This document shows positions 1 to 64,000 of a stretch of DNA of 64,000 nucleotides, piece after piece. Under the pieces are notes generated by a model. It was not told the origin of the DNA, searched no databases, and saw only the letters and a list, made by a program, of their open reading frames with translations. The DNA comes from Helicobacter sp. TUL (GTDB lineage: Bacteria > Campylobacterota > Campylobacteria > Campylobacterales > Helicobacteraceae): the NCBI RefSeq assembly GCF_002287135.1, contig NZ_NESU01000003.1, positions 1 through 64,000 on the forward strand. The letters run 5' to 3'. Numbering within the stretch: the first letter of the stretch is position 1; each line of letters starts with the position of its first letter. The translations under genes were made by a program, and so were the position numbers.

Positions 1-283
1 TTATGTCGCAGCGGATGATGCAAATTATTATGCTTACACATTAAGCAAATATCTTGAAACAAATGGCATAGAATTTAAACATGTTGCGCGTCTTGATTCA
101 CATCGCACAAAGCTTGTGTTTCCAAATGAAAGTATAGATATTGCAAATCTCAAGTGGTTATATGAATATTATTTGTATCAAAAAGGCAAAAAGCCTTATA
201 AACTTATGGATATTTCCGCTCCAGAAGATGAAATCAACAAGTATTTTAACATTAGTAATCCAAAATATCCCAAGAGACAATGA
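1..283 (+). CDS. 3' end of an unrecognised protein (partial)
   Basis: The frame starting at base 2 is open from the window edge to a TGA at 281-283 and gives the last 93 or so residues of a protein (begins YVAADDANYYAY, ends NPKYPKRQ). It is rich in Tyr, Lys, Asn and Asp and has no membrane segment. The start lies outside the window. I do not recognise the family. The stretch RLDSHRTKLVF and the following tyrosine-rich helix-like segment suggest a soluble alpha/beta protein, but no catalytic motif is visible. It converges on the LysE-type gene with a 23-base A-rich gap. Confidence 0.6.
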   Translation, partial: YVAADDANYYAYTLSKYLETNGIEFKHVARLDSHRTKLVFPNESIDIANLKWLYEYYLYQKGKKPYKLMDISAPEDEINKYFNISNPKYPKRQ

Positions 284-306
284 AATCAAAAAACCCAAAA
301 AAACAA

Positions 307-921
307 CTAACTATACAAAATATGCCATATCGCATAAAACAAATATGCACCAAAAAACGCAAACAATACACCACAAAGCCTATCTATCCACATAAACATC
401 TTTTGCGTGAGATAAGCTCTAAGCACATTTCCTAGCACAATCACACCCAAAAATGGCAAACTCAATGCACAAAAAAGCACCATAATACGCTCCCCCAAAT
501 CTACCTCCATAAAAGGAACAATAATCGTGGCAAAAAATAACAATGCCTTAGGATTAGAAAGATTGATACCCAACGCCTTGAAATATAATCCCAACAAAGC
601 CCGAAAATCCTTATCTTGTGGGCGTTGATTAATTTGTGTTATCGCACCCTTATAATCCACATTTACCAACAACACATACGCAAGATACGCCAAATAAACA
701 CCGCCTACAAACATAAGGGCAATCTGCACAAATACATTGCCCAAAACATAGCTAAGCCCCAAATACAAAGCGCCCATAAATACAACCCAGCCACTTGCGA
801 TACCCAAAAATGCGACAAAAGCCGCTCGCATACCTAAACATAAACTTGTCCGCAAAACAAGTAAAATATCAGGACCAGGTGTCAATGCCCCCACAAAGCC
901 TATAACAAAAATTCCAAGCAA
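307..921 (-). CDS. LysE/RhtB-family amino-acid exporter (N-terminus uncertain)
   Basis: Inner-membrane exporter of the LysE/RhtB family, which expels amino acids or homoserine-type compounds. The family signature GALTPGPDILLVLR lies at residues 11-24 and five to six hydrophobic segments follow, including a central Pro/Asn patch (LSNPKALLFF). The only in-frame start is a TTG at 921 without a convincing ribosome site. A good site (AAGGAA) instead precedes an ATG at 935 in another frame, which hits a stop after 11 codons. Adding one T to the T5 run (complement of 907-911) would join that ATG to the body and put TPGP about 19 residues from the start, as is usual in the family. The gene may therefore be frameshifted. 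It lies 18 bases downstream of the DUF455 gene, probably cotranscribed. Confidence 0.8.
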   Translation of the reverse strand: MLGIFVIGFVGALTPGPDILLVLRTSLCLGMRAAFVAFLGIASGWVVFMGALYLGLSYVLGNVFVQIALMFVGGVYLAYLAYVLLVNVDYKGAITQINQRPQDKDFRALLGLYFKALGINLSNPKALLFFATIIVPFMEVDLGERIMVLFCALSLPFLGVIVLGNVLRAYLTQKMFMWIDRLCGVLFAFFGAYLFYAIWHILYS

Positions 922-939
922 TCCAAATGTTCCATGTAT

Positions 940-1788
940 TTATTTCCTTGATAGTCTTCTTTCGCTTTGCTTTGCATAAAATGCCTGCAAAGATTCTAAC
1001 TCCATAATGCTAAAACCTGCTTGCAATCTCGCATCAACATTGAGAATCTTCCCTGCAAGACTAAAATGTTCAAACCTTTCGCATAATGCAACAAAAGGCT
1101 GTGGAGTGGGCATATCTTGTTGGGCATACTTCCACCATATATCTCCTTTTTGCACATGACCCACCTCATCACGCAAAATAATCTCAAATACTTCTGCAAT
1201 CTTAGATTTAAATGGGAGGTTTGTTTGCATAAGTTTTTGCAACACAAAAGGATTGGCATCTAATCCCTTTGCTTCCAACCCACGATGCACCACTCCCATA
1301 CGCCACTCCAAACTTGCCTGTGTTGCCTGCATTGCCTCAAAAAGCGTATTATGCACAGGAAACGCACCATATACAGAATCTAACTCACCTAAAAGCTCCT
1401 CCAAAAGCCCAAAATGTTTCAACTCCTCATCTGCCACGCTAAGCCAATCCATATAAAATGCCAAAGGCATATCCCTAAAACGATAACAAGCATCAAGTGC
1501 CAAAATAATCGCACTAGCTTCTATATGCGTTACAGAATGCAAGACCTTTGCCAAGGCAAGTTTAGATTTAGCGTGATTTGGGCGGCGAATCTTAAGTGCA
1601 GAGGTATTATTATCGCGCATAATCCACAAGCTTTCTAAATCCGAACTTGGACGCACGCAAGTGCTTGATGTAAAATCTACGCATCCTCGCTTGACATCAT
1701 CATAAAAGGGCATAAATTTTTCTCGTATTTGGGTAAAACTTGTGCTTTGGAGTATGTCCTCTAATGCTTCAAAAAACGCTACTTTCAT
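940..1788 (-). CDS. DUF455 ferritin-like protein
   Basis: 282-residue soluble protein of the DUF455 family, predicted to fold as a ferritin-like four-helix bundle with a carboxylate-bridged metal site. Candidate ligands are visible: HIEASAI (about 85-93), DEELKHF (about 118-124) and RDEVGHV (about 205-211), each an E/D plus H on a helix. The function is not established; family members resemble metal-dependent oxygenases or hydroxylases of the MiaE/ferritin type. The ATG at 1788 has no ribosome site and sits only 7 bases from a minus-strand TATAAT, so the message may be leaderless. It is followed closely by the LysE-type gene. Confidence 0.85.
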   Translation of the reverse strand: MKVAFFEALEDILQSTSFTQIREKFMPFYDDVKRGCVDFTSSTCVRPSSDLESLWIMRDNNTSALKIRRPNHAKSKLALAKVLHSVTHIEASAIILALDACYRFRDMPLAFYMDWLSVADEELKHFGLLEELLGELDSVYGAFPVHNTLFEAMQATQASLEWRMGVVHRGLEAKGLDANPFVLQKLMQTNLPFKSKIAEVFEIILRDEVGHVQKGDIWWKYAQQDMPTPQPFVALCERFEHFSLAGKILNVDARLQAGFSIMELESLQAFYAKQSERRLSRK

Positions 1789-1795
1789 AGGCGAA

Positions 1796-1801
1796 ATTAT
1801 A
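1796..1801 (-). promoter_or_regulatory. -10 box for the DUF455 gene
   Basis: The minus strand reads TATAAT here, ending 7 bases before the DUF455 ATG. A start of transcription at the usual distance would fall at or next to the A of the ATG, giving a leaderless message. It is paired head to head with the plus-strand TATAAT at 1813-1818. Confidence 0.6.
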
Positions 1802-1812
1802 GCGATTTTTAG

Positions 1813-1818
1813 TATAAT
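1813..1818 (+). promoter_or_regulatory. -10 box for the methyltransferase gene
   Basis: TATAAT within AGTATAATCT, about 30 bases upstream of the methyltransferase ATG. It is separated by 11 bases from the opposite-facing TATAAT, so the two promoters share one short AT-rich core. Confidence 0.65.
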
Positions 1819-1847
1819 CTCCCAAAAACTAATACCAAGGAGTGTTT

Positions 1848-2657
1848 ATGCAATGCAAGATTTGTTCAAGTCCGGTGGAAAAGGCATTTGAAGCTGAGAT
1901 TCTTCAAAAATACCAAGAAGGATTCTATAAATGCCAATCCTGCGGATTTCTTGGGGCAGATGAGGCACACTGGCTCTCTGAAGCCTACACAAATGCTATA
2001 AACGCTTCTGATACAGGAATTGTGGCTAGAAATCTCTCACTATACAAAATAGTTAGTCTTATTGCCTATAACATCTTTGGTTTCCGATCCAAAAATGTAA
2101 TTGGGGGGGGGGTGAGCACACTTGTTGATTTTGGCGGTGGCACTGGATTGCTTGTTCGTCTCTTGCGTGATGTTGGTATTGAAGCATTTTGGCAAGATGA
2201 ATATTGTCAAAATATTTTTGCACGTGGATTTGAATGGGATTGCAACACAAAGCCGACGCTATTAACGAGTTTTGAAGTTTTTGAACATCTTCCAAATCCC
2301 ATGGAGCAAATCTCTACTATGTTTGCTGTATGTCCCAATATCTTGTTTTCTACAGAATTACTTCCCTGTCCCATTCCTCAATATAATGGCAAGGATACTT
2401 GGTGGTATTATGGCTTTGAACATGGACAACATATTAGTTTCTACACAAAACAAACTCTCGAATATATAGCCAAGCAAAAAGGTGTGTTCCTATCCTCATA
2501 TAGAGGCATTCATTTATTTAGTCAGCACAAAGTCAATCCTGTATTGTTTGCTGCACTCATACGCTTTGCCAACAAAGGAGCATTTTGGATTCTCAAACAT
2601 TTTTTACAAAGCAAAACGCTTAGCGACCATCAACTACTCTCTACCGCGCTACGCTAA
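1848..2657 (+). CDS. SAM-dependent methyltransferase with a G10 tract, probably phase variable
   Basis: 269-residue protein with an N-terminal zinc-ribbon-like part (CKICSSP at 3-9, CQSCGF about 30) and a Rossmann methyltransferase core: motif I is LVDFGGGTGLLVRLL (about 92-106), followed by FEVFEHLPNP (about 142-151). This arrangement is typical of methyltransferases that act on sugars or polysaccharides in glycan clusters, but the substrate cannot be read from sequence. The ATG at 1848 is preceded by AAGGAG at 1837-1842; the GTG at 1842 overlaps that site and is less likely. Ten consecutive G (2103-2112) lie in codons for Gly-Gly-Gly-Val just before motif I. Slippage by one or two bases would truncate the protein ahead of the SAM-binding loop. 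As given, the frame is ON. Confidence 0.85.
   Translation: MQCKICSSPVEKAFEAEILQKYQEGFYKCQSCGFLGADEAHWLSEAYTNAINASDTGIVARNLSLYKIVSLIAYNIFGFRSKNVIGGGVSTLVDFGGGTGLLVRLLRDVGIEAFWQDEYCQNIFARGFEWDCNTKPTLLTSFEVFEHLPNPMEQISTMFAVCPNILFSTELLPCPIPQYNGKDTWWYYGFEHGQHISFYTKQTLEYIAKQKGVFLSSYRGIHLFSQHKVNPVLFAALIRFANKGAFWILKHFLQSKTLSDHQLLSTALR
2103..2112 (+). repeat. G10 homopolymer inside a coding region
   Basis: Ten G in a row within the methyltransferase frame. It is the only G or C run of this length in the window. In Helicobacter and Campylobacter, G/C runs of this size commonly vary in length by slippage and switch surface-structure genes on and off. Confidence 0.9.
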
Positions 2658-2672
2658 TTAACAAACTTTGAC

Positions 2673-2678
2673 TACAAT
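2673..2678 (+). promoter_or_regulatory. possible -10 box for the rhodanese gene
   Basis: TACAAT about 30 bases before the rhodanese ATG, inside the gap after the methyltransferase stop. No clear -35 at the normal distance. Confidence 0.4.
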
Positions 2679-2708
2679 ACCCACAAATTACTCAGGTGGA
2701 GAATCTTC

Positions 2709-3044
2709 ATGGAATTTAAAGGCAAAAACAATCCCTCATTAGCAAACCCAATTTATGCGCCAGATTTAACAACAATGGAATTTGATATCATCGATATTCG
2801 CGATGAAAGCGATTATGGCTATGCACATATAAAAAATTCTCAACATTTCAATAACGCACAAGATGTCTATAACTACGCGCAAAAACACAAAGACAAAAAT
2901 ATCTTGCTTGTTTGCTATAGTGGTCATACAGCTAGTGTGTTAGGGAGTCATCTTGTAGAAGCTGGGTGTGAAAATATCTATTATTTTGACGATTATTTCA
3001 CACATTTTGAGCTTTTGGGCTTGCTCAACACACAACAATCCTAA
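2709..3044 (+). CDS. rhodanese-domain protein
   Basis: 111-residue single-domain rhodanese. The domain begins with a typical CH2A-like segment FDIIDIRDESDYGYAHIKNS (about 26-45) and ends with the active-site loop CYSGHTAS (about 71-78), whose cysteine would carry a persulfide. Such small rhodaneses move sulfane sulfur between partners; the actual donor and acceptor are unknown. No signal peptide, so cytoplasmic. ATG at 2709 is preceded by GGTGGAG. The next gene, yggT-like, begins 67 bases later. Confidence 0.88.
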   Translation: MEFKGKNNPSLANPIYAPDLTTMEFDIIDIRDESDYGYAHIKNSQHFNNAQDVYNYAQKHKDKNILLVCYSGHTASVLGSHLVEAGCENIYYFDDYFTHFELLGLLNTQQS

Positions 3045-3111
3045 AGATTTCAAAGCCTACCAAAAGCACTCTAAACAAAATGCAAATGTCTCAACACCAC
3101 AAGGAGTGATA

Positions 3112-3411
3112 ATGATTCTTGGCACATTTTTACAAGCAATCGCAACCATAGCAAGTATGTTGCTTAATCTCTACATTTGGATTCTTATCATTGCCACGCT
3201 CATTAGTTGGGTGCGTCCTGATCCATACAACCCTATTGTGCAAGTCCTTTATCGCCTAAGTGAGCCAGTTTTTGCTAGAGTGCGCAAACTAATACCCACC
3301 AACATAGGAGGACTAGATTTTGCGCCACTTATTGTCATTGTAGCGCTCAAGTTTATTGACCTCACACTAATACAGATTCTCTATAGATTTGCCAAGGCAT
3401 ATAATGCATAA
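3112..3411 (+). CDS. YggT-family inner-membrane protein
   Basis: 99-residue integral membrane protein of the YggT family with two hydrophobic blocks (about 3-30 and 70-90) separated by the conserved loop SWVRPDPYNPIVQVLYRLSE, as is usual in the family. Proposed roles are in osmotic tolerance or cell-division/envelope organisation; the biochemical function is unknown. The ATG at 3112 is chosen because AAGGAG stands at 3101-3106; the frame is open further upstream but lacks a site there. Its stop overlaps the start of the transglycosylase gene by 8 bases, suggesting coupling. Confidence 0.85.
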   Translation: MILGTFLQAIATIASMLLNLYIWILIIATLISWVRPDPYNPIVQVLYRLSEPVFARVRKLIPTNIGGLDFAPLIVIVALKFIDLTLIQILYRFAKAYNA

Positions 3412-5038
3412 AAAACTTGCTTATGTTGTAGCATTGTGGAGTATTTTTACCATACAAGCCATTGCCCAAGAAATTACCCTAAAATTTTTAGAATCCAAGC
3501 CCAAAGGGTTAGCGCGGGATTTTTATATTTGGCGTTTTCTTAGTGATGAAAATACTTCTTTGCAAGATGCACTCAAAGCCTATGAACTCGTCTATAGAAA
3601 AACCCCAAAACTCACAGCACTCCTAGAAAAAAAAGGTATGCCACACGAATTACCAAGGGAGCTGCATTGCAAAAATTTAAGTTTTGAATCTTTGCTAAAA
3701 GAAGATCAAGAATGTATCAACTATGGCTTAAAACTAAGCCTCATTCCAAATCTCTCACCACAACAATTACATGCCCTAAAAGCAAAAATCTCCTCAAACA
3801 AAGCCCTTAGCCAAAAAGTAGAGATTCTAAGCTCTAAGATGGTGCTTACAAAAATGCTCCAAAGTGATGCCAAAACCTTTGCGCAAATCTATAACGCACT
3901 TACCCAAAAACAACGCGAAAAATTCATAAATCAAGCTATCAAACCCCAAAGGTTAAAAAAACTTGCTGATGAAAATATCCCAGCATTTAACAAAATGCTC
4001 CAAGGCATTATTCTTTCGGATTCTTTGCCTAAATTTAAAAAATCCCTGCTTAATGCGCATATCACCAATGCAAATCCCTATACGCTTTTTTTGCTTGGCA
4101 TGCATGAGCTTATGGCAAACAACAAACAAAATGCACTCACATATTTTAAGCTTACACACAATGCTAGTAAGGATATGTTTTTGCAAGATAAGGCGCTTTT
4201 TTGGCAATATTATGTCAGCAAGGATAAAAAAATCCTCTCCAAACTTGCACAAAGCACAAATCTTGATATTTACACAATTTATGCCAACCAAAAACTCAAA
4301 CAAACGCCACAATACACAATCATTGCTGATTTCACACCTTTAAGCAAGAAAAAACCTCCCTTTAATATACAAGATCCCTTTGAATGGGAAATTTTACGCT
4401 CCAATCTCTCGCAAGTTACAGACCCAAAAGCACTTGATGAACTCACACAAGAATTTGCCTTTGCAGATTCTCTAGCTCATATGGCTTATGTGCATAATCG
4501 CGCAACAAAATACCAAAACAATTACTTCCTCTCTCCTTTTGCACAAAACATAAAATGGAAAAATACTCACCAAAAATCACTAACCTATGCAATCGCTAGA
4601 CAAGAGAGTAATTTTCTTCCCGCACTTATTTCAACTTCTTATGCGCTAGGTATGATGCAAATTATGCCCTTTAATGTCGAGCCATTTACAAAAAGTATGG
4701 GGCTTAAGGACATCAAATTAGAAGATATGTTTAATCCTATCATTGCTTTGGAATTTGGGAGATTCTATCTTGATGAGTTAGAGCGAGAGTTTAAGCACCC
4801 ACTTTTTGTGGCATATGCTTATAATGGAGGTCCGGGGTTTTTGCGTCGCACACTCCAACAAAAAAAACTTTTTCTAAAAAAACGAGAATACGAGCCGTGG
4901 CTAAGTATGGAGCTTATTCCTTATGAAGAATCTCGCATATATGGGCTAAAAGTCCTTGCAAATTATATTGTTTATCAAGAACTTTTTGGTAATAATGCCA
5001 ATTTGGAAGAATTACTCAAGACAACTTTAATCAACTAA
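3404..5038 (+). CDS. slt: soluble lytic murein transglycosylase
   Basis: 544-residue periplasmic enzyme that cleaves the MurNAc-GlcNAc bond of peptidoglycan with formation of 1,6-anhydroMurNAc. An N-terminal signal peptide ends near AIAQE (about residue 22). A long helical alpha-superhelix part follows, then the C-terminal SLT domain with IARQESNF (catalytic Glu at 401), ALGMMQIMP and AYNGGPG. Start at ATG 3404 (AAGG 7 bases upstream) rather than the upstream TTG. It is the first of a run slt-galU-small membrane protein-murA, an order I recall from H. pylori. The ATG overlaps the end of yggT. Confidence 0.92.
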   Translation: MHKKLAYVVALWSIFTIQAIAQEITLKFLESKPKGLARDFYIWRFLSDENTSLQDALKAYELVYRKTPKLTALLEKKGMPHELPRELHCKNLSFESLLKEDQECINYGLKLSLIPNLSPQQLHALKAKISSNKALSQKVEILSSKMVLTKMLQSDAKTFAQIYNALTQKQREKFINQAIKPQRLKKLADENIPAFNKMLQGIILSDSLPKFKKSLLNAHITNANPYTLFLLGMHELMANNKQNALTYFKLTHNASKDMFLQDKALFWQYYVSKDKKILSKLAQSTNLDIYTIYANQKLKQTPQYTIIADFTPLSKKKPPFNIQDPFEWEILRSNLSQVTDPKALDELTQEFAFADSLAHMAYVHNRATKYQNNYFLSPFAQNIKWKNTHQKSLTYAIARQESNFLPALISTSYALGMMQIMPFNVEPFTKSMGLKDIKLEDMFNPIIALEFGRFYLDELEREFKHPLFVAYAYNGGPGFLRRTLQQKKLFLKKREYEPWLSMELIPYEESRIYGLKVLANYIVYQELFGNNANLEELLKTTLIN

Positions 5039-5054
5039 CCCTTAAGGAGTTTTT

Positions 5055-5879
5055 ATGATCGATAAATGTTTATTTCCAGCAGCAGGATATGGGACACGAT
5101 TTTTACCCGCCACAAAGGCAATGCCAAAAGAAATGCTCCCTATTTTAGTAAAACCACTTATTCAATACGGCGTAGAAGAAGCATTAGAAGCTGGGTGTCA
5201 TACGATGGCAATCGTAACTGGGCGTGGTAAAAGAGCGATTGAAGATCACTTTGATAGAAATTATGAGCTTGAGCACCAAATCGAGGGAACAGACAAAGAA
5301 GAATTGCTCAAAGACATTAGACGCCTTACAAATCTTTGCAAATTCTCTTACACACGACAAGAAGAAATGAAGGGATTAGGACATGCTATTCTCACTGGCG
5401 AAGTGCTCATCGGACAAGAACCTTTTGCAGTAATATTGGCTGATGACTTATGTGTCAATCATGGCTCACAAGGTGTTTTATCGCAAATGGTAGATCTTTA
5501 TAAACGCTATCGTTGCTCCATTGTGGCTATTGAGGAAGTAGAAAAAAAAGAAGTAGATAAATATGGGATTATAGACGGAGAAATGATAGAAGAGGGCGTG
5601 TATCGTGTTAATAATATGATTGAAAAGCCTAGCGTAGATTCTGCCCCTAGCAACCTCGCTATCATTGGGCGCTATATCCTCACCCCTGATATTTTTGATA
5701 TTTTGCGTGTTACCAAGCCGGGAAAAAAAGGTGAGATTCAAATCACTGATGCCTTGTTAGAACAAGCCAAACAAGGAAGAGTGCTTGCCTATAAATTCCA
5801 AGGTTCTCGCTATGATTGTGGTTCAATAGATGGCTATGTCAGAGCCACAACAGATTTATTTAAAACTTTTAAACCCTAA
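5055..5879 (+). CDS. galU: UTP-glucose-1-phosphate uridylyltransferase
   Basis: 274-residue cytoplasmic enzyme making UDP-glucose from UTP and glucose-1-phosphate, feeding lipopolysaccharide and glycan synthesis. The nucleotide-binding signature FPAAGYGTRFLPATKAMPKE (7-26) is complete, as are the VILADDL metal segment (about 125-131), GEIQITDAL and the C-terminal YDCGSIDGY. Length is typical. ATG follows AAGGAG. It lies 16 bases after slt and 13 before a small membrane protein, in a tight same-strand run. Confidence 0.96.
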   Translation: MIDKCLFPAAGYGTRFLPATKAMPKEMLPILVKPLIQYGVEEALEAGCHTMAIVTGRGKRAIEDHFDRNYELEHQIEGTDKEELLKDIRRLTNLCKFSYTRQEEMKGLGHAILTGEVLIGQEPFAVILADDLCVNHGSQGVLSQMVDLYKRYRCSIVAIEEVEKKEVDKYGIIDGEMIEEGVYRVNNMIEKPSVDSAPSNLAIIGRYILTPDIFDILRVTKPGKKGEIQITDALLEQAKQGRVLAYKFQGSRYDCGSIDGYVRATTDLFKTFKP

Positions 5880-5892
5880 ATCTGCTTCATAA

Positions 5893-6300
5893 ATGTTTGA
5901 TATATTTTTTTATGTGATGTGTTGGCTAGTGATGTTTATCCTAGCCTTACCTATTATGTTTGCCGGACTCTTAAGCGTAGCGCTTGAAAATGATGACAAA
6001 CCGATAGTAAAAAATCCACTTATGGAATTATATAAAGAGATTCTCGCGCACAAAGATGACAAAGAAAAGATACAAGAAAACTATCAAACTTTTACCAAAA
6101 ACTTTAACACATGTCCTCCAAATAGCCCCAATTTTGATACTTGGCTAAATATTATCTATAATCTTTCAATCAATTCTGTTCTTATGGAAGCCGATGAGGT
6201 GGCGAAATTTCGAGATATGCTAGAAGACGCAAATCCAAGCATTGCAAAAGCTATCCAAAACAAAATAGGCAGTGCCCTACAACATAGAGAAAAACTATAA
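5893..6300 (+). CDS. small membrane-anchored protein between galU and murA
   Basis: 135-residue protein with one N-terminal hydrophobic segment (about 3-32) and a charged, mostly helical remainder likely to face the cytoplasm or periplasm. No enzymatic motif is visible. A protein of this size sits in the same place in H. pylori as far as I recall, so it is probably a conserved Helicobacter protein of unknown role, possibly linked to precursor synthesis by its neighbours only. Only 11 bases separate it from murA, whose ribosome site AAGGAG overlaps the gap. Confidence 0.75.
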
Positions 6301-6311
6301 AGGAGTGTCTT

Positions 6312-7577
6312 ATGGACTATCTTACCATTACCCAATCCCCAATCTTAAGCGGTGAAGTTGCCATTTCAGGAGCCAAAAATGCCGCGCTCCCACTTTTAGC
6401 CCTCACATTGCTTAGCAAAGAAGATGTGCGCATATCCAATCTACCAAATGTCGCAGATGTCAAGACACTCTCAAAGCTCTTAGAACACTTAGGCGCACAT
6501 ATAGAAATGCTAGATTCACACACGCTTAACATCAATTGCGCTAATATCATTCACACAAAAGCACTCTATGATATTGTGCGTAAAATGCGTGCTTCTATCC
6601 TAGTGCTAGGACCATTATTGGCGCGTTTTAGAAAATGTCAGGTGAGTTTGCCCGGAGGCTGTGCCATAGGTGCGCGTCCTGTAGATTTGCACCTCAAAGC
6701 CATGGAAAAAATGGGCGCTCATATCCATATTGAGGGTGGCTATATCATCGCGAATGCGCCAAATGGCTTGCAAGGCGCAGATATTTTATTTGACAAAATC
6801 TCGGTAACAGGAAGTGAAAATGTTATCATGGCGGCGGCTTTGGCTAAAGGTAAAACGCGCATTATCAATGCTGCCAAAGAACCTGAAGTGGTGCAACTTT
6901 GTGAGATATTAGCACACAATGGCATAGAAATTGAGGGTATAGGTAGCAATGAAATTTCTATCTATGGAAGTGATGGTGAGCTTCCTGTGTTTAAGCCTTT
7001 TAGCGTGATTCCAGATAGGATAGAAGCTGGCACATATCTTTGTGCAGGAGCTATCACAAACTCACGCATTACGCTACGCGATACCGATAGCACACATCTC
7101 CAAGCGGTTTTAGAAAAATTAGAAGAAATTGGCTTTAGTTTTGAGATTACAGAATCTAGCATTACCATACTTCCAGCACAAAAACGCAATGCCTTTGAAA
7201 TCATCACGACAGAATACCCCGGATTCCCAACCGATATGCAAGCGCAATTTATGGCACTTGCTACGCAATGTGAGGGCGTGAGTGTGATAGAAGAGCGTTT
7301 ATTTGAAAATAGATTCATGCATGTAAGCGAACTCCAAAGACTTGGTGCGGATATCAAACTATCAGGCAATATCGCAAAGGTAAGTGGCGTAAAGCCACTC
7401 ATAGGGGCGAATGTTATGGCAACAGACTTGCGCGCATCTTCAGCGCTTGTATTAGCCGCTCTTATTGCGAAAGGAAGCACAGATATACACAGAATCTATC
7501 ATCTAGATAGAGGTTATGAGGACTTAGAATCTAAACTCAAAAGATTGGGGGTGAATCTAACAAGACAAGGAGAATAA
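6312..7577 (+). CDS. murA: UDP-N-acetylglucosamine 1-carboxyvinyltransferase
   Basis: 421-residue enzyme for the first committed step of peptidoglycan synthesis, transfer of enolpyruvate from PEP to UDP-GlcNAc. The N-terminal loop [17 protein letters not shown], the catalytic loop [14 protein letters not shown] with the reactive Cys at about 117 (Cys rather than Asp, so expected to be sensitive to fosfomycin at this residue), and the C-terminal [14 protein letters not shown] and HLDRGYEDL segments are all present. Full family length. Preceded by AAGGAG. Confidence 0.96.
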
Positions 7578-7645
7578 TCTCTTAGAATGACAAAACTTAT
7601 CACATTACTTGTGAAACTTTTAAATGTAAATACAAAGGAGTAAGG

Positions 7646-8944
7646 ATGAAAAAACACATTTTGACACTAGTAACTTTGGGAGTCTTTGGAAACTTTGGGC
7701 TTTATGCAGATACACTACAACATCTTGATGTTGATCTTGGTCATCATCACCACCATCACGATAGCGATCCTGTAGATTTTCATGCCAATGTCGGAATCTT
7801 TGGTAAAAGCTCGGCATTTGCTTCAGCACGAGACAATGCGAGGCGAGATTCATATTCAATGCTATATTCACATGTGCTCATGAAAGCACAAGCATTTGAA
7901 ACACTAGATTTTGGACTTGGAATCACTGCATTTGCACCTTTTAGTATGGATACAAACTTTGCAGGCACACCATTTGAATATATAGGCTCAAAATTTGTCA
8001 CAAATAATGCCTATGTAGCCTTTGAAAAAAAATTTGAAAATATAGATTTTGGCATCAAAGCCGGAAGATTTGAAGATGAGTTTGATTGGGTGGGTCATTC
8101 GTTGCAAGGCGCATATGGTTACATACAAAATCCTTATGCAAAACTCTATGGACTTTGGGTAGATGAACAAGCCCATATAACACGAGAGTTTTCCACAGAC
8201 TTTAACTTTTATCAACACATGTATGACAACAAAAATCTTTTTGTAGGGGGATTAAATTTCACTCTACCATTTATTGAATTCGCGCCATTTGTATATCATA
8301 TGCAAGAATTTTTTGATGTCTTTGGAGGCAAGGTCATACTTTCATTTGGAGGAGTTGATAGTTGGCATACTTCAACGCTTTTGCATTATGCATACCTAAA
8401 CTCTACATATTCACATACCACACACCAAGATCACGATCATGCGCATGATGATGGGCATGGACATACCACCGGTGAAAGAGGTGATACATTCCTTGCATGG
8501 TTAGAGCAAACCATTGCGTATAAAAATTTTCTAGAATTTGGTGCTGGATACCAAAAAGTGGGAAATCACTTCTTTGAATTAGCCAATATGGGTTCTGTTT
8601 CGCGCTTTGAAGCACATAACCACTCACATAATGGTTTTGGGGTGATTCAGCCTGGCGGTATGCATAGCGGAAGCCAAACAACAAATATGTATGAAGATCA
8701 TACTAATACAATCTATGGCTTTATAGACATTGGTTTTTCAAAAGGTGCGATAGAAATACTTGGTCGTGATAGTCGTAGCACACATAGGACACAAAGCGCC
8801 TATTCTCTAGGAGTGCGCTACTCTGCAACACTCGACTTAGAGCTTGGGCTTATTGGTGTTTATATGTTAGAAAACAAAAAAGAAGAGCAAACAGGCACTA
8901 TAAATAGAAGTTTTGGAAAGGCATATATCCAATATAGCTTTTAA
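7646..8944 (+). CDS. histidine-rich outer-membrane protein (Hof/porin-like)
   Basis: 432-residue exported protein: signal peptide to about residue 21 (LYA), then alternating amphipathic beta segments with aromatic girdle residues and a terminal Phe (IQYSF), as in outer-membrane beta barrels. The overall look matches the Helicobacter Hof family. It has three histidine-rich patches: six consecutive His at 33-38 right after the signal peptide, a His/Asp patch with seven His between 257 and 273, and a shorter one (HNHSHNG) near 325. These are placed where a periplasmic N-terminus and surface loops would be, suggesting binding or uptake of a transition metal such as nickel, zinc or copper. That role is inference. 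Strong ribosome site (AAGGAG); monocistronic-looking. Confidence 0.78.
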   Translation: MKKHILTLVTLGVFGNFGLYADTLQHLDVDLGHHHHHHDSDPVDFHANVGIFGKSSAFASARDNARRDSYSMLYSHVLMKAQAFETLDFGLGITAFAPFSMDTNFAGTPFEYIGSKFVTNNAYVAFEKKFENIDFGIKAGRFEDEFDWVGHSLQGAYGYIQNPYAKLYGLWVDEQAHITREFSTDFNFYQHMYDNKNLFVGGLNFTLPFIEFAPFVYHMQEFFDVFGGKVILSFGGVDSWHTSTLLHYAYLNSTYSHTTHQDHDHAHDDGHGHTTGERGDTFLAWLEQTIAYKNFLEFGAGYQKVGNHFFELANMGSVSRFEAHNHSHNGFGVIQPGGMHSGSQTTNMYEDHTNTIYGFIDIGFSKGAIEILGRDSRSTHRTQSAYSLGVRYSATLDLELGLIGVYMLENKKEEQTGTINRSFGKAYIQYSF

Positions 8945-8961
8945 ACCTTGGGGTATCAAGT

Positions 8962-10647
8962 ATGAGAATTAGCAAAGATTCTATAGAGCGATTAAAAGAG
9001 CAAGTAGATATTGTGGATATTATTGGTTCATATATTGATCTTAAGCGTTCTGGGAGCAATTTCTCTGCTTGTTGTCCTTTTCACAATGAAAAAACACCAA
9101 GCTTTATGGTAAGTCCTGCAAAAAATATTTTTCATTGCTATGGTTGTGGTGTAGGTGGTGATAGTATTGCCTTTGTCATGCAGTATGAAAAACTAGATTT
9201 TGCTCCAGCCATAGAACGCATAGCAGAAATGAGTAATTTCAAACTCCAATATGAAAATAACTACCAAAAAAAGAGTGAATCTAACTTATTAGAAGATATG
9301 GCAAGATTCTATCAACAGCAACTTCACAATAACCCTCAAATGCTTGAATATCTCCAAAATCGCAAAATTTCTAGCGCAAGTATAGAATCTTTTCGGTTAG
9401 GCTTTAGTCCTCAAAGTTTTGAGAGTATGAAATTTATCAACACAAATCACAGCCACGACAAACAAGAAGCCTTAGAGCTTGGTATCATTGGCAAAGATGA
9501 GCAGAGGGAATACGCACGATTTACACAACGCATTATGTTTCCAATCCATTCGCCAAATGGAAAAATCGTAGGTTTTGGCGGACGCAGCATAGATTCTAGT
9601 GCAATGGCAAAATATATCAACTCCCCACAAAGCAAGATTTTTAATAAATCAAAATTACTCTATGGTTATCACATAGCCAAAGAATCTATCTATCGTGAAA
9701 AAAAAATCATTGTGTGTGAAGGATATATTGATGTGATAATGCTTCATCAAGCCGGATTTAGAAACGCAGTGGCAACGCTAGGCACAGCCCTTACAAATGA
9801 ACATATTCCGCTTCTTAAAAAAGGCGATCCACAAATAATCCTAAGCTATGATGGCGATAAAGCCGGTATGAATGCCGCCTTTAGGGCTGCCAAAATGCTA
9901 AGCAGTATTAGTGCGAGCGGTGGTGTAGTTATTTTTGGTAATAATCTTGATCCTGCTGATATGGTTGCACAAAACAAACTTGAAGAACTCAAAACACTAT
10001 TTATGCACCCAGTGAGCTTTATAGAATTTGTGATTGAACAAATTATTGCAAACTATACTCTCACTGATCCCCTCCAAAAACAACACGCACTTACTGAAAT
10101 TACAGCTTTTACCAAAACACTTACCCCATTACTTCAGGCAGAATATATACCTTTTATTGCCCAACGATTACGCATAGCACCAAATCTCATCAAAATTCAT
10201 CGGCACAACACTAAACAAGAAGTCATTTTGCATCAAGATTCACAAAAATATCTCGCCGAAAGTGTGCTAATACGCACATTACTAGAAAATCCAGAGTGGA
10301 TTAATATCGCAGCAGAATATCTAGAACCAAATATTTTTGAACACCACGCTAGAGAATATCTTTTACTTTTGCAAGACCAAGACACCAATGAGGACATTAC
10401 AAAAAATCCTTATTTTCGCCCATTGCTTATTGATGAAAACATTAAAAAACTCCAAACACTCCAAGAGTTTAAGGAACATATAAAACTTCTCGTGTTAAAA
10501 GCATACAAAAAAGATCTAGCACTCATACCAAGGCTTAATATCCATACCAAACACAAGCTAGAATCTATTAACACGCTTAAAGACAAAATAGCTAAACTTA
10601 CAAAAGGAGAACTTATCAGTTATGAAAAAAGCATTAGCACTCTTTAG
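8962..10647 (+). CDS. dnaG: DNA primase
   Basis: 561-residue primase that makes RNA primers at the replication fork with DnaB helicase. The N-terminal CHC2 zinc finger is complete (CCPFHNEKTPSF at about 37-48, then CYGCGVGGD), followed by the RNA-polymerase core with GFGGRSID, and the TOPRIM segment VCEGYIDVIMLHQAGF with YDGDKAG. The C-terminal helicase-interaction part is divergent and Lys-rich. Its end overlaps the next gene by 26 bases, so the two are likely coupled. Confidence 0.95.
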   Translation: MRISKDSIERLKEQVDIVDIIGSYIDLKRSGSNFSACCPFHNEKTPSFMVSPAKNIFHCYGCGVGGDSIAFVMQYEKLDFAPAIERIAEMSNFKLQYENNYQKKSESNLLEDMARFYQQQLHNNPQMLEYLQNRKISSASIESFRLGFSPQSFESMKFINTNHSHDKQEALELGIIGKDEQREYARFTQRIMFPIHSPNGKIVGFGGRSIDSSAMAKYINSPQSKIFNKSKLLYGYHIAKESIYREKKIIVCEGYIDVIMLHQAGFRNAVATLGTALTNEHIPLLKKGDPQIILSYDGDKAGMNAAFRAAKMLSSISASGGVVIFGNNLDPADMVAQNKLEELKTLFMHPVSFIEFVIEQIIANYTLTDPLQKQHALTEITAFTKTLTPLLQAEYIPFIAQRLRIAPNLIKIHRHNTKQEVILHQDSQKYLAESVLIRTLLENPEWINIAAEYLEPNIFEHHAREYLLLLQDQDTNEDITKNPYFRPLLIDENIKKLQTLQEFKEHIKLLVLKAYKKDLALIPRLNIHTKHKLESINTLKDKIAKLTKGELISYEKSISTL

Positions 10648-11674
10648 TGGAGGTTGTGATAGTCTCATTGCTATGAAACTACTCAAAGATCAAGGCATAG
10701 AAGTTATTGCTGTGCATTTTAATATAGGATTTGGTGGTAATAAAGACAAGCTCGAGTATTTCAAAAATGCTACGGCACAAATCCCTGTGGAGCTTAAAAT
10801 TATTGATATTAGAAAGCAGTTTTTTGATTCTGTGCTGTTTAAACCAAAATATGGGTATGGAAAATATTTTAATCCCTGTATTGATTGTCATGCTAATATG
10901 TTTGGTAATGCCTTTTCGTATTTACTTGAATGCGGTGCGGATTTTGTCATTAGTGGAGAAGTGCTAGGACAACGACCAAAGTCTCAACGCGCTCAAGCAC
11001 TCGATGAGGTAAAAAAACTCGTACGTGAGATTGGCAAAGATCCTAAATTTGACAAAATTCTTAGTCGTGATGGCAGTGATCCAAATAAACCAAAAACTCT
11101 TGATGAATTACTCTTACGCCCTATGAGTGCCAAACTCCTTACACCAAGTTTTCCTGAAAAAATGGGCTGGGTGGATCGTGAAAAGCTCTTAGATGTCAAT
11201 GGACGGGGACGCACAAGACAATTAGAAATGATAAAGGCTTATGGGTTTAAATATTATGAAAAGCCCGGTGGTGGTTGTTTGCTAACCCAAGATTCTATTG
11301 CGCTTAAAATCAAAGATCTCACAGCTCATAGAAAAATGTTTTTTGAAGATGTAGAGATGATAAAAGTAGGGCGATATATGGTGCTAGAAAATGGCGCTAG
11401 GTGTGTGATTGGACGCAATGAAGAAGAAAATAAAAAACTCCAAGCACCAAATCCAATGATGGAGCAAATTGTTTTATTAGATTCTGTAGGACCTATAGGG
11501 CTTATTGAAAAAAACGCGTCCAAAGAAGATAAACTCTTAGGCGCACAAATTGTGTTAGGCTATGCTAAGACACAAGATGGCGTAGAATACAAAGTGCGTG
11601 TTGGTGATGAGATATTTTGCACACAAAGCTTGCATAAAGATAAAAGTGCACAATATTTGCTTTTAAAATCTTAA
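10622..11674 (+). CDS. PP-loop ATP-binding protein, MnmA/ThiI-like
   Basis: 350-residue cytoplasmic protein. The N-terminal PP-loop ALFSGGCDSLIAMKLL (6-21) binds ATP and adenylates a substrate. The family marks NPCIDCHANMF (about 80-90) and FVISGEVLGQRPKSQ (about 105-119) place it near the tRNA-thiolating MnmA/ThiI group rather than with QueC or ArgG. The two Cys of CIDC and the Cys of GGGCLLT (about 219-225) could carry sulfur or a cluster. The exact substrate is not known to me. Overlaps dnaG by 26 bases; I recall the same pairing in H. pylori. Confidence 0.8.
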   Translation: MKKALALFSGGCDSLIAMKLLKDQGIEVIAVHFNIGFGGNKDKLEYFKNATAQIPVELKIIDIRKQFFDSVLFKPKYGYGKYFNPCIDCHANMFGNAFSYLLECGADFVISGEVLGQRPKSQRAQALDEVKKLVREIGKDPKFDKILSRDGSDPNKPKTLDELLLRPMSAKLLTPSFPEKMGWVDREKLLDVNGRGRTRQLEMIKAYGFKYYEKPGGGCLLTQDSIALKIKDLTAHRKMFFEDVEMIKVGRYMVLENGARCVIGRNEEENKKLQAPNPMMEQIVLLDSVGPIGLIEKNASKEDKLLGAQIVLGYAKTQDGVEYKVRVGDEIFCTQSLHKDKSAQYLLLKS

Positions 11675-11695
11675 ATCATATAACAAGGAGCAAAA

Positions 11696-11995
11696 ATGAA
11701 AAATCTTTTTTGTATTTTGGTGACTTACACAAAACCCATACATGAAATCGAGCAAATTTTGGCAGAACATCGTGCATATTTACAAAAAGGCTATGATGCA
11801 GGATTTTTGCTTGTTTCTGGTCCACAGAATCCAAAAGTAGGTGGTTGCATTATAGGGCATTTTGCAGACAAAGATGCAGCTATTGCTTTTACACACAATG
11901 ATCCTTATTATCTCAATAATGCTGCAACATATGAGATTATAGAATTTAGCCCCGTGCTACACGCAAAATGTATCAAAGAATTTGTGCAAGATTAA
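11696..11995 (+). CDS. YciI-family protein
   Basis: 99-residue single-domain YCII/dimeric alpha-beta barrel protein. The typical N-terminal strand FCILVTYTKP is followed by HRAYLQKGYDAGFLLVSGPQ (helix then strand with a conserved Gly-Pro) and a FTHNDPYY segment matching the usual DPF/DPY motif. YciI proteins are small dehydratase-like or stress-linked enzymes with a His-Asp pair; the substrate is unknown. A ribosome site AAGGAG precedes the ATG. Confidence 0.88.
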   Translation: MKNLFCILVTYTKPIHEIEQILAEHRAYLQKGYDAGFLLVSGPQNPKVGGCIIGHFADKDAAIAFTHNDPYYLNNAATYEIIEFSPVLHAKCIKEFVQD

Positions 11996-12020
11996 CAACA
12001 AAAGAACATAAAGGGTAAAA

Positions 12021-12851
12021 ATGAAAAAAAATCTCTCATTAGTCTTACTAATGTGCGTGGGAGTGGGCATAGGTGTTGGGATTTCTGAAATATATAAACA
12101 CACACATGAACAAAAATTTATCCCCAACCAATACACTCCACAAGATTCAGATATAGATTTAGCACAAGCACAGAATCTAGAGCAATCCACTCAAGAATCC
12201 ACAGAATCTACACTAGATTCTGCCATTACACAAGATTCTACACAAGACAAGCCTATATCAGAATCTAGAGATTCTACAGAATCTACAGATCCCAATGCAC
12301 AAACTCCACAAACAAACACGATAGATTCTAAACCAGATACTGCCATTGCACAAGATATATTTTATAAAACACACCAAATTCCACAATTTCAAGAATACCC
12401 CGCAACTATGTATCAAGGACAATTTATGAAAGCTGATGAAAGCTGTATAAATTGTGAGGGTGGTCCACAAGAAGCACTAAAGCGAGGAGTTATTGATTTT
12501 GCTGGTAAGTATGCTCTCTACACACTTAAGCCAAATAATGGAGAAATAATCCTTGGTGCGGTGAATGTAGAAAATGGTGAAGTGCTAGAATTTCCTACAC
12601 TCTACAAAGAGGTAGCACCACCTTTTAACCTCAATGTGTTTGCAAAACCACAAAGCAATCTCATATGGGTGCAAGGAGTAGATTCTAAAAATAATGACAT
12701 ATATACAATAGCGGCTTATGTTTTTAAAAATGGAAGTTTTCAAAAGATTCAAAGCTTTGAGATTGGCTTTAGTGCTTCTGAAAATCTCACTCCACAACCT
12801 TTACAACAAGATTCTTCTAATTCATCTGAACAAGGTATCGTGGTCTTTTAG
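12021..12851 (+). CDS. anchored protein with Ser/Thr/Asp/Gln linker, unknown function
   Basis: 276-residue protein: short Lys-start hydrophobic segment (about 5-22) that is a signal anchor, then a low-complexity linker (about 40-115) made of Ser, Thr, Asp, Glu, Gln and Pro, then a compact C-terminal domain (about 120-260) with SCINCEGG near 142-149 (a possible disulfide or metal pair) and repeated Tyr/Phe strands. Probably displayed in the periplasm. I do not recognise the domain. The linker is encoded by eight copies of AGAWTCT within about 160 bases. Its stop codon overlaps the ruvC stop on the other strand. Confidence 0.75.
12172..12329. repeat. cluster of eight AGAWTCT motifs in a coding linker
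   Basis: AGAATCT or AGATTCT occurs at 12172, 12203, 12215, 12233, 12260, 12269, 12278 and 12323, each encoding Glu-Ser or Asp-Ser within the disordered linker. This is the densest run of the motif in the window. Confidence 0.9.
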
Positions 12852-13321
12852 GGCTGTTTTAGACGCTGTGAGTGTGTGATTGCTACAGCTATAGCATCGG
12901 TAATATCAAGGGGTTTAATCTCACCCTTGATGCGTAAAAGACGCTTTACCATAAAAGCTACTTGTGTTTTATCTGCCTTGCCATTGCCTGTGAGAGCCTT
13001 TTTGACTTGCAATGGTGTATATTCTGCAAAATTGCCAAAATCTTGCAAAATCTTTAAACTCAATGCTCCACGAAATTGAGCAAGTTTAATAACACTCTTT
13101 GGATTATAGGCATAAAACATATCTTCTATAGCCACCTCATCAATTTTATGCGTTTGTAAAATAATATCAAGCCCTTCGATAAATTCCACAATTTGGGCTT
13201 GTAAAACACGCTCTTTAATCTTAATAAATCCCGCTTCAACAAGCTTTAGCGTATTATTTGTATAACTAATCACTGCATAACCACAATTTCTTGTTCCTGG
13301 GTCTATCCCTAAAATTTGCAT
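12848..13321 (-). CDS. ruvC: Holliday-junction resolvase
   Basis: 157-residue endonuclease that resolves four-way junctions together with RuvAB. The four acidic catalytic positions are visible: Asp7 in [13 protein letters not shown], Glu in VAIEDMFYA (about 66), and the C-terminal pair in [13 protein letters not shown] (about 138-141). Length matches the family. The ATG at 13321 faces dnaA across the first DnaA-box region, and its 3' end overlaps the convergent upstream gene by 4 bases. Confidence 0.94.
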
Positions 13322-13350
13322 CTTTAATCCATTTTAAAAGTTTTTTTTTC

Positions 13351-13356
13351 TATGAT
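13351..13356 (+). promoter_or_regulatory. possible -10 box of the dnaA promoter
   Basis: TATGAT about 70 bases before the dnaA ATG and just upstream of the DnaA-box cluster. Transcription would start within the boxes, which would fit autoregulation by DnaA. No convincing -35. Confidence 0.35.
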
Positions 13357-13364
13357 TTCAGCAA

Positions 13365-13403
13365 CTTTTCACATATTTTTCACATATTTTTCCACAATCC
13401 ACA
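13365..13403 (+). other. oriC1-like cluster of DnaA boxes between ruvC and dnaA
   Basis: Four DnaA-box-like 9-mers in the same orientation: CTTTTCACA (13365-13373), TTTTTCACA (13376-13384), TTTTCCACA (13388-13396) and CAATCCACA (13395-13403). The first three are 11 to 12 bases apart, about one helical turn. The arrangement and place match the upstream half of the bipartite H. pylori origin. Confidence 0.7.
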
Positions 13404-13426
13404 GAGTGTATCAAGAAAGGCATTTT

Positions 13427-14752
13427 ATGAGTATTAATGATATATTAGAACAACTTAAAAAAGAAATATCTCAACACGAATATGATACATATTTTAAGAT
13501 TCTAGAATTCGATGAAAACGCCTCTAGAGATGATTTACTAGTCTTTTATGCACCAAATAGTATTGTGGCAGATTGGATTGAAATACACTATCTTGATAAG
13601 CTTATATCTTGTGCCCAAGAAATCACAGGTATCCCGCCAAAAATTCACATAAAAACAAAAAAACTCACAAATGTTGTGAAAAGTTTAAAAAACAATAAAA
13701 ATGCAAAAAATTCTGAATCTTCCCAACAAGCACACATCAATTATCAAGAAACTTTTGAAAACTTTGTAGTAGGGAAATCCAATCATCTTGCGTGGGATTC
13801 TTGTCAAAAAGTCGTGGAGGTCCGAGGACGCATTAATCCTTTGCTTATCTATGGTCATACCGGTGTAGGCAAAACGCATTTATTAAATGCCATTGCAAAT
13901 TCTGTGAGAGAAAAAAATGAAAAAGTGATTTTAGTTACCGCCGAACAATTTCTAAATGATTTCCAGCTACGCCTACATAATAGGACAATGGATACATTTC
14001 GCAATATTTATAGAAAATGTGATTATTTGCTAATTGATGATGTCCAATTTTTTGGAGGCAAAGATCAAATTTGTGAAGAATTTCATAATACCTTTAATGC
14101 CCTGCACCAAGAAAGAAAACAAATTGTTATGACAAGCGATCAGCCACCAAAAAAAATTCGAGGTTTAGAAGAAAGGCTGCGTTCGCGATTTGAAGGGGGA
14201 ATTGTCATAGAGATTGAAAAAACTGATTTAGATACAAAAAAAGAGATTATCCGCTCAAAATGTAATCTAAATTCTATCGTTCTTGATGATGAAACGATCA
14301 ACTTTATCGCTACCAAGCTTGATAACTCCAGACAGATTCTAGGGATTATCCAAAATATCAACCTCCAATCCAACCTAAACCCAGATGTCAAAAAAATCGA
14401 AATTGCCACAAGTGTGATGAAAACATACCAAAGAGACATCTCAGAAAATATCACAATAGATAAGATTCTCTTTTTTGTAGGCAAGGAACTTAACATTAAA
14501 CCAAGTGAAATAACCTCAAAAGGAAAAAATCAGCGTATAGCTAAAGCACGCAGAATCGCGACATACCTCACACGAAAACTTACACATAATTCTATGCCAC
14601 TCATTGCTAATGAACTTAATATGAAAGACCATAGCTCTGTAAGTAAGGCAATAAAAGCTATGGAAGAAGCTATAAAAGAAGATGAAAATCTTAAAAACAT
14701 CGTTGAAGAAATAGAAAACAACATAAAAAACGACAATATCCCACAAGTTTAA
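13427..14752 (+). CDS. dnaA: chromosomal replication initiator protein
   Basis: 441-residue AAA+ initiator. Domain I (about 1-85) begins MSINDILEQLKKEI. Domain III carries Walker A GHTGVGKTHLL (about 147-157), Walker B LLIDDVQFF and the sensor/arginine-finger segment (LRSRFEGG). The C-terminal DNA-binding domain has the signature DHSSVSKAI that reads DnaA boxes. ATG at 13427 is preceded by GAAAGG and fits known DnaA starts; the frame is open 25 codons further upstream, but that part overlaps the DnaA boxes. It is bracketed by DnaA-box clusters on both sides and followed by dnaN and gyrB. Confidence 0.96.
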   Translation: MSINDILEQLKKEISQHEYDTYFKILEFDENASRDDLLVFYAPNSIVADWIEIHYLDKLISCAQEITGIPPKIHIKTKKLTNVVKSLKNNKNAKNSESSQQAHINYQETFENFVVGKSNHLAWDSCQKVVEVRGRINPLLIYGHTGVGKTHLLNAIANSVREKNEKVILVTAEQFLNDFQLRLHNRTMDTFRNIYRKCDYLLIDDVQFFGGKDQICEEFHNTFNALHQERKQIVMTSDQPPKKIRGLEERLRSRFEGGIVIEIEKTDLDTKKEIIRSKCNLNSIVLDDETINFIATKLDNSRQILGIIQNINLQSNLNPDVKKIEIATSVMKTYQRDISENITIDKILFFVGKELNIKPSEITSKGKNQRIAKARRIATYLTRKLTHNSMPLIANELNMKDHSSVSKAIKAMEEAIKEDENLKNIVEEIENNIKNDNIPQV

Positions 14753-14775
14753 AGCAACACCAAAACAATTTTAGG

Positions 14776-14781
14776 TATAAT
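14776..14781 (+). promoter_or_regulatory. -10 box upstream of dnaN
   Basis: TATAAT in GGTATAATTTAG just after dnaA. Transcription from here toward dnaN would pass through the whole downstream DnaA-box and trio region. Confidence 0.55.
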
Positions 14782-14814
14782 TTAGGGCTTTTTTGAGTAA
14801 GAGATGGGAATAAA

Positions 14815-14940
14815 TGTGAAAAATATAACAAAACATTGTGAAATGTTTTTTACTACAAAAGTCAGTAAAATAGGCAAAAATAAAAACATTTCACATTTTC
14901 ACAAGCTCTACTACTGCTACTAAAAATTATTTACATAAAA
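14815..14940 (+). other. oriC2-like origin: inverted DnaA boxes, DnaA-trio and AT-rich unwinding region
   Basis: Boxes TGTGAAAAA (14815-14823, reverse) and TGTGAAATG (14837-14845, reverse) face CATTTCACA (14887-14895) and ATTTTCACA (14895-14903). The bases 14837-14850 and 14882-14895 form a perfect 14-bp inverted repeat. Four bases after the last box comes CTA-CTA-CTG-CTA-CTA (14908-14922), matching the DnaA-trio that loads DnaA on one strand during melting, and then an A/T-only run toward dnaN. This is the expected layout of a basal unwinding region. Confidence 0.78.
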
Positions 14941-14949
14941 GGGGATATG

Positions 14950-16014
14950 ATGAAACTTAGCATTTCAAAAACACCTTTTGAGATCATACTCTCAAACTTC
15001 CAAAGCTTCTTAGAAAAACGAGATATTTCACAAATCACTTCGCACATTTATTTTGAGTGTATCAACAATACATTGATTTTAAGAGCTACAGATTATGAAA
15101 TAGCTATTCAATCCCAAATAGAAGTTCAAATGCAAGAAGAAGGTAAAGCTACTGCAAATGGACGAGACATTTTAAATTTTATCAAAAACCTTAAAGAAGG
15201 TGATGTTACACTAGAAACACAAGATGATTTACTTGTTATCAAACAAGGACGATCAAAATCAAGTCTCCAAATGTTTAATGTGCATGAATTTCCAAATCTC
15301 CCAGAATTTTCCCAATCTCAACAAATCAATATAGAATCTCATAAATTCCTTAGTTCAATCAAAAAAATCAATTCAACTGCTGAAACAAATAATGCCAAAT
15401 TCGAATTAAATGGTGCTTTTTTAGACATCAAAGAATATTCTATAAACTTTGTAGCTACAGATACAAGACGCCTTGCTATTGTTAAATACGACACTCAAGG
15501 TATCAATACACTTTCTCTCATCATTCCTAAACGCGCTATGAATGAGATTCAAAAGCTTTTTGTCGATAACATAGAAATCTTTTTTAATGCGACATATATT
15601 ATTATCAAATCTCCAACATATCTATTCTTTAGCAAAGTTATCAATGCTAAATACCCAGATTATGAAAAAATTATCCCAAAAAGCTTTAAAAACACTCTCA
15701 AACTTCCAAAAGACAAATTTATTGAATCTATTAAGATTGTAAGTTCTTTGTCAAGCAAAATCAAAATCACACTTAATGCTAATGAGATTCTCTTTGAATC
15801 TATTAGCGATAGAAACCACAAAGCAAGCACACAAATTGATATTCAAACAGGTATACAAGAAGAATTTACATTTGGTGTAGATTCTAAAAATATCACAGAT
15901 TTCTTGGCACAAGTGGATTCAGCAGAATTTACTATGGCACTAAATGAACAAAATTCTCCATTAACTCTTATAGATAATAACTTTAGCACAATCATTATGC
16001 CTATTATTTTATAG
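14950..16014 (+). CDS. dnaN: DNA polymerase III beta subunit (sliding clamp)
   Basis: 354-residue clamp protein that tethers the replicative polymerase to DNA. It has the three repeated clamp domains of usual length, with FVATDTRRLAIV (about 167-178), a central domain typical of the family, and the C-terminal NSPLTLIDNNFSTIIMPIIL (the MPI/MP-L end that lines the clamp face). The ATG at 14950 is preferred over 14947 because it lies 5 bases after GGGG and starts MKLSISK as in relatives. Located directly after the oriC2-like region. Confidence 0.95.
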   Translation: MKLSISKTPFEIILSNFQSFLEKRDISQITSHIYFECINNTLILRATDYEIAIQSQIEVQMQEEGKATANGRDILNFIKNLKEGDVTLETQDDLLVIKQGRSKSSLQMFNVHEFPNLPEFSQSQQINIESHKFLSSIKKINSTAETNNAKFELNGAFLDIKEYSINFVATDTRRLAIVKYDTQGINTLSLIIPKRAMNEIQKLFVDNIEIFFNATYIIIKSPTYLFFSKVINAKYPDYEKIIPKSFKNTLKLPKDKFIESIKIVSSLSSKIKITLNANEILFESISDRNHKASTQIDIQTGIQEEFTFGVDSKNITDFLAQVDSAEFTMALNEQNSPLTLIDNNFSTIIMPIIL

Positions 16015-16033
16015 CATTGTAGGGAGCTAGTAA

Positions 16034-18349
<2,316 letters not shown>

Positions 18350-21067
18350 ATGAAAACTCTCACAATCATAGATACTTTTGGGTTTTTTTTTCGTTCTTTT
18401 TATGCCCTGCCACCATTAAAAAATAAAGAAGGCTTTCCCACAGGTCTTTTATTAGGATTTTGTAATCTTTTAAATAATCTTTATAAAGATAAAAATTGTG
18501 ATTATATTCTTTTTGCTTTAGAGGGACAGGGTAAAAATCGTCGAAAGATTCTTGATCCACGTTATAAACAAAACCGCCAAGAAGTCCCAAAAGAGCTACT
18601 TTTACAACTTCCTATTGCAATTGAGTGGATTCAAAAAATGGGTTTTGTCAATCTAAGTGTAGATGGATATGAGGCTGATGATGTGATCGCTTCTGTAAGT
18701 GTTTTGGCACATAAAAAGGGCTTAAATGTGCGTATCATTAGCCACGATAAAGATTTGTATCAACTTATAGATTCACAAACTTATATCTATGATCCTATCA
18801 AAAAAATAGAGATACACGAGGAGCAATGTCAGGAAAAATTTGGCGTTTTACCTTGCGAGTTTATTGATTATCAAAGTCTTGTTGGAGATAGTAGCGATAA
18901 TGTTGCAGGTGTCAAAGGTATAGGTGCCAAAAGCGCACAAAAACTTATCAAACATTTTCAGAATCTAGAATCTTTATATCAACGAAGTGATGAAATAGCC
19001 CAAGTTTTAACGCCGCGGTTACAAAAAATTATTTTAGATTCTAAAGATGAAGCATTTCTTGCAAAATCTCTTGTAACTTTAGTAAAAGATATACCATTAG
19101 AAATAGATTTTGCCCAGTGTGCAATGCCAAGTCAAAATCCGCTTTTAACAATTGTTGATGCATTGCATAAATATGAATTTAATGGGATTCTTACAAAGAT
19201 TCAAGGTCCAAAATATAATTCTCTCTCTACTGCCCCAAGTTTTAAGAATGCTACGCTTTCACAACAAATTTCACAATCTAGCACTTTTACCTATGAATAT
19301 GAAATGATAGATTCACAATCCACACTTTTTGCGCTTATACAATCTATTCCAAAAGATGCACTTATAGCCTTTGATACTGAAAGTGATGGGCTTGATACAA
19401 AAGAAGCAAATATTGTGGGTTTTAGTTTTAGTATCGATGGACATAAAGGCTATTATGTGCCATTGGGGCATACTTATTTAGGTGTCCAGACACAAATAGA
19501 TAAACAAAGTGCTAAAGTTGCTTTGGAAAGTATTTTTTCTCATACACTTATAGGACATAATCTTAAATTTGATATAGCACTTGTGTATCATAATTTTGGT
19601 ATCAAACCACAAAATACCATTATTGATACGATGGTTTTGGCTTGGCTTTTAGATAGTGCAAAGCCAGTAGGACTTGATAAACAAATGTTGCAATGGTTTG
19701 GGTATAAGATGATTAGCTTTGAAGAGATTGTAGATAAAAAGCAAACTTTTGCAAATGTGGATATCAATCTTGCTTCACAATATGCCGCTGAAGATGCAGT
19801 AGCAACATATTGTTTGTATAAGCGTTTAAAACAAGAATTTGAACAAAGAGGGCTTGAACCTATCTTAGAACTTGCTAGAGAGTTAGAATTTCCTTTTATA
19901 AATGTTTTGGTGCAAATGGAGATGGAAGGTATCAAGATTGATACGACATTATTTGAATCATACAATAAAGATTTCACAAAGATTCTGCATTCTCTCACAC
20001 AGCAAATCTATGAATGTGCGGGAGAAAATTTTAATATTAATTCTCCACAGCAACTCTCCCAAATTCTTTTTACAAAGCTTGGATTACAAAGTGGGCGTAG
20101 TGTCAAAGGGGGACTTAGCACAGATGAGCACACATTAAGCAATATAGCCCATTCTCACCCTATCATACCACTTGTGCTTGATTATCGTGAAATGAATAAA
20201 TTAAAAAATACCTATATTGAACCACTTTTAAAATATGCTAATAAAAATGCTGAACATAAAATTTATACTTCATTTTTGCAGACAGGCACGGTAACAGGAC
20301 GCCTAAGCTCTAAATCCCCAAATCTTCAAAATATCCCCGTTCGTAGCGAATATGGTCGCAAGATTCGTAAAGGGTTTATAGCAAAAGAGGGACATAAATT
20401 AATTAGTGTGGATTATTCGCAAATAGAATTGCGACTTCTTGCACATTTTAGTCAAGATTCACATCTTATAGAAGCCTTTAAACAGCAAAAAGATATACAC
20501 TATGAAACAGCTTTGCGACTTTTTGGTGAAGATCAAGCGCACAATAAACGCTTTATTGCCAAAACGATTAATTTTGGGCTTATTTATGGTATGGGTGCGC
20601 GTAAGCTTAGTGAAACACTAAAAATCACTCACAAGGAAGCAAAGGAATATATTGAAAGTTATTTTAAACTTTTCCCAACGGTCAAAGACTATCTACATAA
20701 TCAAAAAGAATTTTTGCTTGAAAATGGTTATACACAAACTCTTTTAGGGCGTAGACGATATTTTGATTTTAGCGATGCTACGGAATTTATGAAAGCAAAT
20801 TATATCCGTGAGGGCATAAATTGTATTTTTCAAGGCAGCGCAGCCGATTTGATTAAGCTATGTATGTATAAAATTTATCAACATTACCAAAATACTGAAT
20901 TACAAATGCTTTTACAAGTGCATGATGAGTTGATTTTCCAAGCTCCAGAATCAAAGGTTGGGGAGTTTTTGCCCCATATAGAATCTCTTATGAATTCTAT
21001 TTACACACTTTTAGTGCCACTTAAATGTAGCGTGAGTGTGGGAGATAATTGGGCGGATTTGAAGTAG
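18350..21067 (+). CDS. polA: DNA polymerase I
   Basis: 905-residue repair and primer-removal polymerase. The N-terminal 5'-3' exonuclease part (about 1-290) includes GYEADDVIAS and GDSSDNVAGVKGIG. A 3'-5' exonuclease domain follows with all three motifs apparently intact: FDTESDGL, GHNLKFD, and YAAEDAVATY. The polymerase domain has DYSQIELRLLAHFS, the O-helix RFIAKTINFGLIYGMG and QVHDELIFQ. Starts immediately after gyrB with no ribosome site of its own, so translation is probably coupled. Codons 10-13 contain a T9 run. Confidence 0.96.
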   Translation: MKTLTIIDTFGFFFRSFYALPPLKNKEGFPTGLLLGFCNLLNNLYKDKNCDYILFALEGQGKNRRKILDPRYKQNRQEVPKELLLQLPIAIEWIQKMGFVNLSVDGYEADDVIASVSVLAHKKGLNVRIISHDKDLYQLIDSQTYIYDPIKKIEIHEEQCQEKFGVLPCEFIDYQSLVGDSSDNVAGVKGIGAKSAQKLIKHFQNLESLYQRSDEIAQVLTPRLQKIILDSKDEAFLAKSLVTLVKDIPLEIDFAQCAMPSQNPLLTIVDALHKYEFNGILTKIQGPKYNSLSTAPSFKNATLSQQISQSSTFTYEYEMIDSQSTLFALIQSIPKDALIAFDTESDGLDTKEANIVGFSFSIDGHKGYYVPLGHTYLGVQTQIDKQSAKVALESIFSHTLIGHNLKFDIALVYHNFGIKPQNTIIDTMVLAWLLDSAKPVGLDKQMLQWFGYKMISFEEIVDKKQTFANVDINLASQYAAEDAVATYCLYKRLKQEFEQRGLEPILELARELEFPFINVLVQMEMEGIKIDTTLFESYNKDFTKILHSLTQQIYECAGENFNINSPQQLSQILFTKLGLQSGRSVKGGLSTDEHTLSNIAHSHPIIPLVLDYREMNKLKNTYIEPLLKYANKNAEHKIYTSFLQTGTVTGRLSSKSPNLQNIPVRSEYGRKIRKGFIAKEGHKLISVDYSQIELRLLAHFSQDSHLIEAFKQQKDIHYETALRLFGEDQAHNKRFIAKTINFGLIYGMGARKLSETLKITHKEAKEYIESYFKLFPTVKDYLHNQKEFLLENGYTQTLLGRRRYFDFSDATEFMKANYIREGINCIFQGSAADLIKLCMYKIYQHYQNTELQMLLQVHDELIFQAPESKVGEFLPHIESLMNSIYTLLVPLKCSVSVGDNWADLK

Positions 21068-21131
21068 ATTCTACAAAATTTTACAAAAATGCCGATGTTA
21101 GAGGCTAAAAACTTTTTGCAAAGGAAGTGTG

Positions 21132-23075
21132 ATGACAAAAGAAATGTTTGATGATGAAAAAGATATAGACATGAATTTAGATGGTGATATGCCCAAAATT
21201 GCCGATAAGCAAAACAAAAAAGCCAAAGAGGTTATGCAAAGTTTAGAGGCATTTTTTAAAGAAGAAGAGAGTAGCTATGTCACATATGAAAAAATTGCAC
21301 AAATTCTTGCCAAAGCACCAAGTGCCGCACAAGTGCGCAAGATTAGAGAAATGGCTAAAAAATATAAAAAAGAATTGTTAAGTTCCTCTGAGGCAGCAAA
21401 AAAACTCAATATTGAAGATCAAATAAAATCGCAAGAAGAGCGTAAAAAAATCATTGATGATGAACTTGAAGATGAATTTGACTTTGCCAAAGAGCGAGAG
21501 TTATTAGAATGGAGTAGAAGTGATAGTCCAGTGCGTATGTATCTGCGTGAAATGGGGCAGATTCCGCTTTTGACAAAAGAAGAGGAAGTTGATCTTTCTA
21601 AAAAGATTGAATTAGGTGAAAGCACGATACTTGATGCGATTTGTTCGGTGCCATATTTGATTGATTTTATTTATGATTACAAAGATGCACTTATAAATCG
21701 TGAGCGACGCGTTAAGGAACTTTTTAAAAGCTTTGAAGATGAGGAAGAGGAAGATTCTGAAGAAGAAATTGATGAGCTTGAAAATGAAGAAGATTCTGCT
21801 ACTAAAAAGCCAATAAACAAAAAAGATCAAAAACGCATAGAAAAAGTGTTAGAGAATTTTAAGGCACTTGATAAAGCAAAAAGAGATTGGCTTAAAGTAT
21901 TAAACGCTCAAGAGGAAGAGGCACAAAAAGACGAAGATGAAGATGAGCTTGTTTATATTTTGCTTTTGGCACATAAAAAACAGATTCTCAAAGAAAAATT
22001 ACTAGATTTGGGACCAACAAGTAAGCTTATAAATGAGCTTGTTAAAGCAATGGAAAATACTCTAAAAAGTGGCGATGGTTTTGAGAAGGAATTAAAAAGA
22101 CTTGAATATAAGCTACCTCTTTTTAATGAGGCGCTTATCAATAATCATAAAAAAATCTTAGAAAATATCACAAATATGAGTCGCGAGGAAATTGCTGCTG
22201 CGGTGCCAGAAACGACTATGATAAGCGTGTATATTGAGCTTAAGAAACTTTTTCAGACAAAAGAAGCGAGTGAAGGGGGCTTTAATCTTGAGCCAGAAAA
22301 ATTAAAAGAGATTCTTGAGCAAATAAAGCGGGGTAAAAATATCTCTGATAAAGCAAAAGCAAAAATGGCGCGATCAAACTTGCGCCTTGTGGTGAGTATC
22401 GCCAAGCGCTATACAAATCGCGGATTGCCATTTTTGGATCTCATACAAGAGGGCAATATAGGGCTTATGAAAGCTGTTGATAAATTTGAATACAAAAAGG
22501 GCTTTAAATTTTCGACATATGCGACTTGGTGGATTAGACAAGCTATTTCTCGTGCAATTGCCGATCAAGCACGCACGATTAGAATCCCTATCCATATGAT
22601 AGAAACAATTAATAGAATCCATAAAATTATGCGTAAATATATACAAGAACATGGAAAAGAGCCAGATGTAGAATTTATCGCTCAAGAAGTTGGACTTCCT
22701 GTAGATAAAGTTAAGAATGTGATTAAGATTACTAAAGAACCAATAAGCCTTGATGCGCCTATAGGAAATGATGATGATGGGAAATTTGGGGATTTTGTAG
22801 AGGATAAAAGTTCTATGGGACCTATGGATTTTATCCTAAAAGAGGACCTAAAAGCACAAATTTATGAGGTATTAGATCAACTTAATGATCGCGAAAGAGC
22901 AGTTATTAGAATGCGTTTTGGGTTACTTGATGATGAAAGTGATAGAACGCTAGAAGAAATTGGCAAAGAGTTAAATGTAACACGTGAGCGTGTGCGCCAA
23001 ATAGAATCTAGTGCGATAAAGAAACTCAAACACCCAAAAGTAGGGCGCAAACTCAAAAATTATATAGAAGAATAA
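21132..23075 (+). CDS. rpoD: primary sigma factor (sigma 80/70)
   Basis: 647-residue principal sigma factor. Region 1.2/2.1 begins [17 protein letters not shown] (about 130-146), the non-conserved insert is very acidic (about 200-225, [12 protein letters not shown]), region 2.3-2.4 reads [17 protein letters not shown], and region 4.2 has [23 protein letters not shown] at 21132 lies 5 bases after AAGGAAG; the in-frame GTG at 21129 is less likely. The protein reads the TATAAT-type promoters seen throughout this window. Confidence 0.96.
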
Positions 23076-23090
23076 GGTTCTTATTATGCC

Positions 23091-23123
23091 ATTATGTTAA
23101 AACTTTAAATGTTTTAACATAAT
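23091..23123 (+). terminator. perfect 13-bp inverted repeat after rpoD
   Basis: ATTATGTTAAAAC and its exact complement GTTTTAACATAAT flank a 7-base loop. It could end rpoD transcription, but it is AT-rich and not followed by a T run, so an operator in the groES control region is also possible. Confidence 0.45.
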
Positions 23124-23173
23124 AAACTTTAGTCTTTTATACTAAACTTTTTTTATTCATTTACTATAAGATA

Positions 23174-23202
23174 TTGACTTATTTAATAAAATCCATTAAA
23201 AT
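23174..23202 (+). promoter_or_regulatory. groES-groEL promoter
   Basis: TTGACT (23174-23179) and TAAAAT (23197-23202) are 17 bases apart. Transcription would begin near 23209, inside the CIRCE element. Confidence 0.6.
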
Positions 23203-23203
23203 T

Positions 23204-23230
23204 ATCGCACTTAAGTTTTTTAAGTGCTAA
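23204..23230 (+). promoter_or_regulatory. CIRCE operator (HrcA site)
   Basis: ATCGCACTT, 9 bases, AAGTGCTAA. This fits the CIRCE consensus TTAGCACTC-N9-GAGTGCTAA, the right half in eight of nine positions and the left half in six of nine. It overlaps the predicted start of transcription, as expected for repression by HrcA. Confidence 0.8.
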
Positions 23231-23258
23231 TTATTTACATTACTCACAAGGAGAAACT

Positions 23259-23534
23259 ATGAAATTCACACCGCTTGGAGAGAGAGTTCTCATACAGAGA
23301 TTAGAAGAAGATACTAAAACAAGCTCAGGCATTATTATCCCAGACAATGCTAAAGAAAAGCCTCTTATGGGAAAAATTAAAGCTTTGGGTGAAAAAGCTA
23401 CTAAAGAATGTCCAGCACTCAAAAAAGATCAAGTTGTTATGTTTGAAAAATACAAAGGTAGCGAAATCAAACTAGACAATGAAGAATATATCGTGCTAGA
23501 AGTTGAAGATATTCTAGGTATTATTGAAAAATAA
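23259..23534 (+). CDS. groES: co-chaperonin GroES
   Basis: 91-residue co-chaperonin that caps the GroEL cavity. It starts MKFTPLGERVLIQRLEE and has the mobile loop TKTSSGIIIPDNAKEKP (about 20-36) plus the C-terminal EDILGIIEK. No additional C-terminal histidine/cysteine metal domain like that of H. pylori HspA is present; the protein ends at the usual 91 residues or so. It is preceded by AAGGAG and by a CIRCE operator, and lies 34 bases before groEL. Confidence 0.96.
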   Translation: MKFTPLGERVLIQRLEEDTKTSSGIIIPDNAKEKPLMGKIKALGEKATKECPALKKDQVVMFEKYKGSEIKLDNEEYIVLEVEDILGIIEK

Positions 23535-23568
23535 CTTTACAACATAAATTTACATTAAGGAGTTTATC

Positions 23569-25203
23569 ATGGCAAACAAAGAAATTCACTTTGCAGATTC
23601 TGCAAGAAACAAGCTTTATGAAGGTATTAAACAATTAAGCGATGCAGTAAAAGTAACTATGGGACCAAGAGGGCGTAATGTTCTTATTCAAAAATCTTAT
23701 GGTGCACCAACTATCACAAAAGATGGTGTGTCTGTAGCAAAAGAAGTAGAACTTGCGGATCCAATTGCTAATATGGGTGCACAGCTTGTTAAAGAAGTTG
23801 CAAGCAAAACTGCTGATGCAGCAGGTGATGGCACAACAACAGCAACCGTTTTGGCACACAGCATTTTTAAAGAAGGCTTGCGCAATATCACTGCAGGTGC
23901 AAATCCTGTTGAGGTAAAACGCGGTATGGATAAGGCTAGTGAAGCAATTATCCAAGAGCTTAAAAAAGGAAGCAAAAAAGTTGGCGGTAAAGATGAAATC
24001 GCGCAAGTAGCGACTATTTCTGCAAACTCTGATGATAAAATCGGTAGCCTTATTGCTGAGGCTATGGAAAAAGTAGGCAAAGATGGTGTGATCACCGTTG
24101 AAGAAGCTAAGGGTATTAATGATGAGCTTAATGTGGTTGAAGGTATGCAATTTGATAGAGGATACCTTTCTGCATATTTTGTAACTAATACTGACAAAAT
24201 GATTGCACAGCTTGAAAATGCGTATGTGCTTTTGACAGACAAAAAAATCTCAAATATGAAAGAGATTTTACCTTTGCTTGAAGCTACTATGCAAAGTGGT
24301 AAGCCACTTCTTATTATCGCTGAAGACATTGAAGGTGAAGCACTTACAACATTGGTTGTAAATAAACTTCGCGGTGTGCTTAATGTTTCTGCCGTAAAAG
24401 CTCCTGGATTTGGTGATAGAAGAAAAGCAATGCTTCAAGATATCGCAATTCTTACAGGTGGACAAGTTATTAGTGAAGAGCTTGGCAAAACACTTGAAGC
24501 AGCTAGTTTGCAAGATTTGGGACAAGCAGCACGCATCGTGATTGACAAAGACAACACAACTATCGTAGATGGTAAAGGCAAAGCTCAAGCTGTTAAAGAA
24601 AGAATCGCGCAGATTAAAACAGAGATTGAGAATACTACAAGTGATTATGATAGGGAAAAACTTCAAGAACGCCTCGCTAAACTTAGTGGCGGTGTAGCGG
24701 TGATCAAAGTTGGTGCAGCTACAGAAGTAGAGATGAAAGAGAAAAAAGATCGTGTAGATGATGCACTTTCTGCGACAAAAGCAGCGGTTGATGAAGGTAT
24801 TGTTATCGGTGGTGGTGCAGCACTTATCCATGCAGCGCAAAAAGTTAAACTCAAACTTGAGGGTGATGAGGCGATTGGGTATGATATCATCAAGCGCGCT
24901 ATTAAAGCACCTTTGGCACAAATTGCAGCAAATGCTGGATTTGATAGCGGTGTGGTTGTTAATGAAGTGCAAAATGCTAAAGAAACAATAGGCTTTAACG
25001 CTAGCAAAGGTGAATATGTAGATATGTTTAAGGCAGGTATCATCGATCCACTTAAAGTAACTCGCATTGCTTTGCAAAACGCAGTATCTGTTTCTAGCTT
25101 GTTGCTTACTACAGAAGCGACAATTAATGAAATCAAAGAAGATAAACCAGCTCCAGCAATGCCAGATATGGGCGGTATGGGTGGAATGGGCGGTATGATG
25201 TAA
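23569..25203 (+). CDS. groEL: chaperonin GroEL
   Basis: 544-residue ATP-dependent chaperonin forming the double-ring folding chamber. Hallmarks are [19 protein letters not shown] (about 29-47), the ATP-binding [11 protein letters not shown] (about 85-95), and the glycine/methionine-rich tail ([12 protein letters not shown]). Strongly biased codon use and a good ribosome site (AAGGAG) suggest very high expression. Under HrcA/CIRCE control with groES. Confidence 0.98.
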
Positions 25204-25226
25204 TTTTGCCTAATATTCTAATCCAT

Positions 25227-25263
25227 AGAATACCTAGCTATATGTTAGGTATTCTGTCTTCTT
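25227..25263 (+). terminator. groEL terminator
   Basis: Stem AGAATACCTA (25227-25236) pairs with TAGGTATTCT (25246-25255) across a 9-base loop and is followed by the T-rich GTCTTCTTT. Confidence 0.75.
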
Positions 25264-25401
25264 TACTCCTGCATATATAAAATTTTGTATTATTCATCTC
25301 TTGTTTGTGGCTTTTGTTTTGGATTGATAGAGATTGTGAATCTTAGGATTCTAAGGCAAGAGAGGGTTTTTGGAATAATAGAAAATTTTATGTTTTTAAG
25401 A

Positions 25402-25407
25402 TACAAT
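25402..25407 (+). promoter_or_regulatory. -10 box of alaS
   Basis: TACAAT in GATACAATGCT, 34 bases before the alaS ATG and after the groEL terminator. Confidence 0.55.
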
Positions 25408-25441
25408 GCTAAAAAAGTGCTTTAGATAAGGATTGATAGAA

Positions 25442-28120
25442 ATGGATGTGCGTGCTGCATTTTTAGATTTTTTTCAACAAAAAGGGCATAAGATTTATGA
25501 TTCTATGCCACTTGTGCCAAATGATGCGACATTGCTTTTTACAAATGCGGGTATGGTGCAGTTTAAAGATATTTTTACAGGTAGGCTTCCGCGTCCGCAA
25601 ATCCCCCGTGCTACTAGTTCACAGATCTGTATGCGGGCAGGTGGCAAACATAATGACTTAGAAAATGTTGGCTATACTGCGCGTCATCACACGCTTTTTG
25701 AGATGTTGGGAAATTTTAGTTTTGGGGATTATTTCAAACAAGATGCCATAGCTTATGCGTGGGAATTGGTTACTAAAGTTTTAGACTTTGATGAAAAAGT
25801 GCTTTATGTGAGTGTGCATGAAAGTGATGATGAGGCATTTAAGATTTGGAGCAATTATATAGACCCTAGTAAGATAATGCGTATGGGTGATAAAGACAAT
25901 TTCTGGCAAATGGGTGATGTAGGTCCTTGTGGTCCTTGTAGTGAAATTTATGTTGATCAAGGGAGCGAATTTTTTCACTCAAGCGAGGATTTTTTTGGTG
26001 GTGAGGGCGATAGATTCTTAGAAATATGGAATCTTGTCTTTATGCAATATGAGCGTGATGAAAGTGGGATACTAAAGCCTTTGCCAAGCCCAAGTATCGA
26101 TACAGGTATGGGATTGGAGCGTGTGATCGCACTCAAAGAAGGCAAGATAAATAACTTTGACACTTCGCTTTTTGCACCGCTTATGCGATGTATTGAGAAT
26201 CTAACACAGCAAGAATATATTAGCGATGATGTTTTGTTGAAAGGTTCTTATACACAAGAACAACGAGAGCATATCAAAGCTCGTATCTCAAGCTTTCGTG
26301 TGATTGCTGATCATGCGCGTAGTGTGGCATTTTTACTTGCTCAAGGTGTGCATTTTGACAAAGAGGGTCGTGGCTATGTTTTGCGTAGAATCTTGCGCCG
26401 AGCAGTTCGACATGGATATTTGCTTGGACTTAAAGAAGCATTTTTATACAAGGTGATAGAGGTATTGGCACAATCTATGCAAGGTGCTTACCCATATCTT
26501 TTGGAGCGAAAAGATATAATCACCAAGCAGTGCAAAAGTGAAGAAGAGCGGTTTTTAGAAACTATTGATGCAGGTATGGAGCTTTTTAATAAAGAATTAT
26601 ATGCAATGGGCATAGCCTCGCAAAATACACATAATAAGCAAGAGATTCATACCCAAAAAGATAAAAAATTTAGTGGCGAAGTGGCTTTTAGATTGTATGA
26701 CACCTATGGTTTCCCGCTTGATCTTACACAAGATATGTTACGCGATAGAGGCATAGAAGTAGATATGCAAGATTTTGATTCTTGTATGCAAGCCCAAAAA
26801 CAGCGCTCTAAAGCTAGTTGGAAGGGTAGCGGAGATAGTGCGCAAGAAGGTGATTTTAAAGAGATTCTTAGTGCGTTTGGTGAAAATACATTTGTAGGTT
26901 ATGATACAGATTGTGCGCAGACAAAAATTTTGGCGTTATTAGATTCTGCATTTAAGCGTGTGCAATCTCTCCAAGCAGGAGCAGATGGTTATGTGCTTTT
27001 GCATACTACGCCGCTCTATCCAGAATCTGGTGGTCCTGTAGGCGATAAGGGCGTGCTTTTAGACTTGCAGGGGCAAGTGTGTGCTTTTGTGAGCGATACT
27101 AAAAAATATTTTGGACTTATCATTTCTCAAGTGCATACAAACAAAGCACTTACTCAAGATCAAGAGGTGGTAGCACAAGTAGATAGTTCGCGCGGTGAAA
27201 TAGCCAAACACCATTCCGCAACGCATCTTTTGCACCTGTCTTTACGCAAGATGTTAGGTGAGCATGTTACGCAAGCTGGTAGTTTGGTTGAGGCACATCG
27301 TTTGCGTTTTGACTTTAGTCATACTAAGCCTCTTAGCCAAGAGGAGCTTGAGCGCATAGAATCTGATGTGAATGCACAAATATGCGCCGCAAATGCGCAA
27401 GTATGTGAGACTATGCCACTAGAGGCAGCAAAAGCAAAGGGAGCTATGGCACTTTTTGGTGAGAAGTATGCGGATAATGTGCGCGTGGTAAGTTTTGGAG
27501 ATTCTGTTGAATTATGCGGAGGGATACATGTGTCAAATACCGCTCAAATTGGCAGTTTTTATATCACCAAAGAAAGTGGTGTGAGTAGCGGTGTGCGACG
27601 TATAGAGGCTGTGTGTGGGTATGCTGCTTATGAATGGGGCAAAAAGGCATTAGACACACTTAAACATGCCAAAGATGCGCTTAAAGCCCAAGATGTGCTA
27701 GTAGGAATTAGCAAGCTTCAATCCCAGCTAAAAGAACTTAAGCAAACTTCATCGCATGGCACAGCAAGCAAAGAGTTTGCGTATGAGCAAATACAAGGAT
27801 GTCATTTTGTGGTTACAAAGCTTGAAAACATTCAGAGCGCACAAGCAAAGGCATATATCGATGAGGCAAAAAATAAATACCAAAGCGTAGCGATTTTACT
27901 TATTGTAGAAAATGAGGGCAAGGTTTTTATTGCCGCAGGAGTAAAAAATGCACCACTAAAGGCAGGAGCGTGGGTTAAGGAGGTTGCACAGATTCTAGGC
28001 GGTAATGGCGGTGGACGCGATGACTTTGCTACTGCTGGTGGCAAGGATGTGGCACATATTGATAAGGCTTTAGAGCGTGCGCGTGAGTTTGCGCTAGAAT
28101 GTTTTAGAGAGACCAATTAG
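25442..28120 (+). CDS. alaS: alanyl-tRNA synthetase
   Basis: 892-residue class II synthetase that charges tRNA-Ala. The N-terminal catalytic core shows motif 1-3 features including FTNAGMVQFKDIFTG, RHHTLFEMLGNFSFGDYFK and GMGLERV. The editing domain carries HHSATHLLH and the zinc-type CGGIHV, and the C-terminal C-Ala part ends GGGRDDFATAGGKD. ATG at 25442 starts MDVRAAFLDFF as in relatives; a TTG three codons upstream is in frame but unlikely. Confidence 0.97.
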   Translation: MDVRAAFLDFFQQKGHKIYDSMPLVPNDATLLFTNAGMVQFKDIFTGRLPRPQIPRATSSQICMRAGGKHNDLENVGYTARHHTLFEMLGNFSFGDYFKQDAIAYAWELVTKVLDFDEKVLYVSVHESDDEAFKIWSNYIDPSKIMRMGDKDNFWQMGDVGPCGPCSEIYVDQGSEFFHSSEDFFGGEGDRFLEIWNLVFMQYERDESGILKPLPSPSIDTGMGLERVIALKEGKINNFDTSLFAPLMRCIENLTQQEYISDDVLLKGSYTQEQREHIKARISSFRVIADHARSVAFLLAQGVHFDKEGRGYVLRRILRRAVRHGYLLGLKEAFLYKVIEVLAQSMQGAYPYLLERKDIITKQCKSEEERFLETIDAGMELFNKELYAMGIASQNTHNKQEIHTQKDKKFSGEVAFRLYDTYGFPLDLTQDMLRDRGIEVDMQDFDSCMQAQKQRSKASWKGSGDSAQEGDFKEILSAFGENTFVGYDTDCAQTKILALLDSAFKRVQSLQAGADGYVLLHTTPLYPESGGPVGDKGVLLDLQGQVCAFVSDTKKYFGLIISQVHTNKALTQDQEVVAQVDSSRGEIAKHHSATHLLHLSLRKMLGEHVTQAGSLVEAHRLRFDFSHTKPLSQEELERIESDVNAQICAANAQVCETMPLEAAKAKGAMALFGEKYADNVRVVSFGDSVELCGGIHVSNTAQIGSFYITKESGVSSGVRRIEAVCGYAAYEWGKKALDTLKHAKDALKAQDVLVGISKLQSQLKELKQTSSHGTASKEFAYEQIQGCHFVVTKLENIQSAQAKAYIDEAKNKYQSVAILLIVENEGKVFIAAGVKNAPLKAGAWVKEVAQILGGNGGGRDDFATAGGKDVAHIDKALERAREFALECFRETN

Positions 28121-28151
28121 TTTAAGAGTTTCACACAAAAAAGAGGAGAAT

Positions 28152-28793
28152 ATGCGTAAGATTCTATACATTGGATTTGTGAGTGTGTGGGTGTTGTATT
28201 TTGGTGCTTGTTCGCAAAAAGAGCTAGAATATAACAAACCAGCTATATATTGGTATGAAAACATACTCAAAGAAATCAATTTTGGGAATCTTGAGGGCGC
28301 AGATTCTAATTTTTCTTCTTTGCAATCTGAACATATTAATTCGCCTCTTGTGCCCGAAGCCATGTTAATCCTTGCACAGGCGCATATGGATAGAGAAGAA
28401 TATTTGTTGGCAACTTTTTATATTGATGAGTATGAGAAGCGTTATTCCACTATCGGCGATCAAGATTATTTGGGATATCTCAAAATTCTTGCAAATTATT
28501 ATGGGTTTAAAAATTATGCCAAGGACCAAGAGTTTATGTATCGTTCTATTAGTGAAATTGAAACATATTTAGAAACCTTTCCAAATAGTCGATACGCACC
28601 ATTTGTTGAGTATGTGTTTATTAAATTTAAACTTGGTGAAAATGATTTGAATACAGCCATTGCCAATGTCTATAAGCGTAAAGGAAAAGAACAGGCGCAA
28701 GAAGATTATCTCTCAAGAAATCAAGATATTATCGAGGGACTTGAAATCAAATCCTCATATATTCCTTGGTATGTGCGGATTTTTAACTGGTAA
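28152..28793 (+). CDS. bamD: outer-membrane assembly lipoprotein BamD
   Basis: 213-residue lipoprotein of the Bam complex that inserts beta barrels. The signal peptide ends in a lipobox YFGAC (Cys at about 20). The rest is tetratricopeptide-like with alternating helix pairs (ALLILAQ-type AMLILAQAHM, YIDEYEKRY, EIETYLETFPNSRYAP). ATG follows GAGGAG. It sits directly before lon, a pairing I recall from H. pylori, and complements bamA at 45.3 kb. Confidence 0.9.
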   Translation: MRKILYIGFVSVWVLYFGACSQKELEYNKPAIYWYENILKEINFGNLEGADSNFSSLQSEHINSPLVPEAMLILAQAHMDREEYLLATFYIDEYEKRYSTIGDQDYLGYLKILANYYGFKNYAKDQEFMYRSISEIETYLETFPNSRYAPFVEYVFIKFKLGENDLNTAIANVYKRKGKEQAQEDYLSRNQDIIEGLEIKSSYIPWYVRIFNW

Positions 28794-28819
28794 TAAAATT
28801 TAATAAGAGGTTTACAATA

Positions 28820-31183
28820 ATGCATAATGATGATATTTTAGAATTTCCGATGACCTTACCCTTGCTCGTGCAAGATGAGCTTTTTATCTATCCATTTATG
28901 ATCTTGCCTATTTTTGTGAGCGATGAGGAAAACATATGCGCCATTGATAAAGCTATGGAGAGCAAAGATATGGAGCAAAAGCGTATTTTTGTCTCTGTGG
29001 CTAAAGAAGATGGAGGATTTTATGATGTGGGCGTGATGGGGCATATTATGCGAAAGACTGCCATTCCCGATGGGCGCATAAAAATCCTCTTTCAAGGTCT
29101 TTATAAATGCAAAGTGCTTGGTGTAACACAAGGAGAGCCATTAGAGGTTCATATAGATCGTATAGAATCTAAGCCCTATGAGGAAAACACTGCGAATGCT
29201 TTGCTAGAGATTTTGCGTGAAAAAGTCAAGGTTTTGGCAAACTTAGCACAACATTTTCCACCGGATTTGCTTAAAGCTCTTGATGAAAATTATGATCCTA
29301 ATCGCATTGTTGATCTTGTGGCTTCTGGGATTCGACTAAAAAAAGATGTCGCTTATACGCTTTTTGCCAAAGATGATGTATTAGAGCGCTTGGAGCTTAT
29401 TATTGAATGCGTAATGGAGGAGATTCAAGCCCAAAAAATGCAAAAAGAGATTAAATCCAAAGTGCATAATAAAATGGAGCAAATCAATAAGGAATATTTT
29501 CTCAAAGAGCAGCTAAAGCTTATCCAAAAAGAGCTAGGCGAGAATCCAAAAGATGAAGAAATAGAGCACTATAGCCAAAAGCTAGAATCTTTGCGCCCAC
29601 ATATGCACGAAGATGCATACAAAGAGATAAAAAAACAAATTACTCGCCTTTCTCGTATGCACCAAGATAGCGCCGATGCAAATTTATTGCAAAACTATGT
29701 AGAATGGTGTTTGGAGATTCCCTTTGGGAAATTTGCTCCCACTAAGATTGCTATCAAAAACCTTGCCAAGCAGTTAGATTCTGATCACTACGCATTACAA
29801 AAGCCTAAAGAAAGGATTATAGAATATTTTGCGGTGCGAGAGCTTGCTGCTAGGCGTAAGCAAGATAGTAAAGATTCTAAGGGCACCATTTTATGCTTTT
29901 TTGGACCTCCGGGTGTGGGAAAAACAAGCCTTGCAAACTCTATCGCTAAGGCGGCAAAACGCTCTCTTGTACGTATTGCGTTAGGTGGTATGGAGGATGT
30001 CAATGAGTTACGCGGACATAGACGCACATATATAGGTGCTATGCCCGGACGAATCACACAAGGTTTGATAGAAGCCAAAGAGTTAAATCCTGTGATTGTA
30101 TTAGATGAGATTGATAAAGTGGGTAAAAGCTACAGAGGCGATCCATCTAGTGTGCTTTTAGAGATTCTAGATCCAGAGCAAAATGTAGCATTTAGGGATT
30201 ATTATACAAATTTTGATCTTGATCTTTCGCAAGTTATTTTTATTGCTACAGCCAATGATATAGGTATGATTCCTCCACCTTTGCGCGATAGAATGGAATT
30301 TATTGAAATTTCTAGTTATACGCCACAAGAAAAATTTGAGATTGCGCGTAAGTATTTAATCCCCCAAGAGATTAAAAAACACGCTCTTAAATCTACAGAA
30401 GTTTCTCTTAGCATAGGAGCGCTTAAAGAGCTTATAGAAAAATACACAAGAGAAGCAGGTGTGCGGAATCTACGACGACAAATTGCTGCAATAATGCGTA
30501 AGGTGGCTAAAGAGATTCTAAGCAAAGAAGGGGATACAAAGATTCTCATCACACAAAAAGATCTCCCTACATATCTCCACAAAAAGGTATTTGAAATCTC
30601 TAGTGCTGAGAAAAAAGATCAAATAGGCGTTACCAATGGCTTGGCTTGGACAAGTGTGGGAGGCGATGTCTTAAAGATTGAGGCTATTAAGATTAAGGGC
30701 AAGGGAGAATTAACGCTTACTGGTAGCCTTGGTGATGTAATGAAAGAATCTGCCAAAATTGCGCATTCTGTGGTAAAGACGCTTTTTGATTCTAAGTTTT
30801 TGCGCAACGCACAACACAAACAAGACACACAGATTTATAATAGCTATGATATACATCTGCATATTCCAGAGGGTGCGACACCAAAAGATGGACCTAGCGC
30901 AGGAATTACAATGGCTTGCACAATCGCAAGTATTTTGTCTGATAGGTGCGTAGATGGTAGTGTTGCTATGACAGGCGAACTAACATTAAGCGGCAATGTT
31001 TTGCCTATAGGCGGACTTAAGGAAAAATTGATTGCTGCACATAAGGCAGGAATTAAAAAAGCGCTTATTCCTATGAAAAATTATCAGCAGGATTTAGATG
31101 AAATTAGCCCACAGATTAAAGAGCAAATGCAGATAATTGGTGTAAACACGATCAAAGAAGTGTTAAAAATCGCACTTGTATAA
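28820..31183 (+). CDS. lon: ATP-dependent protease La
   Basis: 787-residue serine protease with fused AAA+ unfoldase that removes misfolded and regulatory proteins. The N-terminal LON domain begins MTLPLLVQDELFIYPFMILP. The AAA+ domain has Walker A GPPGVGKTSLANSIAKA (about 357-373) and VLDEIDKVG. The C-terminal protease has TPKDGPSAGITMA with the catalytic Ser (about 687) and a Lys in EKLIAAHKAGIKKAL. Slightly shorter than the 800-plus residues common in other groups. Confidence 0.96.
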   Translation: MHNDDILEFPMTLPLLVQDELFIYPFMILPIFVSDEENICAIDKAMESKDMEQKRIFVSVAKEDGGFYDVGVMGHIMRKTAIPDGRIKILFQGLYKCKVLGVTQGEPLEVHIDRIESKPYEENTANALLEILREKVKVLANLAQHFPPDLLKALDENYDPNRIVDLVASGIRLKKDVAYTLFAKDDVLERLELIIECVMEEIQAQKMQKEIKSKVHNKMEQINKEYFLKEQLKLIQKELGENPKDEEIEHYSQKLESLRPHMHEDAYKEIKKQITRLSRMHQDSADANLLQNYVEWCLEIPFGKFAPTKIAIKNLAKQLDSDHYALQKPKERIIEYFAVRELAARRKQDSKDSKGTILCFFGPPGVGKTSLANSIAKAAKRSLVRIALGGMEDVNELRGHRRTYIGAMPGRITQGLIEAKELNPVIVLDEIDKVGKSYRGDPSSVLLEILDPEQNVAFRDYYTNFDLDLSQVIFIATANDIGMIPPPLRDRMEFIEISSYTPQEKFEIARKYLIPQEIKKHALKSTEVSLSIGALKELIEKYTREAGVRNLRRQIAAIMRKVAKEILSKEGDTKILITQKDLPTYLHKKVFEISSAEKKDQIGVTNGLAWTSVGGDVLKIEAIKIKGKGELTLTGSLGDVMKESAKIAHSVVKTLFDSKFLRNAQHKQDTQIYNSYDIHLHIPEGATPKDGPSAGITMACTIASILSDRCVDGSVAMTGELTLSGNVLPIGGLKEKLIAAHKAGIKKALIPMKNYQQDLDEISPQIKEQMQIIGVNTIKEVLKIALV

Positions 31184-31217
31184 AAAGGTCTCGAGTTTGC
31201 CTATATAGACAAACTCG
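31182..31217 (-). terminator. terminator at the lon/actP junction
   Basis: CGAGTTTG (31192-31199) pairs with CAAACTCG (31210-31217). Read on the minus strand the stem is followed after 5 bases by a T5 run, so it best serves actP; toward lon's direction there is no T run. Confidence 0.6.
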
Positions 31218-31232
31218 GATACACTTAGAGTG

Positions 31233-32891
31233 TTAGTGTGCTACTGCTTCACTTGCTCCAATCCCTGTTTGTGCGCGGAAATCTTGAGCCTTAAATCCTA
31301 ACCTATCGATTTTTGCACGCTCACTATTATCAAGTTTAGAGATGATAAAGATGAGTAAAAATGTCAATGGCATCGTAAAGATTGCAGGGTGTTCATAAGG
31401 GAAGATAGCTTCAGGGAATTTGAAAAGCTTCACCCATACGCTTTTACTAAGCAACACAAGCGTCAAGACACTAACTAAGCCGATTAATCCACCCCAAAAT
31501 ACCCCTTTTGTTGTGAGGTTTTTCCAATAAATACAAAGCAATATGATAGGAAAATTCACACTTGCGGCAATGGCAAAAGCAAGACCCACCATAAAGGCAA
31601 CATTTTGACCTTCAAATCCTATACCAAGAATAATCGCCAATATACCAAGTCCGATAGATGCACCTTTTGTAACGCGCATTTCTAGTTTTGGATCACACAC
31701 GCCATTTTTGCAAACATTGACAAATAAATCATGACTTATTGCACCAGCTCCAGAAATCGCCAATCCAGCTACCACCGCTAAAATTGTGGCAAAAGCTACA
31801 GCGCAAATAAATCCAAAGAATACATCACCACCAAGGGCTTGTGCCAAAATAACAGCCGCCATGTTGTTTGGGTGAGTGAATTTACCCTCGCTATCTGTAA
31901 AATCTGGATTGCCTAGCAAAAAGGCGATAGCACCAAATCCTATAATAAAGGTAAGGATATAAAAATACCCAATAAGCCCTGTAGCATAGAATGCGGATTT
32001 TCGTGCTTCTTTGGCATCTTTGACGGTAAAAAATCTCATCAATACATGAGGCAATCCAGCCGTCCCAAACATAAGTGCCAAACCTAAAGACAATGCAGAG
32101 ACAGGATCAGGTAAAAATGTCCCAGGACGCATAATGGCTTCGCCACTTTTGTGGTTGCTAACAGCTTTTTCAAACCAAGATGCAAGATCAAAGTCTGCAT
32201 AATAAAGCACCATAAGCGCCATAAATGTAGAACCACCTAGCAACAAACAAGCCTTAATGATTTGCACCCAAGTAGTTGCATGCATACCACCAAAAACAAC
32301 ATAGCAAATCATCAAGATTCCCACAATTATAACTGCTATTGTATATGGAAGTCCAAAAAGCACTTCTATGAGCTCTCCCGCACCCACCATTTGCGCGATA
32401 AGATAAAAAACAATCACAGCTAACCCACTAATTGCTGAAATTGTGCGAATGGGCTTAGATTGCAAGCGATATGCCACAATATCTGCAAATGTGTATTTAC
32501 CTAGATTGCGAAATTTTTCGGCTATGAGAAAAAGCACAATAGGCCAACCAACCAAGAATCCAACAGAATAAATAAGCCCATCAAAGCCATTGGTAAATAC
32601 CAATGCCACAATCCCCAAAAAGCTTGCCGCACTCATATAATCCCCAGCGATTGCAATACCATTTTGTAACCCAGTGATATTGCCCCCAGCGGTATAAAAG
32701 CCATCAGCAGATTTTGACTTTTTGTTAGAAAAATATGTAATGCCAAGCGTTGCCAAGACAAAAAGCACAAACAAGGTAATCGCAATGTAATTGAGATCAC
32801 TTTTTTGCACTTCTCCTAGATCAAGTCCAGCACATAAGATAATTTGTGTGAGACTTATGGTCAAAAATCCCAAAAATATTTTATGTTTCAT
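31233..32891 (-). CDS. actP: cation/acetate symporter (sodium:solute symporter family)
   Basis: 552-residue inner-membrane transporter with an N-terminal signal-like segment and about 13 hydrophobic helices. The ActP subgroup is suggested by [20 protein letters not shown] (about 65-84), [12 protein letters not shown] and the following DUF485 partner gene. It would bring acetate or another short acid into the cell with Na+. Excellent ribosome site (GGGAGG). The DUF485 gene ends 4 bases upstream, so the two are a tight operon transcribed away from the efflux operon. Confidence 0.9.
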
Positions 32892-32895
32892 AGTG

Positions 32896-33231
32896 TTACC
32901 TCCCTTCTTGCAAATCTTCTATGAGTCCGTTTTGGCGTAACTCATCAATCACTTCTTCTTGTTCTTTGTCAAAGTATTTATTGGCAAAAAGCGTATAAAT
33001 ACCTGTTAGCGCAATAGATAACACAATGAGAAAAATTCCAAACATAATACCAAGCGTAATAGAGCTAGGCCCTAGCCTATATCCCAAAACCTCTGGGAAA
33101 AACCCAACACCAATAATAAACCCATAGTAACATATAAGGACAGCTATCGCAAGAGTAAGTCCAAATTTGTTACGAAAGCTTACAAATTGCCTAAAACGTT
33201 GTAACACAGCTTCTTTGTTATCGTTTGCCAT
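32896..33231 (-). CDS. DUF485 membrane protein (YjcH-like partner of ActP)
   Basis: 111-residue protein with two hydrophobic segments (about 24-50 and 60-85) and the family signature [21 protein letters not shown] near the N-terminus. DUF485 proteins are nearly always encoded next to ActP-type symporters and probably assist their assembly or activity. ATG at 33231 is preceded by AAGGAG. First gene of a two-gene minus-strand operon. Confidence 0.88.
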
Positions 33232-33557
33232 ACTGCACTCCTTTTGATTAAGATATTTTCAATGTAACAAAAAAATAACAATTTGTTAAGCTTTTTGTAA
33301 TAAATGGAGATTTTTTCTCAAAAATATTGTGTTGATATGTATCAAAAATTACGATACGTAGGATATTTATCATTATATATACAAAATGAAACACTCAAGT
33401 TAAGAATCTACACATTATGAGTCGTGATTGTTGTCGTTTCCTATTTTTTGGATATGCGTGGTGTTTGGTATTGAAATATTTTGGATTTTACACGATTTAG
33501 CTTATACTTAGAGATGGTGGGTTTGTTTGGTTTAGAGTTTATACAGAGGGGAGTTAG
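33232..33557. promoter_or_regulatory. 326-base divergent control region between DUF485-actP and the efflux operon
   Basis: No gene is seen. It holds two small dyads, TGATATGTATCA (33333-33344; arms TGATA/TATCA) and TACGATACGTA (33350-33360; arms TACG/CGTA), 5 bases apart, which are candidate operators for one of the flanking operons. A plausible -10 box, TATACT, lies at 33503-33508 for the efflux operon. One AGAATCT is present near 33400. Confidence 0.5.
33503..33508 (+). promoter_or_regulatory. possible -10 box of the efflux operon
   Basis: TATACT in GCTTATACTTAG, about 50 bases before the adaptor-protein ATG; no obvious -35. Confidence 0.4.
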
Positions 33558-34610
33558 ATGAGAATTTTATTTCTCTTGATGTTTATGTGTTTTGGCTTGT
33601 TTGCACAAGATAAGGTTACAGAAGCAACAATTGTTTCACAGCCTATTCAAAAAGGCAAATTGCAAGCACAAACGTCATTTTTAGGCACATTACATTTTGT
33701 CAATGCCTCCAAAGTTGCCTCGCAAACAAGCGGTGTTGTGGAAAAAATCAATTTTAAAATCGGTGATTCTATCAAGATAAATGCCTCTCTTGCGCAGGTT
33801 AATGCTGATTTGTTGCAAAAAGAAATCCAAAGTAAACAAGCCAAGCTCAAACAAGCCCAATACATTCACGAACGCCAACAAAAAGAACTTGCACGTTATA
33901 AGAATCTACTTAAGTCTGAATCTGTGTCGCTCCAACAATACGAGAGTATCGAATACGAACAAAAATCTCAATACAGCAATATTTTGGCACTCACTTCTGA
34001 GCTAGAATCTGCCAAAATGGAGCTAAGCAAGAAAAATATTAAAGCTCCAATAGGCGGTATCATCGTGGATAAGATGATTAATAAGGGCGAATGGATTAAT
34101 GTGGGTGATCCTATTTGTGAAATTGTGGATACTACGAGCGCAGAAATCATAGTTGATGTGCCATCAACAATGCTAACGCACCTAAAAAATGGGCAAGAAG
34201 TGGGTGTGATTATTGAGAAAAAGCATTATAGAGGCAAGATTTATGCCATTATCCCTCGTGCTGACACGCATACAAGGACATTTCCAGTGCATTTGCATGT
34301 AGAAAATGATGGGAGCTTTGTCGATGGTATGGCGACTCAAGTTTTGCTTTCTAGCGGTGGTGTGATTGAGGGTAATATGGTGCCTAGAGATTGCATTGTT
34401 GAATATTTGGGGACACAAAGTGTTTTTGTTGTGAGAGATTCTAAAGCGTATGCTGTGCCAGTTGAGGTGCTAAGTATGCAAGGAGAAAATGCGATTGTGC
34501 GTGGCAATCTAAAAAGCACAGATTCTGTTGTGTATCGTGGGCAAGATCGCCTCCAAAATGGTATGCAGGTGCGAGAATCTACCATTAATCTCAAAAATCC
34601 TAAAAAGTAG
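33558..34610 (+). CDS. RND efflux periplasmic adaptor (membrane-fusion protein)
   Basis: 350-residue periplasmic protein that links the inner-membrane pump to the outer-membrane channel. Signal peptide to about residue 17 (GLFAQ), lipoyl-type half motifs (VEKINFKIGDSIKINASLAQV and KAPIGGIIVDKMINKGEWIN), a helical hairpin (about 85-145) and a beta-barrel part. First gene of a three-gene operon, 5 bases before the pump gene, with ribosome site GGGGAG. Confidence 0.92.
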   Translation: MRILFLLMFMCFGLFAQDKVTEATIVSQPIQKGKLQAQTSFLGTLHFVNASKVASQTSGVVEKINFKIGDSIKINASLAQVNADLLQKEIQSKQAKLKQAQYIHERQQKELARYKNLLKSESVSLQQYESIEYEQKSQYSNILALTSELESAKMELSKKNIKAPIGGIIVDKMINKGEWINVGDPICEIVDTTSAEIIVDVPSTMLTHLKNGQEVGVIIEKKHYRGKIYAIIPRADTHTRTFPVHLHVENDGSFVDGMATQVLLSSGGVIEGNMVPRDCIVEYLGTQSVFVVRDSKAYAVPVEVLSMQGENAIVRGNLKSTDSVVYRGQDRLQNGMQVRESTINLKNPKK

Positions 34611-34615
34611 TCTCT

Positions 34616-37600
34616 ATGATGCGCACACTCAAATTTTGCCTTCATAATCCTATGGTAGTTCTTGTGTGTGTGATTTTTGCGATGATGTTTGGGATTTTGG
34701 GCTTAAAGTCTATGCCTTATCAGCTTATGCCTCAGGTTAGTAAGCCAACAATTAGTGTTTATACGAATTGGAATGGCGCGACACCTTATGAGGTGGAAAA
34801 AGAGATTATTAATCGTCAGGAGAAATACCTTAAGGGTATCGAGGGCTTAGAATCTATGAGTTCTACCGCACGACAAGGACGCGCGGTGGTGTCGTTGGAA
34901 TTTCAAAGTGGAGTAGATATAAATTTTGCTCTTTTAAAAGTCAGTGCGAAAATAGATGAGATAAAAGGCTATCCAGAAGATGTTCATAAGCCTACAATTG
35001 CTTTAAGCGGTGAGAGTATCCCACCAGCTATTTATCTTTTTTTGCGCACACTAGAGGGCAATACCCAAGAGGTGGATACTTATAAGACATTTTTTGAAGA
35101 TTATGTGCTTGGGCATTTGGAGCGCATAGAGGGTGTTGGTGAAGTATTTTATCCCGGTGGGCGTGCCACACAGATGCAGATTTTGCTAGATTCTAAACAG
35201 CTTGCGCACCACAATATTAGCATAGCCGATGTTATTAGTGCGATCACTACACACAATGCCAACACAACCGCAGGAAGCCTTGATTATGGAATGCGCTCAT
35301 ATAAAATCAAGGTAGAATCCGAATACAACAACATTGCTTCTATTCTCCACACACCTATCCAAAAATCTGACAACAAGGTTTTGTATCTTCAGGATCTTGG
35401 TGTCGTGGTGGAGGGTTTTGCCAAACAAACAAGTTATGGGTATCTCAACGATACGCGCGCGCTTAGTGTGCAGATTGTGCCTACGCCAAATGCTAATATT
35501 TTGGATTTGACACAAAAGGTGCGCAAGGTAGTAGAGAGTCTTAATGAGGGTATTTTGCGCGATAATGATTTAGAGCTTGTGTGGAGTAGAGATGAAGAGG
35601 GCTATATCCTTGATGCATTATCTTTGGTAAAAAACAACATTATCGTAGGTATTATTTTGGCATGTGCAGTGTTGTATCTCTTTTTGCGCAATGTGTATTC
35701 TGTGGTGGTGGTGTTTATTGTTATCCCTATATGTATCATTAGCACATTTTTCTTTTTGAATCTTATGGGGCGCACATTAAATGTTATCTCTCTAGCAGGC
35801 GTGAGCTTTGCTATGAGTATGCTTATTGATAATGCTATAGTTGTGCTTGAAAACATCACGCGCCATTTGCACAAACAAAAACCACTTTTTAGGGCTTGTG
35901 TTGATGGCACAAGAGAAGTTATTGGGGCAATTTTTGCCTCGGTAGTAACAACTATCGCGATTTTTATTCCTATCATGGATATGCAACAGGATTTGGGGCA
36001 GCTGTTTTATGATGTCGCACTGAGCGTATGCTTTGGTTTGGGGATTTCATTTTTTGCTTCTATTTTTGTCATACCTACAATGATGCAAGTGTCTATGCAA
36101 ACTTTTTATATTACATCTCACAAAACACAAAGCGCGTATCAAAAGCTTGGTATCGCGTGTGGCGAATGGCTTATGAGAGACTTAGATTTTATTTTGCACA
36201 CACCTAAGCGTAGTGCAGTGTTTATAGTCGGATTTATGCTTTTTTGCGTGGTGAGTAGCTGGGCATTATTTCCAAGGCTTGATTATCTGCCTAAGGGCAA
36301 CCAAAATTTTCTCATCGGATATGTGAATGCACCACCTGGCATATCTTATGAACAGCGAAAAGAGATTGGTGAGAGTATATTTTCTCAAAATAAACATCTC
36401 ATAGAATCTTTGGGCTACACGCAGCGCGATTCTAAAGACTTGCCACCTATCAAGCATTTGTTTTTTTCTGGCAATGAATCTTATATGCAATTTGGTGTAA
36501 CCTCAAGCAATCCTACAGAAATTCGGCGACTTATTCCACAGATTCAAGAAAGTATCAAAAACATTCCTGGTGTTAGGGCTTCTGTGGTGCAACAAGGAAT
36601 CTTTGATAAGGGTTCTAGCACACAAAGCATTTATATTAATGTCATAGGGAGTGAGCTAGATTCTATAGTTGCTACTGCTACAAGCCTAAGTAACGCCATC
36701 ACACAAAAAATGCCATATATGCAAGTGCGCCCACTTCCTGCACTAGAAAACACAAATCGCGAGATTGTATTGCACCCAGATTATGTAGCATTAGCCCTTA
36801 ATGATCTTAACGCCAAGAGTTTTGGAGATATTATTGATGTGGTGCTTGATGGCAAACAAATTGATGAATTTAAAACGCGTAGTGGTAAAACCATAGATCT
36901 TGTGCTTAAAGCCTTGCCGGATTTAAGCGATGAGAGTATAGAACGCGCTAGAGAGAGTGTGGATTTTCAGGCTCCAGAAGACTTCTCGCACACACAAATT
37001 TATGTGCCTAGTGGCAGGTTGTTGCCTCTAACTTCACTTACAGATATTGTGCATGAATACACTATGGCGCAGATTCGGCATTTTGAGCGAGAGCGAACTA
37101 TTTTACTTGTTTTAAACGCTCCTCCAAACAAACCCCTTGAGGAGATTCTCTCTAGTATCAAAGATGAGGTGTTACCTGAGCTAGAGGCAAAGGGTGAGTT
37201 GCGCGATAATCACCTTATCTTTGGTGGTGCTGCCAAGGATATTGAGGGTGGCAGAGAGGATTTGTATTTTGGATTTTTGTTGGCATTATGTATCACATAT
37301 CTTATTTTGTGTGCGTTGTATGGAAATTTTTCTTATCCCTTTATTATTATCTTGAGTGTGCCTTTTGCAATCTGTGGCGGTTTATTTGGGCTAAGTTTTG
37401 TAAATGCCTTTGTGTATCCACAAAATCTCGATATGCTAAGTCTTTTGGGCTTTATTATTCTTGTGGGAAGCGTGGTGAATAATGCGATTTTAATCGTGTA
37501 TCAAACCCAGCATAATCTTAACGATGGTATGGCGTATTTGCCCAGTATCACAGAATCTACCAAATCGCGTATGCGACCTATTTTTATGAGTATCCTTACA

Positions 37601-37900
37601 AGCGTGTTTGGATTAGCACCACTTGTGCTTTTTGGTGGTGCAGGGAGCGAGATTTATAGGGGACTTGGATCAGTGCTTGTGGGTGGCTTGTTGTTTTCGG
37701 GTGTGCTTAGCTTGTTGGTGATTCCAAGTGCGCTATTTTTGTATTTTTGGATACGAGAGCACAAAAAGGACTTGCAAGAAACATGCTATAATGTTTCCAA
37801 ACAGGCCCTAAAGATTCTTCTAAAGGTTTTGAAAAATTTGGGGCATAGAGTGTGGCAGTTAGCAAACCGCATAAGACACAAATACCATAAACATAGGTAG
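34616..37900 (+). CDS. RND-family inner-membrane efflux pump
   Basis: 1094-residue AcrB-type pump with 12 predicted membrane helices and two large periplasmic loops. It begins MMRTLKFCLHNPMVVLVC (second Met possible). In the proton-relay helix the sequence is SMLIDNAIVVLEN, so the first Asp is kept and the second acidic position seen in AcrB is Asn. The TM10-11 region LGFIILVGSVVNNAILIVYQ and the FGLAPLVLFGGAG segment are typical. The extra C-terminal tail (about 1040-1094) is Lys/Arg-rich. Substrate is likely a drug, bile salt or detergent but cannot be read from sequence. Confidence 0.94.
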   Translation: MMRTLKFCLHNPMVVLVCVIFAMMFGILGLKSMPYQLMPQVSKPTISVYTNWNGATPYEVEKEIINRQEKYLKGIEGLESMSSTARQGRAVVSLEFQSGVDINFALLKVSAKIDEIKGYPEDVHKPTIALSGESIPPAIYLFLRTLEGNTQEVDTYKTFFEDYVLGHLERIEGVGEVFYPGGRATQMQILLDSKQLAHHNISIADVISAITTHNANTTAGSLDYGMRSYKIKVESEYNNIASILHTPIQKSDNKVLYLQDLGVVVEGFAKQTSYGYLNDTRALSVQIVPTPNANILDLTQKVRKVVESLNEGILRDNDLELVWSRDEEGYILDALSLVKNNIIVGIILACAVLYLFLRNVYSVVVVFIVIPICIISTFFFLNLMGRTLNVISLAGVSFAMSMLIDNAIVVLENITRHLHKQKPLFRACVDGTREVIGAIFASVVTTIAIFIPIMDMQQDLGQLFYDVALSVCFGLGISFFASIFVIPTMMQVSMQTFYITSHKTQSAYQKLGIACGEWLMRDLDFILHTPKRSAVFIVGFMLFCVVSSWALFPRLDYLPKGNQNFLIGYVNAPPGISYEQRKEIGESIFSQNKHLIESLGYTQRDSKDLPPIKHLFFSGNESYMQFGVTSSNPTEIRRLIPQIQESIKNIPGVRASVVQQGIFDKGSSTQSIYINVIGSELDSIVATATSLSNAITQKMPYMQVRPLPALENTNREIVLHPDYVALALNDLNAKSFGDIIDVVLDGKQIDEFKTRSGKTIDLVLKALPDLSDESIERARESVDFQAPEDFSHTQIYVPSGRLLPLTSLTDIVHEYTMAQIRHFERERTILLVLNAPPNKPLEEILSSIKDEVLPELEAKGELRDNHLIFGGAAKDIEGGREDLYFGFLLALCITYLILCALYGNFSYPFIIILSVPFAICGGLFGLSFVNAFVYPQNLDMLSLLGFIILVGSVVNNAILIVYQTQHNLNDGMAYLPSITESTKSRMRPIFMSILTSVFGLAPLVLFGGAGSEIYRGLGSVLVGGLLFSGVLSLLVIPSALFLYFWIREHKKDLQETCYNVSKQALKILLKVLKNLGHRVWQLANRIRHKYHKHR

Positions 37901-37904
37901 GAGA

Positions 37905-39164
37905 ATGAAAGCAAAAATAGCCCTCATAGCAATGTTGCCAATATATATGTTTGGGCTTAATCTTGATGAAACAATACGCTTGGCATTGCAAAATAGCGAT
38001 GTGATAAAAGAACAAGAATTTAATGCCAAGCAATCTCGCGCAAACCTTTCGGCACAATATGGCAGATTCTCTCCAAAAGTTGGACTTCAATACACTATAA
38101 CGCAAAATACGCGTGTCAATGATAGTGTGTATACGATTAACCTTAGTAATCTTCAAGTAACATACAACCTTTTTAATGGTTTGATAGATTTTTATGGGCT
38201 TAAGTCGTATGCAAATCTCCACAAGGCGCAGCAGTATATGTATGAGGCAAGCAAGCAAGATATTATTTTGCTTGCCAAAAGCCTTTATATTGAGATTTTA
38301 CAAGCAAGAGATAATCTAGCAATTTCTACAGAATCTATCCGCCTTTTGGAGCTTCAAAAGGCACAGGCTGAACAATTTTATTTGCAAGGCGTGAAGGCAA
38401 AAAGTGATCTTTTGAGTGTGGAGGTGATGTTGGCTAATGCCAAGGTTACACAAAGCAATGATAAGAATCTTTTACATTATGCTACATTAGCACTTCAAAA
38501 GCTTATTATGCAACAAATCGATACACAAACTCTCGAAGAGATTGGACTCCAGAGCCTAGAAGCACTTTCTTTTGATCGCGAAAGGCTTTTAAACATTATG
38601 CTCTCTCATCGTTCCGAATACCTGTATATGCAAGAAATGATTACTTCAATAGAAAACCAAAAAAATGCACTTTATGGGAATTTTTTACCCACTCTTGATG
38701 TAAGTTTTTCTAAGAGGTGGTATAGCAATGATGTGAGTGTGCTGAATCGTTTTGGGACCAATCTTCAATCTCAAGCGCGTCTTAGTATGTCGTGGAATTT
38801 TTTTAATGGGTTTAGCGATACATATGCTATAGAATCTAAGCGTTATGAAATTTTGGCAACCAAAAGTAAGCTTAGCGATCTCAAAAAAGAAATGATACTC
38901 TCTCTTGATAAGGCACTTGATGATTTAGCCATAGCCAAGGAGCAATATAGCATTTCACAAAAGGCGATTGCTTTGGCTGAAGAAAATTATCGTATCATAC
39001 AAAACCGCTACCAACAAAATATCGAAACCTCTAGGGAATTGCTTAATGTCGAGGTGGCGCTTAATCAAGCACGCTTACATTTTAACCAATCCCAACATCG
39101 CATTAATCTAGCTCTTGCCAATCTTGAGCGTATCGTGCAAAATCCATTATTGTTTTTGGACTAA
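37905..39164 (+). CDS. TolC-family outer-membrane channel
   Basis: 419-residue exported protein forming the outer-membrane duct of the efflux complex. Signal peptide to about residue 17 (YMFGLN), then two TolC-type repeats with long coiled helices (for example FNAKQSRANLSAQYGRFSPK and EENYRIIQNRYQQNIETSRE). Ribosome site TAGGAG; 4 bases after the pump gene. Operon order adaptor-pump-channel differs from the channel-adaptor-pump order I recall for H. pylori hef genes. Confidence 0.92.
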   Translation: MKAKIALIAMLPIYMFGLNLDETIRLALQNSDVIKEQEFNAKQSRANLSAQYGRFSPKVGLQYTITQNTRVNDSVYTINLSNLQVTYNLFNGLIDFYGLKSYANLHKAQQYMYEASKQDIILLAKSLYIEILQARDNLAISTESIRLLELQKAQAEQFYLQGVKAKSDLLSVEVMLANAKVTQSNDKNLLHYATLALQKLIMQQIDTQTLEEIGLQSLEALSFDRERLLNIMLSHRSEYLYMQEMITSIENQKNALYGNFLPTLDVSFSKRWYSNDVSVLNRFGTNLQSQARLSMSWNFFNGFSDTYAIESKRYEILATKSKLSDLKKEMILSLDKALDDLAIAKEQYSISQKAIALAEENYRIIQNRYQQNIETSRELLNVEVALNQARLHFNQSQHRINLALANLERIVQNPLLFLD

Positions 39165-39165
39165 G

Positions 39166-39188
39166 GCTTAGTTTAAGCAGGTTTTTAT
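39166..39188 (+). terminator. weak terminator after the efflux operon
   Basis: GCTTA-GTT-TAAGC hairpin (39166-39178) followed by AGGTTTTTAT. The stem is only 5 bp. Confidence 0.4.
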
Positions 39189-39272
39189 AGCATAACCGCT
39201 AGAGTCCTAGCCTTTATTAAGCGTAGGATTTGTGGGGACACAGGTATGCGTAAGTCTATGTAAGGAGCAGTT

Positions 39273-39746
39273 ATGAAAATCCTAGTTATCCAAGGACCAA
39301 ATCTTAATATTTTAGGACATCGCGAACCTCATATTTATGGTAATGTAACACTCGATCAGATTCACACCAACCTTCAAGCTCAAGCTAAGCAACATAATGC
39401 TGATATTGAATTTTTTCAAAGCAATTTTGAAGGTGAGATTATCGATAAACTTCAAGAATGTATAGGTGGGGAATATGATGGCGTTATCATTAATCCAGCT
39501 GCGTATTCTCACACTTCCATTGCTATTGCAGATTCTATTGCGAGTTGTGGTGTGCCAGTGATTGAGGTGCATATCAGTAATATTCACGCTAGAGAAGATT
39601 TCCGCGCCAAAAGCTACACGGGCAGAGTGTGTGCGGGTGTGATTACAGGGTTTGGTGTGTTTGGGTATCATTTGGGGCTTATTGCGCTTTTGCAGATTCT
39701 TAGTGAAATTGCCGCACTCAAAGCCCAGCAAAACAAACAACAATAA
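39273..39746 (+). CDS. aroQ: 3-dehydroquinate dehydratase, type II
   Basis: 157-residue dodecameric enzyme of the shikimate pathway that removes water from 3-dehydroquinate. The start ILVIQGPNLNILGHREPHIYG (3-23), the segment QSNFEGEIIDKLQ, the catalytic-loop GVIINPAAYSHTSIAIAD and the C-terminal GRVCAGVITGFGVFGY match the type II family. ATG follows AAGGAG. Leads a run aroQ-pepQ-DUF115-bioD. Confidence 0.95.
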   Translation: MKILVIQGPNLNILGHREPHIYGNVTLDQIHTNLQAQAKQHNADIEFFQSNFEGEIIDKLQECIGGEYDGVIINPAAYSHTSIAIADSIASCGVPVIEVHISNIHAREDFRAKSYTGRVCAGVITGFGVFGYHLGLIALLQILSEIAALKAQQNKQQ

Positions 39747-39751
39747 TTCTC

Positions 39752-40813
39752 ATGTCTTTTGATACTTCATTACCATACATTGTGCGTGATGAAAACGCAC
39801 AATACTATGAATGTGGCTTTAGTTGCGATAATGCTATTGTATTGCATATACAAGATCAATGTTTTTTTATCACTGATTCTCGCTACACGCTAGAGGCAAA
39901 GCAAAATGTATATAAACATGTTGAGGTTTTAGAATCTAGTGATTTGCTTGATACACTTGCAACGCTCCTTGCCACACAGAGAGTAAAAAAACTTACCTTT
40001 AACCCCAATGAACTTTCGGTTGGATTCTATCAGACGCTTTTATCACATACACAAAAGCACAAATGCGAACTTTTGGCTGCTCCAAATTTTCATCAAAAAT
40101 TGCGCATTATCAAATCAGATTCTCAAATCGCGCTCATTCAAAAATCCCAAAAGCTTAACAAACAAGCTTTCAAGGAATTTGCACGATTTGTGCGCAAGGC
40201 AATCCAAAAGGGCAAGGTATTGAGCGAAAGGGATTTGCATTTTTATGCCACGATGTTTTTAAGCCACAAGGGTGCATATGATTTGAGTTTTAATCCCATA
40301 GTGGGATTAAATGCCACAGGAGCTAAGCCCCACGCTTTGCCAAGTGAAAAAAATCTTTGCAAAAATAACGATCTCTTGCTTTTTGATGCAGGGATAAAAT
40401 ATCAGCGTTATTGTTCGGATAGGACACGCACAGCAAATGTATGTGCCGATATGAGTTTTGGCAAGTCCCAAAAATTTGCTTCTAAAAAGCAGCAAAAAAT
40501 CTATGATATTGTGCTAAAGGCGCAAGAGAGAGCAATTTCTAAGGCTAGATCTGGTATGCGTGGATGTGAGATTGATGCACTAGCACGAGATGTGATAGAA
40601 TCTAGTGGTTATGGAAAATATTTTGTGCATAGCACAGGGCATGGCGTTGGGCTAGATATACACGAGCTTCCACGCATTTCTGCCAAGAGCGAAGAGATCA
40701 TACAAGATGGTATGGTATTTTCTATCGAGCCAGGTATTTACCTTGGAGATGAGTTTGGCGTGCGCATAGAAGATTTGGTTGTGATGAAAAATGGCAGAGC
40801 AGAGGTGCTATAA
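39752..40813 (+). CDS. pepQ: M24 aminopeptidase (Xaa-Pro peptidase type)
   Basis: 353-residue cytoplasmic metallopeptidase that removes residues ahead of proline. The five metal ligands of the pita-bread fold are visible: Asp in LLLFDAGIKY, Asp in CSDRTRTANV, His in HSTGHGVGLDIHE, Glu in VFSIEPGIY and Glu in FGVRIEDLV. The N-terminal non-catalytic domain occupies about 1-125. No ribosome site is seen; it starts 5 bases after aroQ, so it is probably translationally coupled, as in H. pylori where I recall the same pair. Confidence 0.92.
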   Translation: MSFDTSLPYIVRDENAQYYECGFSCDNAIVLHIQDQCFFITDSRYTLEAKQNVYKHVEVLESSDLLDTLATLLATQRVKKLTFNPNELSVGFYQTLLSHTQKHKCELLAAPNFHQKLRIIKSDSQIALIQKSQKLNKQAFKEFARFVRKAIQKGKVLSERDLHFYATMFLSHKGAYDLSFNPIVGLNATGAKPHALPSEKNLCKNNDLLLFDAGIKYQRYCSDRTRTANVCADMSFGKSQKFASKKQQKIYDIVLKAQERAISKARSGMRGCEIDALARDVIESSGYGKYFVHSTGHGVGLDIHELPRISAKSEEIIQDGMVFSIEPGIYLGDEFGVRIEDLVVMKNGRAEVL

Positions 40814-40853
40814 GATTGTGAGAATCTCTTATGGTGTGTAGGAGTATTTTGTG

Positions 40854-42821
40854 ATGAGTCTTACAGAAATTTTATACTCTCATGATTTACGCCTTTTAGA
40901 TTCATATATGAGTCAATGTTTTGTCAAAAATATGGAGTTTTTTAAATCCCTAAACCCTAAACTTTTTGCCGAGCTTAGCAAACCTCCTACTACACATAAT
41001 CTTTTTTTTAATGATAATGAACTAAATATCATAAACCTCCAAGACAATGCCTTTGTGTATCCTAGAAGTGGCGAAAATACAATGATTGCCACACATATAG
41101 CGCTTAGCCAAACTCCTATGAATAATCCGCATTTTGTTGTGCATACCAATCACCTCGCACTTCAAAAGCTTGATGAAGATAAAATCCCACTCACTGCCTT
41201 TACTTGTAATGGCATTATCACACTTATGCAAGAGAGTGGCGGAGGACAATCCTATCATCTCCCTAGCAATTTTCTCCCTAGCTCGACATTTTTTGGCGTG
41301 CTTGGAGGTATTTTTTTGCAGTTACTTTTGGAGCGTGATGTATCGTTTCATTCTTTGCTTTTATTTGAAGAATATCTTGATATGTTGCGCATTATGCTAT
41401 ATTTTGTGGATTTTCCTTTGCTTTTTTCTCGGACCAATGATCGTGCGTGTTATATTTTTGTCCAAGATATCATTCATCAGGAATTTATTCATACATATTT
41501 TTCTTCACGCAAGATTACAAACAATTTTTTGCGTCTTGAAGTATTTTTGTATGAAAGTCCTAAAATTACAAATGCACGTGATATTGTCCATGAGGCTTAT
41601 AGAGTGAATTCTCGTGGTTGGGGAAGCTTTGATGATGAAATGATAGGTGTGCGCAATACACTTCACAACCTCAAATCTCATTATCCGGTGTTGCATATGC
41701 CAGAGCGCGTTGAGATACCTATTTGTGTCGTGGGGAATGGAGCTAGTTTGGATATGCTTTTGCCTTTTATCAAAGCAAATGCCCACAATATGCTTATATT
41801 TTCTTGTGGCACAGCGATAAAACCACTCAAGGCATATGGCATAGAGCCTGATTTTCAAATTGAGATTGAGCGAATCTCTTATCTTAAAGATGTGTTGATA
41901 CAAGCGCCTTTGGGCGATACTACTTTGCTTTGTGGTAGCGTCGTGCAACCAGAGGCTTTGGCTCTTGGTAAAAACGCTTATGTATTTATGCGTGGTGGAA
42001 GTGCAGGGGCTTATATGTTTGGTGCAAAAAGCGTTGTGGAATTTAGTGCGCCATATGTTGGCAATGCGGGTTTTGCACTTGCTGCACTTTTGGGTGAAGA
42101 GGTATTGATATGCGGACTTGATTGTGGCTATATCGAGGGCAAAAGCAAACATGCCAAAAATTCCTTTTATGGCAAAGAGGCACCACAGATTCCAGCTCAT
42201 GCCTTTAAGGTGCAAGGTAACACAGAATCTAGTGTCTATTCTGACGCACTATTTAGCTTGAGTGCGCGTAGTATGGAGCGATGTATCAAGGCATTTGCAC
42301 CGCGTATGGTGCTAAATCTTGGTGAGGGTGCGTATATACAAGGAACAAAGGCATGCAATATAGAGGAATTTAGTTTGCGCGAACTTGAGAGGGGAGAAAA
42401 GCAACAAGCCATTGACACAATTATCGCACATTGTAGCACCGATTATACGCAAGTTTTTAGGACATATGGGGATTTGAATCTTGCGGAAGTGCTTGCCTAC
42501 AAAGAGGAATTTATGACACTTGTATCTTATAGAGTGTGCAACAAAAAGGAATTATTTGCCTTAATCGATCGCGCACATCACTTTAGTCTTAAGATGAGTG
42601 CGCAAAATGCCTTTGTAGGATTGCTTTTTGAGGGGAGTGTTGGACATATTTTGCATAATCTTATGGTGAGTGCATTGCATTTGCCTAGCGATGATATTGA
42701 GGAATTTTATTATAAAGCCGTGGGGATTATACGCGAGGGAATGGAAAAAATGGTGATGAGTTATAGACTGCTTTGTATAAGCTTAGGAAGGCAATTGACA
42801 CATAATGTCAAGCAAGGATAA
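40854..42821 (+). CDS. DUF115/Maf-type motility accessory protein
   Basis: About 655-residue protein of the DUF115 (6-hydroxymethylpterin pyrophosphokinase MptE-like; motility accessory factor) family. The central domain carries CVVGNGASLDMLLPFI (about 303-318), IFSCGTAIKPLKAYGIEPDF and EVLICGLDCGYIEGKSKHA, typical of the family. In Campylobacter and Helicobacter such proteins are linked to flagellin glycosylation with pseudaminic acid. The start is either ATG 40854 or GTG 40851, both near AGGAG at 40840-40844. Its 3' end overlaps the bioD frame if bioD began at 42805. Confidence 0.85.
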   Translation: MSLTEILYSHDLRLLDSYMSQCFVKNMEFFKSLNPKLFAELSKPPTTHNLFFNDNELNIINLQDNAFVYPRSGENTMIATHIALSQTPMNNPHFVVHTNHLALQKLDEDKIPLTAFTCNGIITLMQESGGGQSYHLPSNFLPSSTFFGVLGGIFLQLLLERDVSFHSLLLFEEYLDMLRIMLYFVDFPLLFSRTNDRACYIFVQDIIHQEFIHTYFSSRKITNNFLRLEVFLYESPKITNARDIVHEAYRVNSRGWGSFDDEMIGVRNTLHNLKSHYPVLHMPERVEIPICVVGNGASLDMLLPFIKANAHNMLIFSCGTAIKPLKAYGIEPDFQIEIERISYLKDVLIQAPLGDTTLLCGSVVQPEALALGKNAYVFMRGGSAGAYMFGAKSVVEFSAPYVGNAGFALAALLGEEVLICGLDCGYIEGKSKHAKNSFYGKEAPQIPAHAFKVQGNTESSVYSDALFSLSARSMERCIKAFAPRMVLNLGEGAYIQGTKACNIEEFSLRELERGEKQQAIDTIIAHCSTDYTQVFRTYGDLNLAEVLAYKEEFMTLVSYRVCNKKELFALIDRAHHFSLKMSAQNAFVGLLFEGSVGHILHNLMVSALHLPSDDIEEFYYKAVGIIREGMEKMVMSYRLLCISLGRQLTHNVKQG

Positions 42822-42825
42822 ATAT

Positions 42826-43497
42826 ATGCGATTGCCGTATTTGGTGGTGGTAGGATCACACACAGATGTTGGTAAAAGTGCAGTGAGTGCCGCGCTTTGT
42901 TATGGATTAGGCTTAGTGTATCACAAGATTGTGCAAGCAGGCACACCCACAGATAGTGATGTTATTGCTACCCTTACGCCAGATACACACATTATCCCAA
43001 GTGCCATAACTTTGCAAACTCCCACTTCCCCACATAGAGCTAAAAAATTAGAATCTCTCCATTATGACGCCCTAGAGCTTCCATTACCCACATACACTAC
43101 ACCAGAGACTACTATCTTGATAGAGACTGCCGGAGGGCTTTATACGCCTATAGATTCTACGCATTGTGTGCTAGATTGGGTAGCATACCATCATTTACCG
43201 GTGGTGCTTGTAGGGCGACATTATTTGGGTGCAATCAATCATATTTTATTGAGCATAGAGGCGCTAAAGACTAGAAATATAGACATATTGGGGCTTATAA
43301 TAAGCGGTGCTCGTGATAGTGAAGCGTATGATAGTGAAGAATTTATTACGCAATATAGCCAAATGCCAATCGCACATCTGCGAGAATTTGACAAAAATAC
43401 ATTACATATTCGCGAGGACTTTGCAAGGGCAGCTCGTGAGCTTGTGGGCGAGTTAAATACACTCTGCCACATACAAGAGCTTCTTTATACACATTAG
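42826..43497 (+). CDS. bioD: dethiobiotin synthetase
   Basis: 223-residue ATP-dependent enzyme of biotin synthesis that closes the ureido ring. The Walker-type P-loop is GSHTDVGKSAVSAALCYG (about 9-26), followed by VQAGTPTDSDVIA and the IETAGGLYTPID segment, then VVLVGRHYLGAINHIL. ATG at 42826 is chosen because AAGGA is 7 bases upstream; ATG 42805 is in frame but lies within the DUF115 gene. No other biotin gene is in the window. Confidence 0.92.
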   Translation: MRLPYLVVVGSHTDVGKSAVSAALCYGLGLVYHKIVQAGTPTDSDVIATLTPDTHIIPSAITLQTPTSPHRAKKLESLHYDALELPLPTYTTPETTILIETAGGLYTPIDSTHCVLDWVAYHHLPVVLVGRHYLGAINHILLSIEALKTRNIDILGLIISGARDSEAYDSEEFITQYSQMPIAHLREFDKNTLHIREDFARAARELVGELNTLCHIQELLYTH

Positions 43498-43522
43498 GGG
43501 AGAATGATTTATAATGAGGGGA

Positions 43523-44944
<1,422 letters not shown>

Positions 44945-45001
44945 CTACTTCTTTGATAGTGTTCAGGACTAAGACTTCTGTGTTGGATAGCAAGCTTTGC
45001 G

Positions 45002-45028
45002 ATTATATCTTATTTTTTTAGTTGTCAA
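45002..45028 (-). promoter_or_regulatory. gdhA promoter
   Basis: On the minus strand TTGACA (45028-45023) and TATAAT (45007-45002) are separated by 15 bases, about 90 bases upstream of the gdhA ATG. The only place in the window with both consensus hexamers nearly perfect. Confidence 0.7.
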
Positions 45029-45205
45029 GTCAAGCGTGAAAAAAATTGAGAAAATTTTTATCGCGATGTGGCATATATGAAACATTTTTTATTGAATCTA
45101 CAGATGTAGGTCATAATATATGTAGGTAGATTTAAGATTGTTGGTATTGCCCAAACTTTCTTGTATGCATTGTGATAGCTTAGATTCTTTTTAATATTTT
45201 TTAAG

Positions 45206-45211
45206 TATAAT
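45206..45211 (+). promoter_or_regulatory. -10 box of bamA
   Basis: TATAAT in AAGTATAATCTCG, about 63 bases before the bamA ATG. Confidence 0.65.
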
Positions 45212-45273
45212 CTCGCCCTTATTCATGTGAGTTTGGAGTGCAAGAATCTAAGTATGAGAGAATTCGTAAGCCT

Positions 45274-47553
45274 ATGAAAAAATATCTAATACTATTATTT
45301 TTATTGTTATGTGTAAGTAGTGTCTATGGTGCGCAAATTACTGCTGTTCGCTATGAGGGTAGCACTTCTATATCTGACACTCTTGCGACAGAAATTTCAA
45401 AAATAAAGCCAGGTGATACACTTGATATAGATAAAGTTGATGATGCAGTTATTGCGTTTTTTCAACAAGGGTATTTTTCTGATGTATATGCGACTTTTGA
45501 TAATGGGGTTTTAACCTTTCATTTTAAACAACGCCCTAAAGTCGCAAGTGTGGAGATTAAGGGCTATGGTAATGAGCAAGAAAAAGAAACTTTGTATAAT
45601 CAGATTGGTATCAAAAAGGGTGATAGTTATGATGAAGTCAAGCTAGAGCGCGCCAAGCTTATTATTAAGACGGTCCTAGAATATCAGGGCTATTATGGTA
45701 GCGTGATTAGCGAAGAGCTTACGCCCATAGGAAGTGATGATGCTTATGCTATTACATTGAATGTTAATCAAGGTGAAAATATCATCATTACCAAGGCATA
45801 TTATCAAGGGCGTGAAAAATTAAGCATGAGTGAAGTTCAAGAGCTCGCAGCCAATAGAGAAAAGCAATTTGCAGGGTGGTTGTGGGGACGCAATGATGGG
45901 AAACTAAAGCTCAATGATTTGGAATTTGATAGCGCGAGAATCCAAGATGCATATATGCGCAAAGGCTTTTTGGACGCAAATGTCTCTCCAGCCTTTTTGG
46001 AGGCGGATTTTAATGACTATAGCGCACAATTATATTATAAGATACAAGAGGGTGAGCGTTATAAGATTTCTGATGTAAAAATTGTTTTGCAAGATCCCGT
46101 GCTTTCAGAAGAAACGCTTCTTAAAAAACTTAAGATTCAAAAAAACGAGTATTTTAATATAGAGAATCTGCGTGCAGATATGGATATTATCAAGCAAGAA
46201 GTTGCGGATTTGGGTTATGCCTTTACGCGTGTGTCTCCTGATTTGGATAAAAATACAGCAGATTCTGAAGTCAAGGTTATTTATTATGTGCAAATAGGAC
46301 AGAAAGTTAAAATAAATGATGTGATTATCACAGGTAATACGCGAACTGCTGATAAGATTATTCGACGCGAATTACTCTTGGCACCCGGTGATGAGTATTC
46401 TCTCTCACAATTACGCCGATCCGAAAACGCCCTAAAACGCTTGGGATATTTCGATAAGGTCGAGATTGAGGAGCGTAGGGTAAGCGAAGATTCTATGGAT
46501 TTGCTTGTGAGTGTCCAAGAAGCGCGCACTGGTGAGCTTATGTTTGGGTTTGGATATGGAAGCTATGATAGGCTTATGCTTAATGCCTCTATTAGAGAGA
46601 GAAATCTCTTTGGGACAGGGCATAGCGGACAGCTTTATGTGGATTGGTCATATCGTAGGCAGCTTTTTAACCTCACGCTTACCAATCCGCGTATTTTAGA
46701 TTCTGAATATAGTGAATCTGTGAGTGGATTTGTTTCGACATATTGGAACTGGGATTATCGCGAACAAACCGTGGGTGGAAGCATAAACTTTGGGCGCTTG
46801 ATCACCGATACCTTTAGGGTTTCTTTGGGTTATACGCTAAGCACCACAAGAATCTTAGGATTCTATCAAGAAGCTACAGGCAATGCATATATGCAGTATT
46901 TCCAAGAAGTTTATAAAAATGGCGTAACTCCACTTGATGCACCGCTAAAGAGCGCTATTAGTCCAAGTATTTACTTTGATAACACCGATGATTATTACTT
47001 CCCCAAAAATGGTATCATCGCTTCTGCATATTTGGAATATGCTGGGCTTGGTGGTCAAGAGAAATATAGTAAGCTTTATGGGAAATTTGCTGCTTACAAA
47101 CATCTAAAAAGTCTCATAGGCTTGGATCTTATCGCACGCTACAAGATGCAAGCAGGTATGATTATCGATCATGGATATACGCCTATTACAAGTAAATTTT
47201 ATATGGGTGGTATCACGAGTGTTCGTGGGTATCAAATAAGCTCTCTTACGCCACGCTATTATACAAGTAGCTATCCACAAGGTATTCGTGTGGGTGGTAA
47301 TTATATGATGACAAACTCTGTGGAGTTAAGTTATGGAATCTTGGAAAAAGCACAGATGCGCTTAGCGGTTTTCTATGATTATGGTATGATAGGCGTGGAT
47401 TCAATCAATGAGACAATGCGACAATCATGGGGATTGGCTATAGAGTGGGTGAGCCCTATTGGACCTTTGGTGCTTGTATTCCCTAGGGCGATTAATCCTG
47501 CACCAAATGATTATACTTCGACATTTGAATTTACTATGGGCACGAGATTTTAG
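45274..47553 (+). CDS. bamA: outer-membrane protein assembly factor BamA
   Basis: 759-residue Omp85 protein that folds beta barrels into the outer membrane. Signal peptide MKKYLILLFLLLCVSSVYG (about 1-19), then five POTRA repeats (about 20-410) and a C-terminal barrel ending with Phe (TMGTRF). The barrel loop signature VRGYQ (about 642) is present. The ATG at 45274 is chosen for the signal peptide; it lacks a ribosome site of its own, and a 7-codon frame ends on it (ATGA). Followed by mqnC after 21 bases, as in H. pylori to my memory. Confidence 0.95.
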   Translation: MKKYLILLFLLLCVSSVYGAQITAVRYEGSTSISDTLATEISKIKPGDTLDIDKVDDAVIAFFQQGYFSDVYATFDNGVLTFHFKQRPKVASVEIKGYGNEQEKETLYNQIGIKKGDSYDEVKLERAKLIIKTVLEYQGYYGSVISEELTPIGSDDAYAITLNVNQGENIIITKAYYQGREKLSMSEVQELAANREKQFAGWLWGRNDGKLKLNDLEFDSARIQDAYMRKGFLDANVSPAFLEADFNDYSAQLYYKIQEGERYKISDVKIVLQDPVLSEETLLKKLKIQKNEYFNIENLRADMDIIKQEVADLGYAFTRVSPDLDKNTADSEVKVIYYVQIGQKVKINDVIITGNTRTADKIIRRELLLAPGDEYSLSQLRRSENALKRLGYFDKVEIEERRVSEDSMDLLVSVQEARTGELMFGFGYGSYDRLMLNASIRERNLFGTGHSGQLYVDWSYRRQLFNLTLTNPRILDSEYSESVSGFVSTYWNWDYREQTVGGSINFGRLITDTFRVSLGYTLSTTRILGFYQEATGNAYMQYFQEVYKNGVTPLDAPLKSAISPSIYFDNTDDYYFPKNGIIASAYLEYAGLGGQEKYSKLYGKFAAYKHLKSLIGLDLIARYKMQAGMIIDHGYTPITSKFYMGGITSVRGYQISSLTPRYYTSSYPQGIRVGGNYMMTNSVELSYGILEKAQMRLAVFYDYGMIGVDSINETMRQSWGLAIEWVSPIGPLVLVFPRAINPAPNDYTSTFEFTMGTRF

Positions 47554-47574
47554 AATCACTAAAGGAGATAGCAT

Positions 47575-48645
47575 ATGAGCACTACACCAATTCTTACGCA
47601 AAAGCGCGTGAGCAATGCAGAGATTTTGGATTTGATGAAAAATGCTTCACTCAAAGATTTGGGCATACGCGCCACACAGATTCGAGACGCACTACACCCA
47701 AGCAAGACAATCACATTTGTTGTAGATAGAAACATCAATTACACAAATATTTGTTGGGTGGATTGCAAGTTTTGTGCTTTTAAGCGACGCATTAATGAAG
47801 AGGGTGTGTATATTTTGAGTTTTGATGAGATTGATGCCAAAATTGAGGAGCTTATCGCCATTGGTGGCACGCAGATTCTCTTCCAAGGTGGCGTGCACCC
47901 TAAACTAAAAATAGAATGGTATGAAGATCTCGTAAGCCACATTCACCAAAAATATCCACAAATCACAATACACGGCTTTTCGGCTATTGAGATTAATTAC
48001 ATTGCCAAAGTCTCACAAATCACCATTCCAGAAGTATTAAAGCGTTTGCAAGCAGTAGGGCTTAGTTCTGTGCCTGGTGCAGGTGCAGAGATTCTAAGTG
48101 ATAGAGTGCGTGATATTATCGCACCAAAAAAACTTGATACTCGTGAGTGGCTAGAAGTGCATGAAGAGGCGCATAAAATCGGTATGAAAGGGACTGCTAC
48201 AATGATGTTTGGCAGTGTAGAATCTGATGAAGATATTGTTGCGCATTGGGAGGCATTACGCAATCTCCAGGACAAATATCACGGCTTTAGGGCATTTATT
48301 TTGTGGAGTTTTCAGCCAAACAACACTCCGCTTAAAGAGGAATTTCCTGATATAAAATGCGCAAGCTCACATAGATATCTGCGTCTTTTGGCATGTAGCA
48401 GAATTTATCTTGATAATTTTACAAATATCCAAAGCTCTTGGGTAACACAAGGTCCTTATATTGGACAATTAGCCTTGCTTTTTGGCGCAAATGATTTAGG
48501 AAGCACAATGATGGAAGAAAATGTTGTGTCTTCGGCTGGTGCTAGTCATTCTATGAATGAAAAAGAAATGATAGCGCTTATCAAGGATTTGGGCTATAAC
48601 CCTGCTAAACGCAATACCGCTTATGAGATTTTGCAGCGTTATTAG
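47575..48645 (+). CDS. mqnC: cyclic dehypoxanthinyl futalosine synthase
   Basis: 356-residue radical-SAM enzyme of the futalosine menaquinone pathway that cyclises dehypoxanthinyl futalosine. The cluster-binding CxxxCxxC is seen in NICWVDCKFCAFKR (about 59-72). Other family marks are ILFQGGVHPKLKIEWYEDL, GFSAIEI and VPGAGAEILSDRVRD, plus the C-terminal MMEENVVSSAGASH. ATG follows AAAGGAG. Second gene of a bamA-mqnC-M16 operon. Confidence 0.95.
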   Translation: MSTTPILTQKRVSNAEILDLMKNASLKDLGIRATQIRDALHPSKTITFVVDRNINYTNICWVDCKFCAFKRRINEEGVYILSFDEIDAKIEELIAIGGTQILFQGGVHPKLKIEWYEDLVSHIHQKYPQITIHGFSAIEINYIAKVSQITIPEVLKRLQAVGLSSVPGAGAEILSDRVRDIIAPKKLDTREWLEVHEEAHKIGMKGTATMMFGSVESDEDIVAHWEALRNLQDKYHGFRAFILWSFQPNNTPLKEEFPDIKCASSHRYLRLLACSRIYLDNFTNIQSSWVTQGPYIGQLALLFGANDLGSTMMEENVVSSAGASHSMNEKEMIALIKDLGYNPAKRNTAYEILQRY

Positions 48646-48657
48646 GGAGTAAAACCT

Positions 48658-50034
48658 ATGTCAAGGAAAGTATATCGTGGTATTTTTGGCTTTTTGCTAT
48701 TTATTGGAGGTTTGTATATGGTTTTAAAAAGCAATCACTATCTTGAACCCAAAGATTCTCAAGTGGAATATGTGCGCATTAATGATGTCGATGTGCCACT
48801 TATTTTTGAGCAAAGCGATCTGCTTCCTGTGGGGGAGATTAGACTTGTATTTCAAGGCGCGGGCAGTATGTATGATGCTATCAATGCCAAAGATGTGATA
48901 GCAAATCCAAAAAACACCAAAGAAGCAAAGGCAGGACTTGCAAATCTTGCCTCTGGATTGCTTAATGAAGGCACATATACGCTTGGAAATATTGCATTTG
49001 CAGACAAGCTAGAATCCAAAGCTATCACACTTAATGTGGGCTCTGGCATGCAAACATTGAGTTTTGAACTTTCATTTTTAAAAGAACAACAAGACTTCGC
49101 ACTTTCGTGCCTTGTGGATTTGCTCAAAGATCCAAATATCACACAAGAAAGCCTTGCAAAGCTAAAAGACATCACCAAAGCCACCATTTTACGCAAGGAA
49201 AATGACTTTGATTATGTCGCACACACAAACCTTGATGCGATATTTTTTGAAAATACACCTATGGAATATCCTAGTATGGGAGATATAGCAAGTGTAGATT
49301 CTATAACGCTAGAGGATATTGAGCAGTATTTGCGTCAAAATCTCGTGCTTAATCGCCTTATTATTGTCGCAGGTGGTGATATGCAGCAACAAGAACTAAA
49401 AGATCAGCTCACTAAAGAACTTAGTTTTTTACCTGTAGGCACAAAGGTTGCTAAGCCCTCAATAACACCAAGAAAAACTCCAAAAGAAATAGTTGTGACC
49501 AAACAAACCCAACAAGCCTACATACATTTTGCCTCGCCATTTTATGCCAAAACCACAGACAACTACAAAACAAAAGTGATGAGCTTTGTGTTAGGATCAT
49601 CAGGCTTTGGCTCTCGCATAATGGAAGAAGTGCGTGTCAAGCGCGGTTTAGCATATAGTGCATATTTTAGTATCACAGGCGGAAGCGATGTGGTAAATTA
49701 TGGTGTGGGATATCTCCAAACAGGCTTAGATTCTAAAGATGAGGCTCTTAAAGTCGTGCAGGAAGTTATGCAGGAGTTTGTGAGCAATGGTATCACACAA
49801 GATGAACTAGATTCTGCCAAAGCCTTTATCCTTGGTAGTGAGCCATTGGGCGAGGAGACACTCTCACAACGCCTACAGGCTAAGTTTATGAATTATATGC
49901 GTAATATGCCACTTGATAGTCATAAACAAGATATTGCTAAAATCTCTCATCTTTCCTTGAAAGAAATGAATGACTTTATTGCCAAGCACCCAGAGATTTT
50001 ACAACTTAGTGTGAGTATCGTGCAAGACAAATAG
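48658..50034 (+). CDS. M16-family protein lacking the zinc motif
   Basis: 458-residue protein with one N-terminal membrane segment (about 7-24), so exported or anchored. The two M16 half-domains are recognisable (GLANLASGLLNEGT at about 93-106 and SGFGSRIMEEVRVKRGLAYS at about 316-335), but the HxxEH zinc signature expected just before the first is absent; the equivalent place reads LLNEG. It is therefore probably an inactive partner of an active M16 peptidase encoded elsewhere. Follows mqnC by 12 bases and converges on the cinA-like gene. Confidence 0.85.
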   Translation: MSRKVYRGIFGFLLFIGGLYMVLKSNHYLEPKDSQVEYVRINDVDVPLIFEQSDLLPVGEIRLVFQGAGSMYDAINAKDVIANPKNTKEAKAGLANLASGLLNEGTYTLGNIAFADKLESKAITLNVGSGMQTLSFELSFLKEQQDFALSCLVDLLKDPNITQESLAKLKDITKATILRKENDFDYVAHTNLDAIFFENTPMEYPSMGDIASVDSITLEDIEQYLRQNLVLNRLIIVAGGDMQQQELKDQLTKELSFLPVGTKVAKPSITPRKTPKEIVVTKQTQQAYIHFASPFYAKTTDNYKTKVMSFVLGSSGFGSRIMEEVRVKRGLAYSAYFSITGGSDVVNYGVGYLQTGLDSKDEALKVVQEVMQEFVSNGITQDELDSAKAFILGSEPLGEETLSQRLQAKFMNYMRNMPLDSHKQDIAKISHLSLKEMNDFIAKHPEILQLSVSIVQDK

Positions 50035-50044
50035 AATGAGGGAT

Positions 50045-50722
50045 TTAGGATTCTAGAATCTCTCGTATGAGCATAAGAATTGCGGTTTGTGCGGCTTGTT
50101 TTTGCACACTTTTGCGATTACCAGCAAAGATGTGTCGCTCTATTTTTGCGACATTGCCTCTTTGTTGCACGCCTATATATACAAGCCCCACAGGTTTTTG
50201 TGCACTTCCTCCATTTGGTCCAGCGATACCACTTGTAGCAAGGGCAAAGTCTGCACCACTTAAATGCAAGATTCCCTTACACATTTGAGAGACAACCACT
50301 TCACTCACTGCACCAAAGCTTTGTAAATCCTGTGAATCTACGCTTAGCCAAGATTCTTTAATGCTATTATCATAGCTTATCACGCCACCCAAAAATACCT
50401 CTGATGCTCCGCTAATTTGGGTAAATTCATAGGCTAATAATCCTCCGGTGCAACTTTCTGCTGTGCTTAGTTTTTGGTTTGTGTTTTTAAGAAGTGTAAG
50501 GGCGGTTTTGGCTAGATTTGTAGTAAGAAGCAGTTTTGCACCAAAGAGTGTATGCACCTCATCAATAAACGCGCGCAATGTTGCTTTGTTATTATGCGAG
50601 GCTTTGATAAAAAAATCTTTAGATTCTAAGATGATGGCATATTGTTTTGCAAGTGTATCAAGGAGTGTAATAGTGCTTAGAGAATCTATACCCATAAGCA
50701 AAAAGGAAGTCGTATGTTTCAT
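50045..50722 (-). CDS. CinA C-terminal-domain protein (nicotinamide-nucleotide amidase type)
   Basis: About 225-residue protein. The C-terminal 150 residues are a CinA/PncC domain with STAESCTGGLLAYEFTQ (about 82-98), GGVISYDNSIK and ATSGIAGPNGGSAQKPVG, which in relatives deamidates nicotinamide mononucleotide in NAD recycling. The N-terminal 70 residues (HTTSFLLMGIDSLSTITLLD) are not the usual MoCF-like domain of full-length CinA. Start at 50722 is favoured by AAGGTG upstream; an ATG 17 codons further has no ribosome site. Confidence 0.85.
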   Translation of the reverse strand: MKHTTSFLLMGIDSLSTITLLDTLAKQYAIILESKDFFIKASHNNKATLRAFIDEVHTLFGAKLLLTTNLAKTALTLLKNTNQKLSTAESCTGGLLAYEFTQISGASEVFLGGVISYDNSIKESWLSVDSQDLQSFGAVSEVVVSQMCKGILHLSGADFALATSGIAGPNGGSAQKPVGLVYIGVQQRGNVAKIERHIFAGNRKSVQKQAAQTAILMLIREILES

Positions 50723-50790
50723 AACAGCACCTTTTTGGTATTTTGTAAGTTGTGGATTTTGATATTTTAGCATTTATTAATGCATTTTTT

Positions 50791-50796
50791 TATACT
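50791..50796 (+). promoter_or_regulatory. -10 box of ppk2
   Basis: TATACT, 35 bases before the ppk2 ATG in the short gap after the divergent cinA-like gene. Confidence 0.5.
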
Positions 50797-50830
50797 CTCA
50801 AAGCTAATCTAAACTATAGGGGGAGTTGGT

Positions 50831-51853
50831 ATGTCAAAAACTAAGCAACAGCTTGTGATTCGTCCAGAAAACAGCTTGGATATTAAGGAAGTGTATAAAA
50901 AGAAGTCTGGCAGAATGAAAGAGTCTTTTTATGAAGAAGAGTTACAAAAACTTCATATTGAACTTTGCAAATTGCAAAATTGGGTCAAGAAATACAAAAA
51001 AAAGATAATGATTATTTTTGAGGGTCGTGACGCAGCAGGCAAGGGAGGCATGATAAAGGCACTAACCGAACATCTTAACCCTAGAGGTTGTCGCACTGTG
51101 GCACTTTCAAAACCTACAGAAACAGAAAGCACCGAATGGTATTTTAAGCGTTATATTTCGACGCTTCCTAGTGGTGGAGAGATTGTGTTTTATGATAGGA
51201 GTTGGTATAACCGTGCAGGTGTAGAAAAGGTAATGGGTTTTTGCACACAAGAACAATATAAGGAATTCATTACACAAGTAGCTAATCTTGAGAATATGAT
51301 TATTGCTAGTGGCACGATGATTTTTAAATATTTTCTTGATGTGGGCAAAGAGGAGCAAAAACGCAGAATCTTGCGACGCAAAACAGATCCATTGCGTATG
51401 TGGAAACTTAGTCCTATTGATGATAAGTCATTGGGGCTTTGGAATGAATATACAGAGGCATTTGAGAAGATGTTTGCGCGCACACATACGCATTTTTGTC
51501 CATGGGTGATTGTCAATACTGATGATAAAAAACGCGCTAGACTAAATGTTGCACGTGATTTGTTAAGCAAAATCGATTATGAAGACAAAGATCAAACCCG
51601 TGTTTGCTTACTCCCAGATCCACATATTGTGTGGCAGTATTCTGAATACCAACATTATAGCGATAATCCTACAAAGGACATTTTGGCGCAATTTAAGGAG
51701 CGCAAAAAAACAAAAGCGTTAAAAGAAAAACTAAGGCTAGATCGCCAAAAAGACAAAAAGCAAGAAAAAAAATCTTTGGTTGGGCAAAAAGATCAGACAC
51801 CAAAAACGCAAGAAAAATCCAAAAAGGAGAGCGGTAGCCAAGACAAAAACTAA
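50831..51853 (+). CDS. ppk2: polyphosphate kinase 2
   Basis: 340-residue PPK2-family kinase that moves phosphate between polyphosphate and nucleotides. Walker A is FEGRDAAGKGGMIKALTEHL (about 61-80), the lid/Walker B region contains RYISTLPSGGEIVFYDRSWYNRAG and EKVMGF, and RILRRKTDPLRMWKLSP follows, all PPK2 hallmarks. The last 55 residues are a highly charged Lys-rich tail absent from minimal PPK2 enzymes. The stop codon directly abuts the 3' end of the tRNA-Glu gene on the other strand. Confidence 0.94.
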   Translation: MSKTKQQLVIRPENSLDIKEVYKKKSGRMKESFYEEELQKLHIELCKLQNWVKKYKKKIMIIFEGRDAAGKGGMIKALTEHLNPRGCRTVALSKPTETESTEWYFKRYISTLPSGGEIVFYDRSWYNRAGVEKVMGFCTQEQYKEFITQVANLENMIIASGTMIFKYFLDVGKEEQKRRILRRKTDPLRMWKLSPIDDKSLGLWNEYTEAFEKMFARTHTHFCPWVIVNTDDKKRARLNVARDLLSKIDYEDKDQTRVCLLPDPHIVWQYSEYQHYSDNPTKDILAQFKERKKTKALKEKLRLDRQKDKKQEKKSLVGQKDQTPKTQEKSKKESGSQDKN

Positions 51854-51929
51854 TGGCGACCCCTGCAAGATTTGAACTTGCGTGACCGCCTAGAAGGGGC
51901 GGTATCCTTGGCCACTAGATGAAGGGGTC
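51854..51929 (-). tRNA. tRNA-Glu (anticodon TTC)
   Basis: 76 bases including an encoded CCA. The minus strand folds as a cloverleaf: acceptor GACCCCT pairs with AGGGGTC, anticodon stem CCGCC/GGCGG encloses the loop CCTTCTA with anticodon TTC, and the T arm contains GTTCAAAT. The 3' CCA end touches the ppk2 stop codon on the opposite strand, with no base between. Confidence 0.95.
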
Positions 51930-51947
51930 AAGCACAATAAAAATGCA

Positions 51948-51953
51948 ATTATA
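51948..51953 (-). promoter_or_regulatory. -10 box of the tRNA-Glu gene
   Basis: Minus-strand TATAAT, 18 bases before the mature 5' end. Confidence 0.65.
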
Positions 51954-51997
51954 CAAAAATATTCTACACAAAACATATCACATTTAGATTTACTTCA

Positions 51998-52003
51998 TAC
52001 AAT
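51998..52003 (+). promoter_or_regulatory. -10 box of the DUF305 gene
   Basis: TACAAT in CATACAATACG, 28 bases before the DUF305 ATG. Confidence 0.5.
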
Positions 52004-52031
52004 ACGCCCACGACATTTTAAAAGGATTTTG

Positions 52032-52667
52032 ATGACACTTTTTCGTTTAATGGTAGGTTTTGCAATCTTGGCTATGACTTGGATTTTTGCCAATACACAT
52101 CATCATACACACTCTCATGATACTATGGATCAACAACAGCTAAGCCAAACTATACTAGAGGCTATGCATATACCTATGATGGCTCAAAATCTATCAGAAT
52201 CTAAGAGTGTAGAGGTCGATTATCTCCGTGATATGATTCCGCATCATCAAGGTGCGGTAGATTCTGCTACGATTCTTTTGCCATATGTCACAAATGATAC
52301 GTTAAAAACGCTAGCACAACATATCATTCAGTCTCAAACCGAAGAAATTGCAATGTTTAATACTTTGCTTGAGAATGATACATTTTCTCACACACAGCTT
52401 TCTTTGTCCGCATATGATGCATTTTTAGAAGCTAATGCAACAGCAATGAATACAATGATGCATGCGATGGGTGCGATAAAGCCTACAGATAATTTTCAAA
52501 AAGACTTTGTTCTTGCAATGATTGCTCATCATCAAGGTGCGATTAGATTTTCAAAAATTGTTTTGAGTTACACCAAAGATCCACAAATACAACAGATCGC
52601 TCGTAAGATTATTGCTACCCAAGAGCATGAAGCAGCAATAATGCAAGATCTCTCAGACAAACTTTAG
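52032..52667 (+). CDS. DUF305 exported four-helix protein
   Basis: 211-residue protein with an N-terminal signal or anchor (about 3-20) and a short His-rich stretch (HHHTHSHD about 24-31). Two copies of the DUF305 signature are visible: DMIPHHQGAVDSATILL (about 67-83) and MIAHHQGAIRFSKIVL (about 165-180), so it is a duplicated ferritin-like helical bundle. The HHQG histidines probably bind copper or another metal in the periplasm; the precise role is unknown. ATG at 52032 lies 5 bases after AAAGGA. Confidence 0.88.
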   Translation: MTLFRLMVGFAILAMTWIFANTHHHTHSHDTMDQQQLSQTILEAMHIPMMAQNLSESKSVEVDYLRDMIPHHQGAVDSATILLPYVTNDTLKTLAQHIIQSQTEEIAMFNTLLENDTFSHTQLSLSAYDAFLEANATAMNTMMHAMGAIKPTDNFQKDFVLAMIAHHQGAIRFSKIVLSYTKDPQIQQIARKIIATQEHEAAIMQDLSDKL

Positions 52668-52669
52668 GG

Positions 52670-53971
52670 TTATGTAGATGGGAGTTGGTCAGCTAAAAGC
52701 TCTAGTGGGTGAAGCACACGCACGGGCGATTTGATAGAATCTAGAGCATTTGTGAGTTGCATTCTGCATGCCCCACATTCTGCGCTTACAATCTGTGCAC
52801 CGCTTTTGTCGATACTCTGTGCTTTTGGTATCCCTGCTTTGAGCGTAAGGGTGTAATTAGAGCTTTGCATACTAATCCCACCAAAGCCACAACAGCGTGT
52901 GCAATCTGACATTTCATTGATAGTGAAATTTTTGGCTAGTAATGCGCGAGGTTGTTTATACACACCAAGCACTTTTCTTGCATGGCAAGGATCGTGATAT
53001 GTGATAGCGTATTCTTGGCGTGTGTCATCAAGTCGTGTGAGAATATCTGTCTTTGCGCTAAGCCATTCGCTGGTCATAAATATTTTTGGCAAAAGGCGCT
53101 CTAAACGCTCTATCCATGTAGATTCTTCACCACTAAGTTCTAGCGCATGTTTCCAATCTACTTTAATCATCGCAGCACACGTTGCTTCAGGGATTATCAT
53201 CGCTTCGATTTCGTCCCAAAAACTTTCAAAATATTGAATGTTGCGTTTTATGAGTGTAGTAACAGTGCGTATATCGCCGGTAAAAAATGCCGGTGCGCCA
53301 CAGCATTCTTGAAATTTGGGGACAAAGGCTTCTATGTCTAAGGCTTTTAGGATTTTCAACAAACTTTCCCCAACATTGACATAATTATAATTTGCCAAGC
53401 AACCGATAAAAATTGCCACGCGACGTTTTTTGGCAGTGCTAGATTCTAGGTGTTGTGGTGTTATGGTGTTGTGGTGGGGTGTGGTATTTGGCATTGGTGT
53501 GCCATATTTTTGCAAAAAGGATTTTTTGGCAAACGGAAATACGCTGCGTTTTATAGGGAGTCTTATTTTTGTCGCATCTCCTTTAAACAAGCAGGGCGCA
53601 AGAAATCCTACAAAAGAAAAGACAAGATCAGCTATTTTTCTGTGTCGTAGCAAGAAAAAATATAAGCGTTTATACCAGCTTATACCAAATTCTTTTGCGA
53701 TGTCAATGCGCACAGATTCTATAGCGGTATCTACAGGGAGACTTGAGGGGCAGTTTGTGACACAAGTAGTGCATAAAAAGCAAGTCTCAAAGATTTTTTT
53801 GCTTGTAGAATCTAGAGGCAAATGCCCAGCTTTGTAAGCACCAAGGAGATCCAAAAATCCTCGAGGCGATGTGGTTTCATCGCGATTAACTTGATAAATG
53901 GTGCAATCAGGGATACATTTTCCGCATTTCACGCAAGAAAAGGCAGTTTTTTGTAAATCAAAGGGCGACAT
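52670..53971 (-). CDS. (Fe-S)-binding protein with CCG domains (GlcF/GlpC type)
   Basis: 433-residue protein with two [4Fe-4S] ferredoxin motifs (CVKCGKCIPDC at about 14-24 and CFLCTTCVTNC at about 65-75), followed by two cysteine-rich CCG domains (ECCGAPAFFTG and RCCGFGGISM) as in the Fe-S subunit of glycolate or anaerobic glycerol-3-phosphate oxidases. No flavin subunit is next to it. It would pass electrons from a dehydrogenase toward the quinone pool. Last gene of the argF operon; 9 bases after hemN, with ribosome site AAGGA. I recall hemN next to a glpC-like gene in H. pylori too. Confidence 0.88.
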   Translation of the reverse strand: MSPFDLQKTAFSCVKCGKCIPDCTIYQVNRDETTSPRGFLDLLGAYKAGHLPLDSTSKKIFETCFLCTTCVTNCPSSLPVDTAIESVRIDIAKEFGISWYKRLYFFLLRHRKIADLVFSFVGFLAPCLFKGDATKIRLPIKRSVFPFAKKSFLQKYGTPMPNTTPHHNTITPQHLESSTAKKRRVAIFIGCLANYNYVNVGESLLKILKALDIEAFVPKFQECCGAPAFFTGDIRTVTTLIKRNIQYFESFWDEIEAMIIPEATCAAMIKVDWKHALELSGEESTWIERLERLLPKIFMTSEWLSAKTDILTRLDDTRQEYAITYHDPCHARKVLGVYKQPRALLAKNFTINEMSDCTRCCGFGGISMQSSNYTLTLKAGIPKAQSIDKSGAQIVSAECGACRMQLTNALDSIKSPVRVLHPLELLADQLPST

Positions 53972-53980
53972 AGCTATCCT

Positions 53981-55354
53981 TTAGATTGTTTTGCTAAAGC
54001 GTTTTTGTTGGGTTGTGTCTTGTAGATAGGCATCAAAGCACATTGCGATATTGCGGATAAGCATTCCGCCAGTTTGTGTGGTTGTGATCGCATTGTTGCT
54101 AACCTCAATCAATCCAGCTTCTTGGTATGGGGCTAAAAGCGCTAATTCACGCGCAAAATGATCACTAAAATGTATGCCAAATTCTTGTTGTGCGTGTGAG
54201 AAATCAAGGCTAAGGGTGTTCATAAGTTCCATAATGACACTTTTGCGCAACCTATCTTCTTGCGTGAGTTTGATTCCTCGCTCTATAGGCAAGATTCCAT
54301 TATCGATAGCCTTTTCATACATCGTCATATCTTTGTAGTTTTGGGCGTAATATTCCACGCCCTCACCAATGCTTGTCAATCCAATACCTATGGTTTGCGA
54401 AAACCCTTTGGTTGTGTAGCCTTGGAAGTTTCTGCGTAATTGCTTTTGTATTTTGGCACGATATAGCTCATCGGTTTTTTTAGCAAAATGATCCATGCCA
54501 ATCATTTCATAACCCGCTGATCCTAATACTTCAATGCTTTGCTTGAGAATCTGAAGTTTTTCCTGTGGTGATGGCAGTGTGCTTTCATCAATCTTGCGCA
54601 TTGTTTTTTTCATCCATGGCACATGCGCGTAGTTAAAGATTGCTAGGCGTTCTGGAGAAAGTTCTAAGACGGTATCAAGCGTTTGTCTAAAGCTCTCAAG
54701 ATTCTGAAATGGCAATCCATAGATGAGGTCAAAGTTAATAGAATCTATTCCAAATTTCCGCGCCAATTCTACGGCTTTTTGCACAAGTTCTGGACTTTGG
54801 TGTCTATGCACGGCTTCTTGGACTTTTGGGTTAAAGTCTTGCACGCCAAAACTTAGGCGATTAAAACCGCCATCGTGTAATACTTGCATTTGATCTTGAG
54901 TGAAATGTCTTGGATCGATTTCACAGCTTATTTCAGCATTTGGAGAAAAATTAGGGAATACTGCGCGTATAGATTCTATGACTTCTTGGAGTTCGGCGGC
55001 ATTGAAAAATGTCGGTGTTCCACCGCCAAAATGGAATTGCACCACTTCTCTTTTAGTGTTTGTTTTATCTGCCAATAGAGCAAGTTCTTTTTTGAAATAT
55101 TCTATATAGCGTGTTTTTTTATCCTCTTTGCTTGTATAGACGACATTGCAACCACAAAAATAACACGCAGATCGACAAAATGGCAAATGCACATATATAG
55201 AAAGCGGTATGTGGGCGTATTTTTCATCACTAAGTTGGAGATTTTCTATATATTCTTTGGAAGAAAAATTGTTATGGAATTCCACAGCAGTCGGATAGCT
55301 TGTGTATCTAGGACCGGGTTTAGAGTAAGCAGCAAACTTTTCAAAATCAATCAT
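53981..55354 (-). CDS. hemN: oxygen-independent coproporphyrinogen III dehydrogenase
   Basis: 457-residue radical-SAM enzyme of haem synthesis that works without oxygen. It starts MIDFEKFAAYSKPGPRYTSYPT, has the cluster motif CRSACYFCGC (about 59-68, CxxxCxxC), FGGGTPTF, and the typical C-terminal HemN domain with GYTTKGF. These are the marks of genuine HemN rather than HemW. Its ATG lies 8 bases within the end of the upstream gene. Confidence 0.95.
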   Translation of the reverse strand: MIDFEKFAAYSKPGPRYTSYPTAVEFHNNFSSKEYIENLQLSDEKYAHIPLSIYVHLPFCRSACYFCGCNVVYTSKEDKKTRYIEYFKKELALLADKTNTKREVVQFHFGGGTPTFFNAAELQEVIESIRAVFPNFSPNAEISCEIDPRHFTQDQMQVLHDGGFNRLSFGVQDFNPKVQEAVHRHQSPELVQKAVELARKFGIDSINFDLIYGLPFQNLESFRQTLDTVLELSPERLAIFNYAHVPWMKKTMRKIDESTLPSPQEKLQILKQSIEVLGSAGYEMIGMDHFAKKTDELYRAKIQKQLRRNFQGYTTKGFSQTIGIGLTSIGEGVEYYAQNYKDMTMYEKAIDNGILPIERGIKLTQEDRLRKSVIMELMNTLSLDFSHAQQEFGIHFSDHFARELALLAPYQEAGLIEVSNNAITTTQTGGMLIRNIAMCFDAYLQDTTQQKRFSKTI

Positions 55355-55811
55355 CGCTCACACCTTGTTTTTGTTTGAGTATGTATTCATCAAGATTAAA
55401 AAATAAGTTTGGGTGTTGTTTTTTTATATCACGCACCACAGAAGTGATATTGAGCGCAGGGAGTGAGCCATCGCTTTGGCGATGAGATTCTACATACATT
55501 TGTGCCACACTCATTGCATCATCAAAATCAATAGGCATTTGTGCAGCAATCTCACGCTCTAATTTCATAAAAAGCTTTTCTTCTTGAATCGTTTTGATAC
55601 GCTTTAGTAATGTATTTAGCATACCTTGAGGCATTAGGACAAATTCGTGATTTTCATTATCTTGCAAAAACCAAATATCCTTCGTGTTATTGAGGTTTCC
55701 TTCTTGGAGTTTGAGTAATGCGCTTTTATCATCAATTTTGCTTAGATACCCTACGCCAAATTGTTGGTGCACATCTTCTTGAAGTAAAAGCTCATTTTTT
55801 GTGAATTTCAT
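55347..55811 (-). CDS. conserved small protein between argF and hemN
   Basis: 154-residue soluble protein, acidic and helix-rich in its second half, without catalytic motifs I can name. The ATG at 55811 overlaps the argF stop in TAATG, so it is translated by coupling; an in-frame ATG eight codons earlier would lie inside argF. It may belong to an uncharacterised family restricted to Campylobacterota (possibly the UPF0763 type), but this is from memory and unsure. Overlaps hemN by 8 bases. Confidence 0.7.
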   Translation of the reverse strand: MKFTKNELLLQEDVHQQFGVGYLSKIDDKSALLKLQEGNLNNTKDIWFLQDNENHEFVLMPQGMLNTLLKRIKTIQEEKLFMKLEREIAAQMPIDFDDAMSVAQMYVESHRQSDGSLPALNITSVVRDIKKQHPNLFFNLDEYILKQKQGVSDD

Positions 55812-56785
55812 TATGCATTTTGCCTTTGTAGCCATACCATAATGCCTTTTTGGGCGTGGAGGCGGTTTTGTGCTTCCAAAAATACTTTGCTTTGTGTGCC
55901 TTCAAGCACTTCCTCGCTTACTTCTTGTCCGCGATATGCTGGTAGGCAGTGTAAAAAGATCGCATCTTTGTTGGCAAGTGTCATTGTAGCACTATCGACA
56001 CAATATTGCTTAAATGCTTTTTGTCGTTCCTGCTTTTGGTCTTCTTGTCCCATAGATGCCCATGTATCAGTCGTAACGACATTTGCTCCACTAACGGCAA
56101 CTTGCACATTATCACACACTAAAATTTGTGCTCCGCTGTGTTTGGCTTCTTGCAGTGCTTGGTTTAAAATATGGGCTTTTGGTTCATAGCCCTTTGGTGA
56201 AGCTATGCGTAGCTCAAACCCAAGCTTTGCACACAACCAAAGCCACGAATGTGCCATATTATTGCCATCGCCTATATATGCTACGATAGGTTTTTGTGTG
56301 GTTTGGGTGCGTGGATAAAAATTACTTGTGTGTGGCATAGAGATTCCACACTCTACCATTGTCATATAGTCTGCCATAAGTTGCACTGGATGATAATCAT
56401 CACTCAATCCATTAATAACAGGCACACTAGAGTATTGTGCAAATTCTTCTATTCTTGCGTGATCGCTTGTGCGCATCATCACCATATCAAGCATAGAGCT
56501 TATAACGCGCGCTGTGTCTTTGATAGGTTCGCCACGTCCAAGCTGTATATCTTTGTTGGAGAGAAAGATTCCCATACCACCAAGCTGATAAATACCTGCT
56601 TCAAAGCTTACGCGTGTGCGTGTAGAAGACTTTTCAAAGACCATACCCAAAGTTTTGCGTTCTAAATACAAGGGCTGTGTTTGATTCTGCCATTCTTGTT
56701 TGATTTGTAGTGCAAGATCAATGATTTCTAGAATCTCATCTTTGCTCAAGTCTCTAAGTGTCAAAAAATGCCTAATCTTGCTCAC
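55811..56785 (-). CDS. argF: ornithine carbamoyltransferase
   Basis: 324-residue enzyme of arginine synthesis that makes citrulline from ornithine and carbamoyl phosphate. The carbamoyl phosphate site [12 protein letters not shown] (about 52-63), [12 protein letters not shown] and the ornithine-site [12 protein letters not shown] (about 289-300) are complete. GTG start at 56785 preceded by GGAGG. First gene of a four-gene operon with the small protein, hemN and the Fe-S protein, with a -10 box at 56829-56834. Confidence 0.95.
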
Positions 56786-56828
56786 CTAAATCCCTCCAGT
56801 TCCTACAAAAATCGAAAATAAACTATGG

Positions 56829-56834
56829 ATTGTA
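56829..56834 (-). promoter_or_regulatory. -10 box of the argF operon
   Basis: Minus-strand TACAAT in GCTACAATCC, about 44 bases before the argF GTG. Confidence 0.5.
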
Positions 56835-56890
56835 GCAAAAAACACTAAGTTTAAGCATAAATCTTACAAAGAATCCCTGATATTCTTATG

Positions 56891-59128
56891 CTAAGGTTTC
56901 TTTTTGAGTAAAAATAGTAGTGCCAAAATACACATCATACCCACAAAAAGCACTTCACCAAAGGATACGATTGCTTTAGTATTGCCAAGCATTAAAATTC
57001 CAAATGATACGCCTGTTGTGATGGAAGAGAAAAAAATTGCGTGCATTGTGCGTAAGTTTAACCCCTCTTTTGTGGCATAGATTCCATAATCCACGCTGAC
57101 AACAACAAGAATAAGTAGCCCAAATAGATGCAAAATATTAAGAGGAGTGTGTAGCGAAATCACACAAAGCGCACTTGATAGTGGAAAAAGCACGAATATA
57201 GCACATTCCAAAAATGCTCCTTTTACGCTAATGGCGATTGTTATAAGCATAGCACATAATGCTATGCCTAGCACGACAAACATAGGCACATATAGAGAAT
57301 CTGTAATGTGGCTAAGGAGGGTTTGGAGTGATTGTGTTTGTATGTTACCTAGATTCTGGATTTGCGTGTCCTTGGCAAATTCTTGGATAAATGCCAAGTT
57401 TTGGGTGTGTATATTGGCAAGATAATACAATAAGCCATTGTGTGTAATGATACGAAAGCCCATCTCATCAAGCATTGCTGGTGTGAGGTTATATAAATCC
57501 TGAAGTTTGTTTAAGTTATATGCCTTTGTCATATCATCAAAAAGCGCAGAAATTGCTTGGTGTGTGTCAGGGCTACTATGTGCCAAAATACTAGCGCGTA
57601 TGCTTGGTAACATGCGTTGCAGTGTGGCGATGTTTTGTTGTATAGTAGGCGATTGCAAGAAGGCTTCTTGTGTCTTTAGGCGTTTTGCATCTGGAAAGAG
57701 GCTAAGTGGTATGATCGTGTTATGGTTTTTTGAATCTAGCGCGTTTTGCAGGGCATTGGCAAGTGCAATAAGTCCTTGGGTATTTTGATGAGAGAGGAGA
57801 ATGTGGCTTGTATCTTGATTATACGCGTTGGCAAAAAAATCTCGCTCTATTTCTAAATCTTTGTTGTAGTATCCTAATTTGGAGAGATCAAAATCTGTAT
57901 GTAAATGTGTTGCAATAATTCCTGTATTGATAACACAAAGCACAAAAAACCATAATACAGGAATCTTTAGCGTGCGCCATTTGGCTAATGTAGGGAAAAA
58001 TCTTGGATTTTTAAACCCAATGCGTGGATACACAAAGGCAAACATACCATAACTTATGCTTAGCGAAACAATCGCATACAACGAAAGTTGTGCCAAAAGA
58101 GGAAAGGGGATAAAAAGACAGGTTGCAAAGCCTATGATTGTTGTTAGATAGCCATAAAAAACCGGATAATTAAATGTTCTGTGTTTGGTGGCATAGAGTC
58201 CAAAAAAATTGTGGTGCATCATATAATCAATAGCGATATTGCTAATCCCCATACCAAAGGTTAGTGCCATAATTGTTACGTGTGGATAGACATTTGCCAC
58301 GACAAACATTGCCACGATATTGGCAAAAACTAAGGTTGCAATGCTATTAAGTGTGAGCATAGGAATACGAATAATGACAAAATACAACAGAATAAAGACA
58401 ATTGATGAAAAAGTGAGCAAAAATCCTGTTTCCTTGAGTGTCAAAGATAGGTTGATAGAATCCATAAAGTTTTGGGAGAAATATCGTATTGTGGGAAAAT
58501 CTTTGGCAAGAGATTCAAAGTCTGTGATTGTGCGTTGTATAGCATTAGATTCTATACTGCGTAATTCTACAATGCCCAAAAACCCATAATCTTTGGCAAT
58601 AAATGTTTGTTGCTCTTGAGGTGGCAGATAAAATAAACCAAGAGGATCATAAGGATTAAAAGAGCCCTCTTGTGTAGCAGAATCTTGCGTGATATGTGTA
58701 TTGTTGGTTTGTAGCAGAGTTTGCACGCCTTGTGTGATATGGGTTGTAATATAAGCAGGTGTGTATGCTACTTGTGCCGGATTTGTGCGAGGATAGGCAA
58801 AAGCAATGTAATGTGTAGTGATAAAATCTTGCAAGGCTTGTGGAGTTTTTGTGTGTGTAAAGGTTGTGGCAACATTTGGCAGGGATTGTGCGCGTTGTAA
58901 AAAGGATTCAAGAGTGTTTTTTGAGTTTTCATCAAACCCCTTGCTTACGACAAGCACATAGCGAGAACTTGAGAATTCACGATACACATCAATAATTTCT
59001 CGTTGCGCATTGTTTGGAAATAAATCAAGCACTTCTTGAGTGATTTTGTTGTGTGGGAATACAAATATCCCAAATATTGCAGCGATGACACATAATATGA
59101 TATTACAATATTTGAGCCAAATCCTCAT
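56891..59128 (-). CDS. MMPL/RND-type exporter
   Basis: About 745-residue membrane protein with the RND-superfamily plan of small exporters: one N-terminal helix, a periplasmic loop (about 30-220), five helices, a second loop (about 425-605) and five more helices. Helix 4 reads MALTFGMGISNIAIDYMMHH and the matching later one LIILVVVSVDYGIYATKEG, each with an Asp that could take part in proton coupling. Such exporters move lipids or hydrophobic products. ATG 59128 follows AGGAGG; the upstream ATG at 59158 would lie at the promoter. Divergent from an LpoB-like/Sel1 gene. Confidence 0.82.
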   Translation of the reverse strand: MRIWLKYCNIILCVIAAIFGIFVFPHNKITQEVLDLFPNNAQREIIDVYREFSSSRYVLVVSKGFDENSKNTLESFLQRAQSLPNVATTFTHTKTPQALQDFITTHYIAFAYPRTNPAQVAYTPAYITTHITQGVQTLLQTNNTHITQDSATQEGSFNPYDPLGLFYLPPQEQQTFIAKDYGFLGIVELRSIESNAIQRTITDFESLAKDFPTIRYFSQNFMDSINLSLTLKETGFLLTFSSIVFILLYFVIIRIPMLTLNSIATLVFANIVAMFVVANVYPHVTIMALTFGMGISNIAIDYMMHHNFFGLYATKHRTFNYPVFYGYLTTIIGFATCLFIPFPLLAQLSLYAIVSLSISYGMFAFVYPRIGFKNPRFFPTLAKWRTLKIPVLWFFVLCVINTGIIATHLHTDFDLSKLGYYNKDLEIERDFFANAYNQDTSHILLSHQNTQGLIALANALQNALDSKNHNTIIPLSLFPDAKRLKTQEAFLQSPTIQQNIATLQRMLPSIRASILAHSSPDTHQAISALFDDMTKAYNLNKLQDLYNLTPAMLDEMGFRIITHNGLLYYLANIHTQNLAFIQEFAKDTQIQNLGNIQTQSLQTLLSHITDSLYVPMFVVLGIALCAMLITIAISVKGAFLECAIFVLFPLSSALCVISLHTPLNILHLFGLLILVVVSVDYGIYATKEGLNLRTMHAIFFSSITTGVSFGILMLGNTKAIVSFGEVLFVGMMCILALLFLLKKKP

Positions 59129-59156
59129 CATTCCTCCTAGTAACTCTAGCACAATC

Positions 59157-59162
59157 ATTATA
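59157..59162 (-). promoter_or_regulatory. -10 box of the exporter gene
   Basis: Minus-strand TATAAT about 28 bases before the exporter ATG. It is paired with the plus-strand TATAAT at 59175-59180 across 12 bases. Confidence 0.6.
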
Positions 59163-59174
59163 CAAAATTTTAAG

Positions 59175-59180
59175 TATAAT
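59175..59180 (+). promoter_or_regulatory. -10 box of the LpoB-like/Sel1 gene
   Basis: TATAAT in AAGTATAATGG, 26 bases before the ATG, mirroring the minus-strand box. Confidence 0.6.
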
Positions 59181-59206
59181 GGCAGATAAAAATTTTGAGG
59201 TAATGT

Positions 59207-60724
59207 ATGCGATCTATTACGCGTCTTTTGGCAATCTTGTATGTCTATGCATCATCGGTTGCTTTGGCTAATACTCTTGAATACTCCACGCTTTCCCCAA
59301 GTCTTGAGGAACTTACACAATTTAGTGAATTAGCTAGTTATGATTTGTTGCATTCTGAGTTTGTTACAAAAGGTGGGGATAAAAAAATTCTTGCAATTTC
59401 GGATTTTTATAATCTCGCAGATTTTACATTAGATTCTACATTGTTGGCACGCGTATTTTTGCAGCATATTAAGGATTCTAAAGTATTTACTCTGACTAAT
59501 GCTATCGCTGGTAATGCTTCAAACACTGACCCCATGCTAGATACTATCCGTGCTAGGCGCAATACGCTTGAGTTTGGCGATGTGATACCAAAAGGGGCAT
59601 TACTTGCTCCAAAATATTCTCTAAGCGGTAGAATTTCTAGTGATGTGAAAGAATTGGGTAGTAAAACAATCATACAATACAACATCATCTTAAGTATCAC
59701 AAACTTAGAATCTGGAATCTTAGAGTGGGATTATGTAGATTCTATCAAAAAAACCTATGAGGGTAAGATACCCGAGAGTTTTTTTACACAAACGCGTTAT
59801 GGATTAATCTGCTCTGGTAGTCTCAATACCGATATGACACAAAAAGAGGCTTGTGAATTAGCTATAGCCGAGATTTGGGAAGGCAGTTTTCAAAATATTG
59901 CGGCTAATAAACAATCTTATATAGTCAAATACGCCAAAAAGGCTTGTGATTTGGATTCTGCATTTGGGTGTAGGGCATTGGGAGCATCATATCGCTATGG
60001 TGTTGGGGAAAAGCAGGACTTTACCAAAGCCCTGCAGTTTTATAATAAATCGTGCTCTAATGCCGATGGGAATGGGTGCTATAATGTAGCGCTTATGTAT
60101 CAAAATGGACAGGGAGCGGCACAAAATTTAGATGAAGCTCAGACATACGCTTATAGATCTTGCACATTGGATTTTGAGGCTGGTTGTGTATTACACGAAA
60201 AAATTTTGGCTCTTATGCAAAAAGATACTCTCACTCAACAAGCAGAAGAATTGTTGCAGCAATGCGAACAAAATGACAGCATTGCGTGTGGAAATATTGC
60301 TTTTTACTATGATCACGGACTTCAAGGTGCAACTCGTAATCCTACAAAAGCAGTATTTTTTTTTCAAAAGGGTTGTGAACTAGGTGATGTCAATAGCTGT
60401 TATCAGATAGGATTGTGGCATGTATCTGGACTTGGTGGCACACTCAAAGATTGGAGTATCGCGGCTCAATATATGGAAAAATCTTGCCATATTTATACAC
60501 GCGAACAAGCTTGTGCCAACACCACACACCAAAAACAATGTCAAGGGAATTTTGAAGTTTATAAATCTAACGCATGTTTTTCTTTGGGATCACTCTATGA
60601 GCATGGCGGTATTAATCTAAAGCAAGATACTAAGAAGGCTTTGGAGTGTTATCAGGAATCTTGTGATATGGGATTGGAGAATGCGTGTGTGTATTTTAGT
60701 AATCTCAAAGAAAGCCTCAAATAA
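59207..60724 (+). CDS. exported protein: LpoB-like domain fused to cysteine-paired Sel1 repeats
   Basis: 505-residue secreted protein with signal peptide to about residue 21 (VALA). Residues about 50-185 resemble the CsgG-related fold of the penicillin-binding-protein activator LpoB: KKILAISDF, then LLAPKYSLSGRISS (about 130-145) and NLESGILEWDYVDSIKK (about 166-182). From about 245 to the end there are Sel1-like repeats with paired cysteines seven residues apart (ACDLDSAFGC, SCSNADGNGC, GCELGDVNSC, SCDMGLENAC), as in Helicobacter Hcp proteins. It has no lipobox. The mix suggests a periplasmic, disulfide-held scaffold near peptidoglycan; function unproven. ATG follows GAGG. Confidence 0.78.
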   Translation: MRSITRLLAILYVYASSVALANTLEYSTLSPSLEELTQFSELASYDLLHSEFVTKGGDKKILAISDFYNLADFTLDSTLLARVFLQHIKDSKVFTLTNAIAGNASNTDPMLDTIRARRNTLEFGDVIPKGALLAPKYSLSGRISSDVKELGSKTIIQYNIILSITNLESGILEWDYVDSIKKTYEGKIPESFFTQTRYGLICSGSLNTDMTQKEACELAIAEIWEGSFQNIAANKQSYIVKYAKKACDLDSAFGCRALGASYRYGVGEKQDFTKALQFYNKSCSNADGNGCYNVALMYQNGQGAAQNLDEAQTYAYRSCTLDFEAGCVLHEKILALMQKDTLTQQAEELLQQCEQNDSIACGNIAFYYDHGLQGATRNPTKAVFFFQKGCELGDVNSCYQIGLWHVSGLGGTLKDWSIAAQYMEKSCHIYTREQACANTTHQKQCQGNFEVYKSNACFSLGSLYEHGGINLKQDTKKALECYQESCDMGLENACVYFSNLKESLK

Positions 60725-60733
60725 GGACAAGAT

Positions 60734-61999
60734 ATGCAAATAATATATATTTGTGCTGGATTGTTGCTAGTGTGTGTCATTGTCCTTTGTGCTGTGCTTG
60801 TGCGAAGTAAATTCCAAAACGCTACATTGCGCAAGGATTTACAGACACTGCTTACACACAATCAAACACTTATACATAACGAACAGATACTACAAACTAA
60901 AATTAGAGAATCTAGCGAACAATACACAAAGCTATTGCAAGAAAATGCTAGATTGCAGGCGTATATGGATTCTAATGCGACACTTTTGCAAACCCTTGAG
61001 CAAACATATGCCCAAAATCTTGCCACACTCAAGAGTGAATTTGCCCAATCATTACAGATTCAATCTCAAGGTATGCTCCAACAAAACAAACTCTATCTTA
61101 TGGAAGATTCTAAGAAGATTTTAGAATCTGTGTTTGCTCCTGTGCGTGAGAGTATGCGTGAATACAAAGAACACTTGATAGCTAATGAAACCAAGCTAGA
61201 AACGAATATCAAAAATATGTTTGCATATACTCAAGATATAGGACAAAATGCAGATAAACTCGCGCAGATTCTAAAGGGCGATAAGAAAATCCGTGGCAAC
61301 TTTGCCGAGATTCAGCTAAAAAATGTTTTGGAGCATAGCGGATTAATTGAGGGAGAACAATACAAACTCCAAGAGCATTTTAGCCTTGAAGGCAGTGGGT
61401 ATCGTCCTGATGCGGTAGTGTATTTGGATAAGCAAAAAAGTATTATTATAGATTCTAAGTTTCCGCTACCAAATGATTTTAGCTTCCAATCTGTTGATGT
61501 GAATGTGTGCCAAGAAATTGCACGCAATCTCAAAAATCGTATTGATGAATTAGCCAAAAAGCCTTACGCAAATTTTCAATCCCATACATATGAATTTGTG
61601 TTGTTATTTATTCCTTATCAAAATATTCTTGATCTTGCACTAAGCGTAGATAATGGAATCTATCAATACGCATATACAAAAAAGGTGTATCTTACGACTC
61701 CTCACACGCTTTTTATGGCATTAAAAACTATTGAAGTAAGTTGGGTGCATATCCAAAGCGATGAAAAAGTGCGAAGTGCTTTTGAGGAGATAGGCAAGTT
61801 TTATGATAAATTTGTAGGCATTACAGAGGATTTTATGAATCTAAAAAAACTCATTGAGCGTTTAGGAAAGCAAAGTGATGAGATAGATTCTAAGCTTATA
61901 AGTGGCAGGGGCAGTCTTGCCTCAAGGTTTGAATCTCTAAAAAAACTTGGCGCCAAAACAACAAAAGTCTTGCCTACAAAGGATTTTGCAGATGTATAA
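60734..61999 (+). CDS. rmuC: DNA recombination protein RmuC
   Basis: 421-residue protein with one N-terminal membrane segment (about 3-22), a long coiled coil (about 25-150) and the RmuC nuclease-like domain: RGNFAEIQLKNVLEHSGL (about 184-201), RPDAVVYLD, IIIDSKFPLPNDF and FVLLFIPYQNIL. RmuC limits recombination at inverted repeats or stressed forks; the DSK segment is the expected PD-(D/E)xK-type core. AAGGA precedes the ATG, which overlaps nothing; 9 bases after the preceding gene. Confidence 0.92.
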   Translation: MQIIYICAGLLLVCVIVLCAVLVRSKFQNATLRKDLQTLLTHNQTLIHNEQILQTKIRESSEQYTKLLQENARLQAYMDSNATLLQTLEQTYAQNLATLKSEFAQSLQIQSQGMLQQNKLYLMEDSKKILESVFAPVRESMREYKEHLIANETKLETNIKNMFAYTQDIGQNADKLAQILKGDKKIRGNFAEIQLKNVLEHSGLIEGEQYKLQEHFSLEGSGYRPDAVVYLDKQKSIIIDSKFPLPNDFSFQSVDVNVCQEIARNLKNRIDELAKKPYANFQSHTYEFVLLFIPYQNILDLALSVDNGIYQYAYTKKVYLTTPHTLFMALKTIEVSWVHIQSDEKVRSAFEEIGKFYDKFVGITEDFMNLKKLIERLGKQSDEIDSKLISGRGSLASRFESLKKLGAKTTKVLPTKDFADV

Positions 62000-62030
62000 T
62001 GGTGGCTATGTGTATATGTTTCTAATATGC

Positions 62031-62036
62031 TATAAT
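62031..62036 (+). promoter_or_regulatory. -10 box of the GT39-like gene
   Basis: TATAAT in GCTATAATCAATCC, about 34 bases before the ATG. Confidence 0.5.
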
Positions 62037-62070
62037 CAATCCTAAAACACCAAATACCACAAAGGTTGCT

Positions 62071-63279
62071 ATGCAAACTCTACGCACAACATTTTTCTTT
62101 GTTATCCTCCTTGTCGCACACATTGCGAGTTTGCTATTTAATATCAATGAGATGAGCATTCATCATACAGAAGCCTTTGGATTTTTTTATGATAGAGGGT
62201 GGCTGTTTTCTTTGGTGAGATTTTCTTATGAGCATTTTGGGCATAATGATTTTGCGCTGCGCGCACCATTTTTAATCTTGCATACATGCAATGTGTGTCT
62301 GCTTTATGCAATTTCTCGAATCTATCTCAAAAAACCCTCTGATGCGCTATTGTGTGTTTTTACCTTTATGATATTGCCGGGGGTGGTTTTTAGCTCTGTG
62401 ATTATTTCTAAGGCCACTATTATTATGAGTATTGCGCTTGTTTGTGTGTATTGGCAGCTTAGATTCAAACGCAATGCATATATCCTTCCTACCATAGGTG
62501 TATTTTTAGATGCTGGGTGTAGCGTGTTGTTTTTGGGAATGTTTTTTTATGCGTTACGCCAAAGACACACATATTATATGGTTTTTGCGCTTGCGTGTTT
62601 TGCGATTAATATGAATCTCTTTGGTATTGATGTGAGCGGACATCCACAGAGTTATTTTTTGGATACATTGGGTGGGCTTATCTTTTTGTTTTCACCATTA
62701 TTACTTGTGTATTATGTGTATTCACTTATTTATTCTATCAAGCGTTATGATGATTTTATGAGTTATGTGAGCTTGAGTGCAATTGTGTTTGTGCTTATAC
62801 TTTCTTTGCGACAAAAGGTGGATATAGCTACCCTTATTCCTATGAGTGTTGTAGCTTTGCCAGTGCTTATAAAACGATTTGTAAGCGATATACGAGTGCG
62901 TTTGCCACAATTTCGCAAACCATATATTGCGCGATTGGTTGGTATCATCGCTCTTGCGTGTTTGCAAACAGGCGTGCTATATGCCAATAAGCTTGTATAT
63001 TTTCTTGATGTAAAAACACATTTTGCAAAATCGTATTATTATGGCAAGGATTTGGCACATAAGCTGCATTCTATGGGGATTCATGCAATCACAACTCCGG
63101 ATAAACGCCTAGAGTTACAATTGCGTTTTTATGGCATTAGCAATGATTCGCCAAAACTCTTGCAACGCACAACAGATTCTACGCACTATGATATAGCCAT
63201 AGAGTATTTAGGTAAGGCAGTGGCATATTATGAAATCCTTTCCCAAGCACCATCGCATAAGCCTAGCGCCACACCATAG
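62071..63279 (+). CDS. polytopic membrane protein, GT39/ArnT-like
   Basis: 402-residue integral membrane protein with about nine hydrophobic helices and a small soluble C-terminus (about 315-402). The first periplasmic loop NEMSIHHTEAFGFFYDRGW and the following FGHNDFALRAPFLILHTCN resemble the first loop and second helix of GT39-type (PMT/ArnT-like) glycosyltransferases, which take sugars from polyprenyl phosphate. The acidic pair is not perfectly conserved, so activity is uncertain. A conserved neighbour is not known to me. ATG follows AAGG. Confidence 0.65.
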   Translation: MQTLRTTFFFVILLVAHIASLLFNINEMSIHHTEAFGFFYDRGWLFSLVRFSYEHFGHNDFALRAPFLILHTCNVCLLYAISRIYLKKPSDALLCVFTFMILPGVVFSSVIISKATIIMSIALVCVYWQLRFKRNAYILPTIGVFLDAGCSVLFLGMFFYALRQRHTYYMVFALACFAINMNLFGIDVSGHPQSYFLDTLGGLIFLFSPLLLVYYVYSLIYSIKRYDDFMSYVSLSAIVFVLILSLRQKVDIATLIPMSVVALPVLIKRFVSDIRVRLPQFRKPYIARLVGIIALACLQTGVLYANKLVYFLDVKTHFAKSYYYGKDLAHKLHSMGIHAITTPDKRLELQLRFYGISNDSPKLLQRTTDSTHYDIAIEYLGKAVAYYEILSQAPSHKPSATP

Positions 63280-63293
63280 TATTAGGCGCTAAT

Positions 63294-63980
63294 ATGAATC
63301 TCATTGAGCTTTTGCTTGTTTTTGCACTTGTGGCTATTGCGTTTGTCTTTAGCCTCCCAAGACAGAATCAAAGCCTATTTGTCGCGCAACACACACTCTT
63401 ATATGAATTGCAAAATGCCCAGATTCTAGCACTCACAGATCACAGGCATTTTACCCATAGCGCGCAAGTAGATACACTCCATACGCTCTATCCTTCGGTG
63501 AATCCAAAGAAGCTTATGGCATATTCTAAAAATGCCTTATGGCAGGTGCAATTTCATATAGGAAAGATATATGCGACTTCAAGCTTTTCGCTTTATGTTG
63601 ATACGCCACGAGATTCACTAAGCACGGATTTTGATTCTCGTCCTATGGCAGGAGATATTATTGCTATGGATAGCACACGCCGATGTATAAGTGGTTATAA
63701 CAATACAAATACATCTTTTGATTGTAAAAACAATCTTTCTATCAATGCGCGTTTGGGTGAGAATCTAGGAATAGGGTATATGGAGATTTTTTCTCCTAGC
63801 GTGTGTGGGGAGCGCGAGAGTGGGCGTGTGCATTTTGATTCTTTGGGGTTTGTGTATTGTGCCAAAACACCATTAGCATTTATAAGTCCTTATGAAGTGC
63901 GACTTAGCAAAAACACAAAACAAAAGTCTGTGTGTATTTTGCCACAGGGCAAGATTATAGGTGCAAACAATGGTTGCTAA
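63294..63980 (+). CDS. pseudopilin-like protein without a prepilin leader
   Basis: 228-residue protein. The N-terminus MNLIELLLVFALVAIAFVF is that of a mature type IV pilin (Glu5 and hydrophobic helix), followed by a Cys-rich globular part with six Cys (for example RRCISG, SFDCKN, YCAKTP, the last residue Cys). Upstream in-frame codons (LGAN before the Met) include no ATG, GTG or TTG, so no leader with the usual Gly cleavage site can be made. It may be a GspH-type minor pseudopilin of a transformation or secretion machine. The next frame starts 11 bases before its stop. Confidence 0.7.
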   Translation: MNLIELLLVFALVAIAFVFSLPRQNQSLFVAQHTLLYELQNAQILALTDHRHFTHSAQVDTLHTLYPSVNPKKLMAYSKNALWQVQFHIGKIYATSSFSLYVDTPRDSLSTDFDSRPMAGDIIAMDSTRRCISGYNNTNTSFDCKNNLSINARLGENLGIGYMEIFSPSVCGERESGRVHFDSLGFVYCAKTPLAFISPYEVRLSKNTKQKSVCILPQGKIIGANNGC

Positions 63981-64000
63981 TATTACGATTTTATGCGATT
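63970..64000 (+). CDS. possible start of a downstream gene (partial)
   Basis: ATG at 63970 overlaps the pseudopilin stop by 11 bases and stays open to the window edge (MVANITILCD). Ten codons are too few to name it; only the tight overlap supports it. Confidence 0.35.
   Translation, partial: MVANITILCD

Follow-up and report, generated by a model that had tools for sequence, protein, structure and literature searches.

A predicted oriC2 unwinding unit in the dnaA-dnaN gap of a Helicobacter close to H. equorum

Genes and DnaA boxes at the locus

The locus lies in a stretch of 64,000 nucleotides from Helicobacter sp. TUL, the whole of which is called the window here, and shows the gene order ruvC-dnaA-dnaN-gyrB. 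The ruvC gene (12848-13321, minus strand; Pfam RuvC, E 1.7e-57) is divergent from dnaA (13427-14752, plus strand; Bac_DnaA, Bac_DnaA_C and DnaA_N domains), whose start was set from relatives, and dnaN follows on the plus strand at 14950-16014 with DNA_pol3_beta domains. Adjacent ATG codons are present at the dnaN start (14947-14950), and the second of them (14950) was chosen by alignment with 'Candidatus Helicobacter avicola', which favors it. The source genome is that of a Helicobacter close to H. equorum, and its DnaA is 99% identical to the H. equorum protein and 89% identical to that of H. avicola. HobA, known from H. pylori as a partner of DnaA, is also encoded in the genome and was found in none of 14 control genomes, and dnaA itself was found in all 121 genomes of the family. 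Just 3' of the dnaA stop codon there is a -10-like element, TATAAT (14776-14781, plus strand). Hexamers of this kind occur within the first 70 nt 3' of dnaA at 54 of 87 family loci, against 28 expected, and the one in the window suggests a possible promoter that would transcribe through oriC2 into dnaN.

Two groups of putative DnaA boxes flank dnaA. In the 105-bp gap between ruvC and dnaA, the head-to-tail plus-strand boxes CTTTTCACA (13365-13373) and TTTTTCACA (13376-13384) form an oriC1 candidate, with two TTCAC cores where 0.21 are expected (P 0.02). The second group is placed in the 194-bp dnaA-dnaN gap, which has a G+C content of 27% and contains four TTCAC cores against 0.39 expected (P 0.0007). 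The anatomy of this second group can be read directly from the DNA. Two distal boxes on the minus strand, TTTTTCACA at 14815-14823 (identical in H. equorum and H. avicola) and CATTTCACA at 14837-14845, are directed away from the DUE. They are followed by two plus-strand boxes, CATTTCACA at 14887-14895 and the DUE-proximal, R1-type box ATTTTCACA at 14895-14903, which occupy the positions of H. pylori ts1 and ts2, respectively. These two form a head-to-tail pair whose cores stand 8 bp apart, so that their 9-mers share one base (14895). Next come the 4-nt spacer AGCT (14904-14907), in the position of a GC-rich spacer, the five DnaA-trios CTA CTA CTG CTA CTA (14908-14922), and the A/T-rich part of the unwinding element, an 18-nt A/T run (AAAATTATTTACATAAAA, 14923-14940) that extends into the dnaN ribosome-binding site. 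The trios thus lie 4 nt from the proximal box and 12 nt from the upstream one, and their CTA repeats belong to the upper strand, with the plus-oriented boxes upstream and directed at them.

An earlier sequence-only reading of this DNA had proposed here a complete basal origin unit of oriC2. Box 14895-14903, the four bases, the five triplets and the A/T run are exactly as it gave them, and the predicted unit is indeed complete, with the box pair, spacer, trios and A/T run in the right place and order. To that reading can be added a distal box (14815-14823), the overlap of the two plus-strand boxes by 1 bp, and the putative oriC1 boxes at 13365-13384. One of its terms has to be corrected: the boxes within the inverted repeat described below were called facing, yet the 5'-TTCAC-3' of the left box points left and that of the right box points right. 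The four boxes form a tail-to-tail array, two minus-strand distal and two plus-strand proximal, as in other epsilonproteobacteria (PMC5043019).

Within the window, five YTR triplets come 4-6 nt after a TTCAC core at one place only, with a mean of 0.0 over 50 simulations, and pattern searches of the 1.71-Mb genome returned a single match to the strict box-plus-trio pattern. The 100 bp at 14841-14940 belong to the least stable 0.6% of the window. The cumulative GC-skew minimum, calculated over this one window, falls at 16001, around 1 kb from the unit.

Known origins and the family-wide box-trio unit

The closest characterized counterpart is oriC2 of H. pylori, which consists of the boxes c6, ts1 and ts2, a GC-rich spacer, the DnaA-trio and an A/T region (PMC8235120). 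It has been demonstrated that its opening begins 3 nt downstream of ts2 and proceeds through the trios, that trio mutants fail to open, and that the third trio is imperfect, reading 3'-GAC-5' (CTG on the upper strand) (PMC8235120). The window shares with it the tandem box pair, the short spacer, the five trios with A/T-rich DNA next to them, the identical imperfect third trio CTG, and, as a candidate, an oriC1 partner upstream of dnaA. The differences are of detail. In the H. pylori group ts1, TCATTCCAT, abuts ts2 in a 9-bp register with a 3-nt CCC spacer and the distal box runs in the same direction, whereas the two boxes of the pair in the window have complete TTCAC cores and share 1 bp in an 8-bp register, with a 4-nt spacer after them, and the distal boxes point outward. 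The overlap might prevent both plus-strand boxes from being filled simultaneously.

Likenesses extend to other bacteria. In Arcobacter butzleri, Wolinella succinogenes and Sulfurimonas denitrificans, opening takes place solely in oriC2, which is likewise located in the dnaA-dnaN gap of a ruvC-dnaA-dnaN order and shows boxes with TTCAC cores, tail-to-tail arrays and trios (PMC5043019). In agreement with this epsilonproteobacterial pattern, the unit of the window lies between dnaA and dnaN in ruvC-dnaA-dnaN-gyrB, its TTCAC core occupies box positions 4-8, and its tail-to-tail arrays include an R1-type box directed at the DUE. Footprinting in those three species showed just one DUE-proximal box, whereas the window displays a perfect tandem pair. 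The basal unwinding system (BUS) of Bacillus subtilis and other bacteria also combines tandem DnaA boxes, a short spacer and trios (PMC6669920, PMC8287927). It is recognized by three or more DnaA-trios with a DnaA box no further than 16 bp away (PMC8287927), and this arrangement is found in the window with the same polarity, the box running toward the trios and 3'-GAT-5' standing on the lower strand. The 12 bp from the upstream box to the first trio fall inside the reported BUS peak of 10-13 bp. The window departs from the BUS in having boxes of the epsilonproteobacterial TTCAC type and in their 1-bp overlap, whereas in the published program for finding a BUS the boxes are described as up to 3 bp apart.

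To place the unit within the family, dnaA and its downstream flank were surveyed in about 85 family genomes, and a credible box-trio unit was seen at 60 loci. The core-to-first-trio distance was 4-6 nt in 55 of 57 scored relatives. Allowing at most one mismatch, a second TTCAC-like core stood 7, 8 or 9 bp upstream of the first at 3, 30 and 15 of the 60 loci, while almost every other offset in the 5-40 bp range showed one at zero to two loci, the exception being 13 bp (eight loci, all in a single genus). These distance counts are approximate, because the automatic trio finder was off by some bases at a few loci (L009, L031, L032, L034, L035 and L070-L072). At least one outward-pointing distal box was present at 47 of the 60 loci. 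The box-to-trio register is common to most Helicobacteraceae genera, and the 1-bp box overlap of the 8-bp register to the source species and several sister genera. Loci of the H. pylori group read TCATTCCAT-TCATTCACG-CCC-CTA-CTA-CTG-TTA-CTA, which agrees with the published ts1, ts2, GC-rich spacer and trios. What had been described from the letters as the known DnaA-box to DnaA-trio geometry matches oriC2 of H. pylori and that of other epsilonproteobacteria.

In most of the family, the trios come directly after a tandem box pair whose cores stand 7-9 bp from each other, in the main 8-9. This supports the ts1/ts2 pair of H. pylori as a general family arrangement and predicts paired boxes in species where only one box has been footprinted.

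Two irregular loci of the H. pylori group were also noticed. In one genome (G022, locus L068) about 46 bp are apparently missing from the first 70 nt after dnaA, a loss that takes both DUE-proximal boxes (the ts1/ts2 positions) and keeps the trios and a c6-like box. This apparent deletion is either a natural test of the need for the DUE-proximal boxes or an assembly error. In another (G032, C1:319192-320470) the dnaA match is split by stops into three pieces, and sequencing or assembly errors are the probable cause.

The inverted repeat and its evolution

Within the unit, TGTGAAATGTTTTT (14837-14850) recurs as its exact reverse complement at 14882-14895 across a 31-nt loop, just as the sequence-only reading had given it. 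No other perfect 14-bp inverted repeat with a loop of at most 60 nt exists in the 64-kb window. When the 194-bp gap was simulated by a first-order Markov model, 0.035% of the trials gave such a repeat, but this comparison takes no account of both arms being copies of the same DnaA box. In fact, each arm is the box CATTTCACA with an adjoining five-base A/T tract, and the repeat is mainly two identical box copies placed tail-to-tail and extended in this way.

The same reading had raised the idea of a cruciform, and two observations could favor a structure, either a cruciform formed in supercoiled DNA or a hairpin of a dnaA-to-dnaN transcript, that tunes origin opening or dnaN expression. The segment 14830-14903 folds better than expected (RNA -14.8 kcal/mol, z -4.2; DNA z -4.3). 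In addition, the window and H. equorum differ by 16 substitutions in the gap, and in the arms only at one matched pair (14845 G/A and 14887 C/T), so that the repeat is still perfect in H. equorum. In simulations, a repeat that changes and yet stays perfect has a probability of 0.006, or 0.02 given exactly two arm changes, and both values are post hoc and come from a single species pair. Against this stands the behavior of the relatives. The boxes persist in H. avicola, but its repeat is broken and reaches 10 bp at most (MFE z -0.2); the three more distant genus members likewise retain the boxes, with no repeat longer than 8-10 bp. Judged by repeat length and fold z-scores over about 60 relatives, the perfect repeat is confined to the window and H. 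equorum. The one matched pair, in a repeat that is lost in H. avicola and others, falls short of compensatory conservation, and relatives keep the boxes rather than the repeat. Long loops, here 31 nt, and arms with only four G-C pairs are unfavorable for cruciform extrusion. No terminator-like site was found and no Rfam family matched 13200-16200; titles and abstract openings brought up no paper on a cruciform with DnaA boxes at Helicobacter oriC2. A cruciform or hairpin function is very improbable, and it was set aside, only H. equorum among about 60 relatives keeping the repeat. The comparison with other Helicobacter oriC2 sequences, which had been suggested as a check, bore out the box-trio layout as common and left the repeat to H. 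equorum.

A narrower proposal, that selection keeps the symmetry in the window/H. equorum pair as a topology-sensitive switch for the adjacent trios, acting through hairpin or cruciform pairing or through a symmetric DnaA bridge that needs identical boxes, seems to us equally doubtful. The matched change is more simply accounted for by homogenization of the two box copies. By this explanation, which we put forward tentatively and hold to be less likely than not, template switching or quasi-palindrome correction made the copies identical, the repeat is an evolutionary by-product, and its function lies solely in DnaA binding. It would account both for the matched changes and for a perfect repeat that is seen in two sister species only. 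Position 14887 is T in H. avicola as well, and the C of the window is thus probably derived; for the left arm the ancestral letter is ambiguous, and two species cannot separate homogenization from chance or structure. The proposal concerns the repeat alone and is compatible with an oriC2 identity of the unit.

Probable origin function and units remote from dnaA

Taken with its setting, the unit is very probably oriC2, the half of a bipartite chromosomal origin that unwinds, as judged by analogy with H. pylori. In vitro, a scaffold built from H. pylori boxes and trios is opened by the purified DnaA of that species, and both elements are needed (PMC8287927). Since the window has every sequence feature of the published opening systems, we infer DnaA loading, extension along the trios and opening of the A/T run. 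By the H. pylori model, DnaA would bind the outward distal boxes (14815-14823 and 14837-14845) and the tandem pair (14887-14903), from which a DnaA oligomer would be guided over the 4-nt spacer to the lower strand of the trios (14908-14922). The oligomer would then open the duplex into the A/T run, with helicase loading as the next step, and DnaA on the putative oriC1 boxes (13365-13384) would probably loop to oriC2.

It could be argued instead that the cluster titrates DnaA or regulates dnaN and that replication starts elsewhere. The over-representation in the family of the -10-like hexamer just after dnaA would fit with such a regulatory role, and in some gastric Helicobacter a similar unit is remote from dnaA. 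However, the strict box-plus-trio pattern occurs once in this genome, the skew minimum is about 1 kb away, and neither titration nor repression needs trios, which makes this alternative extremely unlikely. The unit of the window is a well-preserved, ordinary example of the one already characterized in H. pylori. It adds a cleanly predicted oriC2 from a Helicobacter other than H. pylori, with small variant features in the 1-bp box overlap and the perfect repeat limited to two species, and it leaves the general picture of bacterial initiation unchanged.

The remote units of some gastric Helicobacter imply that linkage of the unit to dnaA is not universal. In one such genome the GC skew is flat and uninformative on whether the unit is the true origin. 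In a genus that also has loci of the H. pylori type (g2), five genomes carry a box-spacer-trio unit with a DnaA-box cluster far from dnaA, near local position 1500 of the extracted loci (L103 in G007, L104 in G017, L105 in G018, L106 in G037 and L107 in G038). Reading of the ORFs placed this unit next to acpS/fliL in G007 and G037, and in G017 it adjoins a fumarase-like gene about 1 Mb from dnaA. Unit and dnaA are on different contigs in G007, G018, G037 and G038, and in the genomes of this set that were examined gyrB comes next after dnaA, without a trio unit. The remote unit may be an origin that has become separated from dnaA. A further genus (g5, L010-L020) has no trio unit downstream of dnaA; in one of its genomes (G065, L099 near 1500) a unit with an 8-bp tandem box pair immediately precedes dnaN-gyrB, and dnaA lies on a different contig.
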